Position numbers and translations under genes: made by a program | Assembly: GCA_903926385.1 (NCBI GenBank) | Contig: CAIYIS010000057.1 | Location: 1 to 64,000, forward strand | Reading direction: 5' to 3' | DNA: 64,000 bases | Source of the DNA: an uncultured Bacteroidota bacterium | GTDB lineage: Bacteria; Bacteroidota; Bacteroidia; 2-12-FULL-35-15 | The notes under the pieces: model-generated | What the model saw: only the letters and a program-made list of their open reading frames with translations | Database searches by the model: none | What the model was told of the DNA's origin: nothing | In this document: piece after piece, positions 1-64,000 of the stretch | How the letters are laid out: every line of letters begins with the position of its first letter | Numbering within the stretch: the first letter of the stretch is position 1

Positions 1-2
1 AG

Positions 3-87
3 CGGAGAAAGAGGGATTCGAACCCCCGGAAGTGTTACCTTCAACAGTTTTCAAGACTGCCGCAATCGACCACTCTGCCATTTCTCC
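3..87 (-). tRNA. tRNA-Ser(UGA)
   Basis: Reverse complement gives GGAGAAA...TTTCTCC acceptor stem, GGTTCGAATCC T-loop, long variable arm and anticodon loop CTTGAAA (anticodon TGA at 51-53). No encoded CCA. Confidence 0.95.
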
Positions 88-159
88 GAGCGCAAAAGTA
101 TCATTTTTTTGATTTGATGAATAAAAAAGATGAAAAATATATTTATTGTTTAACTTTGT

Positions 160-1698
160 ATGCCCGAAAGCGGTGTTAATTCTAAGAATTTAAGTATGAA
201 AAAATATTTTATAATTGTATGTTTTACCATTTTATCAGTATTTAGTGCTGTATCAAAGCCCGCTTTGAAGGCGTTTTTAACATACGCCACATTTAATAAT
301 CCTTCAAAAGGTACTTATATCGAAACGTATATTTCAATAATTGGAAGAACCGTAAATTTTGTAAAAAACACAAAAGGTAATTATCAAGGTGAAGTAAACA
401 TTGCAATAAATTTCTCCATTAACAATGAGATAAAAAGTGCTAAGAAGTATACATTGACAAGTCCGGAAATAAAAGATACATTAACCGAATTTCCCAATTT
501 TATTGATCAGCAGAGATTCTCATTACCCAATGGAAAGTACTCCATGGAGATTTCTATTTCAGATAAGAATAACTCTTCCGTTGCTCCATTTGTAAATAGT
601 GTTCCGGTTGAAATTAATCTTTCGAGTGAGAATATATCTATTTCAGATGTTCAATTTCTTGAATCGTATTCTAAATCTTCCACATCAAGTATGATTACAA
701 AAAGCGGTTTTGATTTGGTTCCTTATGTCTCCACTTTTTTTCCTGAAAATATTAAACAAATTAAATTTTATACTGAAATTTACAATACAAAAAAGGTTTT
801 GGGAGAAGATCAAAAATTACTTGTTACGTATTCTATCGAATCGTATCAGTCAAACGTCCGTTTAAATAATTTCAGTGCTTTTTCAAAGCAAAAGTCAAGT
901 GAAGTTAATATTCTATTAAGTGAATTAAATATTGAATCCTTGCCTTCAGGAAATTATAATTTAGTGGTTGAGATAAGTGATAAAGATAATAACGTGAAGG
1001 CAACGCGAACGTGTTTTTTTCAGCGAAAAAACAAACCTACTACTTTGGCATTGGATGATTTAAAATCCATAGATGTAAGTTCAACTTTTGTTAAGTATTA
1101 CAAAAGTATTGACACCTTATATAATTACATTCGTTGCTTGCGCCCAATTTCAAGTTCAACAGAGATTCAGTTTGCCGAAAACCAACTCAAAGCAAGAGAT
1201 CTAATTTTGATGCAACAGTTTTTTTATAATTTTTGGAAATCAAGAAACGAGATTCAGCCAGAAACTGCTTGGCGCGAATATTATGATGAGGTGAAAAAAG
1301 TGAATAAGGAATTTGGTTCGATTAACATTAAAGGGTACAATACAGACAGAGGTAGAGTTTACCTTCAGTATGGGCCTCCTAGTGTTAGAGGTCAATACGA
1401 ACACGAACCGAATGCATATCCATTCGAGGTTTGGCAATATGATGTTTTGGTTGACAACTCTCTCTTGTTGACTAATCCGAACAATCGCCAGTCGAATAAG
1501 AAATTTGTTTTTGTGGATAATGATCTTTCTTCGAACAAATATAATTTGATTCAATCCACCGCAAAAGGAGAGTTAACAAACAGTCAATGGAAAACTTCAC
1601 TTTACAATAGCGTTTCTGACGCAAATAATCCTACACCCGACAAAGTTCCGTATGATTTCGAAAGTTTAATTACTGAAATTTATAATAATCCCCGTTAA
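160..1698 (+). CDS. GWxTD domain-containing protein (likely start at 196, MKKYFIIV signal peptide)
   Basis: C-terminal region with TAWREYYDEVKKVNKEFGS...DRGRVYLQYGPP...YPFEVWQYD is typical of Bacteroidota GWxTD proteins; N-terminal signal-like segment. Confidence 0.8.
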   Translation: MPESGVNSKNLSMKKYFIIVCFTILSVFSAVSKPALKAFLTYATFNNPSKGTYIETYISIIGRTVNFVKNTKGNYQGEVNIAINFSINNEIKSAKKYTLTSPEIKDTLTEFPNFIDQQRFSLPNGKYSMEISISDKNNSSVAPFVNSVPVEINLSSENISISDVQFLESYSKSSTSSMITKSGFDLVPYVSTFFPENIKQIKFYTEIYNTKKVLGEDQKLLVTYSIESYQSNVRLNNFSAFSKQKSSEVNILLSELNIESLPSGNYNLVVEISDKDNNVKATRTCFFQRKNKPTTLALDDLKSIDVSSTFVKYYKSIDTLYNYIRCLRPISSSTEIQFAENQLKARDLILMQQFFYNFWKSRNEIQPETAWREYYDEVKKVNKEFGSINIKGYNTDRGRVYLQYGPPSVRGQYEHEPNAYPFEVWQYDVLVDNSLLLTNPNNRQSNKKFVFVDNDLSSNKYNLIQSTAKGELTNSQWKTSLYNSVSDANNPTPDKVPYDFESLITEIYNNPR

Positions 1699-1736
1699 TT
1701 ATCTATGATCGATCTTCGTTCACCTGCATTGATGAT

Positions 1737-2768
1737 ATGACGGTAGCTGTAGTAATTTTAAACTGGAATGGAAAGGGGTTTCTGGAAAAATTCCTACCTT
1801 CAGTTATTGACTGCAATGCTGAATTTGCCGAAATAATTGTTGCCGATAATGCATCTTCAGATGATTCTGTTCAATTTCTGAAATCAAAATACCCTCGAAT
1901 AAAAATTATCCAAAATGAAATAAACGGAGGGTTTGCTAAAGGTTATAATGATGCCCTAAAAAAAGTAACTGCCGATTATTACGTATTACTTAATTCGGAT
2001 GTGGAAGTAACTCCAAATTGGCTGGATTCAGTTATTTCGTTAATGGAAACAAACAAATCCATAGCTGCATGTCAACCCAAAATAAAATCGTATTACAATA
2101 AACACTTGTTTGAGTATGCCGGGGCTGCAGGCGGTTTTATTGACAAATTTGGTTATCCCTTTTGCAGAGGGCGAATATTAGACAATCTGGAAGAAGACAA
2201 TAATCAATACAACGATACACGTGAAATATTTTGGGCTACTGGAGCTTGTCTTTTTGTAAGAGCCGAAACTTTTCATCTGGTTAATGGCTTTGACGAAGAT
2301 TTCTTTGCTCATATGGAAGAAATTGATTTATGCTGGAGACTTAAAAACAGAGGTTACAAAATAATGTATTGTTCCAAATCTACTGTATTTCATGTTGGGG
2401 GAGGAACATTAAATAAAACCAGTGCACACAAAACGTATTTGAATTTTCGAAACAATTTAATTTTGCTCTGCAAAAATCATCCTCCTCATTTCTTTTTTGC
2501 AAAACTTTTCGTGCGAATGATTCTGGATGGAATTGCCGCAGTTAAATTCTTGCTCGAAGGACATTCTAAACATTTTGTTGCTGTGCTCAAGGCTCACTAC
2601 AGCTTTTATGCGACTTTAGGTACTACCTTAAAAAAGAGAAAACAATTGAAATCGGAAACAAAAAACTACACAACAACAGCTGTCTATCTTCATTCAATTG
2701 TTGCCGACTACTATATCAGAGGCAAAAAAACATTTAAAGATATTGACCATTCTAATCGGTTTATGTAA
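1737..2768 (+). CDS. glycosyltransferase family 2
   Basis: VAVVILNWNGKGFLEKFLPSV, ADNASSDDS, LLNSDVEV and DEDFFAHMEEIDLCWRLKNRGYK motifs. Confidence 0.92.
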   Translation: MTVAVVILNWNGKGFLEKFLPSVIDCNAEFAEIIVADNASSDDSVQFLKSKYPRIKIIQNEINGGFAKGYNDALKKVTADYYVLLNSDVEVTPNWLDSVISLMETNKSIAACQPKIKSYYNKHLFEYAGAAGGFIDKFGYPFCRGRILDNLEEDNNQYNDTREIFWATGACLFVRAETFHLVNGFDEDFFAHMEEIDLCWRLKNRGYKIMYCSKSTVFHVGGGTLNKTSAHKTYLNFRNNLILLCKNHPPHFFFAKLFVRMILDGIAAVKFLLEGHSKHFVAVLKAHYSFYATLGTTLKKRKQLKSETKNYTTTAVYLHSIVADYYIRGKKTFKDIDHSNRFM

Positions 2769-2790
2769 TTCGTTTGCTAACTAAAATCAG

Positions 2791-4479
2791 ATGACAAAAT
2801 CTTCGAAAATTACTTTCTTATGCATTTTTATCTCCTGGTTTTTATTAAGCAGTAACCAAAAAAACTGGTCAAGAGATCAGATTAAAGCTGATGTGGTGAG
2901 CTATTATAGTTATTTGCCTGCTGTGTTTATCGATCACGACATTACCTTAAACTTCTTAAATCATACAGAAATACCAGTAAAAGGAAGGTATTGGCCGCTT
3001 ACCACACCCGAAGGACATTATATTATCAAAACATCTATGGGCATGAGTATTCTCTATCTGCCGTTTTTTTTGATTGCTCATTATATCGTTGGGCCACTCG
3101 GAGGATATGAATGCAACGGGTACACGGAAGCCTATCAAGCCTGTTTGGCTGTGGGGTGTTTTATTTATTTATTTATCGGACTGCTCTTTCTTCGAAGGAC
3201 TTTATTACTATTCTATTCTGAAAAAATAACACTATGGGTAATTATCTCCGTTTATTTTGGCACTAACTTGTTATGGTATTCATATGGTGAAGCCCTGATG
3301 CCGCACCAGTTTATATTTGCTCTGGTATCATTGATGATGTATTTTACCATCAAATGGTACGAACAAGCGACTATCAAGCGTACCCTGACACTAGGTATCA
3401 TTTGCGGACTAATTATTTTGGTTCGCCCAAGCGATTTACCATTTTGCCTTTTCCCTTTGCTATATGGTAAGGCCGATAAACATTATCTTGCGGAGAAGTT
3501 GAACTTGATTAAAACTAATTGGACAAAAATTAGTTTAATTCTATTCGTTGTTTTTTTAATTCAAATTCCTCAGTTGCTTTATTGGAAAATGGTAACCGGT
3601 CAGTGGCTATATAATTCCTACACCGGAGAACGATTTTATTTCAATCATCCACATATACTCGAAGGGTTTTTCGGTTATCGCAAAGGTTGGTTGCTTTATA
3701 CCCCAATTATGGCATTTGCTATTATTGGTTTTTTCTTTATAAAAAACGAAGCGAAAAAAATAGTACTCGGGTCGTTGGTTATTCTACCTATCTTCTTTTT
3801 TGTGGTCTTTTGTTGGTGGAGCTGGTGGTATGGAGGTTCGTTCGGAATGCGGCCCGTGATTGATTTGTATGCTGTGTTTGCCATTCCGATGGGGGCTTCT
3901 TATACTTTCTTAATGAACCGTAAATGGAAAAAGCTAATCACCATCACCCTTATTTCTTTTTTCATCCTCCTAAATATGCTTCAAATTTATCAGTACAATA
4001 ATTTTATTCTGCATTACGAAGCCATGACCAAAGAATCGTATTGGTATATTTTCGGGAAGGTTGAAAAACCCGACCATTGGTGGGATAAGTTGAGATTAAC
4101 CGACCCTGTTCGTGCCATGAAAGGTTTGCCCGAAGAATTAAGTATGGAGGAAATTTCGACTGGAACATTTTATTTGCGCAACTCCGAAAACAAACTGGTG
4201 ATTACAGATTCGGCTCAGAACATACTTATTACAGAAAATTACGGATGGGATATTTCAGAACGATTTACTTTCATACCAGTTTCTCCCGGCTATGTTGTTA
4301 TCATTGCCACCAATGGCAAGTACATAACCATTGACGAAAAAAATGAGATGAAAGCCAATGGAGACAAAAAAGAAAATGCCACCATATTTCAATGTACATT
4401 TAAAGGAGATAATAAAGTAGAATTACATTCCGGAAATTTTAATCAACCCTTCCGATTGTATATGGCCAAACCTCAGTAA
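2791..4479 (+). CDS. multi-pass membrane protein, mannosyltransferase-like
   Basis: Many hydrophobic helices, overall GT-C-like layout; 562 aa ORF following a GT2. Confidence 0.55.
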   Translation: MTKSSKITFLCIFISWFLLSSNQKNWSRDQIKADVVSYYSYLPAVFIDHDITLNFLNHTEIPVKGRYWPLTTPEGHYIIKTSMGMSILYLPFFLIAHYIVGPLGGYECNGYTEAYQACLAVGCFIYLFIGLLFLRRTLLLFYSEKITLWVIISVYFGTNLLWYSYGEALMPHQFIFALVSLMMYFTIKWYEQATIKRTLTLGIICGLIILVRPSDLPFCLFPLLYGKADKHYLAEKLNLIKTNWTKISLILFVVFLIQIPQLLYWKMVTGQWLYNSYTGERFYFNHPHILEGFFGYRKGWLLYTPIMAFAIIGFFFIKNEAKKIVLGSLVILPIFFFVVFCWWSWWYGGSFGMRPVIDLYAVFAIPMGASYTFLMNRKWKKLITITLISFFILLNMLQIYQYNNFILHYEAMTKESYWYIFGKVEKPDHWWDKLRLTDPVRAMKGLPEELSMEEISTGTFYLRNSENKLVITDSAQNILITENYGWDISERFTFIPVSPGYVVIIATNGKYITIDEKNEMKANGDKKENATIFQCTFKGDNKVELHSGNFNQPFRLYMAKPQ

Positions 4480-4902
4480 TTATTCAACTCCTACAAAGCT
4501 TTCAATCGCCAGTCTGTACGAATCTAAACCAAACCCCGAAATAGAACCTTTGCATTTTGGTGCTATCAAAGAGTTGTGTCTAAATTCTTCTCTTGCAAAA
4601 ATATTAGAGATATGAACTTCAATAACGGGAGTTTTGATAGAAGCCACTGCATCGCGCAAGGCTACTGATGTATGGGTGTAACCTCCGGCATTAAGTATTA
4701 TACCATCATAAGTAAATCCGGTTTCGTGCAACTTATTAATCAATTCTCCTTCCACATTGCTTTGGTAATAGTCCATTTCAATATGCTTGAATTTTGTTTT
4801 CAGAGATTCGAAGTAAGCATCAAATGTTTGGTTACCGTACACAGTAGTTTCTCGTGTACCTATTAAATTCAGATTAGGGCCGTTTATAATAATTAGTTTC
4901 AT
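4480..4902 (-). CDS. aroQ: type II 3-dehydroquinate dehydratase
   Basis: MKLIIINGPNLNLIGTRE...YQSNVEGELI...ILNAGGYTHTSVALRDA...VEVHISN signature. Confidence 0.95.
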   Translation of the reverse strand: MKLIIINGPNLNLIGTRETTVYGNQTFDAYFESLKTKFKHIEMDYYQSNVEGELINKLHETGFTYDGIILNAGGYTHTSVALRDAVASIKTPVIEVHISNIFAREEFRHNSLIAPKCKGSISGFGLDSYRLAIESFVGVE

Positions 4903-4979
4903 TAGCAGTTATCAGCTATCGTGTGTTAGTTAATTTTTGATGCGTAAAGATAATCGAAATTATTGTTCGGTACTTTTGT

Positions 4980-5918
4980 ATGTTCGTTTTCGAATATAAC
5001 GAAAGCTCGAATAACTCATTGAACTGGAAAATATACATACAAGGCTTTAAATCTTTTCTGGCATTAGAAAAATCGTTGTCCGTCAATTCCATTGATGCCT
5101 ATTTGCACGATGTAGAAAAATTAGTTCAGTTTTTGGAATACAAGAATTACAAATTATCTCCCAAAGAAATTGAACTTTCCCATTTACAGGAATTTTTAAA
5201 ATGGATAAACGAACTCGGCATGAGTGCCCATTCTCAGGCACGTATCATAAGTGGCATCAAAGGATTTTACAAATACCTGTTGCTCGAAAATATTTTAAAC
5301 ACCGATTCCACTACTTTGCTCGAAGCTCCTAAGCTGGGCCGTAAACTGCCCGACACATTGAGTCTCGAAGAAATAAACGCCATCATCGATGCCATCGACT
5401 TAAGTTCGCCCGAAGGGCAACGAAACAAAGCCATGCTCGAAACCATATACAGTTGCGGTTTGCGCGTCAGCGAACTCGTTAATCTCAAAATTTCTCATCT
5501 GTATTTTAATGACGAATTTATTAAAGTTACCGGCAAAGGCGATAAGGAAAGGCTTGTTCCCATTGGCAGTGTGGCCATCAAACAAATTAATATTTACAAA
5601 GACCAGGTAAGATGTCATATGCCCATAAAAAAAGACCACGAAGATTATTTGTTTCTAAACCGCAGAGGAGCGAGGCTTACACGAGTAATGGTTTTTACCA
5701 TCATCAAACAACTGGCTTTTAAAATAGGATTAAAAAAACACATCAGTCCTCATACATTCAGACATTCCTTTGCCACACATCTTATCGAAGGCGGAGCCGA
5801 TTTACGCGCTGTGCAAGAAATGCTCGGACACGAATCCATTACCACTACCGAAATTTATACCCATCTCGACAGAGATTATCTCCGTCAGGCCATCATTCAG
5901 TTTCACCCTCGTTCGTAG
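4980..5918 (+). CDS. xerD: tyrosine recombinase XerD-like
   Basis: Core-like N-domain plus R...K...HTFRHSFATHLIEGGADLRAVQEMLGHESITTTEIYTH catalytic motifs. Confidence 0.92.
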   Translation: MFVFEYNESSNNSLNWKIYIQGFKSFLALEKSLSVNSIDAYLHDVEKLVQFLEYKNYKLSPKEIELSHLQEFLKWINELGMSAHSQARIISGIKGFYKYLLLENILNTDSTTLLEAPKLGRKLPDTLSLEEINAIIDAIDLSSPEGQRNKAMLETIYSCGLRVSELVNLKISHLYFNDEFIKVTGKGDKERLVPIGSVAIKQINIYKDQVRCHMPIKKDHEDYLFLNRRGARLTRVMVFTIIKQLAFKIGLKKHISPHTFRHSFATHLIEGGADLRAVQEMLGHESITTTEIYTHLDRDYLRQAIIQFHPRS

Positions 5919-5924
5919 TAGAGT

Positions 5925-6638
5925 TTAAAAGTTCAGGTAATAATCTCTGGTCAGTTCTTTATACTCGTTGGTGTACGAGTGGCGAGCATCATCTTCAATG
6001 GTTATCGAATCTTCCGAAATAGGTTTTGGCGAAAATTCAAATCGCATCAGTAATCGTTTTTCGGGCTTGTCGGTGCGGGTTATAACTCGTGTTAGTTTGG
6101 TTAAATATAATTTTTGCTCTGCAGCCATTTCGCAAAACAACTCACTTTCTTTTTTGGGCAATATGGCATAAAACTTACCTCCCGTATTCAGCAGCTTCAA
6201 CACACCTTCCAGCAAATCTTTATAAGGCAACAAATCAGTATGCCTTGCATTGGTGCGCGATTCTTCCAATGCCTTTGACGAATCTACAAAATAAGGTGGA
6301 TTACTTACTATCAAATCGTAACTACTGTTTCTGTTTCGCGCAAACTCCTGCAACGACTCATGATAAATACTAATGCGGTCTTTCCATTTACTTGCATTCA
6401 CATTTTCTGTGGCCTGCACATAAGCGCTCTCATCTATATCTATCGCATCTATCTTTCCCCCTATTTTCTGAGCCAGCATCAGAGCTATTATTCCAGTACC
6501 TGTGCCAATATCCAATATAGTTTTTGCACTCGGATAATTTACCCATGCACCCAGCAACACAGCATCCGTGCCCACTTTCATGGCACATTTCGACTGATCT
6601 ATTTTAAATTGTTTAAAAGCAAATTCCTGATTGGGCAT
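5925..6638 (-). CDS. tRNA1(Val) (adenine(37)-N6)-methyltransferase family
   Basis: KVGTDAVLLGAW, LDIGTGTGIIALMLAQK and DLIVSNPPYF (NPPY) motifs. Confidence 0.88.
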   Translation of the reverse strand: MPNQEFAFKQFKIDQSKCAMKVGTDAVLLGAWVNYPSAKTILDIGTGTGIIALMLAQKIGGKIDAIDIDESAYVQATENVNASKWKDRISIYHESLQEFARNRNSSYDLIVSNPPYFVDSSKALEESRTNARHTDLLPYKDLLEGVLKLLNTGGKFYAILPKKESELFCEMAAEQKLYLTKLTRVITRTDKPEKRLLMRFEFSPKPISEDSITIEDDARHSYTNEYKELTRDYYLNF

Positions 6639-6734
6639 ATATGCATTTTAGTATTTACTGACACTCTGTTTTATGTTCTGTCATTAAATTTAATGCACTA
6701 AAGTTAGAATAATTTATTCAATCGTAAATTATTT

Positions 6735-7301
6735 TTAATCTTCATCCGTTTCTTTTTCCAAATCATCCTCTTTGGTTTCTTTGATATAAATATCTATCAA
6801 ACCCTCGGGAGCATTCAGATGCAGTTCTTTTTTTTCGCGGTCTATACTTATTATAAATTCATCCTTGGCAGGAATCAATATTTCGTTTTTATCTTTTACT
6901 ATCTGAAAAATGGCTTGTTGAGGAAAATCGAGAATAGACTGCATAATACCTATATCTCCGTAGTTTTTATCGGTTACCTTATATCCCGATAGCTCATGAA
7001 AATAAAATTTCTTTTCTTTTAAAGGAGGCAAAAAACTAAGAGGTAAATACAATCCGAGTTTCACCAGTTCGTCTGCACGCTCTATGGTATCTATCCCATC
7101 CAGCGACACGGTGGCAAAATTTCGGCTCACCACTATTTTCTTTATAAAAAAAGGAACAAGCGATTTGTTAATTTCAATAAACACCGATTCCAGTTTGCTG
7201 TATCGGCCCGGATTATCGGCATCTATTATAAACGCCAGTTCTCCTTTATTTCCTACTCTTCTGGAAATATATCCTAAATTAAAACATTCGTCTTTGGTCA
7301 T
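6735..7301 (-). CDS. rimM: ribosome maturation factor RimM
   Basis: N-terminal RimM barrel and PRC-barrel-like C-terminus (YHELSGYKVTDKNYGDIG); directly downstream of rpsP. Confidence 0.88.
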   Translation of the reverse strand: MTKDECFNLGYISRRVGNKGELAFIIDADNPGRYSKLESVFIEINKSLVPFFIKKIVVSRNFATVSLDGIDTIERADELVKLGLYLPLSFLPPLKEKKFYFHELSGYKVTDKNYGDIGIMQSILDFPQQAIFQIVKDKNEILIPAKDEFIISIDREKKELHLNAPEGLIDIYIKETKEDDLEKETDED

Positions 7302-7328
7302 TCTTCTTTAAAAAAGTGTGATAATTAA

Positions 7329-7358
7329 AAAGGCAACTGAACGAGTTCAGTTGCCTTT
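7329..7358 (-). terminator. hairpin between rpsP and rimM
   Basis: 14-bp perfect inverted repeat AAAGGCAACTGAAC/GTTCAGTTGCCTTT with flanking A/T runs. Confidence 0.75.
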
Positions 7359-7381
7359 AAAAACAATTAATTCAAATTTAA

Positions 7382-7906
7382 TTATGCTTCTGCTTCCGGT
7401 GTTGCAGGAGCTTCTGCTTCTGCAGCAGGAGCTTCTTCAGCCGGTGGCGGTGTGTTTTTAGCAGCCACTTTTGCAGCTATTGCTTCTTTCACAGCAGCCT
7501 CAGCAGCCATACGTTTTGTGTAGGCTTCTCTTTTCGAAACATCAAGGCTCGATACTTTTTTCGATACTTTGCTTTCTTTTTCAGCTTGCCATTTTTCGAA
7601 TTTTGCATCGGCTTGCTCTTGTGTTAAGGCGCCTTTTGTTACTCCTCCCTGAAGGTGGTTTTTGTACATCACTCCTTTATACGAAAGGATAGCTCTGCAG
7701 GTATCTGTTGGTTGGGCTCCTTTGTTTAACCAATCCAGCGCTTTGGTGCTGTCTATGTTAATAGTTGCCGGGTTTGTAGTTGGGTTGTACGTACCAATTT
7801 TCTCAATAAACTTTCCGTCTCGAGGTGCACGACCATCCGCAATTACAATATGGAAAAAAGCACTTCCTTTTTTACCATGACGTTGTAATCTAATTTTTAC
7901 TGCCAT
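7382..7906 (-). CDS. rpsP: 30S ribosomal protein S16
   Basis: [42 protein letters not shown]; Ala/Glu-rich C-terminal tail. Confidence 0.97.
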
Positions 7907-8010
7907 TTTTTTATTGTTTTTTTAATTATTAGTTATTCCCCTTTTTTAATTTGGGACTGCGAAAGTAGTAAATTTATTTTACATACAACCATTTTTTTAG
8001 TTTTTGGGGT

Positions 8011-8130
8011 GAAAATTTCAGATTTCAGATTTTAAATTTCAAATTGAGGGGAGGGGAGGAGATTTCGGATTTGGGGTTTCAGGTTTCAGGTTGTCATTGC
8101 GAGCGCAGCGAAGCAATCTCTAATGTTCAT
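8011..8130. repeat. mosaic intergenic repeat ending in a dispersed GCGAGCGCAGCGAAGCAATCTC element
   Basis: GATTTCAGATTT...AAATTTCAAATTGAGGGG + GATTTCGGATTTGGG + GCGAGCGCAGCGAAGCAATCTCTAA; a second copy with the same block order is at 39063-39215. Confidence 0.7.
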
Positions 8131-8378
8131 TTGTCTATCTCAATACTCAAATCTAATATCTCAAATCTAATTTGGGCACCAACCTTATCTCTTTTCGTAG
8201 TCCTCTCTCCCGCTATCCGTTCCAAGTCCGCCCCCGCTATTGCCTGCCCACTTCGGGCTTTCCTCTTCTATCGGGTGCAGTTAGTCAGCGCATCTTTCTT
8301 TGTTACCCTTAAGTAAGCACGAAAAAAAACAAACTCATTTCTCAATAAGTTTGGAGCTTTTATCATTTCCCATCTTTC

Positions 8379-9788
8379 TTATTCTTTAATCAATTTCATT
8401 ATATACGTTCCCTCATCCGCCTCCACACTCACAAAATAAATCCCAGCCTCTACATCTAATTTTATTGATACAACACTCCTGTTTTTTATTTCATCCATGT
8501 AAACCAATTGCCCCATTACATTCCTAATTTCCAGTTTTGCCTCTTTACATTCTTTATAAAAGTTTACCTCAAATTCCCCACTACTCGGGTTGGGGTAAAT
8601 TCCTATTCTTTCATCCCTAATTCCTAATTCCTCAACCCCCACATTACATCCCGCATACTCACATCCATTACTATCAACTTTTACTGCCCAAAAATCAGTT
8701 AAAGTTGAATAGGCTTGCCCGCACATTATAAAACCATTATCTGATGTATGTTTAACATCATATAAATAATTAACAATATTTGTGGGTGAAATATATGTAC
8801 GCAACCATTGCTGATTACCAAGACTATCAGTCTTCACTAATAACCCATCCGGAATACTGCTAATTGTACTTACCCCAGAGCAGACAATACTTCCATCATT
8901 TAAAATTATAGGTACAGCATAAAATTGTTGGTCACCAACACCTCCATAAGTCTGTTGCCAAATAATGATGCCTGACTTGGTGAGTTTTGCCATATATGCT
9001 TGTGCTCCTAATCCGGTAACATTTTTAGCTCCTACTATTATATAAGTGCTATCTGGTAATTGCTTTATAAACCCTTGGCCGGCTGTTCCCGAATATACTT
9101 TTTCCCATTGAAATGTTCCAACCGCATCTGTTTTTACAATATGCAATTGATTACTTCGATGTCCAGCCATAATATACCCACCATCTAGGGTAATTTGCCC
9201 TGAATAACATTCTTCTGTGGCAGTTGTTCCATAGGTATGCTGCCATTGAAAAATTCCATTTTTATCTATTTTTATCAAATAGAAATCAGCCGCGGGTCCA
9301 TTGCTAAAGCTTTCTGTAGATCCCATTAATACAAAACCACTATCAGGTGTTTGGCATACAATATTTGCATAATCGTAATTAGAACCTCCATAATTTCTTG
9401 TCCATAAGGTATCCCCATTGGTATTTAATTTAACGAGCAGGCAATCTCCTGTATTCATTGTATCTTGAAGATTAATCAAAGTACCACCAAAAACATAATT
9501 ATTATCAATTGTTTTTATCAAAGAATTTGATGAACCAGTATAATAAGCATATTGACTTTTGGGATAATTTCTTGTCCAAATGGTATCTCCGTTCAAGTTG
9601 ATTTTAATGAAATAAAACGAACGATAAGTTGCAGTTATTTCTTGACCGAGTATAAGGTAACCACTATCTTCTATAATACTCGAGGCTCCTTGATGCTGAT
9701 TAATATTATAATCATTATTAAAATAAATTTGACAAAATAATAACCTTGGAAACATAAATAAAGCAGCTAAAAAAAATAAATTTCTCAT
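8379..9788 (-). CDS. secreted T9SS type A sorting-domain protein with repeat (propeller-like) body
   Basis: Repeated (S/G)DTLWTRNYGG / GGYIMAGH units; C-terminal IGIYPNPSSGEFEVNF...GIYFVSVEADEGTYIMKLIKE. Confidence 0.88.
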   Translation of the reverse strand: MRNLFFLAALFMFPRLLFCQIYFNNDYNINQHQGASSIIEDSGYLILGQEITATYRSFYFIKINLNGDTIWTRNYPKSQYAYYTGSSNSLIKTIDNNYVFGGTLINLQDTMNTGDCLLVKLNTNGDTLWTRNYGGSNYDYANIVCQTPDSGFVLMGSTESFSNGPAADFYLIKIDKNGIFQWQHTYGTTATEECYSGQITLDGGYIMAGHRSNQLHIVKTDAVGTFQWEKVYSGTAGQGFIKQLPDSTYIIVGAKNVTGLGAQAYMAKLTKSGIIIWQQTYGGVGDQQFYAVPIILNDGSIVCSGVSTISSIPDGLLVKTDSLGNQQWLRTYISPTNIVNYLYDVKHTSDNGFIMCGQAYSTLTDFWAVKVDSNGCEYAGCNVGVEELGIRDERIGIYPNPSSGEFEVNFYKECKEAKLEIRNVMGQLVYMDEIKNRSVVSIKLDVEAGIYFVSVEADEGTYIMKLIKE

Positions 9789-9813
9789 CTGAAAATAATA
9801 ATTAAGTTTCGCC

Positions 9814-9838
9814 TTTGCAGGTGTTTTTCACCTGCAAA
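9814..9838 (-). promoter_or_regulatory. conserved hairpin in the presumed 5'UTR of the T9SS gene
   Basis: Perfect 10-bp arms TTTGCAGGTG/CACCTGCAAA; same element at 40075-40100 upstream of another T9SS gene; TATATTTG -7-like box upstream (9876-9883, minus). Confidence 0.6.
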
Positions 9839-9935
9839 CGAACCACTGATTATGTTCCGAGTTTTTTCCATTAAGCAAATATAGTACATATATATATATG
9901 TATAATTAAAACTTACCCCCACAGTCCCGCATCTC

Positions 9936-9956
9936 CCCCTCTCCTTCGGAGAGGGG
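9936..9956. repeat. palindromic CCCCTCTCC-TTC-GGAGAGGGG element
   Basis: Perfect 9-bp inverted repeat with 3-nt loop, followed by ATTAAGGGTGAGG. Confidence 0.65.
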
Positions 9957-10146
9957 ATTAAGGGTGAGGCTTCCTTCTTTGCAGAGAGTCGCCAAAAACT
10001 ATGACCTATATCATAATTTACCAACAATCAACCTATTTTAATCGCAAAATATCAACATTTCACCGCAATTATTTTTTCGATATTTATTTTTTTTTCAGAA
10101 ATTTGTTCCAACAAACAAAATTAATAACAACAAAAATTCAATCATC

Positions 10147-10902
10147 ATGGCTTCCACATCAGAAACAGGTCACACTATCAATGTAGCTCACTTCGAAACA
10201 CTAATCTCCCGTTGTGCAGGCTTCGGCACTGACTACAACCCTTCTAAAACAGAAATCAAACTACCAGCTCTCGGCACTTTGCTTACTTCAAGTCAAACAG
10301 CCCTTACTAATCTAACCACTGCCGAAACAGCCTATATCAATGCCGTCAATCCTCGTTACATCATATTTCATCCCCTTAAACCTCTGTCCACTCGTATCAT
10401 CAACGCTCTTGCTGCCACAGATGCCACTCCCGAGTTAATAAAAGACGCTAAAACCCTTAACCGTAAAATTCAAGGCAAACGTGCAAGTCAAAAAACTCCT
10501 CCCGTTCAACCTCCTGCCATTCCCTTGCCTCCCGGCACCATTCCTCCTTCCACTACTCAAATTTCCGTTTCTCAGCAAAGCTATGATTCTTTGCTCAAAA
10601 ACTTTAACAAACTAGTCGACCTCGTTTCTTCCGAAGCAACTTACACTCCTAACGAAACCGAACTAAAAGTACTTGCGCTTACCAACCTTGCCACCGATTT
10701 AGCCATCAAAAACACAGCAGTTATCAATGCTACAACAGATTTGCTCAACGCTCGGGCGGTTCGTACCAAAACGCTTTACCTAGACAAAACTGGCCTTTTC
10801 GATATAGCCGCTCAGGTCAAAAAGTATGTAAAATCAGCATCTACAGCTTCTAACCCTATGTTTAATCAAGTTAAAGGCATCAAGTTCACCAAATCAAGAT
10901 AA
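10147..10902 (+). CDS. uncharacterised internally duplicated helical protein with proline-rich linker
   Basis: 251 aa ORF with a terminator; N-half GFGTDYNPSKTEIKLPALGTLLTSSQTALTNLTTAETAYINAVNPR resembles C-half ATYTPNETELKVLALTNLATDLAIKNTAVINATTDLLNARAVR; linker PPVQPPAIPLPPGTIPPS. Confidence 0.85.
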   Translation: MASTSETGHTINVAHFETLISRCAGFGTDYNPSKTEIKLPALGTLLTSSQTALTNLTTAETAYINAVNPRYIIFHPLKPLSTRIINALAATDATPELIKDAKTLNRKIQGKRASQKTPPVQPPAIPLPPGTIPPSTTQISVSQQSYDSLLKNFNKLVDLVSSEATYTPNETELKVLALTNLATDLAIKNTAVINATTDLLNARAVRTKTLYLDKTGLFDIAAQVKKYVKSASTASNPMFNQVKGIKFTKSR

Positions 10903-10916
10903 ATTTAAGCCAATTA

Positions 10917-10948
10917 ATCCCTCTTTGCACCATCCGCAAAGGGGGATT
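10917..10948 (+). terminator. rho-independent terminator of the 10147-10902 gene
   Basis: AATCCCTCTTTGC/GCAAAGGGGGATT stem followed by TTTTTTT. Confidence 0.85.
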
Positions 10949-11029
10949 TTTTTATTCCATCCACCTTAACTCGTTGTCAATCTCTGTTTTATTATATCCG
11001 TCATCCCTTTTTAAGCACACTCTAACAAT

Positions 11030-11260
11030 TTAGAAATATAGCAGAGGGCGTTAGAAATATAGCAGAGGGCGTTAGAAATATCCTAAAGGGTTTTAGAAAT
11101 ATCCCAAAGGGCGTTAGAAATATCGTAGAGGGCGTTAGAAATATCCTAAAGGGTTTTAGAAATATCCCAAAGGGCGTTAGAAATATCATAGAGGGCGTTA
11201 GAAATATCGCAAAGGGTGTTAGGAATATCGCAGAGGGCGTTAGAAATATCCCGCAGTGTG
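11030..11260. repeat. tandem array A, 11 x 21 bp
   Basis: Eleven consecutive 21-nt units starting TTAGAAATAT (unit 10 TTAGGAATAT) with a variable second half, e.g. AGCAGAGGGCG, CCTAAAGGGTT, CCCAAAGGGCG. Confidence 0.97.
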
Positions 11261-11311
11261 GTGCCCTAATGATTGTTGATTTACTATTGAGATTAAGAAG
11301 TAGGCCAATAA

Positions 11312-12253
11312 TTACACCTTATAAATACCAATAAACAAATCTTGGTTGGCTTTTAAACTGGCTCTGTACATACCTTCGGAATTAAAAGGCAGTTCGATGT
11401 TTCCGTGAGCATCCAGGGCAATGAGTCCGCCTTCGCCACCCAGAGCAACGAGTTTTTGGTGCACCACCACCTGGCAGGCTTGCTTAAGCGAAAGGCCTTT
11501 GTACTCCATAAGGCAAGAAATATCGTAAGCCACCACGGCACGAATAAAAAACTCTCCGTGCCCTGTACACGAAATGGCGCAGGTTTGGTTATTGGCATAA
11601 GTGCCTGCTCCTATCATGGGGCTGTCGCCCACACGTCCGTATTTTTTATTGGTCATACCTCCGGTAGAAGTTCCGGCAGCAAGGTTGCCATTGACATCGA
11701 GAGCCACACAGCCCACAGTGCCTGTTTTATCCTTTCCCGAAGTTTTTTTGTCGTTATGATCCATGGTAACAGAGTCGGTTTGTTTGGCGTCCATTAGCTG
11801 ATTGTAGCGTTGCTGCACAAAAAAGTATTCATCGGGAGCAAATTCGAGTTTCATTTTTTCGGCAAATTCCATAGCTCCTAACCCCGACAGAAACACATGT
11901 TCGCTTTGCTGCATTACTGTTTTGGCAAGGGTAATGGGGTTTTTGATATTGGTAACCCCTGTTACAGCTCCAGCCATCAGAGTTTTTCCTTCCATCACAG
12001 AAGCATCCATTTCGTTTTTCCCCTGGTTGGTAAACACGGCACCTTTACCGGCATTAAACAGGGGATTGTTTTCGAGCTGAATAATGGCCGCTTCTACAGC
12101 ATCTAGAGCAGGGCCTCCGGAAGCCAATATCTTTTCGCCCGAGCGAATGGCCTGTTCGAGACCGCTTTTGTATTCGAGTTCTTTTTCGGCTGTCATGATA
12201 TTTTTCAGAATGGTGCCTGCTCCTCCGTGTATGGCTATTGCAAATGTTTTCAT
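11312..12253 (-). CDS. isoaspartyl peptidase/L-asparaginase (Ntn hydrolase); ORF extends to 12394 but likely starts at MKTFAIAIHGGAG
   Basis: AIAIHGGAGT, FNAGKGAVFT, DKTGTVGCVALDVNGNLAAGTSTGGMTNK (TVG cleavage site), GDSPMIGAGTYA. Confidence 0.95.
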   Translation of the reverse strand: MKTFAIAIHGGAGTILKNIMTAEKELEYKSGLEQAIRSGEKILASGGPALDAVEAAIIQLENNPLFNAGKGAVFTNQGKNEMDASVMEGKTLMAGAVTGVTNIKNPITLAKTVMQQSEHVFLSGLGAMEFAEKMKLEFAPDEYFFVQQRYNQLMDAKQTDSVTMDHNDKKTSGKDKTGTVGCVALDVNGNLAAGTSTGGMTNKKYGRVGDSPMIGAGTYANNQTCAISCTGHGEFFIRAVVAYDISCLMEYKGLSLKQACQVVVHQKLVALGGEGGLIALDAHGNIELPFNSEGMYRASLKANQDLFIGIYKV

Positions 12254-12393
12254 TGTTTTCGTTTTTGTTTCTTCATTTCCCCCTTTGGGGAGGCTTTTGA
12301 AGTAGTAAGTGTTTAACTGTTTTTTTACGGTTCGGTAATCAATTATTAAGAATGCAAATCTATTCTTTTTATCTTCGCAAAAAATATATATCA

Positions 12394-12957
12394 ATGAAAG
12401 CTGACGAAGAAAGGAATCCGTGGACTACGTTAACCTCTGAGAAAATTTACGATTCGCCCTGGATAGGACTTACCAAACACGATGTGCTCAACCCGAATGG
12501 TAATCCGGGAACATACTCTGTGGTGCATTTTAAAAATCTGGCTATTGGTGTGCTTCCTCTGGACGAAGATTACAATACCTGGATAGTGGGACAATATCGA
12601 TATCCTATACAGCAATATTCGTGGGAGATTCCGGAAGGCGGAGGACATAGAGATGTGCCTCCTTTGGATTCGGCCAAAAGAGAATTGCTGGAAGAAACGG
12701 GTATAACAGCCAGCAAATGGACTAAAATACAGGAAATGTATTTGAGTAATTCGGCAAGCGATGAGTTTTGTATATTGTATATTGCACAGCAATTAACCTT
12801 TGGCCAAGCCCATCCCGAAGATGATGAACAACTGGTTTGCCGAAAAATTCATTTTGATGAATTGTACCGTATGGTGGAATGTGGAGAGATAACGGATAGT
12901 TTAACAGTAGCCATAGTTCTGAAAGCAAAAATAATGATGATGGAGGGGAAATTATGA
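12394..12957 (+). CDS. NUDIX hydrolase (ADP-ribose pyrophosphatase-like); ORF from 12352
   Basis: GGGHRDVPPLDSAKRELLEETGITASKW NUDIX box. Confidence 0.9.
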   Translation: MKADEERNPWTTLTSEKIYDSPWIGLTKHDVLNPNGNPGTYSVVHFKNLAIGVLPLDEDYNTWIVGQYRYPIQQYSWEIPEGGGHRDVPPLDSAKRELLEETGITASKWTKIQEMYLSNSASDEFCILYIAQQLTFGQAHPEDDEQLVCRKIHFDELYRMVECGEITDSLTVAIVLKAKIMMMEGKL

Positions 12958-13040
12958 GTTATAAATTATGAATTATGAATTGGTGAAGAGTTTGAGTTAA
13001 CCTCTCATTTATAATTTATAATTCACCATTTATAATTTCC

Positions 13041-13943
13041 TCAGTTTTGTTCTTTCCAGAAGGCGTAATAATTAAACCATTGCTCGGGATAGCGATGTAC
13101 CATTTTTTCAAACTCATCAATGTATCGTTTGAGTAATTCCTGCACAGCGGCATTGGTTTGTTCATCGGTACGGGTTCGTTTTACTTCGATAGGGTCGGTA
13201 GCAAAAAAATGATAATGTGTGGAGGTTTCTTTAACCGCAAAAACAACCGAAATAGGGACACCAAATTTAGCCGCCATGATAAAAGGCCCTGCCGGAAAAT
13301 CGGCTTTTTTGCCTAAAAAAGTAGCCTGGGTGGTTACAGCATTTTCTCTGAAGCGGTCGCCATGCATCACCACAAGTTCGTTATTTCTAAAAGCATTGTG
13401 AAGTTCTATTAAATGTCCCATTTCGCCATCTTTAATGGCAATAATCTTTACATTTTTTTTCTTCTCCACCCCATCCATATAACTCTTGAGTTTCTCCCTT
13501 TCGTTTTCGTACATCAGAATGTTAAAGGTAGTTTCCAATCTGTTCAGCAGTTGCCCTGCTATTTCCCAGTTACCAATGTGAGCACTCACCAGAATACCTC
13601 CTTTGCCCATAGCAGCAATCTTATCCAGATTTACACCTCCTTCGTGGTCGATGGTAAATTTGGTTTTAACACCTGCCAGCAAAGCCACTTTGTCTAATAT
13701 GGTTTGCCCGAAAATGTAATAGTTTTTATAGATTTTAATTAACGCGATGCTGCGTCTGTACTTTAATACATTGTGAAAATAAAAGTACATGTACTTATTT
13801 GATTGGCGGGCAAACAAAAAATAATAAAGGGCTACAAACCGCAATAAAACATAAGCCGGTTTAAGCCCTAAATGATTTAAGATAAATACAAAAATTTTAT
13901 GTCCTAATACGGTACCTCTTGACTTCCCTTCCCACTTGGACAT
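13041..13943 (-). CDS. LpxL/HtrB-like lysophospholipid acyltransferase
   Basis: GGILVSAHIGNWEIAGQLL and VVMHGDRF motifs; ends HRYPEQWFNYYAFW. Confidence 0.88.
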   Translation of the reverse strand: MSKWEGKSRGTVLGHKIFVFILNHLGLKPAYVLLRFVALYYFLFARQSNKYMYFYFHNVLKYRRSIALIKIYKNYYIFGQTILDKVALLAGVKTKFTIDHEGGVNLDKIAAMGKGGILVSAHIGNWEIAGQLLNRLETTFNILMYENEREKLKSYMDGVEKKKNVKIIAIKDGEMGHLIELHNAFRNNELVVMHGDRFRENAVTTQATFLGKKADFPAGPFIMAAKFGVPISVVFAVKETSTHYHFFATDPIEVKRTRTDEQTNAAVQELLKRYIDEFEKMVHRYPEQWFNYYAFWKEQN

Positions 13944-14001
13944 TGCACCTGGAGATTTGTTGAACTGAAGAGGATAGAATTTTCCATCCTCTGTTTAATT
14001 T

Positions 14002-14262
14002 TTATGCGGTAGCATTCTTTTCTTCTACTTTACGATTGATATAATCATAAAAATTCTGGAAAGTATGAATGTTAATAAAGTCTTCAGCCACTACTTTAAA
14101 ACCGAAATTGCTTTCGATAATAACTACTAAATCTACATAGTCCAAACTATCCAATTCAAGTGTTTCGCGAAGGTTTGCATCAGGTACAATTTTGGCTGCA
14201 TCTACTTCAAACTCTTCAACTAAAAATTCATTAATTTTTTCAATAATTTCTGCTTGTGTCAT
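14002..14262 (-). CDS. acyl carrier protein
   Basis: 86 aa; LELDSLDYVDLVVIIE with DSL phosphopantetheine serine. Confidence 0.93.
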   Translation of the reverse strand: MTQAEIIEKINEFLVEEFEVDAAKIVPDANLRETLELDSLDYVDLVVIIESNFGFKVVAEDFINIHTFQNFYDYINRKVEEKNATA

Positions 14263-14277
14263 TCTATTTATAAGGGT

Positions 14278-15501
14278 TTATTTAAACTTTTTAATAATCA
14301 ATGATGAATTTGTTCCTCCAAATCCAAAAGAATTCGACAAAAATACATCAATATTTCTTTCTGTTGTCTTCGAAACAATATTTAATTTAGAAGAAGCTTC
14401 GTCTCCTTCTTCAAAGTTAATGTTTGGCGCCACAAAATTGTTTTGCATCATAATGGTAGAATAAACAATCTCGCTTGCTCCGGCCATCCAGCACTCGTGT
14501 CCTGTCATAGATTTGGTAGAACTTACCATGGTATTACATTCCCCGAAAACAGCATCTATGGCTTGTGCTTCGGCAAAATCTCCACCGGGGGTAGAAGTTG
14601 CATGTGCATTGATGTAATCTATTTCAGATGGCTTCACATTAGCATCGTTCAAGGCCATGTTTAAGGAACGAATTTGTCCGTCAACACTAGAGTTTGAAAT
14701 ATGCTCTCCATTGGATGAAAAACCATACCCAACCACTTCGGCAATGATAGGTGCACCTCTTTCCATAGCCGATTCGTAGCTTTCGAGAATTAATGTGGCT
14801 GCTCCACCGCTTGGTACTAATCCGTCTCTGTTTTTATCAAATGGTCTGGAGGCTTTTGTTGGTTCATTTTCTCTAACAGAGAAAGCACTTAATCCGTCAA
14901 AACTACCAAAAGCCATTGCATTTACTTCCTGAGCTCCTCCGCAAATAATATGTTTCTGAAGTCCCCATTTTATCATCAGGTATCCCAATCCGATGGAATG
15001 AGAACCACTGGCACAAGCCGCACTGATGGTAAAATTGATACCTTTCAATTTAAATATTGTAGAAAGATTCATCGTTACCGTACAATTCATGGACTGGAAA
15101 ATAGACCCAGAACCCAATAGGGTAGTATCTTTTTTAACTCTGATTATATCTATTGCCTCAATCACTGCTTTGGCCGAACTATCGTTACCGTAAAGAATTC
15201 CCACTTCGTTTTGTTCCACCCAGCTCATGTCCATCTTGGCATTTTTCATTGCTTCTAATGTAGCCATGTAAGCATACTCAGCTTCTTCCGACAGCCCAAC
15301 TCTTGCTCTTCTGTCAAGAATGCCTTTCAGTTGAGGTTTTTCAACTATTCCGGTTAATCCCGAACGATAACCAAATGCTTTTCGTTCAGCATCCATCCCT
15401 ATTCCGGACTTGCCTGTAAACAATGAGTTTTTTACATCCTCCAGATTTGTTCCGAGGCAACTCCAAATTCCCAAACCAGTTATTACAACTCTATTATTCA
15501 T
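14278..15501 (-). CDS. beta-ketoacyl-ACP synthase (KAS II-like)
   Basis: Catalytic Cys in AACASGSHSIG, His in NAHATSTPGGD and His in KSMTGHECWMAGAS. Confidence 0.93.
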   Translation of the reverse strand: MNNRVVITGLGIWSCLGTNLEDVKNSLFTGKSGIGMDAERKAFGYRSGLTGIVEKPQLKGILDRRARVGLSEEAEYAYMATLEAMKNAKMDMSWVEQNEVGILYGNDSSAKAVIEAIDIIRVKKDTTLLGSGSIFQSMNCTVTMNLSTIFKLKGINFTISAACASGSHSIGLGYLMIKWGLQKHIICGGAQEVNAMAFGSFDGLSAFSVRENEPTKASRPFDKNRDGLVPSGGAATLILESYESAMERGAPIIAEVVGYGFSSNGEHISNSSVDGQIRSLNMALNDANVKPSEIDYINAHATSTPGGDFAEAQAIDAVFGECNTMVSSTKSMTGHECWMAGASEIVYSTIMMQNNFVAPNINFEEGDEASSKLNIVSKTTERNIDVFLSNSFGFGGTNSSLIIKKFK

Positions 15502-15633
15502 TTATTTTTTTTAAAGTCGACAAAGATAATTTATTTTTCTTGTTTCGATAAAAGATGCTATATGATTTTCATTAAATCCGTGTTCACACAGAGATTCATT
15601 ACGTGCTGATACGGATAGTTGAAAACAATAAGT

Positions 15634-16362
15634 TTAGCTATATAATCCTCCGTTTACCGAAAGCACTTGCCCTGTAATGTAAGAAGCTTTTTCGGAAGCC
15701 AAAAAGCCTACCGCTTCTGCCACTTCTTCTGAAGTTCCAAAACGAGCCATCGGAATGAGTTGTTTGAAATCTTTTTCGTTTATCCCTTCTGTCATATCCG
15801 TTTTGATGAACCCAGGAGCAACAGCATTCACTGTAATGTTACGTCTCCCTACTTCCTGCGATAGGGCTTTGGTAGCACCTATTACACCAGCTTTGGAAGC
15901 CGAATAATTGGTTTGTCCCGGCAACCCTTTTAAACCTGACAAAGAAACAACATTAACCACTCTTCCGTATTTTTTTACCAGCATACCTTTAATGATAAGT
16001 CGGGTAACGTTGAAAAATCCGCCCAGATTGGTATCTAAAACCGAATTCCATTCATCATTACTCATCCACATCAGCAATTGATCTTTTTTGATACCTGCAT
16101 TATTTACCAATACTTCAATACATTTATCCGGATTTTTTTCTAACCAACCGCCAAGCATCGTTTCCACTTCGCTTTGGTTTCCTACATTAAACTTCATTAT
16201 TTCTCCGTCTCCCCCTTTTTCGCGAACCATAGCCAATGTTTTTTCGGCTTCTTCGGTGTTCGATGCAAAATTAATGATTATATAATGTCCCATTTCGGCT
16301 AGTTTCACACATATTGCACGACCTATTCCTCTCGAACCTCCTGTTACTAATGCATATTTCAT
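15634..16362 (-). CDS. 3-oxoacyl-ACP reductase FabG-like SDR
   Basis: VTGGSRGIGRAI, NNAG, YSASKAGVIG, APGFIKTDMT, SVNGG. Confidence 0.93.
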   Translation of the reverse strand: MKYALVTGGSRGIGRAICVKLAEMGHYIIINFASNTEEAEKTLAMVREKGGDGEIMKFNVGNQSEVETMLGGWLEKNPDKCIEVLVNNAGIKKDQLLMWMSNDEWNSVLDTNLGGFFNVTRLIIKGMLVKKYGRVVNVVSLSGLKGLPGQTNYSASKAGVIGATKALSQEVGRRNITVNAVAPGFIKTDMTEGINEKDFKQLIPMARFGTSEEVAEAVGFLASEKASYITGQVLSVNGGLYS

Positions 16363-16390
16363 ATTATATCTATTTTTGTTGTTGTGATGT

Positions 16391-17932
16391 TTAAATTATA
16401 TTCGGATTGTTGGTTTGCAAGTAAATCTTTATTTTCTCCAGGTCTTTATACAAGATGCTGTCCTTTTCAAAACGAGCTTTAATAGAACGAATTTGTTTGT
16501 AAATTGCTTTTGAATGAGAAGATAATTTACTTTCGAACTGAAGTGCATCTACCGCCTGAACTGCACTTAGCAATTCGATAGCCAATACCTGATATGCATT
16601 TTCAATTATTTTACTGCATATAAGAGCTGCATTGGTCCCCATGCTTACAATATCCTGATTGTCGTTATTGTTAGGAATACTGTGAATATACATGGGGTTG
16701 GAAAGCATCTGGTTTTCGGCTGTGGTAGATGTAGCTGTAAATTGTGCTGCCTGCATACCAAGGTTCAATCCCAGTTTACCAAGATTTACAAAAGGTGGTA
16801 ATTTTCCGTTTAGCTTGTCGTTCATCAAAAAGTTTAACTGACGTTCAGCAAGCATCGTTAATTTGGTAATGGCAATTTTTAGTTTATCCATTTCCAGAGC
16901 CACATAATCTCCATGGAAATTACCTCCGTGAAACACATTATTATTTTCTTTATCAATGATTGGATTATCGTTAACACTGTTCACTTCATTTTGCAAAACG
17001 GTTTGAGTATAGGTAAATGTATCCCATACTGGCCCTAATATCTGAGGTACACATCTGATGGAATAATACTCTTGAACCTTATCCTGAAAAACATCTACAG
17101 CAGTAGTTTCTGCGCTAAACAAATGTTCTTCGCGTTTACGAATAAGCTTACTGTCTTTCATGGCCTCGTCCATGGCATGAGCAATGGCGCGTTGTCCAAG
17201 GTGAGGTTTCACCTTATTCAGTTCTTTCGAAAAATGGTCGCTGTACGATTCTACCAACTCAATAATCATCATAGATGCTGACAAACTCCAGTTAACGAGT
17301 TGCTCGGCATGCGAAAGATTAACCATAGAAATACCGGTCATAATACTGGTACCGTTTATCAATGCCAGTCCTTCTCTTAATTTGATGGTAATGGGCTTCA
17401 GTCCGGTTTCTTTAAATACATCGGCTGCTGGTCTTAATTCACCTTTATAAGTAACCTCTCCTTCTCCGATTAAGTTCAAAGCCAAATGAGCTAATTGCAC
17501 CAAATCTCCGCTGGCACCAACACCTCCATGTTCGAATATCTGAGGATAAATGTCGTTATTAATTAAGTCTTTTAATAAAATAACCACCTCCGGATGAATA
17601 CCCGAAAAACCCTGCATTAATGAACTAAGGCGACAAATCATGGTCGATTTCACTTCTGTGTCGGCCAGTCGTTTTCCTGCCCCGGTGCAGTGACTTCTAA
17701 TTAGGTTATATTGTAAATCAAGTTGGTCTTGTTCGCTTATTTTGTATTGAGCCATTGGCCCAAAACCGGTATTGATGCCATAAATGAGTTTATCTTTAGA
17801 AAAAGATTTTAAAAACTCATGACTTTCATTCACCTTTTGGAGTGCCTTCTCGTCAAGTTCTATCTTCTCTTTCAAAAACAGAATTTTATTAAAATCTTCA
17901 AGTTTTAACTCCTTTGCGCCTATATATATCAT
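16391..17932 (-). CDS. aromatic amino acid ammonia-lyase (tyrosine ammonia-lyase-like)
   Basis: MIO-forming triad in GGVGASGDLVQL (A140-S141-G142, codons at 17507-17515); YGINTGFGPMAQY; SVNDNPIID; HSIPNNNDNQDIVSMGTNAA. Confidence 0.9.
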   Translation of the reverse strand: MIYIGAKELKLEDFNKILFLKEKIELDEKALQKVNESHEFLKSFSKDKLIYGINTGFGPMAQYKISEQDQLDLQYNLIRSHCTGAGKRLADTEVKSTMICRLSSLMQGFSGIHPEVVILLKDLINNDIYPQIFEHGGVGASGDLVQLAHLALNLIGEGEVTYKGELRPAADVFKETGLKPITIKLREGLALINGTSIMTGISMVNLSHAEQLVNWSLSASMMIIELVESYSDHFSKELNKVKPHLGQRAIAHAMDEAMKDSKLIRKREEHLFSAETTAVDVFQDKVQEYYSIRCVPQILGPVWDTFTYTQTVLQNEVNSVNDNPIIDKENNNVFHGGNFHGDYVALEMDKLKIAITKLTMLAERQLNFLMNDKLNGKLPPFVNLGKLGLNLGMQAAQFTATSTTAENQMLSNPMYIHSIPNNNDNQDIVSMGTNAALICSKIIENAYQVLAIELLSAVQAVDALQFESKLSSHSKAIYKQIRSIKARFEKDSILYKDLEKIKIYLQTNNPNII

Positions 17933-18175
17933 TTTGTTTGTTACTTTAGTCCTTTAAAGTTCTATTTCAATCTCCTTTTTATTAGAAAAGGGACGCAAAA
18001 ATAACCTTTTGTTGTTTACATCCAAACATTTGTTTCTTTTGTTTTAAAAATCGTTAAATATGATTAAAATCATTTTGAACACTTCCTAATATTTTTCGAC
18101 TAAATTTGCCCGAAAATAGAATTCAACAACAGACTGTTGTAGCTTTTGGGCGAAGCAGTTAAATAAAACAAAGAA

Positions 18176-19654
18176 ATGATAACAGAAAATAACAAATCCT
18201 GCGCTGTAGTGGGTTCAGGTGTGGCCGGCCTTGGTGCTGCCATTCGTATGCGTAACAGAGGGTATAAAGTAACCATTTTTGAGTCGAACAGCTTTCCGGG
18301 TGGAAAAATGTCGTCAGAAACTAATAAAGGATATCGTTTTGATTACGGCCCTTCCGTTTTTACTTTGCCGATGATTGTGGACGACTTATTTGTGATTTCC
18401 GGAAAAAATCCCCGCGATTACTTTAATTATTCTCACCTTGACCCTGTATTTCGTTTTTTCTTCGAAGATGGCACTGTGCTCGATTCGCCACACGGGCGGA
18501 AAGCTTATGCCAAATATATGGCTTCGAAAACTTCGGACAGCGAAGAAACCATTCTTAAGTTTCTGGAACGAACAGAAACCATTTATAATCTCACCGGAGA
18601 ATTATTTATGATGAATTCGTTGCATAAAGCCAAAAATTACTTTAAAAAATCGGTTGCAAAAGGCATTTTTAACTTTGGTAAGATAGGAGCATTCGATACT
18701 ATGCACTCTGCAAACGAAAAGGCATTTACCGATAAAAAACTAATTCAGATGTTCGACCGATATGCCACCTATAATGGTTCGAGTCCTTATGTGGTGCCGG
18801 CTACATTAAATGTTATTCCTTATGTGGAAATAGATTTAGGTGCTTTTTATCCCGAAGGAGGAATGCACAGCATCACTACATCTCTTGTTAAACTTGCAGA
18901 AGAAATTGGTATTACCATAAAACTTTCTACTCCGGTTAAAGAAATTGTGGTTGAAAACAAAAAAGCAACTGGAATAAAATCGAAAGATGGTTTTGAAAAA
19001 TTCGATATTGTAATAAGCAATGCCGATGTTTACAATACCTACCAGCACCTTATGCCCGAAGCGAAGAAACCTAAGAAAGTGTTGAGTCAACCTAAGTCTT
19101 CATCTGGAATAGTATTTTATTGGGGTATCAAAAAAGAATTTAAAGAACTCGAAATTCATAATTTGTTTTACGGAAGTAATTATTTCGAAGAGTTTGATGC
19201 CATTGTAAACAAACAAACTATTTATGAAGACCCGACTGTATACATAAATATTACCTCTAAACTTACACCAACGGATGCCCCTGCGGGATGTGAAAACTGG
19301 TTTACCTTCGTAAATGTACCTTATAACAGCGGACAAGACTGGGATAAACTGGTGAACGAAATGCGCGAAAACATTATTAAAAAGTTGAATCGTATTTTAA
19401 AAACAGATATTCGACCATTGATAGAATGCGAAATGGTAATGGATCCGAGAGTGATTGAACAACGCACATCTTCTGCTTTTGGTGCTATTTATGGTAATGC
19501 CTCCAACAGTATGTTTGCTGCATTTTTCAGACATCCTAACTTTTCGAAAGATATAAAGAACCTTTATTTCTGCGGTGGAAGTGTGCATCCCGGCCCAGGT
19601 ATACCTATGTGCTTACTCTCTGCTCAAATTGCTACAGGCTTAATAGAAGATTAA
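18176..19654 (+). CDS. phytoene desaturase/carotenoid desaturase-family FAD oxidoreductase
   Basis: VVGSGVAGLGAAIRMRNRGYKVTIFESNSFPGGKM dinucleotide fold; FCGGSVHPGPGIPMCLLSAQIA C-terminal motif. Confidence 0.88.
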   Translation: MITENNKSCAVVGSGVAGLGAAIRMRNRGYKVTIFESNSFPGGKMSSETNKGYRFDYGPSVFTLPMIVDDLFVISGKNPRDYFNYSHLDPVFRFFFEDGTVLDSPHGRKAYAKYMASKTSDSEETILKFLERTETIYNLTGELFMMNSLHKAKNYFKKSVAKGIFNFGKIGAFDTMHSANEKAFTDKKLIQMFDRYATYNGSSPYVVPATLNVIPYVEIDLGAFYPEGGMHSITTSLVKLAEEIGITIKLSTPVKEIVVENKKATGIKSKDGFEKFDIVISNADVYNTYQHLMPEAKKPKKVLSQPKSSSGIVFYWGIKKEFKELEIHNLFYGSNYFEEFDAIVNKQTIYEDPTVYINITSKLTPTDAPAGCENWFTFVNVPYNSGQDWDKLVNEMRENIIKKLNRILKTDIRPLIECEMVMDPRVIEQRTSSAFGAIYGNASNSMFAAFFRHPNFSKDIKNLYFCGGSVHPGPGIPMCLLSAQIATGLIED

Positions 19655-19689
19655 AGAAACCAATTACTGACTGGCGATTGATGATGAAA

Positions 19690-19726
19690 GAAAGTTGAAT
19701 GTGTTTGGAGAACACATTCAACTTTC
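19690..19726 (+). terminator. rho-independent terminator downstream of the desaturase
   Basis: 16-bp perfect stem GAAAGTTGAATGTGTT/AACACATTCAACTTTC, 5-nt loop, T-tract. Confidence 0.9.
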
Positions 19727-19849
19727 TTTTTTTGTTCCCCCAAATTTGGCCCTCTTAAAAAAAACTTTACATTTTCTTATGGAATTTTTTTAAAACTGCA
19801 TCTTATGGGTATAGATAATTTATTTATTCATTATTAAAACCTAAATTTT

Positions 19850-21781
19850 ATGTTAAAAAAATCAGTTATTTCTCTGGCCATGGCAAGCCTTTTCGGCTTA
19901 GCTTTTATTTCATTTCAAAATCCATCAAACACTTGTCCTGTTTATGGAAAAATTACCGATAGCAAATCGACAGAATCCATTCCTTTTGCCACAGTCGGTT
20001 TGTATATTCACGATACTGTTCGGGTGGTGAGCACTACCACCGATGTAAATGGAGAGTATTGTTTTAAAAATGTTCCCAATGGAACGTACAAGTTAATTGT
20101 TAATTATGTCGGCTATCAACAAAAGGTATTGACTGGCATTACTGTTACAGCTTCGTCCAATAAAAAAGTGGATGTAGTAATGAGCGGTGGTGCAAAATTA
20201 AAAGCAGTGGAAATGGTTATGGCCGATGAAATAAGTTTGGCTCCGGCAACCATGGACTGCAAAGTAGTGATGTCAGAAAGCTACTCGGTAAGTGGGGCAC
20301 GTATAAATGCTAATGGCAAAATGGCAACAGGTTATACTGCTGATTTCAATACCGAAGAATACAGCAAAATTAATGACAACGAATTTAAGGATACTCACCA
20401 CGACCCACTTTCAACATTCAGCATTGATGTGGATAAGGCATCGTACAGCAATGTAAGACGTTTTATAACTCAAGGGAGTTTGCCTCCGGCAGATGCTGTA
20501 AGGGTTGAAGAAATGATTAATTATTTTCAATATAATTATCCTCAGCCCGAAGGAAAAGAACCGTTTTCCATTACTACAGAATATAGCGAATGCCCTTGGA
20601 ACAAAGCTCACAACCTTATTCATATTGGTATACAAGGCAAAGAAGTAAAGCTTGATAAAATGCCTCCTAACAATTTGGTGTTTCTGGTAGATGTATCAGG
20701 CTCAATGAATGAACCTAGTAAATTACCATTGCTCAAATCCGGACTTCAGTTATTGGTGCAGCAAATGCGTGAAGAAGATAAAGTGGCAATAGTGGTGTAT
20801 GCCGGAAATGCTGGATTGGTGCTGCCTTCCACTTCAGGAGCACACAAAGACAGAATTCTGGATGCATTGGAGCAATTGCAGGCAGGAGGCTCCACAGCCG
20901 GAGGTGCAGGCATATTATTGGCTTATAAAACTGCCAAAGAAAACTTTTTGCCGAATGGCAATAACCGCGTAATACTGGCCACTGACGGAGATTTTAATGT
21001 GGGTGTGAGCAGCGATGGAGAGCTAACCCGATTGATTGAACAAAAAAGAGAAGACGGTATTTTCCTTTCGGTGCTGGGTGTTGGAACGGGCAATTACAAA
21101 GATTCAAAAATGGTTCAGCTTGCTGACAAAGGCAATGGTAATTACAATTACCTTGATAATATTCTGGAAGCAAAAAAAGTGTTGGTAAAAGAAATGGGCG
21201 GAACCCTTCTGACTATAGCTAAAGACGTAAAAATTCAGATAGAATTTAATCCGGATAAAGTAAAAGCATACCGTTTGGTGGGATATGAAAAACGAATGCT
21301 CAACAATCGGGATTTTAATGATGACAAAAAAGATGCAGGCGAACTGGGCTCGGGACACACCGTAACAGCCATGTACGAAATAATTCCGGCAGGTTCGGAA
21401 GAAGTAGTGTCATCTGTTGATCCGCTAAAATATCAGCAACCCGAAAAGGTTTCACATCCATTTACAAACGATGTAATGACAATTAAATTCAGATACAAAG
21501 AACCAAAAGAATCGGTTTCGAAGTTAATTACCAAAGTTCTTACCGATCAAAAAACAAGCTTTGCATCAGCCAGCGAGAATTGCCGCTTTTCGTGCGCTGT
21601 AGCCGAGTTTGGCATGTTGCTTCACGAGTCGAAATTTAAAGGCGATGCTAGCTTTACGAATGTAATTACACTTGCCAAAAGTTCGAAAGGAAAAGATGAT
21701 GAAGGGTATCGTGCCGAGTTTGTTAAACTTGTAGAAACTGCCGAAATGATGGTAAAACCGGATAGGATGGTGCAGAAGTAA
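19850..21781 (+). CDS. von Willebrand factor A domain protein with N-terminal carboxypeptidase-regulatory-like domain (YfbK-like)
   Basis: N-term VYGKITDSKSTESIPFATVGLY...; MIDAS-like FLVDVSGSMNEPSKL; DVDKASYSNVRRF as in YfbK-type proteins. Confidence 0.9.
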   Translation: MLKKSVISLAMASLFGLAFISFQNPSNTCPVYGKITDSKSTESIPFATVGLYIHDTVRVVSTTTDVNGEYCFKNVPNGTYKLIVNYVGYQQKVLTGITVTASSNKKVDVVMSGGAKLKAVEMVMADEISLAPATMDCKVVMSESYSVSGARINANGKMATGYTADFNTEEYSKINDNEFKDTHHDPLSTFSIDVDKASYSNVRRFITQGSLPPADAVRVEEMINYFQYNYPQPEGKEPFSITTEYSECPWNKAHNLIHIGIQGKEVKLDKMPPNNLVFLVDVSGSMNEPSKLPLLKSGLQLLVQQMREEDKVAIVVYAGNAGLVLPSTSGAHKDRILDALEQLQAGGSTAGGAGILLAYKTAKENFLPNGNNRVILATDGDFNVGVSSDGELTRLIEQKREDGIFLSVLGVGTGNYKDSKMVQLADKGNGNYNYLDNILEAKKVLVKEMGGTLLTIAKDVKIQIEFNPDKVKAYRLVGYEKRMLNNRDFNDDKKDAGELGSGHTVTAMYEIIPAGSEEVVSSVDPLKYQQPEKVSHPFTNDVMTIKFRYKEPKESVSKLITKVLTDQKTSFASASENCRFSCAVAEFGMLLHESKFKGDASFTNVITLAKSSKGKDDEGYRAEFVKLVETAEMMVKPDRMVQK

Positions 21782-21829
21782 TTAATGAAAATATATTTTT
21801 GATTTCAGGAAATTGAAAGCTGAAAAAGA

Positions 21830-21866
21830 AAATTGCCAGTGATTCTTTAGTAATTTCTGGCAATTT
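21830..21866. terminator. shared terminator between convergent genes
   Basis: AAATTGCCAG/CTGGCAATTT inverted repeat with T-run. Confidence 0.75.
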
Positions 21867-21879
21867 TTTTGGTAAAAAT

Positions 21880-23775
21880 TTATTCTTCTATTTTATTTTC
21901 GGAAAGCCAGTTTTCGAGTACCACCAAATACCAGATACGCGACCAGGAAATACGAGGATTGTCTGCCAAAAACATTTGCCAGAGTTGCAGTACTCCTTGC
22001 TTGTTGAATTGTTTTCGTTCGGAAAGAGCAATTATTTTTTCTTCGCAAAAAGATTTGAGTTCCTTCTTCATCCATTGATTCCATGGAAAAGTAAAGCCCA
22101 TTTTAGGTCGGTTTACTATTTCCGGAGGCAACAAATCGCCCATAGCATCCACCAGTAATTTTTTAGGAGTAATCGGATTTTTGAACTTGTCGGGCAGGCC
22201 GAGCACATATTCCACCAAGGTGTAATCGATAAACGGAACGCGCACTTCGAGGGCACTAGCCATACTCATTTGGTCGGCATCGGCAAGCAATACATTTTGC
22301 ATATAGGTCGACATTTCTACTATGGAAACAGTGCTGAATATTGAGTGCTGGCGGTTAATGGCCGATTGTGCCACAATTTGCGCCACCTTGTTAGGTGGTA
22401 ATTGTTTTTGATTAACGATATTTAAAATTTGATTATCCATTAATACCTGACGGGACAAGGGATAAAAGGAATTAAAATTAATTTTGTTTTGCCGTAACAG
22501 TTCAGCTATCTTTTCTGATGCTATTCCCGGTTTCAGTGTTTGAAGAGAGCTTGCCCCCAAACCTCGCATAAATGAGGGAATAGCATTGAGCCATCTTTTG
22601 TTGTTCAATTCGAGCGAACGTTTAAACACATCGTATCCTGCAAAAAGTTCGTCACCACCCAAACCTGAAAGAGCCATTGTTATTCCGGCTTCTTTGGTAG
22701 CTTTCGAAACAATATAGGTATTGGGCCCGTCACCACCCGGATGATCCATTGCTTTCAGGGCATGGGGTAATTGTTCAAGAAAATCGGTTGGTTTAAGAAC
22801 TATTTCATGATGGTCGGTATTGAATTTTTTGGCAATAAGTTGTGCATACTTTGCTTCCGAAAACTCACTTTCGTCAAAGGTTACCGAAAATGTTTTTACT
22901 CTTTCGGTCGAAACTTTTGTCATCAAGGCCACCACAGCACTCGAATCGATGCCGCCAGAAAGGAAAGCTCCAAAAGGAACATCGGCAATGAGTCGTCTTT
23001 CAACGGCTTTGGTTAGTAACGAATTTACATCGGTACACACCTGCTGATATGATTTTCCTTTCGACTGTTCAGTTGTATCTGCGGTAAGACTCCAATAGCT
23101 TTTTATCCTCAACTCTTCATTTTTCATTATCAGAAAATGTCCGGGCATAAGCATCTTGATGCCTTTAATAATGGTGTCGGGAGCATGAACGGTTTGATAA
23201 CGGAGGTAATCGGCAAGGCTGTTTTCGTCAAGTTTACGCGGAATTAAATTACTTGCCAGCAACGAACGGATTTCGGACGAGAAGGCCAGTACTCCGTTTG
23301 TATAGCAATAATAAAGCGGTTTTATACCAAGTCTGTCGCGGGCTATGAATAGTTCTTTGTTGATTGTATCCCAAATTGCAAAAGCAAACATACCGTTGAA
23401 ATGACTTACACAGTCTTGCCCCCAGCGAATGTACGCTGCAATGATAACTTCGGTGTCGGTATTGGTTTGAAATAAATAAGCTTGTTGCCCCGAGCCGGAA
23501 ATAACGCGTTGCAGTTCGAATTTGAGTTCTCGGAAATTATAAAGTTCCCCATTAAAGATTATTTGATATCGTCCATCATACGATAGCATGGGTTGATGTC
23601 CGGCAGCCGAAAGGTCAATGATAGAAAGCCGTCTGTGTCCTAATGCTATTTTCGAATCTACAAACACACCTTCATCATCCGGCCCTCTGTGTTTCATGGC
23701 CGAGTTCATTGCACTTATTTTTTGCTGTGCAATATCAGTGTCTACTAATCCTATTATTCCGTTAATTCCGCACAT
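21880..23775 (-). CDS. asnB: asparagine synthase (glutamine-hydrolyzing)
   Basis: MCGINGIIG N-terminal nucleophile Cys, RGPDDEG, FNGELYN, AFLSGGIDSSAVVALM. Confidence 0.95.
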   Translation of the reverse strand: MCGINGIIGLVDTDIAQQKISAMNSAMKHRGPDDEGVFVDSKIALGHRRLSIIDLSAAGHQPMLSYDGRYQIIFNGELYNFRELKFELQRVISGSGQQAYLFQTNTDTEVIIAAYIRWGQDCVSHFNGMFAFAIWDTINKELFIARDRLGIKPLYYCYTNGVLAFSSEIRSLLASNLIPRKLDENSLADYLRYQTVHAPDTIIKGIKMLMPGHFLIMKNEELRIKSYWSLTADTTEQSKGKSYQQVCTDVNSLLTKAVERRLIADVPFGAFLSGGIDSSAVVALMTKVSTERVKTFSVTFDESEFSEAKYAQLIAKKFNTDHHEIVLKPTDFLEQLPHALKAMDHPGGDGPNTYIVSKATKEAGITMALSGLGGDELFAGYDVFKRSLELNNKRWLNAIPSFMRGLGASSLQTLKPGIASEKIAELLRQNKINFNSFYPLSRQVLMDNQILNIVNQKQLPPNKVAQIVAQSAINRQHSIFSTVSIVEMSTYMQNVLLADADQMSMASALEVRVPFIDYTLVEYVLGLPDKFKNPITPKKLLVDAMGDLLPPEIVNRPKMGFTFPWNQWMKKELKSFCEEKIIALSERKQFNKQGVLQLWQMFLADNPRISWSRIWYLVVLENWLSENKIEE

Positions 23776-24854
23776 TATTTTTTGACAGTATTACTATTTT
23801 TCGACAGCAACGATAATAGAGTATTTGCCCATTTTTCAGGGGTTATAAGTTTGCCTGTTTCTGCGCTTTTATCGGCCATCAACAATAATTCTTTGTCAGA
23901 ACTATTGATTATTCTCTTCATCGTTTCTTTCAATTGGCCTATGTTTCCGGTTGAAAATGAAAAACCATTTTTGCCATTTACTAAAAAACTAGAACTCGCT
24001 CCCACATCTTCCGAACAAATAATAGGAAATCCTGCAGTGGCAAATTCGTGTACCACCACTCCCCAAGGTTCGAAATGACTGGGCAAAACAAATACTCCAG
24101 TTTCAGCAATAAAACGGGCCATGTCCGAGGGCTGAACAAAACCAAAGTGTTTAATTTTCGGATGAACAACAGTTGTCACATCGCCTGTGCCCAAACACCA
24201 CAATTCCCAATCGTTTGGCGACTCCTCGCATAGTTCGATAAATGCTTTCCATAAATCTGAAATGCCTTTATGCTGAACATATCGCCCAACATAAATAAAC
24301 CGATGAGGAAAACGAGCACGTTTTGCATCTTCATTGGCGAGGTATTGAGAATGGAAATAGTCGTAATCGCAAGAGTAAAATCCGGTGAGTATTTTGGTTT
24401 TCGAAAACCCTAAGCTTTCTGCTAATTTTATTTGCACATCGCCCGGAACCCAACAATACGAAAAATGTTTAAGTAATGTAAATGGACTTAAAACACTTGC
24501 TACTCTTTGTTTTATTGAACCTGTCCAGTGATTATCGAATCCTACTATAACAGGGATTTTTTTGTTGTATTGTTTGCAAACTTTAAGATAGTTTTTATCT
24601 TTCCATCCGCTCACATAAATAATAGACGGTGAAATACTATCCACCAAACATTGTAATTGCTCTGCTTCAGGCAACGTATTGCGATAATAAATTTTTAAAT
24701 TTTCAGAAAATGAAAATTGAAATGGTGCTTCCTTATTCACTTCCCAGCAAACAATATGCACTTCAATTTGCGGATGTTCCAATAATTTTTCTACACAAGC
24801 GAGAAAATATGTGGCAAGTTCGGTATAGAGAAAAACTATTTTCTTTTTTTCCAT
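23775..24854 (-). CDS. glycosyltransferase family 4-like
   Basis: RFIYVGRYVQHKGISDLWKAF; LPSHFEPWGVVVHEFATAGFPIICSEDVGA. Confidence 0.9.
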   Translation of the reverse strand: MEKKKIVFLYTELATYFLACVEKLLEHPQIEVHIVCWEVNKEAPFQFSFSENLKIYYRNTLPEAEQLQCLVDSISPSIIYVSGWKDKNYLKVCKQYNKKIPVIVGFDNHWTGSIKQRVASVLSPFTLLKHFSYCWVPGDVQIKLAESLGFSKTKILTGFYSCDYDYFHSQYLANEDAKRARFPHRFIYVGRYVQHKGISDLWKAFIELCEESPNDWELWCLGTGDVTTVVHPKIKHFGFVQPSDMARFIAETGVFVLPSHFEPWGVVVHEFATAGFPIICSEDVGASSSFLVNGKNGFSFSTGNIGQLKETMKRIINSSDKELLLMADKSAETGKLITPEKWANTLLSLLSKNSNTVKK

Positions 24855-25894
24855 TTCTTCAAAATGAAATTAAAACAAAAAAACAAAATAGCGCAAAACA
24901 AAAATCCAATCCAAAAGTAATGGTGAAGTATTATTTGTTTAGTATACAAAGGAAGTAATCGGTAATTGAAGGATTGCTCAGGAGCGATGGTTTTGTTCCA
25001 GAATTCAAGATTGTAATTCTGAATCGGCATCAAAGATTGTCCGGTCAAGGAAACGCCTTTTAACGAAACCCTACCTTCAGAAACGTTTATCTGCAGCACT
25101 GCATCTCTGGGCAAATCTCGAATAGCTGTTTGCATAAATGTTACATTCGATTCTTTATCCTTGTCATAAAAAAATGAAGCCGGTGCCATTCCTCCCATCG
25201 AGCCGGAAATCCAGTATACTTCTTTTACTTTCGAAACCCTTTTTAATAAAGGTAAAATGTCTTCAGTAAAATTGTTTTTGCCTAATGCAGAACGTGTGTT
25301 GTCGCTAAATAATTTTGAGTATTGCTGCATTGTTTCTGCCCAAATAGGGCGGTGAGAAAAAATGAATACACTTTTTATTCCGGCTAAAAGGGCCGTATCT
25401 ACAGCTGATGAAAATAATTTCAATTGTTCGTCTTTTATACTCCCATCATTCATTTCGGTATTTAACACAACGAATAATTCGGAATGATGACGAAATAAAA
25501 AGAAGGTTTTACCATAATACTTCTCATAATAATTACCCGATAAATCATGGTTACCAACTGAATTGAACAAAGGCATTTTAAGTTTGCTGAACAAACTATA
25601 ATTGTAATGATTAATGTAAGAATCATTAACATCAAGAAACAAATCGCCAAGTGTAACAAAGAACAATGGTTGCAGAGCGTTGAGCGAATCGAGATTGGCT
25701 AACAGACTTGATGCAGGAAATGTCGATAAATTGGTGGAAGCTCCATGAAAATGTCCGCTAACAAGAAAAGAATAATTACTGGCCGAATCGTTAACATGAA
25801 TTTTATTGAAGGGCGAAATTGTTTGAGCCGATGAGAAAGAAAAGATCATCAATGCAAAGCAAAAAAACAGGATTGACTTATTTGTTTTTTTCAT
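24836..25894 (-). CDS. metallophosphoesterase with C-terminal TM helix
   Basis: SGHFHG, TLGDLFLD, NSVGNHD, FSHRPIW motifs. Confidence 0.85.
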   Translation of the reverse strand: MKKTNKSILFFCFALMIFSFSSAQTISPFNKIHVNDSASNYSFLVSGHFHGASTNLSTFPASSLLANLDSLNALQPLFFVTLGDLFLDVNDSYINHYNYSLFSKLKMPLFNSVGNHDLSGNYYEKYYGKTFFLFRHHSELFVVLNTEMNDGSIKDEQLKLFSSAVDTALLAGIKSVFIFSHRPIWAETMQQYSKLFSDNTRSALGKNNFTEDILPLLKRVSKVKEVYWISGSMGGMAPASFFYDKDKESNVTFMQTAIRDLPRDAVLQINVSEGRVSLKGVSLTGQSLMPIQNYNLEFWNKTIAPEQSFNYRLLPLYTKQIILHHYFWIGFLFCAILFFCFNFILKKWKKRK

Positions 25895-28478
25895 TTTTAA
25901 TCAGGATTTCAACATCATTCACTTCTTCGCTTGATTCTTTTCCGTCAATAACAACAGAAGATTTTTTTTCTTTCAGAACGTTTTTCTTCACTTTTGTAAA
26001 TGTGATTTTACTTATCTGAATTGTTGGATGTCCACCACCCGGCTTGTTTTTGTATGCTGCCAAACCATATTTAGCGTCACTTATGGTTACATTTTTTATA
26101 TCCACAATTGACAAATCTTCTGCCGAGATAGCAATATTCGAATTGACTATTTTAATATCCTCGCCCCTCAATTGAGCCCCGGCTTTACAATTTATTCCTT
26201 TATTATCCGATCCGTTTATGTAAACAGATTTTACCTTTACATCCGACATAGTAATATCCAAAGCATTTTCCTTACAGTTTTCAAAAACTGTACTTGTAAT
26301 CGAACCTTTAGAAAAATCTATATCCAACGCATCGTCATGCATACCATGAAATAAACAGTACTTAAAAGAAAAGTCTGAACGGATAAGATTTACGGCATCT
26401 TCAGCTTTGCTATTGTAAAAACTACAATTAGAAAAATCTACTTGCGACTGATGAAATGTAATAGCTCCCGTTCTTGACCACTGCTCATCATGTACCTTTT
26501 GCATGTTTTTAAATGTTACATAATCAAGTTTAGATGGAGGCGCATTAATTATTTCAATTCCCTGCGATGAAGAATCGGTCGATTCAAAAGTGATAGGATC
26601 ATCTTCGTTACCCGAAAAGAAAAGTGAAGAATGCGAAATGATTTTTGATTTATTTTTTAAATCAAATGATACTCCACCACTTGCAAATACTTTGTAACCT
26701 TCCGGAATAACTAAATCGGAAGCAATAACCTGTTTCCCACTTTTTATAAAAATTGTTTTATTGTTCTCATTAACTGTTAAGAAATAGAAATCTTGAATGG
26801 TCGACTTTTTGTTTTTCAAGTCATCTGCAATAAATTCACTATTCGTATGAGGATAATTAAAAACCGTTGCTTCCAAAACATGAGAGGAACCAAGTATGGA
26901 ATATTGAAGCTTTAAAGATTTACTCAACGAATCGCTCCAGTTGAAATTTTGTGGTACATCAAAATTGTATGTTTTAAAACTCACAGCTTGCCCTTGTTTT
27001 TTAGAAGGAATGATAATTGGGTGGGGGAGGGGAACAGCAGTGTTGCCAATTGAAATTGATTTTATTTCTACTGGCAGCGACTCTATTTCTCCGAGTTGTA
27101 AATGTATTTGATTATTTGAATAATCATGGAAATATGCATGAACGGCTTTAGGACTTGAAAGTACTCTGCTTATCATTTTCTGATTTCGATAATACCCTTC
27201 TTTGTCAAATTTCTTATAGGGGAATTCTTTGTTCAGGATCTTTAGGTTATTTGATAATTCACTACTATTGGCAGAAAAGAAATTGTCGAGATAGGCTGGT
27301 TGTGCTAATATTTCCAGCTCTTTAACGTATTCTCTGAAAAACTCAGGGTTACTGTAAATAGCGGTATGCCAATCTTCGTAATTTTCGGAAGCACTATCTA
27401 GCACTGTGTATTTGTAGGTTGCTGTAAGGTATCGAGAGTTCAGGTCAGTAAAACTTTCATAGGCGACTGGTTCAAATCTTGCTGAAACCGGATTGTAATA
27501 ATATTTTATATCACTCCAATCTATACTATGCTCTCCACCAACCAAGTCAATAATTGCGTGAAATTTTGCCATTTTTTGAATGTCAAAAATCTGATAAACT
27601 GAAAGTTTTTTGTTACGCAATCCTTCAATTAAAGCCATTGCTTTCAAAAAATAGTTTCGTTGAACCGAATCTTTCATGATGACTTCTTCGTTGTAAGACT
27701 CTGGATTAGCAGAATAATAACTTGCGAATTCGTCAGTAGATGCTTGGCCTTTCATTAAATTAAATCTATCTATCCAATACAAATCAGGATTGAACCGAAC
27801 AACGGGAGCATATATTCTTTGATTGTTTTCGAGTAGTTCCTTGTCAAAATTTTCTTCTACTGCATAAATTCCCCAATCGCGACCATTGACCGTAACATTA
27901 ATAAACTTATATCTAAGTGCAATTATTCCTTCTTTACGCATCATTTCATGATAAATCCATTCATAAACATATCCACGAGTTCCAGGGTGTTGAATCGAAA
28001 AGCGTTTCATGCCCATGAATGAATCTTTGTCCTTAACTTTTATTCTGAAAGACCATTTGTTTTCCTGCAAGTGGTCTGTCATGTGCCCTTTCAGGCGCAT
28101 CTTAATTTTTAACTTTTTACCCTGATATTCCAATACTGCCGGAACGTAATCACCATCAATTTTATTAATAATTACATTTCTTTCCAACGCGTTTTTACGA
28201 TTATTCTCTAAAAACTTAAAGTCTTTATCTTTAATTTCTATTGAAATACGTTCGGGTTTCGCATCCATGGCGTTTATGTAATTTGACGTAATTGTCTTCA
28301 CGAAATCCCACAAACTAGAGTATCCTTTTGTTTGAAGACTTTTGGATGCAAAATAATTAACCAGAAAAATAGAGAAAACAAAGAGTAACAAAGAAATTAC
28401 AAGTGCAGCTTTCTTTTTTTTACTTCTTTTTAGTTTATCAACTTTACATGATTCTTTTTTTTGTCCTAATACCATCAT
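25878..28478 (-). CDS. CotH-like protein fused to right-handed beta-helix repeats
   Basis: CotH-like KIKMRLKGHMTDH...WSFRIKVK...RFSIQHPGTRGYVYEW...VNGRDWGIYAVEENFDKELL; C-terminal parallel-beta-helix-like repeats. Confidence 0.8.
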   Translation of the reverse strand: MMVLGQKKESCKVDKLKRSKKKKAALVISLLLFVFSIFLVNYFASKSLQTKGYSSLWDFVKTITSNYINAMDAKPERISIEIKDKDFKFLENNRKNALERNVIINKIDGDYVPAVLEYQGKKLKIKMRLKGHMTDHLQENKWSFRIKVKDKDSFMGMKRFSIQHPGTRGYVYEWIYHEMMRKEGIIALRYKFINVTVNGRDWGIYAVEENFDKELLENNQRIYAPVVRFNPDLYWIDRFNLMKGQASTDEFASYYSANPESYNEEVIMKDSVQRNYFLKAMALIEGLRNKKLSVYQIFDIQKMAKFHAIIDLVGGEHSIDWSDIKYYYNPVSARFEPVAYESFTDLNSRYLTATYKYTVLDSASENYEDWHTAIYSNPEFFREYVKELEILAQPAYLDNFFSANSSELSNNLKILNKEFPYKKFDKEGYYRNQKMISRVLSSPKAVHAYFHDYSNNQIHLQLGEIESLPVEIKSISIGNTAVPLPHPIIIPSKKQGQAVSFKTYNFDVPQNFNWSDSLSKSLKLQYSILGSSHVLEATVFNYPHTNSEFIADDLKNKKSTIQDFYFLTVNENNKTIFIKSGKQVIASDLVIPEGYKVFASGGVSFDLKNKSKIISHSSLFFSGNEDDPITFESTDSSSQGIEIINAPPSKLDYVTFKNMQKVHDEQWSRTGAITFHQSQVDFSNCSFYNSKAEDAVNLIRSDFSFKYCLFHGMHDDALDIDFSKGSITSTVFENCKENALDITMSDVKVKSVYINGSDNKGINCKAGAQLRGEDIKIVNSNIAISAEDLSIVDIKNVTISDAKYGLAAYKNKPGGGHPTIQISKITFTKVKKNVLKEKKSSVVIDGKESSEEVNDVEILIKNEKNK

Positions 28479-28479
28479 T

Positions 28480-29946
28480 CTAAAACTGGAAATAAATAAA
28501 CTGACTTATTGGTCGAAGAAATGTAAAGACTAAAATAATCATTACTGTGTAAACACTCACGTTTAATATAAAGGAAATTGATTTTAATTTCTGAATTTTT
28601 TGATTAACATAAGTTTTATAAAGGTAAAGCATAGTCATAAAAAAGAATAGTAATGCACATACTATGTAGATGTTCTCCTTCATTCCAAGAAATGTATAGT
28701 TTTTCGGATTGAACAATTTACTATACATCACCCAAGTTATACTCATAGTTGATGCGCGGAATGGAATCCAGCTTAACATAGCAATAGGAATAACAACAGC
28801 CCAATTCACAATGGAGCGCATCCAGTTTTTGTTTTCGGGTTTACCTCTCCATTTGAAAATTAAGCGTTCGATAAAAATAAAACTTGCGTGATAAACTCCC
28901 CAGAAAATAAATGTCCAGTTGGCCCCGTGCCATAAACCCATTATAGACCAAGTTAGGAATAATGCTACATTTTTATTTCGTTTAGGTTGATTATCATTTA
29001 ATACATTTCCAATTCCAGTTCCTCCATCACTAATAACCTTTGTTTTCATTATCGGTAAATACAGATAATCCCTTATCCAACTTGACAATGAAATGTGCCA
29101 GCGTTTCCAGAATTCTCGAAATGAAGTTGCGGAATAAGGAAAATTAAAATTCTCAGGAAAATTAATTCCCATCATTTTTGCACTCCCGATAGCTATATGA
29201 GAATATGCACTGAAGTCGAAATAAATTTGCAATCCGAACATGAATGATAATGTAAGAATGTCGATTGCACTCAATGCAGTTGGATTTAAAGCGAATCCTT
29301 CATTCACAAATTCAGCAATATTATCTGCAAGTACAACTTTTAAAAATAACCCTTGAATGATTCTTTTAATTCCTGTAATTACAAACTCATTTTCAAATTT
29401 TTTCTTAGTGCGAAGTTGGGGGAGAATTTCGGATGCACGTAAAACCGGCCCGGCAATGAGATGCGGAAAATAAACCAGAAATGTAGCGTAGTTAATAAAA
29501 TTCCGTTCAGCCTTAATGTGTTTTCGATACACATCCACAGTGTAACTAATCGTTTCGAATGTGTAAAAGCTGATGCCGAGAGGAAGAATAATATTCAGAT
29601 GAGGAATTTGAACATGCATTCCAAAAATATTTAATGCCCACACTACATTATCGGCAAAGAAAAGGAGGTATTTAAAATAGAATAAAATTCCCAGATTAAT
29701 ACATAAACTAAAGATAAGAAAATGCAATCGAGATTTTGGTTCTTCCCTTTTTTCAATTTGAATTGAACACCAATAATCAACTATGGCGGCAATTATCAAT
29801 AATGGAATGAACTCAAAGCGCCAGAAGCCATAAAAAACTAAGCTGCCAACTACCAACAGAACTCTTCCAAAGCGTAAAGGAAGAATCCAATACAAAACAA
29901 CAGCAAGAAATAAGAAAATTATATATGTAACCGAATTAAAAATCAT
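28480..29946 (-). CDS. MBOAT family O-acyltransferase (AlgI-like)
   Basis: LPLGISFYTFETISYTVDVYR, FPHLIAGPVLR, YFDFSAYSHIAIG, FREFWKRWHISLSSWIRDYLY, GLWHGANWTFIFWG. Confidence 0.95.
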   Translation of the reverse strand: MIFNSVTYIIFLFLAVVLYWILPLRFGRVLLVVGSLVFYGFWRFEFIPLLIIAAIVDYWCSIQIEKREEPKSRLHFLIFSLCINLGILFYFKYLLFFADNVVWALNIFGMHVQIPHLNIILPLGISFYTFETISYTVDVYRKHIKAERNFINYATFLVYFPHLIAGPVLRASEILPQLRTKKKFENEFVITGIKRIIQGLFLKVVLADNIAEFVNEGFALNPTALSAIDILTLSFMFGLQIYFDFSAYSHIAIGSAKMMGINFPENFNFPYSATSFREFWKRWHISLSSWIRDYLYLPIMKTKVISDGGTGIGNVLNDNQPKRNKNVALFLTWSIMGLWHGANWTFIFWGVYHASFIFIERLIFKWRGKPENKNWMRSIVNWAVVIPIAMLSWIPFRASTMSITWVMYSKLFNPKNYTFLGMKENIYIVCALLFFFMTMLYLYKTYVNQKIQKLKSISFILNVSVYTVMIILVFTFLRPISQFIYFQF

Positions 29947-29947
29947 A

Positions 29948-31066
29948 TTATTGTTTAATCATCTTTTCAATTTTTGACTGAAGTGAATCTGCCATTATAA
30001 TATGTCCTGGGTACTGAAAATGCATAAAATCAATATCAAGTAATCCTCTGAAAGTTCTTGTGCCTTTAAACCCCCAGTATTTGTTAGGAACAGCATCTTC
30101 AACATTCATGAATTCAGCATCGTGTTTTTTACTGATAGCCTCAATTTCGCGTTTAAACGTAATGTACTCATTTCGATAATATGGAATCTCATAATCGTTT
30201 CTAAGGGGAGGTATGTATACCAAAACTTTAATTTTTTTACTTTGACAATCATCCAGTAGATAATTTAATGCCTTTATATTCTCCTTGTATATATCTTTTA
30301 TCACTCCTCTTTTTGTTTTGGCATCAATTCCTAATACAGTATTTCGTAGTTTGTATAAATCGCTAAAAAATTGTCCACGAATATTCGGACGATAATGCCA
30401 TGGAATAAAATTTTTATCCAAATACAAATCTAAACTGTTTTCGGTTCTTTCCTGAAAGGTTTGATGTAAAGCCGCTAAATCAGTGGTGGCAGTACTTTCT
30501 GTTTTTTGTAGTTCTCCGTTAATCTTTCTTGCCAGTGTATTCGTATCGGAAATTCGAAATGATTTTACTTCGTTATAAAAAACAGTCTGAATTCCATCTT
30601 CCCGTGTATCGTCAAGAAATATCGGTAAAATGACCATTTTAATATTTAGATAACTGCTCCACGATTTATAAAGCAGATAAAAATCTTCCATTGTAGCGTT
30701 AGGTACGCTGCTGGCAATGATGTCAATTGATTTCTTATTTAGAGAATCAGCAAGTAATTCAGGAAAAGTAATATCTCCTTTTTTCATTTGATTGATAGAA
30801 TGCGTTTGAGAGTTTCCTAATACAAGCACAATGTCCTTTAACGCTCTGTCATTACTTCCCTTTATTATCTCTTTCATTTTCCGAAGTCCCATTGAGTGAA
30901 TCGGTGTGTCATTCACCTTTCCAAAATATGTTTTAGTGTAAACGCCTAAAGCCATATTCTCAAAATTTGTGGTTTCGTGAAATAAGGTAAGAACTAACAC
31001 TAGCGCCAGAATAAACGAAACCAGCAATTCAAAAAGACCTTTGTATTTGAGTACGTTATTCATCAA
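29948..31066 (-). CDS. SGNH-hydrolase-like membrane-anchored protein (AlgJ/AlgX-type partner of MBOAT)
   Basis: LVLGNSQTHSI block and C-terminal DFMHFQYPGH (D..H); immediately upstream of MBOAT. Confidence 0.65.
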   Translation of the reverse strand: MMNNVLKYKGLFELLVSFILALVLVLTLFHETTNFENMALGVYTKTYFGKVNDTPIHSMGLRKMKEIIKGSNDRALKDIVLVLGNSQTHSINQMKKGDITFPELLADSLNKKSIDIIASSVPNATMEDFYLLYKSWSSYLNIKMVILPIFLDDTREDGIQTVFYNEVKSFRISDTNTLARKINGELQKTESTATTDLAALHQTFQERTENSLDLYLDKNFIPWHYRPNIRGQFFSDLYKLRNTVLGIDAKTKRGVIKDIYKENIKALNYLLDDCQSKKIKVLVYIPPLRNDYEIPYYRNEYITFKREIEAISKKHDAEFMNVEDAVPNKYWGFKGTRTFRGLLDIDFMHFQYPGHIIMADSLQSKIEKMIKQ

Positions 31067-31068
31067 AT

Positions 31069-32385
31069 CTAAGGAGTTTCAAGGGTTGGTAGTTCGCGTT
31101 CTTTTTCATAAAAACCAGAATCGCTTATGATAGTCATGGTTATTATTAGAATTATCATTTGCGGGTTGAGTGATCCAATGAATAGTCCTTCGAATGCAGC
31201 TGAAAAAAGTACAGCATACATAATTGAAAATGAAAGTCTATTAATTTTAATGGCTTTAATAAATATCAATAAAAATGACCTCAGATAAACTAGCAACCCA
31301 ACTAATCCGAAGTTTAGCCACAACGACAAATAAGAACTGTGAACACCTCCTTGAGTTCCCATCTTACTTAACATATGATAATTCGCTCTCATTGTAAATT
31401 CATCATAACCATACCCACGCGAAATGAAATAATTGTTTTGGATTTTTGACCATGCAAATTGCCACGCCACAGCTCTTCCACTTAACTCCTGCAGTGTATT
31501 TAACCTAAAGAAAGATTCAAGACCCATTTGTTTTATTAAAATGGGGATGTAATCTGAAATAAGCAAACTAGCAATAAACAGGATAAAGGAAAATATGATA
31601 CCCAGAAATGATGATTTTTTGAAAAATCTGTCGAACACAATTAATATCACCACACTTATGAATGCATTTCTAGAATTGGAAAAAACAATTGATAAGAGCA
31701 TTGAAGAATACATGATCACTTTTTCTTTTACTGTGAAGAGATTTTCAAATACATCATTCAAGGTATAAAACAATGCAAAAAGCAAAAAGGTATATAATCC
31801 TAATCCGTTCGGGTTTCCGAAAACACCGTTATATCGGTGAATAATCGAACTGAAAGCGTAACTTGGTTGAATAAAATAAAGAATGAAACCAACTATTAAA
31901 ATAGTTGTTCCAAAATAAATTAGATTCTTGAAAAACTGCTCTCCATTGCTCCTGTATAGTCTGGTTATAAAATTAGGAATCAAAATAAACATCAGGATGT
32001 AAGAGAATGTTTTCTGGAAACTGATAAAAATGGTAGGGGAGAGAAATAAACAAATAATAGCAACTAAAAAAAATACACCGAATTGCTGGAATAATAAATT
32101 CAATGGGCGGAAATCATCGAGGTCTAAAACAAAAAAGATGGCCAACAACACTAAATAGACAACCTTGACACTTTTTGCAAAAACAAAAAAGTTAAGTTCA
32201 CTGTCAGACAATATTAAAATAAAGAAAAATCCAAGAAACAATTCTTCCCACATACCTTTTTGTCTCATCAGTATCATTGTAAGCGGAAGGACAACATATA
32301 TCACAGGGCCTCCCACTATTCCCACCACCATCCAAACGGCCAGTAGTATGTAAAACTGTATATTTTCTTTATAATAATCTAACAC
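31069..32385 (-). CDS. O-antigen ligase/polymerase family membrane protein
   Basis: Multi-TM with FGNPNGLGLYTFLL, NSRNAFISVVIL, GVHSSYLSLWLNFGLVG (Wzy_C-like). Confidence 0.8.
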   Translation of the reverse strand: MLDYYKENIQFYILLAVWMVVGIVGGPVIYVVLPLTMILMRQKGMWEELFLGFFFILILSDSELNFFVFAKSVKVVYLVLLAIFFVLDLDDFRPLNLLFQQFGVFFLVAIICLFLSPTIFISFQKTFSYILMFILIPNFITRLYRSNGEQFFKNLIYFGTTILIVGFILYFIQPSYAFSSIIHRYNGVFGNPNGLGLYTFLLFALFYTLNDVFENLFTVKEKVIMYSSMLLSIVFSNSRNAFISVVILIVFDRFFKKSSFLGIIFSFILFIASLLISDYIPILIKQMGLESFFRLNTLQELSGRAVAWQFAWSKIQNNYFISRGYGYDEFTMRANYHMLSKMGTQGGVHSSYLSLWLNFGLVGLLVYLRSFLLIFIKAIKINRLSFSIMYAVLFSAAFEGLFIGSLNPQMIILIITMTIISDSGFYEKERELPTLETP

Positions 32386-32435
32386 TTTTTCCCTTTTTTA
32401 ATTTTTCAAAGATACCATAAAATAGAAATTCGGAT

Positions 32436-34205
32436 TTATTTTTTAATACTAATTCTGCTGGTGCCTGATAATTTGAAATATTCATTCAATTGTTCAGCTT
32501 GAATTGCTGGACGTTTGGTTGCAAATTCACGCATTTCCTGAACATTGTTTTTCCATGTTTCAAATGAACCAATCACTCTCCATCGGTTTATATTTTCTCT
32601 CATTTCAGGAGAATACATTTGCTCAAATTCATCTAAACTATGCAACACAGTGGTTGCCTCAAAACTTGTGTTGAGGTGATATTGGAATTTTTCCAGAAAT
32701 CGATTTACAAATTTCTTGTTATTTAACAGTCCTGAAAAAATAATACCAATACTCCCCATGATTCGGGCCTTTTCAATAAGATTCATTTTGTAGGCGTCTG
32801 TTCCGGTGTTGCCAAATCCATAATCTGTATCATAAAGCATCCACCTCCACCTTCCATCTCTAGCTTTTAGAGAATCATTGCCGATAGCCGAAGTTTTATA
32901 CCTCCAATATTTTACATTATTATTTGGCCAGTCGCTGTTGCAATAATATACATTTGCAATTACAAAATCAATAAAATTTTCCACATCTATTGCCTTAGCC
33001 ACATTTTCGTAATTAGAAGTTTTACTCAAATCATTGGTTTTAATAAACGATAATAAATTTTTGAAAGAGTCAGCATCCTTCTTTTTGCCAAATGTCACTG
33101 TTCCTCCCATCTCCAATATTACAATACTGTCTTTGCTCATTTTGTATTTTTCTGAAATGTAATTTTCATCAAAACGTTCACAGATATTGTGTATTCCCCA
33201 ATATTCTCCATTTATAAAAACGATAACAGGTCTGTTATTCTCAATTTCTAATTTCGATTTTGTAAGCAATGATTGCATGAACGCATCTCGAAACATAGTT
33301 TTATCCCAATCGTTTCCCGAATTTCTGAGAATAAACGAATGAAACTTCGTTACGCTATCGGTCTGAAATAATTTGTAATTTAAGGTTCCTGAACCATATT
33401 CTGTTCTGAAATTAACTCGAAGTGATTTCTGTGCATAACCTCTGGTGGCATTTCCATTTATTCTTAAACCTACTTTTGATTGGAAAGCCGGCTCATTGGT
33501 TGATTCGAAAAATTCAATAAAAGCCGGCCGTTCGGCATTGTTTCCTTTTTTTAAATAATTAGATGGATATTTCCACCAAGGTAAATCAAGCTTAACATCT
33601 TTTTTTACATAGTCATTTTTATCATCATAATTTTTACCAAGAACATATATTCCGTTTTTATAACCGAAAAGATCATCCGGATTAACTGTGATGGCTACCA
33701 CCGGAAACGAATAGCGTTTACTGCCCTTTTCATCCACAAAATAAGTTCGAATCAATTCATCACTTCTTTTGTTTTCGTCAGTAACTGAAATAGCTCTTAC
33801 AACTGTCCCTTTGAAAACATCACCTACAGGAGGTTTCCAGCGAGGTGAAGTAGGTATTGAAGATAGTATGTTTGCGCTCGAAGTTTTGTTTTGAATGAGT
33901 ATAGGTTTACCATAAACAGCCGATTTTAGTGATGGCTCCGTACCATCCAAAGTATAATAAATTTTACAATTATGATTATTGGTTTGTAACCTTATTTCAA
34001 AAGCTTCAGTATAAAATCCGCCTTTCGAATCACAATCGGGAATTGGTAGTTGAGCATCGTAGGTTAGAACCGGATACTCTTTGTTTTTTTCGCCAGAATA
34101 TTTAACACTAAAAATAAATGAAACAACCGCAACTAGAAAAACCAAAAATCCTATCAAATAATATGACAGAGATGTTTTACGTTTAGGTTTTAAAATAGGC
34201 TGCAT
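32436..34205 (-). CDS. CotH kinase family protein with N-terminal chitobiase/beta-hexosaminidase-like domain
   Basis: KIYYTLDGTEPS; KVGLRINGNATRGYAQKSLRVNFR; LRNSGNDWDKTMFRDAFMQ; VFINGEYWGIHNICERFDENYI; WRWMLYDTDYGFG. Confidence 0.92.
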   Translation of the reverse strand: MQPILKPKRKTSLSYYLIGFLVFLVAVVSFIFSVKYSGEKNKEYPVLTYDAQLPIPDCDSKGGFYTEAFEIRLQTNNHNCKIYYTLDGTEPSLKSAVYGKPILIQNKTSSANILSSIPTSPRWKPPVGDVFKGTVVRAISVTDENKRSDELIRTYFVDEKGSKRYSFPVVAITVNPDDLFGYKNGIYVLGKNYDDKNDYVKKDVKLDLPWWKYPSNYLKKGNNAERPAFIEFFESTNEPAFQSKVGLRINGNATRGYAQKSLRVNFRTEYGSGTLNYKLFQTDSVTKFHSFILRNSGNDWDKTMFRDAFMQSLLTKSKLEIENNRPVIVFINGEYWGIHNICERFDENYISEKYKMSKDSIVILEMGGTVTFGKKKDADSFKNLLSFIKTNDLSKTSNYENVAKAIDVENFIDFVIANVYYCNSDWPNNNVKYWRYKTSAIGNDSLKARDGRWRWMLYDTDYGFGNTGTDAYKMNLIEKARIMGSIGIIFSGLLNNKKFVNRFLEKFQYHLNTSFEATTVLHSLDEFEQMYSPEMRENINRWRVIGSFETWKNNVQEMREFATKRPAIQAEQLNEYFKLSGTSRISIKK

Positions 34206-34903
34206 TATATAAACACCCTTTCTAAACCTTGAAGGTATTTAGAACTTTTGGTAAGCGGAAACGAAAATTGATTAGCTACAAATTTCGCTTCATCCTCCAA
34301 ATTCGAATTGTACTTTAATTCCATAACCGTGGAGTTCAGGTCGAGTGATTTATTAGTAAAGTTGTTTCCGTGCAGGCTTATTCCGTAGTAGGTTAAATGA
34401 TGGTCCACTGTAATTCTGTAATTCTTATCAGCGGATAAATAATACCTGCGGGTGTATGAGTTGAGTAAAGTTGGTTTGAGCGATAACACTTCGTTTTTTA
34501 TATGAGTTGGAACGCCCTCAAAATTTAAAGCGTTTTCAATTTCCTGCATATTGAACTCAACGTTGAGTGTAAAGGCCCCTAAAACATACGACTCCTTGCG
34601 GCCCAATAAACCTTTCTTTATTTTAAACTCAAGTACAGGTTTGTTAATCTTTCCGAAAATATCGCCATACCAACGAATACGAACTTTTAATCTTTCGAGC
34701 GAACCTTCTACATTATCGAAATAATGCATCAATCCAGGCGAATCGAAATAAATGTTGTTTACAATGCGCTCATGATATATTTCTGAAAAGCAAGCCGGAT
34801 GAAATTTTATCATCTGCTCCACATCTTTGTAAGAATAATCGGTAATCAGAAATTTGCGCTCGTAACGCAAGGGTTCCTGCTGTATCACATTTTCGGATTT
34901 CAA
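34205..34903 (-). CDS. VTC domain (polyphosphate polymerase-type) protein
   Basis: LRYERKFLI, RLKVRIRWYG, VLEFKIKKG, TRRYYLSADKNYRITVDHHL, MELKYN pattern. Confidence 0.88.
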   Translation of the reverse strand: MKSENVIQQEPLRYERKFLITDYSYKDVEQMIKFHPACFSEIYHERIVNNIYFDSPGLMHYFDNVEGSLERLKVRIRWYGDIFGKINKPVLEFKIKKGLLGRKESYVLGAFTLNVEFNMQEIENALNFEGVPTHIKNEVLSLKPTLLNSYTRRYYLSADKNYRITVDHHLTYYGISLHGNNFTNKSLDLNSTVMELKYNSNLEDEAKFVANQFSFPLTKSSKYLQGLERVFI

Positions 34904-34930
34904 TTTGAATCGTATTAAAAGTGAATCAGA

Positions 34931-35614
34931 CTAAATATCGCGGGTATTATCCATAAACGATATGGAAACAGAAGGATGAATATTTTTTATAGCTCCTTTG
35001 GCAGCTTCCAGTTTTTCGAAATCATCAAATTCAACAAAAAAAGAAGCTTCTACAGAAGCAGGTGTTTCGTCTGTGCGTTTTAATTTTATTCCCGAACAGT
35101 ATTTTTTAAGCAGTTCTACAATAGCTGCCAAGCTTACCGCTTGCGGTTGGGTACTGGAAACAGTGAGATATAAACTTTGTGATTCTATTGATTTCTGTGA
35201 TTTGTTAACAAACCAAATTACCAACACAAATCCTATAAAAGCAATAACGGTAAGTACTGCAAGTCCTGCACCACAACCCAAACCGATGGCAATGGTAAGG
35301 AATAAATAGGTTAACTCTTCGGGTTCTTTAATAGCAGAACGAAAACGTACGATAGATAACGCACCAACCAAACCTAACGATAATGCCAGTGACGATTTTA
35401 CAACCGAAATAATGAACATAGTGGTAATGGCCAAAACAATAAAATTACGTGCAAACGCTTTTCGATTGGAAAGGGAATTTCCAAATTTTGCATACACCTT
35501 GCCAAGAATAAACGACAATACAGCACATACGATAAAACTAAAAATAAATCCAGGTATTGCTTTTAATGAAAATCCGCTCAGATTATCAATTAAAAATGTT
35601 TTGATTTCGTTCAT
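34931..35614 (-). CDS. DUF4956 domain-containing membrane protein
   Basis: LVGALSIVRFRSAIKEPEELTYLFLTIAIGLGCGAG is typical of DUF4956. Confidence 0.9.
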   Translation of the reverse strand: MNEIKTFLIDNLSGFSLKAIPGFIFSFIVCAVLSFILGKVYAKFGNSLSNRKAFARNFIVLAITTMFIISVVKSSLALSLGLVGALSIVRFRSAIKEPEELTYLFLTIAIGLGCGAGLAVLTVIAFIGFVLVIWFVNKSQKSIESQSLYLTVSSTQPQAVSLAAIVELLKKYCSGIKLKRTDETPASVEASFFVEFDDFEKLEAAKGAIKNIHPSVSISFMDNTRDI

Positions 35615-35785
35615 TGTTTGCTTTTATAATTTTGGGATGCAAAGCTAACAAAATTTTGACACGAAATTTGGAGATTTACGCTAGGTGACTGATATTTGAT
35701 AAATATTAACAAGCCCGAAATTTTTTCACCAAAATAGTGATTCGATGAAGGTTGGTTTTTGCTTGATAAACAAGCTGGAAAATTA

Positions 35786-35820
35786 AAAACTCTCTGCAAT
35801 TTTTAGAAGCAGAGAGTTTT
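35786..35820 (-). terminator. terminator of 35836-36114 gene
   Basis: AAAACTCTCTGC/GCAGAGAGTTTT stem. Confidence 0.7.
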
Positions 35821-35835
35821 TTTAGTGAAGTGAAA

Positions 35836-36114
35836 TTAGTTTATTTTAATGCAACCATCTTTTATTTCAATGTTGGCTCCATCTTTTACTTCCACTTTAC
35901 CGCAACTTGTTTCGATAACGCATTTGGTTCCTCCGCCCTGAATGGTTACAGAAGATGTGGTGGAAGATGAAAATTTCACTTCGCTGTTGTTGCCATCCAT
36001 CGATACTTTCATTACATATTCTTTCGAATCTTTGTTGTAATATCTGATGGTAACGTATCCAAACATTGTGGATGCGAACATAACTAATGTTAAAGAAAGG
36101 AATACTTTTTTCAT
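35836..36114 (-). CDS. small secreted hypothetical protein
   Basis: 92 aa with signal peptide MKKVFLSLTLVMFASTMFG and own terminator. Confidence 0.7.
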   Translation of the reverse strand: MKKVFLSLTLVMFASTMFGYVTIRYYNKDSKEYVMKVSMDGNNSEVKFSSSTTSSVTIQGGGTKCVIETSCGKVEVKDGANIEIKDGCIKIN

Positions 36115-36347
36115 AATTGTTTTGATTGTTTTAAGGTTAATACTAAATGAGGTTACGAAAGTAGTATTCTAAACATAAGTTTGCAAAAAAAGTTATTAAG
36201 GTTTTATTATCGAAATATTTCAATTACATATAAGATGTAACTCTTAGCAGTACCGCAGCCATTTATTCAAACACTTCTTCCTGTTTTTACGAAATTCTGA
36301 TATATCATCATTAATAATTACTTTTGCGCCTTAATTACAACCACCGC

Positions 36348-37163
36348 ATGAAAAACTTGATAAATCCGGCTTACCGGAGCGAAGAAAAGAAAAGAGAAAT
36401 TAGGGAAGGGTTTACCAACGCTCAACCTTGCAAACACATTGCTTTGCCCGACTTTTTATTGCCCGATGTGGCCGATACTTTGTACGAAAATTTTCCGAAG
36501 CTGGATATGCTGAATGTAAAGCGCAAAAGCATTAACGAAAACAAATCGGAAGAATATCATCTCGACAGATATCATAAGCAGTTTAATGAATTGCGCGACT
36601 TTTTGAATTCGGAAGAAATGTATAAATGGATGAGCGATGTTACCGGTATTGAGGGCTTGAGTTCCACTTACGATTCGTTAGGGTCGGGGGTGCATCAGGG
36701 CGGACCTGGAAGTTTTGTGGATGTTCATGTGGATATTAATATGAATCCGGCTGCCAAACTTCACCGCAGAATTAATCTCCTTATTTATCTTAACAAACAT
36801 TGGAAAGATGAGTATGGCGGTGCGCTTGAGTTTTGGGATAAGGATGTAAAAAATTGTGTTTCGAGTGTAATGCCATATTTTAATCAGGCTGCCATTATGG
36901 TTACAGACGAAACATCTTATCATGGTTACGCTAAAATAAACATTCCTGAAAACGAAAGTAGGAAATCGTTTTATTGCTATTATTACACTCCGGCCGGAAA
37001 AGATTTTGTTTATCGCGATTCGCGTTTTAAGTCCCGACCAGATGAAAGTATGACCAAAACAGCCGTTACGGAAGTTAAAGAAACATTGAAGATTAATATA
37101 AAAAAGTTTTTGAAAGCAATCGGAATGAAAAACCTCGATTTTCAGGATAAAAACAAAAAATAG
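36348..37163 (+). CDS. 2OG-Fe(II) oxygenase family protein (ORF from 36324)
   Basis: HVDIN (HxD) ... SYHGYAKI (distal His) ... ESRKSFYCYYYTP. Confidence 0.85.
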   Translation: MKNLINPAYRSEEKKREIREGFTNAQPCKHIALPDFLLPDVADTLYENFPKLDMLNVKRKSINENKSEEYHLDRYHKQFNELRDFLNSEEMYKWMSDVTGIEGLSSTYDSLGSGVHQGGPGSFVDVHVDINMNPAAKLHRRINLLIYLNKHWKDEYGGALEFWDKDVKNCVSSVMPYFNQAAIMVTDETSYHGYAKINIPENESRKSFYCYYYTPAGKDFVYRDSRFKSRPDESMTKTAVTEVKETLKINIKKFLKAIGMKNLDFQDKNKK

Positions 37164-37166
37164 CGG

Positions 37167-37961
37167 GTGGAAATAAAAGACAAAATTGTTTGGATAACCG
37201 GTGCTTCGTCTGGAATAGGCGAGGCTCTGGCTTATGTTTGTGCCCGGGCGGGTGCCAAACTTATTTTGTCGGCCAGAAGAATGAACGAGCTGGAAAGAGT
37301 AGCTGCTGCTTGTAACTTGCCTTCAGATAATTTAATGGTATTGCATCTCGATTTGGCACAAACCGAAAACATTGATGAAAAGGTACAGGAAGTAGTAAAT
37401 CGTTTCGGGCGAATAGATATTTTGATTAATAACAGTGGCATGGGCCATCGTACATTGGCTGTAAACACACCTACTGTTATAGACCGAAAAGTAATGGAAG
37501 TAAATTTTTTCGGGACCATTAATCTTACAAAAGCGGTTGCAAAACAAATGCAGAAGCAGCAAAGCGGAAAACTGGTAATTGTAACCAGCATTATGGGTAA
37601 ATACGGAATGCCTCTTTACTCCACTTATGCAGCTTCCAAACATGCGCTTTATGGCTATTTCGAGTCGCTTCGGCAGGAATTATACAGCGATAATATTTCT
37701 GTGCTTATTGTAAGTCCCGGATTTATCAATACCGATGTAAGCACCAAACTGATTACCGAAAACGGCACCGAATACGGTATTAAAAGCGATGCACAGGACA
37801 AAGGTATGTCGGCCAAAGATTGTGCAAATGGTATTGTAAAAGCCATAAAAAGCAACCGTAATCATAAGTTTGTTGGGTATTTCGAAATTTACTCGGTGTA
37901 TGTAAAACAATTTTTTCCGAAAGCATTTTATAAACTAATGCGAAAAATGACCAAGAAATAA
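37167..37961 (+). CDS. SDR family oxidoreductase (GTG start)
   Basis: WITGASSGIGEALA, NNSG, YAASKHALYGY, VSPGFINTDVS. Confidence 0.92.
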   Translation: MEIKDKIVWITGASSGIGEALAYVCARAGAKLILSARRMNELERVAAACNLPSDNLMVLHLDLAQTENIDEKVQEVVNRFGRIDILINNSGMGHRTLAVNTPTVIDRKVMEVNFFGTINLTKAVAKQMQKQQSGKLVIVTSIMGKYGMPLYSTYAASKHALYGYFESLRQELYSDNISVLIVSPGFINTDVSTKLITENGTEYGIKSDAQDKGMSAKDCANGIVKAIKSNRNHKFVGYFEIYSVYVKQFFPKAFYKLMRKMTKK

Positions 37962-38018
37962 CAACTCATGAGTAGCAATAATGTTATCATAAATATTCAA
38001 TTATAAAAAATAGTATCC

Positions 38019-39059
38019 ATGTTTGGTTTGCAGTTAAACTCATTCGAATTCAAAAACTTTTTTGTACAACGCATAGGCAAAAGCACATTTGTATGGCGTA
38101 TTGTAGAATTTATGCAGGGCGTATCGTTCAGCATCGATTACTGGTTGTACTATAAATTAAAACTTATTACCAAAAAAAGTTCCATCACCGAAATCAATAT
38201 AGAATTTGTAAGCTATTGCAACTTGCGCTGCACACTCTGTTCGCTCGACCACGATAAACCGAAAATAAGAATGAGCGAAGAGATTTTGAAAACATTTTTC
38301 GAAGATTTTTTGTCGAATGCTCAGTTTAGAAGTGTAAAAACCATTCATCTTTATAATGCAGGCGAGGTGTTGCTTCATCCCAAACTGGAAGAAATGCTGG
38401 CTATTATCAAACAATTTAAACAAACGGCAAAGGAGAAAAATATTTTTTTTCCTCAAATAGCCTTGCTTACCAATGCCACTATATTAAATGAGAAAAATAC
38501 TAACATTTTGCTTCAGTCGGGATTGTTAGATTACATTCGGTTCAGTATGGACGGAGGTAGTAAAGAAAAATTTGAAGAAATGCGCTCACGAGCTAAATGG
38601 GATGAATTTGTAAAAAACATCACCCATTTTTGTGAACAGAATAATAAAAACGCCAAAAAAATACCTACAGGCATCATTACTTTGGTGGAATACCAAAACA
38701 AACTCAACACAAACTGGATGAGCGAAGATTTTAAACACTTGCTCAATATGGTGGACGGTTACGAACTGCGCTATGCCCACAACTGGGGTGGGGAAGTAGA
38801 AATAGAAGAACTGAAAAACAAAACCAAAAAGAACTTTAAAGTAGGGTGCAGTTTGCTTATGCATCAGCTGGTACTGCTGCCTAATGGCGATGTTACCGTG
38901 TGTTGTGCCGACCTTAACTCAAAAGGAGTAATTGGCAATATTACCACAGAAAAACTTTTTGACATCTACAGCAAGCCCGAACGCAGAGAAATGCTCCACA
39001 AATTTATGCAAGGCAAAAAGAAAGAAATAGAACTTTGTAAAGACTGCGAAACGTTTTAA
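38019..39059 (+). CDS. radical SAM/SPASM domain protein
   Basis: CNLRCTLC (CxxxCxxC) cluster motif; C-terminal GDVTVCCADLNSKGVIGN...CKDCETF. Confidence 0.92.
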   Translation: MFGLQLNSFEFKNFFVQRIGKSTFVWRIVEFMQGVSFSIDYWLYYKLKLITKKSSITEINIEFVSYCNLRCTLCSLDHDKPKIRMSEEILKTFFEDFLSNAQFRSVKTIHLYNAGEVLLHPKLEEMLAIIKQFKQTAKEKNIFFPQIALLTNATILNEKNTNILLQSGLLDYIRFSMDGGSKEKFEEMRSRAKWDEFVKNITHFCEQNNKNAKKIPTGIITLVEYQNKLNTNWMSEDFKHLLNMVDGYELRYAHNWGGEVEIEELKNKTKKNFKVGCSLLMHQLVLLPNGDVTVCCADLNSKGVIGNITTEKLFDIYSKPERREMLHKFMQGKKKEIELCKDCETF

Positions 39060-39062
39060 GGG

Positions 39063-39215
39063 AGAGAATTTCAGATTTCAAATTTCAGATTTCAAATTGA
39101 GAGGCGAGGAGGGTAGCCACAGATTCACGGATTGAGACGTGGAGAAAATGGATTGAGGGGGGAATTTCGGATTTCGGATTTGGGATTGAGCGCAGCGAAG
39201 CAATCTCTAAAGTAT
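39063..39215. repeat. second copy of mosaic intergenic repeat
   Basis: GAATTTCAGATTTCAAATTTCAGATTTCAAATTGAGAGG ... GATTTCGGATTTGGG ... GAGCGCAGCGAAGCAATCTCTAA; compare 8011-8130. Confidence 0.7.
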
Positions 39216-39225
39216 CACCATTCAT

Positions 39226-39262
39226 AAATCCCGTCACCCTGAGCTTGTCGAAGGGCATATTT
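39226..39262. repeat. REP-like CCGTCACCCTGAGCTTGTCGAAGGGCATATTTT element
   Basis: Known type of dispersed GAGCTTGTCGAAGG sequence; related sequence precedes array D (48828-48883). Confidence 0.6.
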
Positions 39263-39286
39263 TCATAAAACCTATCATTCCCATTC

Positions 39287-39538
39287 GGTAGTTCCTCTTT
39301 CCGATGCGATAGCCTCTCTTTCCGATGCGATAGCTCCTCTTTCCGATGCGATAGCTCCTCTTTCCGATGCGATAGCCTCTCTTTCCGATGCGACAGCCTC
39401 TCTTTCCGATGCGATAGCCTCTCTTTCCTATGCGATAGCTCCTCTTTCCTATGCGATAGCCTCTCTTTCCTATGCGATAGCCCCTCTTTCCTATGCGATA
39501 GCCCCTCTATCCAATGCGATAGCCCTCCTATCCGATAG
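39287..39538. repeat. tandem array B, 12 x 21 bp
   Basis: Units GATAGC(C/T)(T/C)CTCTTTCC(G/T)ATGC; the CCGATG/CCTATG core recurs at 39301, 39322, 39343 ... 39532, each step 21 nt. Confidence 0.97.
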
Positions 39539-39803
39539 GGAAGCTGTTTTTTGTTGTTGAAGCCATGTTTTTATGCATTAAATTAATAGAATTTCACAGT
39601 TTTGGAGAAGTAAACACCTCCGCTACTCCTTTTTTCTGACAAAAAGTTAGGATTCTATCTACGTGGTATTCGCTTTTATTACTGTCATTATTCAAACTTT
39701 CTTCATTGTTAAAATTTTTGTTCCCAATTTTGTTTTTGTCTGAAAAAAGGGGGAAGGATACATATATATATAGTTTTTTAGTGGGGAATGTAAGTGGATT
39801 TGG

Positions 39804-39829
39804 TTTGCTGGCGAAAAAACACCAGTAAA
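39804..39829. promoter_or_regulatory. degenerate copy of the TTTGCAGGTG hairpin preceding array C
   Basis: GGTTTGCTGGCG-AAAAAA-CACCAGTAAAG; an A-to-T change in the left arm is matched by T-to-A in the right arm. Confidence 0.5.
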
Positions 39830-39840
39830 GAAGAAAAGAG

Positions 39841-39966
39841 AAGTACTTCCTTTAACAGATGAAGTACTTCCTTTAACAAGAGAAGTGCTTCCTTTAACAG
39901 ATGAAGTACTTCCTTTAACAGATGAAGTACTTCCTTTAACAAGAGAAGTACTCGGTTTACTAACGG
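39841..39966. repeat. tandem array C, 6 x 21 bp (last unit degenerate)
   Basis: Units AAGTACTTCCTTTAACAGATG or ...AACAAGAG starting at 39841, 39862, 39883, 39904, 39925, 39946. Confidence 0.97.
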
Positions 39967-40074
39967 CAATTATGCATGGTTAGATTTAAAACAACAATCC
40001 CGCTAAGAAATGGGTGGGATTGTTTTTGTATATAATAATAGTATATATTTGTAAAAGAATTTAAGCGGGTTCGG

Positions 40075-40100
40075 TTTGCAGGTGCTAAAACACCTGCAAA
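40075..40100 (+). promoter_or_regulatory. conserved hairpin in the presumed 5'UTR of the T9SS gene
   Basis: TTTGCAGGTG-CTAAAA-CACCTGCAAA; TATATTTG -7-like box at 40044-40051; identical arms to 9814-9838 in the same orientation relative to the gene. Confidence 0.6.
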
Positions 40101-40132
40101 GGCATCGTTTCTGCAAAATTTAAAGAGTAAAA

Positions 40133-41071
40133 ATGGAACACCAACAAGGGCGAATGAAAAGACAAACAGTTACCTTTTTAATTTTATTTTGTTTTCAAGC
40201 GACTCTTCAATTGAAAGCCCAACATCGCTATTTAGACAATAACCCTATTTGGGTTGTTCATTCTTCGTGTAACCCAGGAAATTGTTTAATGGACTATTCA
40301 AACATTTATTATTATCTGAAAGGATATTCCATTTTTGGAGGATATAGGTACCACAGAGTTTTTAAGGAAGAAATAGGACAACAAATTTGTTCTACAGGAA
40401 TAACATATTATGGAAGTAATGATACAATTAATCCTGTTGCATATTTAAGAGACACATTGCAACAGATACGGGAATACAATATGTTTGGTGATACTTTGCT
40501 TTATGAATTTAATTTAAGCATTGGTGACACTTTACGAAATACAGATTTTGGTTACACAACCGTAGATTCAATAGATAGTATTCCTGTTTCAAATTATTTT
40601 AGAAAACGATTTGCGCTTTCAAACCAAAATTGCACACATTACTTGTATGAAGGAATAGGTAATGGTGCTGGTTTTTTGGAACATCTAACTTGCACGAATG
40701 TTTCTTCAGACTGTTATTATACTTTATATTGTTATGGGTTTAATGATACTGCTTGGTATCCGACCTTAAATGCAGTTAGTCCTTGTACTATTCCTAACTA
40801 CAATATTGGAATAAGTGAACTGAGAAAACAATCAAACGAAATTATTATTTCTCCAAACCCTTTTACTACACAGACAACTATTAACTTTGGCGAAGAACAA
40901 AAGAATACGACAATAAAAATAACTGACCTACTTGGGAAAGAAATTAAGACATTCAATTTTACAGGCAGACAGTTTGTAATAGAGAAAGCACAAATGAAAG
41001 CAGGTATTTATTTCGTGCAGACAACAGACGGACAGAGAAACGTAATGAATGGAAAAATAATTATTCAATAA
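40133..41071 (+). CDS. secreted T9SS type A sorting-domain protein
   Basis: Signal-like N-terminus; C-term IIISPNPFTTQTTINF...TDLLGKEIKTFNF...AGIYFVQTTDGQRNVMNGKIIIQ. Confidence 0.85.
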   Translation: MEHQQGRMKRQTVTFLILFCFQATLQLKAQHRYLDNNPIWVVHSSCNPGNCLMDYSNIYYYLKGYSIFGGYRYHRVFKEEIGQQICSTGITYYGSNDTINPVAYLRDTLQQIREYNMFGDTLLYEFNLSIGDTLRNTDFGYTTVDSIDSIPVSNYFRKRFALSNQNCTHYLYEGIGNGAGFLEHLTCTNVSSDCYYTLYCYGFNDTAWYPTLNAVSPCTIPNYNIGISELRKQSNEIIISPNPFTTQTTINFGEEQKNTTIKITDLLGKEIKTFNFTGRQFVIEKAQMKAGIYFVQTTDGQRNVMNGKIIIQ

Positions 41072-41101
41072 AGGAATAAATTTAAGTTTGTCAATTGAAT
41101 G

Positions 41102-41134
41102 AAAAAACTCCGGCAGAAATGTTCGGAGTTTTTT
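41102..41134 (+). terminator. rho-independent terminator
   Basis: AAAAAACTCCG/CGGAGTTTTTT stem followed by T-run. Confidence 0.85.
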
Positions 41135-41357
41135 TTATTGCCTACTGCCTAATTGCTCAATTGCCCTTTAAACTACTCCCCTGAGCCTGATGCTTTGTGC
41201 TGCCAGAAAAAGGATTATTTTTCAAAAAATGTTTGGCGATTCTTAATAAATTGTATCTTTGCATCCCCAAAATGAAAAATGGGAAATAAATAAGTAGTAT
41301 TAACCTCTTCAGTTATTCACAAAAAAATAAGGTAACTGGATACAAAAAAGTAAAAGA

Positions 41358-43247
41358 ATGTCAGAAAACGAAACTGTTCAACCAGCTATGGAAGAACAAA
41401 CTGAACAGAAAGCAGTACAATTAACACCAGAACAACTTCACGAACAATTTGACTGGAATTCTACCGGAGCTAAAGCCGATATTTATTCTAAAGCAGACCG
41501 CGAAAAATTGGACTCGGTGTACGAAAAAACATTAACATCGATTACCTCTAATGCTGTGGTGGATGGAAAAGTGGTAGCAAAAAACAGCAAAGAAGTAGTA
41601 GTAAACATTGGTTACAAATCAGACGGAGTGGTTCAGTTATCTGAATTCCGCTACAATCCCGATTTAAAAGTGGGAGATACAGTAGAAGTATATGTAGAAA
41701 GTCAGGAAGATAAAAGTGGTCAGTTAATACTTTCCCACAAAACAGCTCGTGCCATGAAATCGTGGGATAGAGTTAATCAGGCATTGGTTACATCCGAAAT
41801 TATTACCGGATTTGTAAAATGCCGTACCAAAGGTGGTTTAATAGCCGATGTATTTGGTATCGAAGCCTTCTTACCGGGTTCTCAGATTGATGTTAAACCA
41901 ATCAGAGATTACGATGTGTATGTAGGAAAAACAATGGAATTTAAAGTTGTTAAAATTAATAACGAATTCAAAAACGTTGTTGTATCGCACAAAGCGCTTA
42001 TTGAAGAAGAACTTGAACAACAGAAAAAAGAAATTATATCTAAACTTGAAAAAGGTCAGGTATTGGAAGGAACTGTTAAAAACATCACTACTTACGGTGT
42101 GTTTATCGACCTAGGCGGAGTTGACGGATTGATTCACATTACCGATTTATCTTGGGGTCGTATCAACCATCCTGAAGAAGTGGTTAAATTGGATCAGAAA
42201 ATCAATGTGGTTATTCTTGATTTCGATAACGAGAAAAAACGTATTGCTTTAGGATTGAAACAACTTTCTGCACATCCTTGGGATGGCTTTAAAACCGACT
42301 TAGCTGTTGGCGATAAAGTAAAAGGTAAAGTAGTGGTTATAGCTGATTACGGTGCATTTGTTGAAATTCAACCGGGAGTTGAAGGTTTGATACACGTATC
42401 GGAAATGAGCTGGAGCCAGCACTTACGCACTGCTCACGATTTCTTAAAAGTGGGTGATGAGATAGAAGCTGTTATTCTTACATTAGACCGCGAAGAGCGC
42501 AAAATGTCGCTTGGTATTAAACAATTAATGCCTGACCCTTGGGCTAGCGTTATTACTAAATATGCTAAAGGAACTAAACACACCGCTACAGTTCGCAACT
42601 TTACCAACTTCGGTATCTTTGTTGAATTAGAAGAAGGAGTGGATGGTTTAATTCATATCTCCGACTTGTCATGGTCTAAAAAAGTAAAACATCCTTCAGA
42701 ATTTACCAAAGTAGGTGAGAAGATTGATGTTGTAGTTTTGGATATTGATGGAGAAAACCGCAGATTGAGTTTAGGACACAAACAAGTGGAAGAAAATCCA
42801 TGGGAAGTGTTCGAAACTATTTTCAGCATTAACTCTGTACACCAAGGTACCATTATCAATATACTTGATAAAGGAGCAATCATTGCAATGCCTTATGGTG
42901 TTGAGGCATTCTGCCCAACTCGTTTCCTATTAAAAGAAAATGGTAAAGCTGCGAAAGTAGAAGAAACATTAGATTTTAAAGTTATTGAGTTTAACAAAGA
43001 ATCTAAAAAAATAATAGTGTCGCATACTGATTTAGTAAAAGATGCTGCTAATCTTGATAAAGCCAATCTAACCGAAGGGCAGAAAAAAGATGAAGCAGAA
43101 ACTAAAAAAGCTACTAAAAAAGTAAAAGACAGCATTGAGAAAACTACCCTTGGTGATATTGATGTTCTTTCTAACCTAAAATCGGATATGGAAGCAACAG
43201 AAAAGAAAACTGAGGATGATGCAAGAGAAGCAAAAGCTTCTGAGTAA
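41358..43247 (+). CDS. rpsA: 30S ribosomal protein S1
   Basis: Multiple S1 repeats (GTVKNITTYGVFIDLGGVDGLIHITDLSWGRINHPEEVVKLDQKINVVILDFD...). Confidence 0.96.
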   Translation: MSENETVQPAMEEQTEQKAVQLTPEQLHEQFDWNSTGAKADIYSKADREKLDSVYEKTLTSITSNAVVDGKVVAKNSKEVVVNIGYKSDGVVQLSEFRYNPDLKVGDTVEVYVESQEDKSGQLILSHKTARAMKSWDRVNQALVTSEIITGFVKCRTKGGLIADVFGIEAFLPGSQIDVKPIRDYDVYVGKTMEFKVVKINNEFKNVVVSHKALIEEELEQQKKEIISKLEKGQVLEGTVKNITTYGVFIDLGGVDGLIHITDLSWGRINHPEEVVKLDQKINVVILDFDNEKKRIALGLKQLSAHPWDGFKTDLAVGDKVKGKVVVIADYGAFVEIQPGVEGLIHVSEMSWSQHLRTAHDFLKVGDEIEAVILTLDREERKMSLGIKQLMPDPWASVITKYAKGTKHTATVRNFTNFGIFVELEEGVDGLIHISDLSWSKKVKHPSEFTKVGEKIDVVVLDIDGENRRLSLGHKQVEENPWEVFETIFSINSVHQGTIINILDKGAIIAMPYGVEAFCPTRFLLKENGKAAKVEETLDFKVIEFNKESKKIIVSHTDLVKDAANLDKANLTEGQKKDEAETKKATKKVKDSIEKTTLGDIDVLSNLKSDMEATEKKTEDDAREAKASE

Positions 43248-43307
43248 AATATTTTGTGAGGCAGCAATGCCTTACAAAATCTAGGAATCACGCCATGGTT
43301 TTTAGAG

Positions 43308-43335
43308 AAATGCCCCGCAGAAATGCGGGGCATTT
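43308..43335 (+). terminator. rpsA terminator
   Basis: 12-bp perfect stem AAATGCCCCGCA-GAAA-TGCGGGGCATTT and T-run. Confidence 0.9.
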
Positions 43336-43383
43336 TTATTTGTTATTAAAATTAAATAGCCTTCATCAACTTTTTATATATCT

Positions 43384-43935
43384 TTGTCTCCTGATATGAT
43401 GAAGCCACGAATCATTTTAGACAGCAAACAATTTGAAGTTACCGTAACTCGGCTTTGCTATCAATTAATAGAAGTTCACAATGACTTTTCGAACAGTGTA
43501 ATTGTAGGGCTTCAACCCCGCGGAATATTTCTTGCCAAACGAATTCAGAAAAAACTTTCGGAGTTATTAAAAAATAAAGACATCAAGTGCGGAAGCCTTG
43601 ATACTACTTTTTATCGCGATGATTTCAGAAAAAAAGAATTGATACCAACCGCCACCGAAATTAATTTTATTGTAGAAGATAAAAATGTAATTCTGGTTGA
43701 CGATGTATTGTTTACCGGGCGTACCATACGTGCCGGACTGGATGCTATGCTTGCTTTTGGCCGACCAAACGATGTGGAGTTGCTGGTATTAATAGACCGC
43801 AGATTGAGCAGACACCTGCCCATACAAGCCAAATATGTAGGAAAAACCATTGATTCGATAGCTTCTGAAAAAGTAAAAGTAGAATGGAAAGAAACTGATG
43901 GGGCAGATAGAGTAACCCTTTTGTCGAATGATTAA
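43384..43935 (+). CDS. pyrR: bifunctional pyr operon regulator/uracil phosphoribosyltransferase
   Basis: GLQPRGIFLAKRI; NVILVDDVLFTGRTIRAGLDA PRPP loop; LIDRRLSRHLPIQAKYVGK. Confidence 0.94.
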   Translation: MSPDMMKPRIILDSKQFEVTVTRLCYQLIEVHNDFSNSVIVGLQPRGIFLAKRIQKKLSELLKNKDIKCGSLDTTFYRDDFRKKELIPTATEINFIVEDKNVILVDDVLFTGRTIRAGLDAMLAFGRPNDVELLVLIDRRLSRHLPIQAKYVGKTIDSIASEKVKVEWKETDGADRVTLLSND

Positions 43936-43949
43936 TATATGAATGACCA

Positions 43950-44873
43950 ATGACCAAACTCAGCACGAAACATTTACTCGGAATAAAAGACCTCACTGCT
44001 GATGACATTCAACTTATATTGAATACTGCCGAGAGTTTTAAAGAAGTCATTAACCGTCCCATTAAAAAAGTACCATCCTTACGCGATATTACCATTGCCA
44101 ATTTGTTTTTCGAAAATTCAACCCGTACCAAACTTTCGTTTGAGTTGGCCGAAAAACGGTTGAGCGCTGATGTGGTTAATTTTGCTTCGGCATCATCGTC
44201 CGTAAAAAAGGGGGAAACATTAATAGATACCGTAAATAATATACTCGCCATGAAAGTGGATATGGTGGTGATGCGTCATCCCAATCCCGGAGCAGCTGTG
44301 TTTTTATCCAAACACATTGATGCAAAAATAGTGAATGCCGGAGACGGAGCCCACGAACACCCTACACAAGCTTTGCTGGATGCATTTTCGATAAAAGAAA
44401 AACTGGGAAGTATTAAAGGAAAGAAAATAGTAATAGTTGGCGATGTGTTGCACTCTCGGGTGGCATTGTCGAATATATTTTGTTTACAAAAATTAGGTGC
44501 TGAGGTGATGGTATGCGGCCCTACTACTTTAATGCCAAAATACATCAGTTCGCTGGGAGTAAAAGTAGAACATAATTTGCGCAAAGCCCTTGAATGGTGC
44601 GATGTGGCAAATATGCTTCGTATTCAGTTGGAACGTCAGGATATAAAGTTTTTCCCTTCATTACGTGAGTACACCATGCTATACGGACTTAATAAAAGTA
44701 TGCTCGATTCGCTTTCTAAGAAAATTGTAATTATGCATCCCGGCCCTATCAACAGAGGAGTTGAAATAACTTCGGATGTTGCCGACAGCGACCAGAGTAT
44801 TATTTTGGATCAGGTAGAAAACGGTGTGGCGGTGAGAATGGCTGTATTATTTTTATTGGCAGGCAGAGCGTAA
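43950..44873 (+). CDS. pyrB: aspartate carbamoyltransferase catalytic subunit
   Basis: FFENSTRTKLSFELAEKRLSADVVNF; MVMRHPNPGAAVFLS; GDGAHEHPTQALLDAFSI; MHPGPINRGVEI. Confidence 0.96.
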   Translation: MTKLSTKHLLGIKDLTADDIQLILNTAESFKEVINRPIKKVPSLRDITIANLFFENSTRTKLSFELAEKRLSADVVNFASASSSVKKGETLIDTVNNILAMKVDMVVMRHPNPGAAVFLSKHIDAKIVNAGDGAHEHPTQALLDAFSIKEKLGSIKGKKIVIVGDVLHSRVALSNIFCLQKLGAEVMVCGPTTLMPKYISSLGVKVEHNLRKALEWCDVANMLRIQLERQDIKFFPSLREYTMLYGLNKSMLDSLSKKIVIMHPGPINRGVEITSDVADSDQSIILDQVENGVAVRMAVLFLLAGRA

Positions 44874-44959
44874 ATAGATATTTTTACTATTATTGCATTT
44901 GCAAATATTTTAGTTTTATAACAAAAGTTTACCTACTTTTGCTCAAACATTAAGAAGTT

Positions 44960-45301
44960 ATGAATTTTGAAATAGTAAAAACAGACAAGTATGCAGTGAT
45001 TAAACTTCAGGTAGAAAAACTGGATTCTAACATTGCTCCTTCTTTAAAATCAGAGTTAGTTGTACTAAATACTGATGGTGTGAAAAACATTATTATCGAC
45101 ATGTCGTTAACTCGTTATTGTGATTCTTCCGGTTTGTCGGCCATTTTGGTTGCAAACAGATTGTGCAGAAACAGTCAGGGAGCATTTGTATTAACTGGTT
45201 TGCAGGATGCTGTCAAAAAATTGATTTCCATCTCTCAGTTGGATTCTATTTTAACCATTACTGATGGTTTGCCCGAAGCAGAAGCCATATTTACTGCATA
45301 A
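44960..45301 (+). CDS. STAS domain anti-sigma factor antagonist-like protein
   Basis: NIIIDMSLTRYCDSSGLSAILVANRLCR. Confidence 0.9.
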   Translation: MNFEIVKTDKYAVIKLQVEKLDSNIAPSLKSELVVLNTDGVKNIIIDMSLTRYCDSSGLSAILVANRLCRNSQGAFVLTGLQDAVKKLISISQLDSILTITDGLPEAEAIFTA

Positions 45302-45325
45302 GTTTGACAATGCTTCAAACCACAA

Positions 45326-46249
45326 ATGCAAAATTTTGAATTAACTATTCTCGGTTGCAGTAGTGCAACTCCAACATCTAAACGTAATCCAACCGCTCAG
45401 CTTTTAAATATAGCTGAGCGTTTTTTTTTAATCGACTGCGGAGAGGCCACACAAATTCAGTTGCGCAAGCTTCATATCAAGTTTCAACGCATCAATCATA
45501 TTTTTATCAGTCACCTTCATGGCGACCATTATCTGGGCCTCATGGGTCTGCTTTCGAGTATGCATTTGCTGGGGCGTACCTTCGACCTTCATTTGTATTG
45601 CCCGGGAGAACTAAAAGAGATTATAGAAGTTCAGTTTAAACATTCGCAATCTTACCTCAATTATAAAATAGTTTACCATCCGCATAACTACATCAATAAT
45701 GATTTGATATACGAAGATGATAAAGTAGAAGTAAGAACCATAGTATTGAATCATCGTATACCTTGCTGTGGATTTATCTTTGCCGAAAAGCCTATTCTGG
45801 CTAATATTTCCAAACAGGTAATTGATAAATATGATCTTTCGGTAGAAGAAATTTTATCTGTCAAGAAAGGCAATGATTACAAATCATCCACAGGAGAAGT
45901 GATTCCGAACGAAAAGCTGATTACTCGAAAATTAAAGCCAAGAAAATATGTGTATTGCTCCGATACCATTTACGATAGGCGAATAGTGGAGTATATAAAA
46001 GGTGCAGATTTACTGTATCACGAAGCTACCTTTTTGCACGAAATGGTGGCTCGAGCCAAAGAAACCTTTCATACCACAGCATTGCAGGCTGGCGAAATAG
46101 CAAAAGAAGCTAACGTGAAAAAGTTGATGGTCGGACATTTTTCGGCTCGGTATAAAGATTTACAACCTATCTTGGACGAAGCGCAGTCCGTTTTCAGCAA
46201 TACCATTTTGGCTGAAGAAGGCGTTAGTACAGTGATAGAACATGGATAG
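45326..46249 (+). CDS. rnz: ribonuclease Z
   Basis: FISHLHGDHYLGLMGLLSSMHL; YCSDTIYDRRIVEYIKGADLLYHEATFL; HFSARYKD. Confidence 0.95.
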   Translation: MQNFELTILGCSSATPTSKRNPTAQLLNIAERFFLIDCGEATQIQLRKLHIKFQRINHIFISHLHGDHYLGLMGLLSSMHLLGRTFDLHLYCPGELKEIIEVQFKHSQSYLNYKIVYHPHNYINNDLIYEDDKVEVRTIVLNHRIPCCGFIFAEKPILANISKQVIDKYDLSVEEILSVKKGNDYKSSTGEVIPNEKLITRKLKPRKYVYCSDTIYDRRIVEYIKGADLLYHEATFLHEMVARAKETFHTTALQAGEIAKEANVKKLMVGHFSARYKDLQPILDEAQSVFSNTILAEEGVSTVIEHG

Positions 46250-46345
46250 ATACAGATTCATTTGACAGGAAAAAACAAAAGAACTAGTTCAGGGAATAAA
46301 TAATAAAGTGGACGTATAGCACAGAAATTAATAAACTTTTAAGGT

Positions 46346-47365
46346 ATGGAATTTACAGCTCAACAAATTGCAGGTATGCTCAACGGACAGATTGAAGGCG
46401 ATGCACAGGTAAAAATAACAAAGCTTTCGAAAATAGAAGAAGGCGAAACAGGCTCCATTTCTTTTCTGGCCAATCCAAAATACAATCATTTTCTATACAC
46501 CACCAAGGCATCGCTGGTTATTATCAATAAAAGTTATGAGCTTACAGGGCCTGTAACCACCAATCTTATTCGTGTAGAGAGTGCAGAGATTGCATTTGCA
46601 CAATTGCTGGATATGTATAATCAGATAAAGCTGAATAAAACCGGCATTTCCAAGCATGCGTTTATTTCAGAAAGTGCCAAAGTAGGCCAAAACATTTATG
46701 CAGGAGAGTTTTCTTTTGTTGGGGAAAATGTAAAAATTGGTAATAATGTAAAAATTTATCCTCAGGTTTACATAGGCGATAACGCTGTGATAGCCGATAA
46801 TACTACCTTGTTTTCAGGAGTTAAAATTTATTCGGAAAGTCAGATTGGCGAGAATTGTATTATCCATTCGGGTACAGTAATAGGCAGCGATGGTTTTCGA
46901 TTTAATCCTCAAAACGACAATCAAAAAGTACCTCAGATAGGAAATGTAATTATTGAACACGATGTGGAAATAGGCGCCAATTGTGCCATTGACAGAGCAA
47001 CTCTGGGGTCTACTATTTTGCGCAAAGGTGTAAAACTGGATAACTTAATTCATATTGCTCATAATGTTGAAGTGGGCGAAAATAGCTTTCTGGCTGCAGG
47101 AGTGGTTATTGCCGGGTCTACCAAGATTGGGAAAAACTGCATGTTCAGTGGGCAAGTGGGTATCGTTGGGCATCTCGAAATAGCAGACAATACCATCGTT
47201 TCGGCCCAATCGGGTATTTCTAAAAGTATTACTAAAAAAGGCGAAATGATGATGGGGTCACCTGCCTTTGAGGCCACCAAATACCGTAAGTCCTATGTTC
47301 ATTTCCGTAACCTTGATGACTTGGTGCACCGAGTGGCAGATATAGAAAAAGAGAAAAAGAGTTAG
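46346..47365 (+). CDS. lpxD: UDP-3-O-(3-hydroxymyristoyl)glucosamine N-acyltransferase
   Basis: Hexapeptide repeats; GSDGFRFNPQNDN...VIIEHDVEIGANCAIDRATLGST...DNLIHIAHNVEVGEN. Confidence 0.95.
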   Translation: MEFTAQQIAGMLNGQIEGDAQVKITKLSKIEEGETGSISFLANPKYNHFLYTTKASLVIINKSYELTGPVTTNLIRVESAEIAFAQLLDMYNQIKLNKTGISKHAFISESAKVGQNIYAGEFSFVGENVKIGNNVKIYPQVYIGDNAVIADNTTLFSGVKIYSESQIGENCIIHSGTVIGSDGFRFNPQNDNQKVPQIGNVIIEHDVEIGANCAIDRATLGSTILRKGVKLDNLIHIAHNVEVGENSFLAAGVVIAGSTKIGKNCMFSGQVGIVGHLEIADNTIVSAQSGISKSITKKGEMMMGSPAFEATKYRKSYVHFRNLDDLVHRVADIEKEKKS

Positions 47366-47374
47366 CAGTAAGAA

Positions 47375-48376
47375 TTAGCTCATCCCCATTTCTTTGTACC
47401 CAACCATACGATTGGTTTCCGGATCCCAGGCTTTAAGACGTAGGCATTTGATTATATCCGATGGAAATAGGCTGGTTTTATTTTTTACCTGAAGTTCAGG
47501 AATTGCAGCCATTGCCTCCGGCAAGCGATAAAACGGAATGCGAGAGTTAAGGTGATGCACATGATGATAACCAATATTGGCAGTAATCCAGTGTCCCACT
47601 TTATTCATGGCCATATAGCTTGACGACTCGAGTGCTGCATCCGAATAATTCCAATCCACATTATTGCGATACACAGCTTCCGGAAAATTATGTTGCGCAT
47701 AAAACAAATAAGCGCCCAACATGTGAGATAGGAAAAAAGGAAGAATAAAACTCAAAATAAGGGTTAGCCATCCGAAGTGTAAAACCAAAAAGGTAGCTAT
47801 CGAAAAATGGATAATCAAAGCAAGCAGCGAATCCCAGTGTCTGCGAGGACTTGATAGAAACGACTGAATACACATTCCATACATAAAGGTGGTGATGTAA
47901 GCAAAGAACATATTTATAGGACTACGAACCGCCAGATAAAAGAAACGTTCTGATTTGTCGGCTTCCATAAATTTTTGTTTGGTCATTATCGGAAACGAAC
48001 CAATGCTGGCACTAAATAATTTTGCATTGTGATTATGATGATGGTCGTGAGAGCGTTTCCATATTCCGGTAGGGGTAATCATGTAAATTCCAAAGATGGT
48101 AAACATCACCTTAGCCACCACCGATTTTTGTAAAATGGCATGATGCAGATAATCGTGAAAAATGATAAATACCCTCGAAAGCATAATAGCTGTAAATATA
48201 CTGCACAGCAAGCGCCATACAAACGCAGGGATTCCCATTAAGCTGGGAAATATATAAGTACCGATAATAGCTCCGATAAGTAGAGCAAATCCGGTGAGTG
48301 TGTGATACCAACTTTTCCATCTGATTTCTCGGGCAAATGGTTTGGTGGCAAGTATTAAATCTTTTCCTGATAACAT
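47375..48376 (-). CDS. membrane fatty acid desaturase
   Basis: Histidine boxes HDYLHH, HDHHHNHN, HHVHHL. Confidence 0.9.
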   Translation of the reverse strand: MLSGKDLILATKPFAREIRWKSWYHTLTGFALLIGAIIGTYIFPSLMGIPAFVWRLLCSIFTAIMLSRVFIIFHDYLHHAILQKSVVAKVMFTIFGIYMITPTGIWKRSHDHHHNHNAKLFSASIGSFPIMTKQKFMEADKSERFFYLAVRSPINMFFAYITTFMYGMCIQSFLSSPRRHWDSLLALIIHFSIATFLVLHFGWLTLILSFILPFFLSHMLGAYLFYAQHNFPEAVYRNNVDWNYSDAALESSSYMAMNKVGHWITANIGYHHVHHLNSRIPFYRLPEAMAAIPELQVKNKTSLFPSDIIKCLRLKAWDPETNRMVGYKEMGMS

Positions 48377-48951
48377 GGTGCAAAGGTAACAACTAATTAA
48401 CTTTAAAAAATAAAAAAAAACTTAAACGAAGTAGGGTAGGGGTAAGTTCCGAATGTGTTGATTATAAAGGATAGTATTTGATTTTCTGTAAAAAAGCCGT
48501 TCCTTTTTTTCTTTCTTGGGGATAAAAACCGCTGAACTTTGAGCGCTTTTTTTACCGCTCGAACTATATTTACAATGATATTTATCAGTTTTTGGTGAAA
48601 TAGGCCAAAATTGAGTCTGCCTTTATTTACATCTTTTAAATGTACCTGTCGTTTATATTGCCATTCCTGGGTTAGGGGAATGAGTACACATTTTTTTATA
48701 ATCTGAAAAAAGAAAAAAGCCATTTTTATACTTTCCGGCACAAAAATCAACGTTCACGAAGATATTTTTATGACTTCATTTTTGTGAAATGTTGAAGTCC
48801 TTTCATTATTCGTAAATTCGACCGTCACCCTAATCTCCGCCTGTAGTGAGGGTAGCCGAAGTGTTGAAAGGCATATTTCGCATGTCTCTTGCACAATTAA
48901 ATGTAAATTTTATCAATTCTTGCTGAACATTTCACTTATTTCAAGAGTTTC

Positions 48952-48973
48952 GATAAGTCGAGTCCGACTTATC
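48952..48973. repeat. inverted repeat at left edge of array D
   Basis: GATAAGTCG-AGTC-CGACTTATC, perfect 9-bp arms. Confidence 0.8.
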
Positions 48974-49085
48974 ACAACTCGAGTCCGACCTTTCGCAACT
49001 CGAGTCCGACCTTTCGCAACTTGTGTCCGACTTATCACAACTTGAGTCCGACTTGTCGTAAGTCGAGTCCGACTTATTGAAACTC
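48960..49085. repeat. tandem array D, 6 x 21 bp
   Basis: Units GAGTCCGAC(TTATCACA/CTTTCGCA)ACT(C/T) at 48960, 48981, 49002, 49023, 49044, 49065. Confidence 0.97.
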
Positions 49086-49426
49086 TTGCATAATTGGGGT
49101 CTGTTCAATAAAGTGGGTCAAATATATTTGTCAGATTCATTCTTTTTGCCCTTCCTAATGGCTTTTATTATTATCACAAGTCATAATACGATTGAAAGTG
49201 AGGACTTGCACGAACAAGCTTTTAATATTCTAGATTATTATTTAGAGGGAAGTAGATGATTTAATCAATTATAGTTAGTTGTATTCTTCGATTTTCTATT
49301 GAATAATTAGTCCCGCCTTGTTTCTGAAAATCCAAAAACTCACCAGTTTCCAAATTCGTATTTTATATTAAATAACACACTTCCTTCCTTCAAAAGCCGA
49401 ACAATTACAGTCAGAATCTCTAAACT

Positions 49427-51349
49427 CTATTTATTCCTGTAATCTTCAAACACGGCTTCCTGAAACGCTTTGCCGTAAATGGTCAGTGTGTCGGCCACAA
49501 GTGGAGTAGAGGAGAGGGTATTAATGATTAATTGTTTTACCCCATGTTGGTAACCTATGGCGCCCTTATCGTTAACAAAACCGCCTCCTCCAAAGGTGGG
49601 GTAATAAGCAAAACATTGGGAAGTAGGATTAAAAATATCTTTGCTCCATACGTACTGTTCTGCCGATGCTTCCGGATTGATTTGTTTCAACAGTGTTTTG
49701 CTAATGTCCAGTTGAGAATACACATGGTCGATAATTACTCCTCTGAAGGAATAATCGATCACATCACCAAAGAAAATTAGAGGAATGTGATGATATTCGG
49801 GGTCGTATTCGCTCAAATCTTTTTGGCAACCATGGCTGTGGTCAGATACAATAACAAATAAGGTATTCTTATACCAGGCTTGTTTTTTAGCAGCAATAAA
49901 GAAATGTTGTAATGCTTTGTCGGCATACATAACGGAGTTTACATAATCATTCTCGCGGTCGGTAATTTTCTTTTTCGCTCCAGGATAATCGTAAGGCATG
50001 TGAGTACTCAATGTAAACCATGCATACATAAAAGGAGGGTGAGCTGCATTGAGCAGTTGCAGGTATTGATTTTGCATATCTTCGTCCTGAATTCCCAGAT
50101 TGCCTCTTTTTAAACTCTTGTCAAAATCGGGTTCTTCTTTTACCACATCAAATTGCTGATTGAAAATATAACTCTTTATATTTCCATAGTTCAGATCACC
50201 CCCAAACACAAACCCCGATTGATATCCGAGCTTTTTTAAATCACGATTAATGCATGGAAGTTTGCCCGATTTAGAACTCTGATTAATCACACTTATGCGC
50301 GAAACTGAAGGATAACCACTCAACACAGCAGGTATGCCCTGATCGGAAACATAAGCTGCCGGATATACTTTTGTAAACCGAATACCTTCTCGACTCAAAC
50401 TGTCGGTAAAGGGAGCATAGTTATCCCCTCCAAACGATTTGAGTTCGTATGAACTCCACCCTTCGAGGATAATAAACACAATATTGGGTTTAAGCGAAGT
50501 TAGTATGGAAACAGTAGTGTCTTTCTTGGTTTTGTATAGCGAAGCAACTATTTCATTGGCCTTACCAATTTCGAAATCTGTAAACGGATTTTCTCTGGAA
50601 TGGTCTTCGTAATCAACAAAATTAAATGCCAGATTCCAAAGTGGATTTACGGTGGCATCGTTCACGGTAGGCTGAGTACAGAAAAAAGCATCACTGTCTT
50701 GAATAGGAATTTCCTGCCAGCCACCTCTCACTGCCAGTGCGCAAAATGCCGCACCACAAACAAAGAACACTATGCTTTTCCAATACCGTTTACCAAATGC
50801 TTTGCCCGAGAACACAGGAGTATATTGAAAAGCCACTCTTTTTTTATAGATGCGAACCAAGACTATTATCATAACAATTGATAAACCAAAAAATACAAGA
50901 GATAATCCGACAGAAGCAGTTTTAAAAACTTCGGAAGGATGCAGAAAGTGTTGCAGGGCCTGAACACTCAGTTTAGCTTTCCACTCTCTGTACAAACACA
51001 TTTCGCCCACAGCAGTGAGTGTATACATTACTATGAATGTTATACTGATTGTATTGATGATTTTAAAGATAATACTCTTTTGTATCAAGGAATAAATAAA
51101 CAGAAGGATAACAGGAAGCGCCAAAAAATAGCTGACCATCGAAAGGTCGAGGCGAAGCGATTTGTAAAACGACTGTAGTATCAGCGAAGCAGGAACATTG
51201 GTAAGCAATGAAGTATTGCCTGTGTAAAAAATGATTCGGAAAATAAAAAACACGAAATACCAGAAGCAAATAAGCTTAAGAATATAGCCGATGTATGATT
51301 TCAAATTTTGAAGTATTAAATAATATTTTGGCGCGAAGTTATAAAACAA
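49427..51349 (-). CDS. LTA synthase/sulfatase family membrane protein
   Basis: N-terminal TM helices; PNIVFIILEGWSSYELKSFGGDN...; FVIVSDHSHGCQKDLSEYDPEYHHIPLIFFG. Confidence 0.92.
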   Translation of the reverse strand: MFYNFAPKYYLILQNLKSYIGYILKLICFWYFVFFIFRIIFYTGNTSLLTNVPASLILQSFYKSLRLDLSMVSYFLALPVILLFIYSLIQKSIIFKIINTISITFIVMYTLTAVGEMCLYREWKAKLSVQALQHFLHPSEVFKTASVGLSLVFFGLSIVMIIVLVRIYKKRVAFQYTPVFSGKAFGKRYWKSIVFFVCGAAFCALAVRGGWQEIPIQDSDAFFCTQPTVNDATVNPLWNLAFNFVDYEDHSRENPFTDFEIGKANEIVASLYKTKKDTTVSILTSLKPNIVFIILEGWSSYELKSFGGDNYAPFTDSLSREGIRFTKVYPAAYVSDQGIPAVLSGYPSVSRISVINQSSKSGKLPCINRDLKKLGYQSGFVFGGDLNYGNIKSYIFNQQFDVVKEEPDFDKSLKRGNLGIQDEDMQNQYLQLLNAAHPPFMYAWFTLSTHMPYDYPGAKKKITDRENDYVNSVMYADKALQHFFIAAKKQAWYKNTLFVIVSDHSHGCQKDLSEYDPEYHHIPLIFFGDVIDYSFRGVIIDHVYSQLDISKTLLKQINPEASAEQYVWSKDIFNPTSQCFAYYPTFGGGGFVNDKGAIGYQHGVKQLIINTLSSTPLVADTLTIYGKAFQEAVFEDYRNK

Positions 51350-51392
51350 TAATAAAATGAAGTAATTTCGCCCAATAATTGAAAAAAACAGA

Positions 51393-52310
51393 GTGAAGGT
51401 TTACAGTAGTATTGATGAGTTTAAGCATGTGAAAAATGCTGTGGTTACCACCGGAACATTTGATGGTGTTCATCTGGGACATCAGAAAATTATTTCTAGG
51501 TTAAATGATGTAGCCAAGGCTGAGCAAGGCGAAACGGTTTTACTTACCTTTTTCCCTCATCCACGCATGGTATTGTTTCCTGACGACAACGAACTTAAAT
51601 TAATCAGTACACAATCCGAAAAAATTGAATTGCTCGAAAAATTCGGAGTAGAGCATTTAATCATTCATCCTTTTTCTAAAGATTTTTCACGCTTAACATC
51701 GATAGAGTTTGTGCGTAATATTTTGGTTAATCAGTTAGGCACTCGTAAACTGGTAATAGGCTACAACCACCATTTCGGACGAAACCGAGAAGGCTCGTTC
51801 GAACATTTAAAAGAATTTGGGCCCGTTTATGGTTTTGATGTGGAAGAAATTCCGGCAAAGGATATTGATAATATAGAAGTAAGTTCAACAAAAATTAGAA
51901 ATGCACTGTTGGCGGGCAATATCCCTGTTGCCACTAGTTATCTGGGGCATTATTATTCCATATCCGGAAAAGTGGTACAGGGAAAAATGAATGGCCGAAC
52001 AATTGGATTTCCCACTGCCAACATACATGTGGAGGATAGATATAAACTGATACCCAAAGATGGAGTGTATGCCGTTAAGGTAATTGCTGAAGGAATGCAG
52101 TACAAAGGGATGATGAACATTGGTAACAATCCTACTGTGGAGGGAAAGGGGAGAAGCATAGAGGTTAATATTTTTAATTTTGATAACGATATTTACGGAA
52201 AAGAAATTACAGTTTCGTTCGAAGTAAAACTGAGGGATGAGATTAAATTTGAAAGTCTGGATGCCCTGAAAAATCAACTAACACAAGATAAAGAAATGGC
52301 CTTAAGATGA
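51393..52310 (+). CDS. ribF: bifunctional riboflavin kinase/FAD synthetase (GTG or nearby start)
   Basis: TTGTFDGVHLGHQKII; GYNHHFGRNREG; GKVVQGKMNGRTIGFPTANI; NIGNNPTVEGKGRSIEVNIFNFDNDIYGKEI. Confidence 0.95.
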   Translation: MKVYSSIDEFKHVKNAVVTTGTFDGVHLGHQKIISRLNDVAKAEQGETVLLTFFPHPRMVLFPDDNELKLISTQSEKIELLEKFGVEHLIIHPFSKDFSRLTSIEFVRNILVNQLGTRKLVIGYNHHFGRNREGSFEHLKEFGPVYGFDVEEIPAKDIDNIEVSSTKIRNALLAGNIPVATSYLGHYYSISGKVVQGKMNGRTIGFPTANIHVEDRYKLIPKDGVYAVKVIAEGMQYKGMMNIGNNPTVEGKGRSIEVNIFNFDNDIYGKEITVSFEVKLRDEIKFESLDALKNQLTQDKEMALR

Positions 52311-52912
52311 AGACAAAAAGCATAGCCTTAATTTCATTCCTGTTATTTACTTTTGCAATAAACGCGCAAAATGCACTGCTCGATTCGGTTTCGCTGGATA
52401 CCATTTCGGCTATTACCAGTATTGATGAGGCTATGAAACATCCTTTAGATGTTATTAAGCTTGACTTAAAACGCAAGCATCTAAAGAAGTTTCCGTTGGA
52501 AATATTAAAATGCACCAATCTGCAATATCTTGATTTAGGTAAAAATAATATTGATGAAATTCCTCACGAAATAGGAGAGATGAAAGACTTGCAGTATCTG
52601 TCGCTTTCAAAAAACAAATTGCAGGATGTACCGGTGGAAATTGGTCAGCTTACCAATTTGTTTTACCTGAATTTAAACCAAAACGATTTAGGTTCATTGC
52701 CTCCCACCATTGGTTATTTAGTCAATCTACGAGTGCTCGATATGTGGAGTAATACCATTGACAAGTTTCCGGAAGAGATGAAAAATTTGAAGAACCTTAA
52801 TTATCTTGAGTTACGTGTTATTATGATTCCTGATGCCGAACAGGCCCGTTTGAAAAGGTTATTGCCCGAAACCAAAATCGAATTCTCTCCTTATTGCAAG
52901 TGTCAGCAATAG
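52307..52912 (+). CDS. leucine-rich repeat protein
   Basis: Tandem LRRs: LQYLDLGKNNIDEIPHEIGEMKDLQYLSLSKNKLQDVPVEIGQLTNLFYLNLNQNDLGSLPPTIG. Confidence 0.9.
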   Translation: MKTKSIALISFLLFTFAINAQNALLDSVSLDTISAITSIDEAMKHPLDVIKLDLKRKHLKKFPLEILKCTNLQYLDLGKNNIDEIPHEIGEMKDLQYLSLSKNKLQDVPVEIGQLTNLFYLNLNQNDLGSLPPTIGYLVNLRVLDMWSNTIDKFPEEMKNLKNLNYLELRVIMIPDAEQARLKRLLPETKIEFSPYCKCQQ

Positions 52913-53012
52913 TATTTTACGACTGAAATAATTACCTCTTATTTTTTTGGTTATCGGGTAATTTTATAACTTTGTGATTCAATAATCAAATCATAAATCA
53001 AAACCAATAACC

Positions 53013-53192
53013 ATGAGACTAAAAACATTAGTTCTGATATTTGCGGTTCTCTGTCTTTTTGCATCTTTTGCTATGTATGTAATAGGAGACAAGTCGGTGC
53101 AGTGGCCCGAATTAAAGTTAGTATTTTGGATTCCGCTTCCAATTTCAATTGTATTAATAATCTTAGCTCGAAAAATGGATAACAAAGAATAA
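53013..53192 (+). CDS. small two-TM-like protein, copy 1 (59 aa, absent from the ORF track)
   Basis: ATG...TAA read directly: MRLKTLVLIFAVLCLFASFAMYVIGDKSVQWPELKLVFWIPLPISIVLIILARKMDNKE*; similar to the next ORF. Confidence 0.65.
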   Translation: MRLKTLVLIFAVLCLFASFAMYVIGDKSVQWPELKLVFWIPLPISIVLIILARKMDNKE

Positions 53193-53194
53193 TT

Positions 53195-53368
53195 ATGCGT
53201 AAGAAATTTAAACTTTTAATAGTAGCACTTGCCTGTTTGTTTGGTTCGTTTTTACTTTATGTTTTATATGTCAACTACGATTGTTGCCACTTTCTGAAGT
53301 ACACCTTTTGGATTCCTATTCCTGTTGCACTTTTTGCATTACTCGAATCAAAACGAATCGACCCATGA
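53195..53368 (+). CDS. small two-TM-like protein, copy 2 (57 aa, absent from the ORF track)
   Basis: Read directly: MRKKFKLLIVALACLFGSFLLYVLYVNYDCCHFLKYTFWIPIPVALFALLESKRIDP*; starts 2 nt after copy 1 stop. Confidence 0.65.
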   Translation: MRKKFKLLIVALACLFGSFLLYVLYVNYDCCHFLKYTFWIPIPVALFALLESKRIDP

Positions 53369-53405
53369 ATTGGCGAGTATATAATTATGTAGTTTTACTT
53401 TCACT

Positions 53406-54365
53406 ATGAATTTCCATTTACAGTTTCCTATTCACCCTTATAAAGAAAAAATAAATTACCGGCAGTCTTTGGTATTTATGGGTTCCTGTTTTGCCGAAAA
53501 CATAGGGGATATAATGGAGAGGTATAAATTTAATACGCTCATTAATCCGTGTGGAATAGCTTATAATCCGGCCAGTATAGCCATTTCTCTGCGTAAGTTT
53601 ATCTCTGGTTATCAAATGCCAACTACCGAACTTTTTTCTGCAAACGAAGTGTGGAATTCGTGGGAGCATTCGGGTGAACAAAGTGGAATTGATAAATCAT
53701 TAACCTGCGAAAGCATGAACTATGGTTATTCTACCGCTCATAATGTTTTGAAATCGGCCGACTGGTTGTTTATCACTTTTGGTTCGGCTCATTATTATAA
53801 AAGAGTGGAGAATGGACAAATAGTTAGCAATTGCCATAAAGTACCGCAAAAAGAATTTACCAAACATCTTTTATCCGTTGAAGAAATTGTAACCGATTAC
53901 ACAGAAATAGTAAGTCAGTTAAAGGAACTGAATCCTGCACTTAAACTTGTGTTTACGGTCAGTCCGGTAAGGTATAAAAGAGATGGAGTAGTAGAAAACA
54001 ACCGAAGTAAAGCCCGATTGATTGAAGCCGTTCATCAACTGACCGAACAAAATGATAAGGCATATTACTTTCCTGCTTACGAACTGGTGATTGACGATTT
54101 GCGCGATTATCGATTCTTTAAGGAAGACCTTGTGCATCCGTCAAGTCAGGCTATTCAATATGTTTTTGAAAAGTTGAAAGAAGCAATATTTGATGATGAA
54201 ACGAATGCGATTTTTATGAAAATACAACAATTGGTTTCCAATCAAAATCATCATGTGCTGCATCCCGACACACCTGCAAACATTAAGTTTACTGCTAGTT
54301 TTAACAACCGTTGGCATCTGTTGAAAAAGGAATTTCCTTTTATTGCTGTGGACGATGAGATATAG
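53406..54365 (+). CDS. GSCFA domain-containing protein
   Basis: VFMGSCFAENIGDIMERYKFNTLINPCGIAYNP; LVFTVSPVRYKRDGVVENNRSKA. Confidence 0.95.
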   Translation: MNFHLQFPIHPYKEKINYRQSLVFMGSCFAENIGDIMERYKFNTLINPCGIAYNPASIAISLRKFISGYQMPTTELFSANEVWNSWEHSGEQSGIDKSLTCESMNYGYSTAHNVLKSADWLFITFGSAHYYKRVENGQIVSNCHKVPQKEFTKHLLSVEEIVTDYTEIVSQLKELNPALKLVFTVSPVRYKRDGVVENNRSKARLIEAVHQLTEQNDKAYYFPAYELVIDDLRDYRFFKEDLVHPSSQAIQYVFEKLKEAIFDDETNAIFMKIQQLVSNQNHHVLHPDTPANIKFTASFNNRWHLLKKEFPFIAVDDEI

Positions 54366-54434
54366 CGTCATCTCAAAAACATTTTCTTCGTGCAGCATTA
54401 AATTTATATTTGCATTCAATTATCACATTAATTT

Positions 54435-55844
54435 ATGACCCTATACAATAAAATTTCTCCTACTGTTCTCGAATCTTTGAAACAGATAGTAGGCGAGAAA
54501 TATGTTTTCTTTGATACAGAAAGTTTGTACAATTATTCACATGACGAAACGGAGAATCTAAGTTATCTGCCCGAAGTAGTGGTTAAACCTTCTACTCCTG
54601 AAGAAATCGCCTTAGTAATGCTCCTAGCCAACAAAGAACTTATCACAGTTACTCCTAGAGGAGCAGGTACAGGACTTAGCGGAGGTGCTTTGCCTGTGTT
54701 TGGAGGTATTATTCTATCTATGGAACGATTTAATAAAATCATTCAAATTGATCAACGCAACTTGCAAGCTACAGTGGAACCCGGAGTTATTAATGAAGAA
54801 TTTCAAAATGCAGTGCACGAACTGGGATTGTTTTACCCACCCGACCCTGCAAGTAAGGGAAGTTGTTTTTTAGGTGGTAATGTGGCCGAAAGTAGCGGAG
54901 GCCCTAAGTGTGTTAAATATGGCACCACCAAAGATTATATATTGAATCTTGAAGTGGTACTTCCTACCGGAGAAATTATTTACACCGGAGCCAATACATT
55001 GAAGAACTCGACCGGTTATAATCTTACTCAATTGATGGTGGGTAGCGAAGGTACATTGGGTATAGTAACTAAGATTATTGTTAAACTGTTGCCTCATCCT
55101 AAATATGATTTATTAATGTTGGTGCCTTTTCGCAGTCTGGACGAAGCATGCGAAGCCGTGAGCGAAACTTTCAGAGCCGGATTTATTCCGAGTGCAATGG
55201 AATTGATGGAAAGAGATGCTTTACTTTGGGTAACAAAATATGTTGAGTCGAATGTGGTGAAGATTGAAGACGATATTCAGGCTCATTTATTAATTGAAGT
55301 AGATGGGAACGATGTGGACATGATGATGAAGGAAATGGAGGCTATTGCCGCGTTGATGGGTAAATATAATATTGCTGATATTTTGTTTGCTGAAGCCGAT
55401 GCTCAGAAACAAGAACTATGGAAACTACGCAGACGAATTAATGAGGCTGTAAAATCTCATGCTGTGAGTAAAGAACAAGATACTGTTGTGCCTCGTGCCG
55501 AGTTGCCTTCTTTGGTTAACGGCATTAAGCGAATTGGAGAGAAGTATAAATTCAAATCGGTTTGCTATGGTCATGCTGGTGATGGAAATCTTCATGTTCG
55601 TATTATTAAAGGCGAGCTAACGGATGAGCAATGGAACGGTGATTACATTAAATCAGCAATGGCCGAAGTATTTACTTTATGTAAAAAACTAGGTGGAACT
55701 ATAAGTGGTGAGCACGGAATCGGCTTAATTCAGCAGGAATATATGAGTATTGTTTTTTCCGAAAAAGCAATAAACATACAGAGAGAAATAAAAAAAGTAT
55801 TCGACCCGAATGGGATTTTGAATCCGGGAAAGATTTTCGGATAG
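54435..55844 (+). CDS. FAD-binding oxidase (GlcD/D-lactate dehydrogenase family)
   Basis: TPRGAGTGLSGGALPVFGGIILSMERFNKI; YGHAGDGNLHVRI; GTISGEHGIGLIQ. Confidence 0.94.
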   Translation: MTLYNKISPTVLESLKQIVGEKYVFFDTESLYNYSHDETENLSYLPEVVVKPSTPEEIALVMLLANKELITVTPRGAGTGLSGGALPVFGGIILSMERFNKIIQIDQRNLQATVEPGVINEEFQNAVHELGLFYPPDPASKGSCFLGGNVAESSGGPKCVKYGTTKDYILNLEVVLPTGEIIYTGANTLKNSTGYNLTQLMVGSEGTLGIVTKIIVKLLPHPKYDLLMLVPFRSLDEACEAVSETFRAGFIPSAMELMERDALLWVTKYVESNVVKIEDDIQAHLLIEVDGNDVDMMMKEMEAIAALMGKYNIADILFAEADAQKQELWKLRRRINEAVKSHAVSKEQDTVVPRAELPSLVNGIKRIGEKYKFKSVCYGHAGDGNLHVRIIKGELTDEQWNGDYIKSAMAEVFTLCKKLGGTISGEHGIGLIQQEYMSIVFSEKAINIQREIKKVFDPNGILNPGKIFG

Positions 55845-55970
55845 ATTTAATTCCTTATTTCTTATTTTTCATCATGAATAAGAAGGAAGGATATCTGATA
55901 AGAAACAGGAATAAAAAACAGAGATTAGCATACATTCATCTATATTTGCATACATTTTTAAATAATAATT

Positions 55971-57452
55971 ATGAATAAAATTTTAGTAGCCAATCGTGGT
56001 GAGATAGCATTAAGAGTAATGCGTTCGTGCAGGGAAATGGGAATTAAAACAGTTGCCGTTTATTCGGAAGCCGACCGTAATGCACCGTTTGTAAAATATG
56101 CCGATGAAGCGGTTTGCATCGGCCCTCCTCCTTCTAACCAATCGTATTTATTAGGTGATAAAATTATTGATGTTTCTCTTCAGTTAAATGTGGATGGTAT
56201 TCATCCTGGCTATGGTTTTCTTTCGGAGAATGCCGATTTTGCTGATAAAGTAAAAAAAGCAGGATTAGTATTCATAGGCCCTTCGCCCGAAGCCATGCGC
56301 ATTATGGGTGATAAACTTTCGGCTAAGGCAGCAGCTAAAAAATACAAAATACCTATGGTTCCCGGTTCTGAAGGAGCCATTAGTTCTGTCAAAGAAGGTA
56401 AAGAAGTAGCTATAGCTACCGGTTTCCCTATATTAATCAAAGCAAGTGCAGGAGGCGGTGGTAAAGGAATGCGCATTGTGGAGAACATAGAAGAGTTTGA
56501 AGAACAAATGAAACTTGCCGTAAGCGAAGCTACCTCAGCTTTTGGCGATGGTTCTGTTTTTATAGAGCGTTATGTAGCCGGCCCTCGTCATATCGAAATT
56601 CAGATTTTGGGCGATACGCATGGCAATATTGTTTATCTTTTCGAAAGAGAATGTTCCATTCAGAGAAGGCATCAGAAGGTTATAGAAGAAGCTCCTTCAT
56701 CTGTTCTTACTCCCGAAATACGAAAAGCAATGGGAGAATGTGCAGTGAATGTGGGTAAAGCCTGCGATTATGTAGGAGCTGGTACTGTTGAGTTTTTACT
56801 GGACGAAAACAAAAACTTTTATTTTCTTGAAATGAACACCCGCCTTCAGGTGGAGCATCCCGTTACCGAAATGATTACCGGAATGGATTTGGTAAAAGAA
56901 CAGATAAAAGTGGCGCGAGGAGAAAAATTATCGTTCAAACAAAGCGATTTGAAAATCCATGGGCATAGCTTGGAAGTACGTGTGTATGCCGAAGACCCAA
57001 CCAATAACTTTTTACCCGACATTGGTAAACTTGTTACTTACCGCAGACCTCAGGGATTAGGAGTAAGAGTGGATGACGGTTTTGAAGAGGGCATGGATAT
57101 TCCTATTTATTACGACCCGATGATTTCTAAACTGATTTCGTTTGGCAAAGACCGCGAGGAAGCCATAAACCGAATGATACGTGCCATTGACGATTATAAA
57201 ATTATAGGTGTTGAAACTACACTTCCGTTTTGTAAATTTGTTTTGAAGCATGAGGCATTTACATCAGGTAATTTCGATACGCATTTTATCAATCATTACT
57301 TTAAACCTGAAATGTTGAATGTGGATAATGATGATGAAGGGGAAATAGCAGCTTTGTTTGCAGCCCGATTAATGGGCGAAAACACTGCTTCCTTGTCGGT
57401 AAACCAAGCCGAACAGCAGGAAATATCGCGATGGAAAACAAACCGATTGTAA
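55971..57452 (+). CDS. accC: acetyl-CoA carboxylase biotin carboxylase subunit
   Basis: ILVANRGEIALRVMRSCREMGIKTVAVYSEAD; ASAGGGGKGMRIV; FLEMNTRLQVEHPVTEMITG. Confidence 0.94.
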   Translation: MNKILVANRGEIALRVMRSCREMGIKTVAVYSEADRNAPFVKYADEAVCIGPPPSNQSYLLGDKIIDVSLQLNVDGIHPGYGFLSENADFADKVKKAGLVFIGPSPEAMRIMGDKLSAKAAAKKYKIPMVPGSEGAISSVKEGKEVAIATGFPILIKASAGGGGKGMRIVENIEEFEEQMKLAVSEATSAFGDGSVFIERYVAGPRHIEIQILGDTHGNIVYLFERECSIQRRHQKVIEEAPSSVLTPEIRKAMGECAVNVGKACDYVGAGTVEFLLDENKNFYFLEMNTRLQVEHPVTEMITGMDLVKEQIKVARGEKLSFKQSDLKIHGHSLEVRVYAEDPTNNFLPDIGKLVTYRRPQGLGVRVDDGFEEGMDIPIYYDPMISKLISFGKDREEAINRMIRAIDDYKIIGVETTLPFCKFVLKHEAFTSGNFDTHFINHYFKPEMLNVDNDDEGEIAALFAARLMGENTASLSVNQAEQQEISRWKTNRL

Positions 57453-57472
57453 AGAGAGTTATTCGTTAGCTC

Positions 57473-57511
57473 AAAACCCCTGTCACGACTACAAATTCTG
57501 ACAGGGGTTTT
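57473..57511 (+). terminator. accC terminator
   Basis: AAAACCCCTGTCA/TGACAGGGGTTTT stem and T-run. Confidence 0.85.
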
Positions 57512-57556
57512 GTTTTTAATAATTTGGTATTACCTTTGCAGTAGTCAAACCGTTCA

Positions 57557-58162
57557 ATGAAAATAAAAATTCTTATACCGTTTTTTCTTTTTCCTTTGCT
57601 TTGCTATTCTCAGGCCGATACTGTTATTAAAGGATTGGCGCTGCAACTGGGCGAAATGAGAGTTAAAGCCATTGTTTACGAAGGCGACACCATTCCGTTT
57701 GTTACATTACAACCTATCGTTTGTTATACCGACCGCATATTTACGAGCAGAAAACAAAAAGCTGCGTGGGACCGATTAAAATATAATGTAAAAATTGTTT
57801 ACCCTTATGCTATTCTGGCTGCCGCCAAACTCAAGGAATACGACCGCATTCTGGCAGCTATGCCCGAAAAAGATAGAAAGATTTATACCAAGTTAGCCGA
57901 AAAACAACTCAAAGATCAGTTTGGTAAAGAACTCGAAAACCTTACCACCACCCAGGGACGACTGCTGGTTAAGCTCGTTGACCGTGAAACAGGAAAAACA
58001 ACTTACACCATTGTGAAAGAAATGCGAGGCTCGTTTTCCGCTTTCATGTGGCAAAGTTTAGCCCTTATGTTTTCTTCTAATTTAAAAGATGAATACGATG
58101 CCCAAGGCGAAGATAAAAACATAGAGCAGGCCATTCGGCTGATTGAAGACGGAGCTTTTTAA
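57557..58162 (+). CDS. DUF4294 domain-containing protein
   Basis: YEGDTIPFVTLQPI...WDRLKYNVKIVYPYAILAAAKLKEYDRIL; Bacteroidota-typical. Confidence 0.85.
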   Translation: MKIKILIPFFLFPLLCYSQADTVIKGLALQLGEMRVKAIVYEGDTIPFVTLQPIVCYTDRIFTSRKQKAAWDRLKYNVKIVYPYAILAAAKLKEYDRILAAMPEKDRKIYTKLAEKQLKDQFGKELENLTTTQGRLLVKLVDRETGKTTYTIVKEMRGSFSAFMWQSLALMFSSNLKDEYDAQGEDKNIEQAIRLIEDGAF

Positions 58163-58167
58163 TACAA

Positions 58168-58201
58168 CAAATCCCGTTCAACAGTTGCTGAACGGGATTT
58201 G
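58168..58201 (+). terminator. terminator of DUF4294 gene
   Basis: CAAATCCCGTTCA/TGAACGGGATTTG perfect stem. Confidence 0.85.
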
Positions 58202-58240
58202 TTTATTTACCACAGATGAGTCTGTGATGTAGGAAAGAAC

Positions 58241-60100
58241 TTATTTCATCACCACTAATTTTCTGATAACTTTATTTCCATCCACCATTATTTTACAAGT
58301 GTAAATTCCGTTGTTCAACGATTCTGAATTTACCACTACTTTACTACTGTGAATTTGATGATTCATATTTTTACTTTCTACCAACTTGCCTTGAACATCA
58401 TAAATTTCGAACGACATTTCTTTAACATCAGCAGGTAAATCAAAATTCAATACAGAGTAAGTAGATGCAGGGTTTGGAGCAAACTGACCGAAATAATCGT
58501 TCATGCCTAATTCGTTTACACCTTGTCCCGGAACTTTAGTAATGGTCATGTTAATCATAAAATCCAGATTTTCGCGCGAACGATAATTAGCCCATGTTCC
58601 ATTAACCACTTCAAAGGTTCTGTTAGAAAACGGAGCAATCGAATCTTCTCCAAGTGCAACACCCACTCCGTTCATCGACCATGATACATACACACCTCCC
58701 GAATTAATTTGAATAGGAGTAGTTACCGGAATAGTATTCCACGATGGAGTTACCACAGTACCAGCCACAGCAGTCACCGAATCGAGCAAACTTCCTGGCA
58801 TTCCCCCTACACCGTTATCATCATAAACTTCCATCGAAAATCCAACAGCATTAGGGTCGGCCTCTATGTATGAATGCAATTGAGTAATTAAACATGGATA
58901 AAAAGGAGGAACGAAATAATAACCCGCGCCTCCGTTACCTCCTGTCCAGCTAAGTCCTCCGGTAACTCCGTTTATTCCGCTGTCGTATGATAAACGAATG
59001 TTTGCAGCTGTGGTGTCTAGCACTTGCAGTTCCTGAATTTTTGTATTGTTACTTGGAGTAATATCGCTCGAGTATTGCGTGCTCGACTGATAAGTGTATG
59101 TTCCTACCGTATTCGGACTCCAGGTGGTTGTCATATTAAGGGTTTGCGATTGTCCCGGTGTAAGTGCATTACTTTGCATAGTTTGCTGAACCTGTATTCC
59201 TCCAATATTATCAAGCACTCGCGAAAATACATTGAATGCAGGCAAGCTTTGATTTCCTGTGTTTTTTACTTGAGTACTCATGGTAAATGGGCTAGGGGTA
59301 TTGTTCGAAAGAAAAGCTCCCCCTGTTTCCGCATTATTATTATACACAGTGGATGCATCAGATACCTGATAAGTTGTACTTGCCGGATAGTAAAATTTAA
59401 TAGCATAGTTTGTAGATGGCAGTGCGTTAACCGACTGTTGTAAACCCAGAATTCCGGAATTATTTTCTATACCTATGCTCACTCCGTTTCCGTTCAAAGG
59501 AATGCTGGTAGAACCATTCACATCTTTATATTGAAAGGTAATTGAACTGTCAACAGCCGATAGGATAATCTGAAAACTATTGTTCCCTGCATAGTTTGGT
59601 GTGGTTTGCTGATAAAAAGGTACGTTCAGATAAGATACAATAAGTGTGTCCATTGCCGCATTGGTCCATCTCCAGCATTGAGCAGTGTCTGGAGCAAAAC
59701 CAGTTATCAATGGTGCATTAAAATATAAATCCGAAGCCATTGGAGCCAGATAATTTTGTACACCACCTGAATTCGGAATACTCGGAAATGGCGATGCTAT
59801 TAAGCCATTTGTAAACCCAATATAACCATTCGAGCCTACCCAAAACTGAGTAACATCGTACCAGTAATAGTGAAACGGAAACCCAACCGGGAACGAACCC
59901 ACCACATTATCATCCGACAAAAATCGAACATTTTGTGCGCCTGTTAACGGCACAATATCTACCCAGTTATAAGTAGGCCCTTGTGCATCTAAACTGTTTT
60001 TCCAGGTGTAACCGTATGCATCCGGACCTCCCGAGGTTTGTGCTTTTAGCATATTTACACATGCCATGCAAATAAGTAATAATGTAGATATTTTTTTCAT
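58241..60100 (-). CDS. secreted T9SS type A sorting-domain protein
   Basis: Signal peptide; C-term FAPNPASTYSVLNFDLPADVKEMSFEIYDVQGKLVESKNM...NNGIYTCKIMVDGNKVIRKLVVMK. Confidence 0.9.
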   Translation of the reverse strand: MKKISTLLLICMACVNMLKAQTSGGPDAYGYTWKNSLDAQGPTYNWVDIVPLTGAQNVRFLSDDNVVGSFPVGFPFHYYWYDVTQFWVGSNGYIGFTNGLIASPFPSIPNSGGVQNYLAPMASDLYFNAPLITGFAPDTAQCWRWTNAAMDTLIVSYLNVPFYQQTTPNYAGNNSFQIILSAVDSSITFQYKDVNGSTSIPLNGNGVSIGIENNSGILGLQQSVNALPSTNYAIKFYYPASTTYQVSDASTVYNNNAETGGAFLSNNTPSPFTMSTQVKNTGNQSLPAFNVFSRVLDNIGGIQVQQTMQSNALTPGQSQTLNMTTTWSPNTVGTYTYQSSTQYSSDITPSNNTKIQELQVLDTTAANIRLSYDSGINGVTGGLSWTGGNGGAGYYFVPPFYPCLITQLHSYIEADPNAVGFSMEVYDDNGVGGMPGSLLDSVTAVAGTVVTPSWNTIPVTTPIQINSGGVYVSWSMNGVGVALGEDSIAPFSNRTFEVVNGTWANYRSRENLDFMINMTITKVPGQGVNELGMNDYFGQFAPNPASTYSVLNFDLPADVKEMSFEIYDVQGKLVESKNMNHQIHSSKVVVNSESLNNGIYTCKIMVDGNKVIRKLVVMK

Positions 60101-60511
60101 TTGATTTGAATTAATAAGTTAAAAATATTGAACAAAGATAATAATTTACATTTCACTTTTCAAAAGTCAAACATTTTTGCGCTTCATAATTATTGCTTTT
60201 TGAAATTCTTTTTCCTACCTCCCAACGTTTCCTTTTTTGTTTTTTAGGCATCACTTCTCCGATTTAATATTCAAATCACTTTTAATTTTCAATTCATAAA
60301 TAATCTATACTTTTCTAAAAGGGTTGATGACCTTAGTCAAGTCATCTTTTTTTGTTAATATTTGGAAAAAATCATCCTGCCGACAATCGCCCTATTTTTA
60401 AATTTTAGCTAAGAAATGGGGACAAAACCGAAAAACCAATTTCCACACCCCTGAGCATCAAAAAAGCACTCATTTTACCCTAAAAAACGTTAAAGACATG
60501 AAATGCATTTA

Positions 60512-60556
60512 CTTATAAGGTGCTTCCCGAGTACTGGGGGAACACCTTATAAGGTT
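60512..60556. repeat. inverted repeat enclosing a 20-nt core repeated in inverse orientation at 61027-61046
   Basis: CTTATAAGGTG ... CACCTTATAAG arms around CTTCCCGAGTACTGGGGGAA. Confidence 0.75.
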
Positions 60557-60750
60557 ATAAGGGGTAAAACTGGTTCCGGGATTATACCTTTTAAGGTTAA
60601 AAAGGGGTAGTCAAGTTCTCTGGAAATACATTTTAATATTAGAAGTATAAAATCGGATTTCGGGAACAAACATTTAAGTATTAAAATACGGTAAAAAACT
60701 TCCGTGCGATAGACTTTTAAGCTTAGAATTTCCCTCCCGAGGTCAAAAAA
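60541..60750. repeat. degenerate 42-bp array E (about 5 units)
   Basis: Aligned unit starts 60541, 60583, 60625, 60667, 60709: AACACCTTATAAGG.., TATACCTTTTAAGG.., AATACATTTTAATATT.., CAAACATTTAAGTATT.., ATAGACTTTTAAGCTT.. Confidence 0.65.
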
Positions 60751-60935
60751 CGCTTATTTCGGGTTACTTTTTGGTAAAAATAAATGGGTGGGCATATAAT
60801 ATATGTATCCTTTTTCCTCCAAATTATCTGCCTACCTTTAATAGTTACTCATCAAAAAGGGTAAAAACTCTTAAACAGGGGTTCACTATCTTCCCATTTT
60901 GATTCTTGGAATTTAGAACCCCCTTCCCAACCATC

Positions 60936-61061
60936 CGAACATCTTTCCCCGCTCTCGGGATACCGTTCAGAAACATGCGAACACCTTCCCCAGTAGTCGG
61001 GATACTGTTCGCAACCTTACGAACGTTTCCCCCAGTACTCGGGAAGGTGTTCGTAAGTAAA
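60936..61061. repeat. 42-bp array F, 3 units with CGAAC/GTTCG symmetry
   Basis: CGAAC starts at 60936, 60978 and 61020; each unit has a TTCCCC..(A/T)(C/G)TCGGGA core and most have internal GTTCG. Confidence 0.8.
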
Positions 61062-61156
61062 CTAAATACAGTGCTTTAATCATTTTTTGGCCTTTTTTGG
61101 TGTTTTTGGCCAACTTTTGACTTCGGGAAACGGGCACCGGATTTTTGCCTCAAAAA

Positions 61157-61193
61157 TTTAAACCCAACTGTCAAAATGACAGCTGGGTTTAAA
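61157..61193 (-). terminator. terminator of the 61252-61890 gene
   Basis: TTTAAACCCAACTGTCA/TGACAGCTGGGTTTAAA near-perfect stem; T-run on minus strand. Confidence 0.8.
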
Positions 61194-61251
61194 AAGTGTT
61201 TTTTGATTCGTTTGTTTAAATTAAAGTGGTTGCTATTTTTGCAGGGCCGCT

Positions 61252-61890
61252 TTATTTCACCAGTTTCATAACCGTAACCGGATGTATTTCCCAGCACGTA
61301 TAACTATGCATTCCCAGTTTTCCTCTTGTTTTTCCGTTAAGGTGAGTAGCATCAAAAAACAATTGTCCTGTAACCATTACCTTCACCCCTTTGGGCAGGG
61401 CATTACCTTTTTTGCTGGGTTCTTTATGTTTCAAAATATGGTTGTCCACCATATCTCTAACCTCTTCGCATTTTTTGCTCAGGCTGTGGTCGCTCACAAA
61501 AGCCGGAAAAGGCACTTCTATAATAAGGCAGGTATCGCCCCATTCGCTGCTCGTGCGCAGTTGCATGTGGTAATCCCCGTCCCGGTGTTTCTTAGGGTCG
61601 TCTTCCATAGCCACCAGATGCAGGTATCCCGTCACCGTAACCATATCTCCTTCCTTAAGCCCATCCACCTTGTTTTCTATCCTATCGTTTTGCGGAGCCT
61701 CATTTCTGTTGCGTATGGGCGAGGGCAAGTTGAGCAGAGTACTCAATGCCATGGTATCGTGCCTTGCATGATGCTCGGTAGAAGTTTTAATCTCCCATCG
61801 TTCCACACCCGGATTTAGTTTTTGGGCAAAACTATGCACCGTGCATAAAACAGAAATAAGCAGAACTAAGGTCGATTTTACTATATTCAT
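61252..61890 (-). CDS. secreted hypothetical protein (ORF extends to 62040)
   Basis: Likely start MNIVKSTLVLLISVLCTVHSFAQ signal peptide; GDMVTVTGYLHLVAMEDDPKKHRDGDYHMQL and VKVMVTGQLFFDATHLNGKTRGKLGMHSYTCWEIHPVT. Confidence 0.75.
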   Translation of the reverse strand: MNIVKSTLVLLISVLCTVHSFAQKLNPGVERWEIKTSTEHHARHDTMALSTLLNLPSPIRNRNEAPQNDRIENKVDGLKEGDMVTVTGYLHLVAMEDDPKKHRDGDYHMQLRTSSEWGDTCLIIEVPFPAFVSDHSLSKKCEEVRDMVDNHILKHKEPSKKGNALPKGVKVMVTGQLFFDATHLNGKTRGKLGMHSYTCWEIHPVTVMKLVK

Positions 61891-62099
61891 CACTTGAGTT
61901 GGTATATCTAAAAAATCCTTCCATTTCCCATCCTTCTTCACTTTTACATATATTAAAGAAGTACGAAAAGAGATGTTTGGGTCAAAGGTAGAGTTTCCTT
62001 TCAGCTTCATTTTATAAAAATGATTAAAATACACATGCAATATTTTACGATATTTGCACCCCTAAAATCAATAAACAATAATCAATATACAATCAGAAG

Positions 62100-63776
62100 A
62101 TGAGCGAAGGCAGACAAATAATTTTCTCGATGGTAAATGTGAGTCGCACATTACCTGCCGGAAAAACAATATTAAAAGACATTTATCTATCGTTTTATTA
62201 CGGTGCTAAAATAGGAATTCTCGGACTGAATGGTTCCGGAAAGTCAACATTGCTTAAGATTATAGCAGGAGTAGAGAAAAACTATCAAGGCGAAATTCAC
62301 TTTTCACCGGGATATAAAATAGGTATGCTGGAGCAAGAGCCTAAACTGGACGAGTCGAAAACAGTAATCGAAATAGTTCGCGAAGGAGCACAAGAGCATG
62401 TCAACATTTTGAAAGAATACGATGATGTAAACAATAAGTTTGCTGAAGAAATGAGTGCCGAAGACATGGATAAACTCATCAATCGTCAGGCATACCTTCA
62501 GGATTTAATAGACCAGTTCGACTTATGGAACCTCGACAATCGCCTGGAGCAAGCCATGGAAGCATTGCGTTGCCCCGAGAGTGATGCTAAGGTTGTCAAC
62601 CTATCGGGAGGAGAGCGCAGACGTGTTGCTCTTTGTCGTTTGCTTATTCAGGAACCCGAAATACTTTTACTCGATGAGCCTACCAACCACTTGGATGCCG
62701 AGAGTGTAGACTGGTTAGAACAACATTTACAAAACTACAAAGGCACTGTTATAGCCGTAACCCACGACAGGTATTTCTTAGACAATGTGGCCGGCTGGAT
62801 TCTGGAGTTGGATAGAGGAGAAGGTATTCCTTGGAAAGGTAACTATTCCGAATGGTTGGATCAAAAACAAAAACGATTAGCTACCGAAGAAAAAACCGAA
62901 AGCAAACGTCAGAAAACATTGATGCGAGAGTTAGATTGGGTTCGTCAAGGGGCAAAAGGCCGCCAAAGCAAATCGAAAGCTCGTTTGCAAAACTACGAGA
63001 AGATGTTGGGCGAAGATGTAAAATCAAAAGAAGAAAAACTGGAATTGTTTATTCCTAACGGCCCTCGTTTAGGTTCCGAAGTTATCGAAGCCATTGATGT
63101 TTCGAAAGCTTTTGGAGATAAATTACTTTACGAACATCTTAACTTTAAATTACCACCTGCCGGTATTGTGGGCATCATAGGCCCCAACGGAGCAGGTAAA
63201 ACCACTTTGTTCCGTATGATTATGAACGAAGAAACACCCGATACAGGCGAGTTTAAAGTAGGTTCTACTGTTAAGATTGCTTACGTTGACCAAAGCCACA
63301 CCGAAATAGACCCTGAAAAAACCATTTACGAAGTGCTTACCGGTGGTCACGATAACATTATCATTGGCGGACAAACACTCAATTCTCGTGCTTATGTTTC
63401 GAAATTTAATTTCAATGGCAGCGACCAAGGAAAGAAATGCGGAATACTTTCGGGTGGAGAGCGCAACCGTTTGCACCTTGCATTAACATTGAAAAAAGAA
63501 GCCAACGTACTCTTGCTCGATGAGCCTACCAACGATTTGGATGTAAACACACTTCGCGCACTCGAAGAAGGTTTGGAAAACTATGCAGGCTGTGCCGTTA
63601 TCATCTCCCACGACCGTTGGTTTTTAGACCGTGTGTGTACTCACATCCTTGCATTCGAAGGCAATTCGCAAGTATATTACTTCGAAGGAGGTTATTCCGA
63701 ATACGAAGAAAATAAAAAGAAACGCCTTGGCAATGTGGAACCAAAACGTGTGAGATATAAAAAGCTTACTGTTTAA
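62100..63776 (+). CDS. ettA: energy-dependent translational throttle protein EttA (ABC-F)
   Basis: Two ABC ATPase domains (GLNGSGKSTLLK, LSGGERRRVALCRLL, LLLDEPTNHLDAESVDWLE; GPNGAGKTTLFRMI, LSGGERNRLHLAL). Confidence 0.95.
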   Translation: MSEGRQIIFSMVNVSRTLPAGKTILKDIYLSFYYGAKIGILGLNGSGKSTLLKIIAGVEKNYQGEIHFSPGYKIGMLEQEPKLDESKTVIEIVREGAQEHVNILKEYDDVNNKFAEEMSAEDMDKLINRQAYLQDLIDQFDLWNLDNRLEQAMEALRCPESDAKVVNLSGGERRRVALCRLLIQEPEILLLDEPTNHLDAESVDWLEQHLQNYKGTVIAVTHDRYFLDNVAGWILELDRGEGIPWKGNYSEWLDQKQKRLATEEKTESKRQKTLMRELDWVRQGAKGRQSKSKARLQNYEKMLGEDVKSKEEKLELFIPNGPRLGSEVIEAIDVSKAFGDKLLYEHLNFKLPPAGIVGIIGPNGAGKTTLFRMIMNEETPDTGEFKVGSTVKIAYVDQSHTEIDPEKTIYEVLTGGHDNIIIGGQTLNSRAYVSKFNFNGSDQGKKCGILSGGERNRLHLALTLKKEANVLLLDEPTNDLDVNTLRALEEGLENYAGCAVIISHDRWFLDRVCTHILAFEGNSQVYYFEGGYSEYEENKKKRLGNVEPKRVRYKKLTV

Positions 63777-63837
63777 TTTGATTTCAGAAAAGACTTCTTT
63801 GATTAACCAACGTATTCGAACAACAATCATTTTGTCA

Positions 63838-64000
63838 ATGATGATGGTATTTGCTGCAGGAAAAAGTTTTTCTCAGGATACCATCATTCAACCTACCATA
63901 GTTGACAAGCAGGTTAAGCTGCGCGAACTTGAACAAAGCCGTTGGGAAAAACTGGTGTCAAACAGTTTACTTTCTCTCTATTTTCGAATCTCTGTTATTG
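63838..64000 (+). CDS. secreted hypothetical protein, truncated by window end (frame open from TTG at 63778)
   Basis: Frame reads ...MMMVFAAGKSFSQDTIIQPTIVDKQVKLRELEQSRWEKLVSNSLLSLYFRISVI without stop to 64000; signal peptide-like. Confidence 0.6.
   Translation, partial: MMMVFAAGKSFSQDTIIQPTIVDKQVKLRELEQSRWEKLVSNSLLSLYFRISVI

Follow-up and report, generated by a model that had tools for sequence, protein, structure and literature searches.

Does the gene for a 251-aa orphan protein belong together with the tandem array of 21-bp units that follows it, or do the two merely lie side by side? We addressed this question in a 64-kb window (the whole stretch of DNA analysed), which belongs to a contig of 79 kb from a Bacteroidota assembly of 4.27 Mb. 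The features are listed in Table 1. The gene ends in a terminator-like hairpin of its own, and array A starts ~75-80 nt past this hairpin, as the sequence-only reading had described (~80 nt). The register of array A is exact across units; GTTAGAAATAT and AGGG are common to them, and most differences fall within the central 4-5 nt. The array was also scored as period 63 in the repeat search. Only one single-mismatch match to the unit was found elsewhere in the genome. The earlier description of array A as the longest clean 21-bp array was incorrect: the array at 39294-39536 is longer (243 vs 222 bp) and cleaner (91% vs 85% period-21 match).

Table 1. Features of the locus and other 21-bp arrays and array-associated orphan genes (window coordinates unless a locus is named; helices are those predicted by AlphaFold2, AF2)
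Feature	Position	Strand	Evidence
ORF, 251 aa; basic (pI 9.7), internally duplicated, predicted all-helical orphan of the MASTSETGH family	10147..10902	+	ORF list, homologues, hhalign, AF2, pI
N-terminal four-helix unit, ~residues 1-112	10147..10482	+	AF2 helices 9-25, 39-74, 77-89, 95-109
Pro-rich linker, low confidence, ~residues 113-135	10483..10551	+	pLDDT ~57-69
C-terminal four-helix unit with basic tail, ~residues 136-251, homologous to N-terminal unit	10552..10899	+	AF2 helices 146-161, 175-211, 217-231, 237-243; hhalign
Intrinsic-terminator-like hairpin (13 pairs), then T run	10916..10948	+	hairpin search
Array A, 10.5 head-to-tail 21-bp units, consensus near GTTAGAAATATCNNANAGGGC	11029..11250	.	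repeat search; private to locus
Orphan arrays, period 21/42, no family gene beside	39294-39536, 39840-39952, 48958-49085, 60954-61044	.	repeat search
Other orphan proteins beside 21-bp arrays, helical, C-terminal part apparently Fn3-like; three of them represent P0001, P0002 and P0004	L094:2801-3490, L110:3021-3644, L100:13524-14237, L111:16714-17469 (-)

The two similar halves noted on first inspection were confirmed by hhalign, which aligned the N-half and the C-half of the family with 98.8% probability (E 1.4e-16). The duplication is therefore real across the family. AlphaFold2, run with 50 homologues, predicted two helical bundles joined by the low-confidence Pro-rich linker (mean pLDDT 90.8). 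No significant match to the protein was found in Pfam, NCBIfam, PDB, PHROG or PADLOC, and fold searches of the predicted model against PDB and viral models yielded no significant match. Among PDB shapes, the best plausible one was the helical ligand domain of chemoreceptor McpS (TM 0.44, E 0.43, not significant), and no DNA-binding fold was recognised in the PDB fold comparison. The family is basic, with a median pI of 9.57 vs 7.81 for own-genome ORFs (p 1e-20); R70, R206 and K225 are near-invariant (basic in 98-100% of members), and the tail is basic too. The fraction of C-ending codons in the gene is 0.56 vs 0.32 in its neighbours. This excess, also noticed earlier, recurred over 36 homologous loci (mean +0.17, Wilcoxon 5.5e-10). 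Because their C-ending codons exceed those of the neighbours, the family genes are probably highly expressed, an inference from codon use alone. Clustering of neighbours across genomes revealed no recurrent gene neighbour or mobile cassette at family loci, searches for a phage or plasmid origin of the family gave no matches, and PADLOC reported no defence system at the locus.

Of the 395 genomes of the class, 37 were found by a profile search to contain the family; they represent 20 of 196 genera and frequently have multiple copies. Homologues occur beyond that class as well. Stretches of 5-20 kb were taken around 40 homologues, and shorter loci for the remaining ones. Tandem Repeats Finder reported a 21-multiple array within 500 bp of 43 of the 56 homologues outside the genome of the window. 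Arrays near a family gene numbered 44 (36 downstream and 8 upstream) vs 2.2 expected, and 13 lay in the other 569 kb (conditional binomial 3e-26). Because this program overlooks worn arrays, we also performed a threshold-free scan that records, for each flank, the lag (8 to 60) of its best self-match. Lags of 21, 22, 42 or 44 won in 47 of 57 downstream flanks. For control ORFs, which a simple ORF finder had called within the same loci, they won in 20 of 254 flanks (Fisher 8e-30). An additional identity threshold of 0.6 was passed by 45 of the 57 and 2 of the 254. When a signal on either flank was accepted, such a repeat signal lay within 500 bp at 56 of 57 loci. Since ~8% of flanks per side pass by chance, a few of the 56 positives may be chance. 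At the one locus without such a signal (G233:C85), arrays lie farther out, at +726 and +865, and several seemingly empty loci proved to contain worn arrays that were still in register. Most of the genomes are draft assemblies, and arrays by contig ends are possibly incomplete.

The array usually lies ~30-330 bp 3' of the family gene. In the family tree, its position is mostly downstream in the main clade; in the divergent SSFGAK-type clade the array, where present, is upstream. One subclade (L081, L082 and L084, from G216 and G157) has clean 22-bp arrays downstream. Two pairs of multi-kb loci (L040/L041 and L023/L024) are identical or 97% identical, in genomes labelled as different families (G063/G260, 100%; G033/G067, 97%). 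They may reflect contamination or transfer, and one member of each pair was excluded from the lag-scan count.

Homologues found later, mostly from another class of the phylum, had not been used in forming the linkage idea. Nine of the 11 full-length ones had arrays of the 21- or 7/42-bp type within ~610 bp: eight with period 21/42 (L223, L238, L239, L240, L241, L244, L245 and L246), some of them 430-606 bp off, and L247 with 7-bp-period arrays at ~+300. Both homologue loci of genome G623 (L222 and L228) had 8-bp rather than 21-bp arrays, namely 12 copies of AATAATCC upstream at one locus and ~7 copies of TTGGAGTG downstream at the other. The AATAATCC array is confined to its own locus within that genome. 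No array was seen at two shortened homologue fragments (L242 and L243). Judging from the later set, what stays constant is the presence of a private tandem array, whose period is usually but not always 21 bp.

Additional 7-bp-period arrays were observed near four divergent homologues (L239, L244, L246 and L247, from G702 and G717), three of which have 21- or 42-bp arrays as well.

The sequence-only reading had inferred a link between gene and array from this one locus and had proposed a comparison of arrays within 500 bp of homologues with those around random genes. The counts above bear the link out, and it also holds in the independent set. Homologues without nearby arrays had been named in advance as refuting it, and it stands at 56 of 57 loci. 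The other refuting outcome, an array conserved independently of the gene, was not seen; the array is private to its locus and diverges with the gene.

Unit sequence changes fast. Likeness of units between loci was above chance only when the proteins were >50% identical, and where it existed it was higher on the same strand than in reversed orientation; no unit was common to homologous loci below 50% protein identity. In paralogues C13 and C38 of G014 the DNA is 93.5% identical, and the units are clearly different. This pair is awkward for sequence-specific recognition. Within arrays, adjacent units match by 79% on average, and 30 of 45 linked arrays are free of indels. Unit variation had no codon periodicity (p 0.42). 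Since one subclade moreover has 22-bp units, the arrays were shown to be non-coding, as judged from their sequence variation. A coded heptad peptide is refuted by the same lack of periodicity and by the 22-bp and 8-bp arrays at homologues. Palindromes in the family consensus units were not above chance, and the units gave no sign of 10.5-bp-phased curvature or wrapping DNA (composition without a 10.5-bp sub-period, second harmonic not enriched).

Several explanations of the linkage were weighed. In the strongest competitor, the array serves a highly expressed gene as a cis-regulatory or insulating element that is read by a general host factor (nucleoid protein, gyrase or regulator) and not by the neighbouring protein, with repeat copy number tuning expression or relieving supercoiling, as in gyrase-binding REP/BIME clusters. 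We consider this unlikely, although it has support beyond the codon use that suggests high expression. The genome of the window contains 69 period-21 arrays in 1.14 Mb (~6 per 100 kb), most of them beside ordinary genes. Starting from these arrays, we identified three companion orphan families (P0001, P0002 and P0004; P0002 and P0004 are mutually related, 97.6%). Their homologues in this and other genomes had a 21/42-bp signal upstream in 50 of 54 cases and downstream in 4 of 53, so that several unrelated orphan families are alike in having arrays, mostly 30-260 bp upstream, in promoter territory. At two loci of a companion family with 99% identical flanks, the arrays differ by 63 bp (three units), a whole-unit copy change that would suit tuning by copy number. 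Because unrelated protein families have the same 21-bp period, a common host factor could read the arrays. The linkage is qualified accordingly: 21-bp arrays also occur away from the family gene, and other orphan families have arrays of their own.

Against a regulatory element stands the position of the double-bundle family array, 3' of the gene and past the terminator. Orphan arrays in the same genome did not favour divergent (promoter) gaps, and there was no bendability signal at 10.5 bp of the kind that suits DNA-wrapping proteins. Furthermore, five genus-mates lacking the family had no 21-multiple arrays in 275 kb, suggesting that close relatives do without such elements; this array-free control comprises only 275 kb from one genus.

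A protein-RNA cassette, in which transcription of the array yields a small non-coding RNA that offers the basic protein repeated 21-nt binding sites, appears quite doubtful. The family pI and basic tail would suit it, and an array past the terminator could be a separate transcript. The family arrays are direct repeats with no excess secondary structure (z ~+0.2), slightly less structured than column-shuffled versions, as single-strand sites might be; RNA hairpins were thereby rejected for this family. Arrays of the Fn3-like families do form hairpins (hairpin or dyad rich, z ~-0.9 to -1.6). The RNA account is weakened by the lack of an Rfam match and of conserved sequence, by the absence of a consistent strand composition bias in the family arrays, and by the absence of transcription data. 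Excess secondary structure was also found in 57 tested orphan arrays (L092-L165; mean z ~-1.5, t ~-7.7), often in the form of a hairpin or dyad in each 21-bp unit, different from array to array. Two orphan arrays adjoin an ORF at L092:1571-1801 (HDNPVEAGFV motif), which we take to resemble a REP-associated tyrosine transposase.

The least probable account makes the arrays a by-product of slippage-type amplification at hotspots close to very active genes or of a repeat-generating activity, with no role for the protein; it fits the abundance of arrays in the genome of the window and the turnover of unit sequence, but not arrays that are near-universal at homologues in two classes, on a preferred side and with a fixed period, that are lacking at control genes in the same loci, and that stay in register even when worn.

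Established observations are the linkage, a fixed period (21, rarely 22 or 8 bp), fast change of unit sequence, whole-unit copy change in a companion family, an array that does not code for protein, and a basic, duplicated protein. We tentatively interpret the locus as a two-part unit of a basic double four-helix-bundle protein and its own direct-repeat array, which would serve as its binding sites; this is inferred without binding data, and it falls somewhat short of an even chance. In most lineages, the array DNA would offer a single site of contact for every two helical turns. Copies of the neighbouring protein might load side by side, in the manner of iteron-bound initiators or of centromere proteins bound to their repeats, with contacts made through the two duplicated bundles, the basic helices and the tail. 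The cell would thereby gain a locus-specific nucleoprotein platform, for which register would be selected while unit sequence drifts along with its own protein. Such a platform may act in local chromosome organisation, autoregulation or maintenance of the unit; one of the first two is our guess. Two helical turns are not universal, because both G623 loci have 8-bp arrays. A specific relation of protein and array is favoured over a general host factor because the symmetry and side of the array match the protein family. The regulatory and RNA explanations nevertheless keep room, because unrelated families have the same period and because of the 8-bp exception.

A broader reading, to which we give an even chance, is that small orphan proteins of various families form, together with their private arrays, an undescribed class of two-part chromosomal units that is widespread in Bacteroidota. 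The period of each array, mostly 21 bp, would be conserved and its sequence unconstrained, and protein and array would act jointly as a locus-specific nucleoprotein assembly. In this class, array position and symmetry would track the family, being 3' and asymmetric for double-bundle proteins and 5' and hairpin-forming for Fn3-like ones. The C-terminal parts of P0002 and P0004 look Fn3-like, as read from sequence with no tested match; a single-sequence fold of P0004 had a pLDDT of 38, and homology between the bundles and the helical part of the Fn3-like families was only suggestive (p 0.013). Constant repeat length together with repeat sequence that changes across lineages points to an undescribed partnership of protein and DNA array, for which there are no binding or functional data. 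A one-locus hunch has thus become a strong regularity among genomes. Within two Bacteroidota classes, proteins without known function are almost invariably paired with a locus-private array of which the length of the unit, not its sequence, is conserved. These uncharacterised families gain a concrete, testable substrate, and the question becomes what recognises repeats through their period.

No prior description of such a protein and array unit was found in the open-access literature; description elsewhere is not excluded. The locus fits no described system that we found, and it lacks most of the tested features that define iteron replicons, partition systems, CRISPR/TIGR, REP/RAYT and BrickBuilt-type MITEs. 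Plasmid centromeres of the parC/ParR and tubC/TubR type also consist of a direct-repeat array beside a gene for a small DNA-binding protein; in contrast, the present loci have no motor ATPase or GTPase partner, and no neighbour recurs across genomes. REP/BIME clusters with RAYT transposases likewise consist of repeated elements between genes and lie close to highly expressed ones, whereas here there is no recurrent transposase neighbour, the units are contiguous 21-mers and the family arrays are not palindromic. CRISPR, TIGR and other guide arrays, whose constant repeats are separated by unrelated spacers and accompanied by an effector nuclease, differ in that the units here are ~79% alike throughout, with no spacer class and no PADLOC match.

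Intergenic tandem arrays are known in Bacteroidota from the BrickBuilt minisatellite/MITE of Porphyromonas gingivalis, with spacerless 23-nt tandem units at many loci (PMC4596501). In the available part of that report, one common unit lies in a transposable element with inverted-repeat ends and no linked protein family is described; here, by contrast, each array has its own unit sequence, so the same unit does not recur at many loci. TAACTGA heptamer direct repeats in Beggiatoaceae, Cyanobacteria and some Bacteroidetes also form many intergenic arrays, some near start codons, and 7 divides 21 (PMC4679880). As far as the accessible text of that study goes, they differ from the present arrays in using one fixed heptamer across loci and phyla, with no linked protein family. 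BldC, a 68-residue MerR-like protein that forms head-to-tail oligomers on direct repeats, provides a model for cooperative loading of protein copies on such repeats (PMC5859096). No sequence relation of the 251-aa protein to BldC was detected.

Plasmid iteron systems, such as that of the R6K pi protein, have tandem 22-bp iterons beside the protein gene. The loci described here differ from them in being chromosomal, in having several copies per genome and in a repeat sequence that is unconserved between relatives; the Rep initiator is likewise missing, with no match to a Rep fold, in Pfam, NCBIfam, PHROG or PDB, or to plasmids. Iterons have been reviewed (PMC4980987). The feature in common is an array of ~20-22-bp direct repeats beside a gene, head to tail, at about two helical turns per repeat and with a copy number of the order of 7-15, and by analogy the array may still function like an iteron array.
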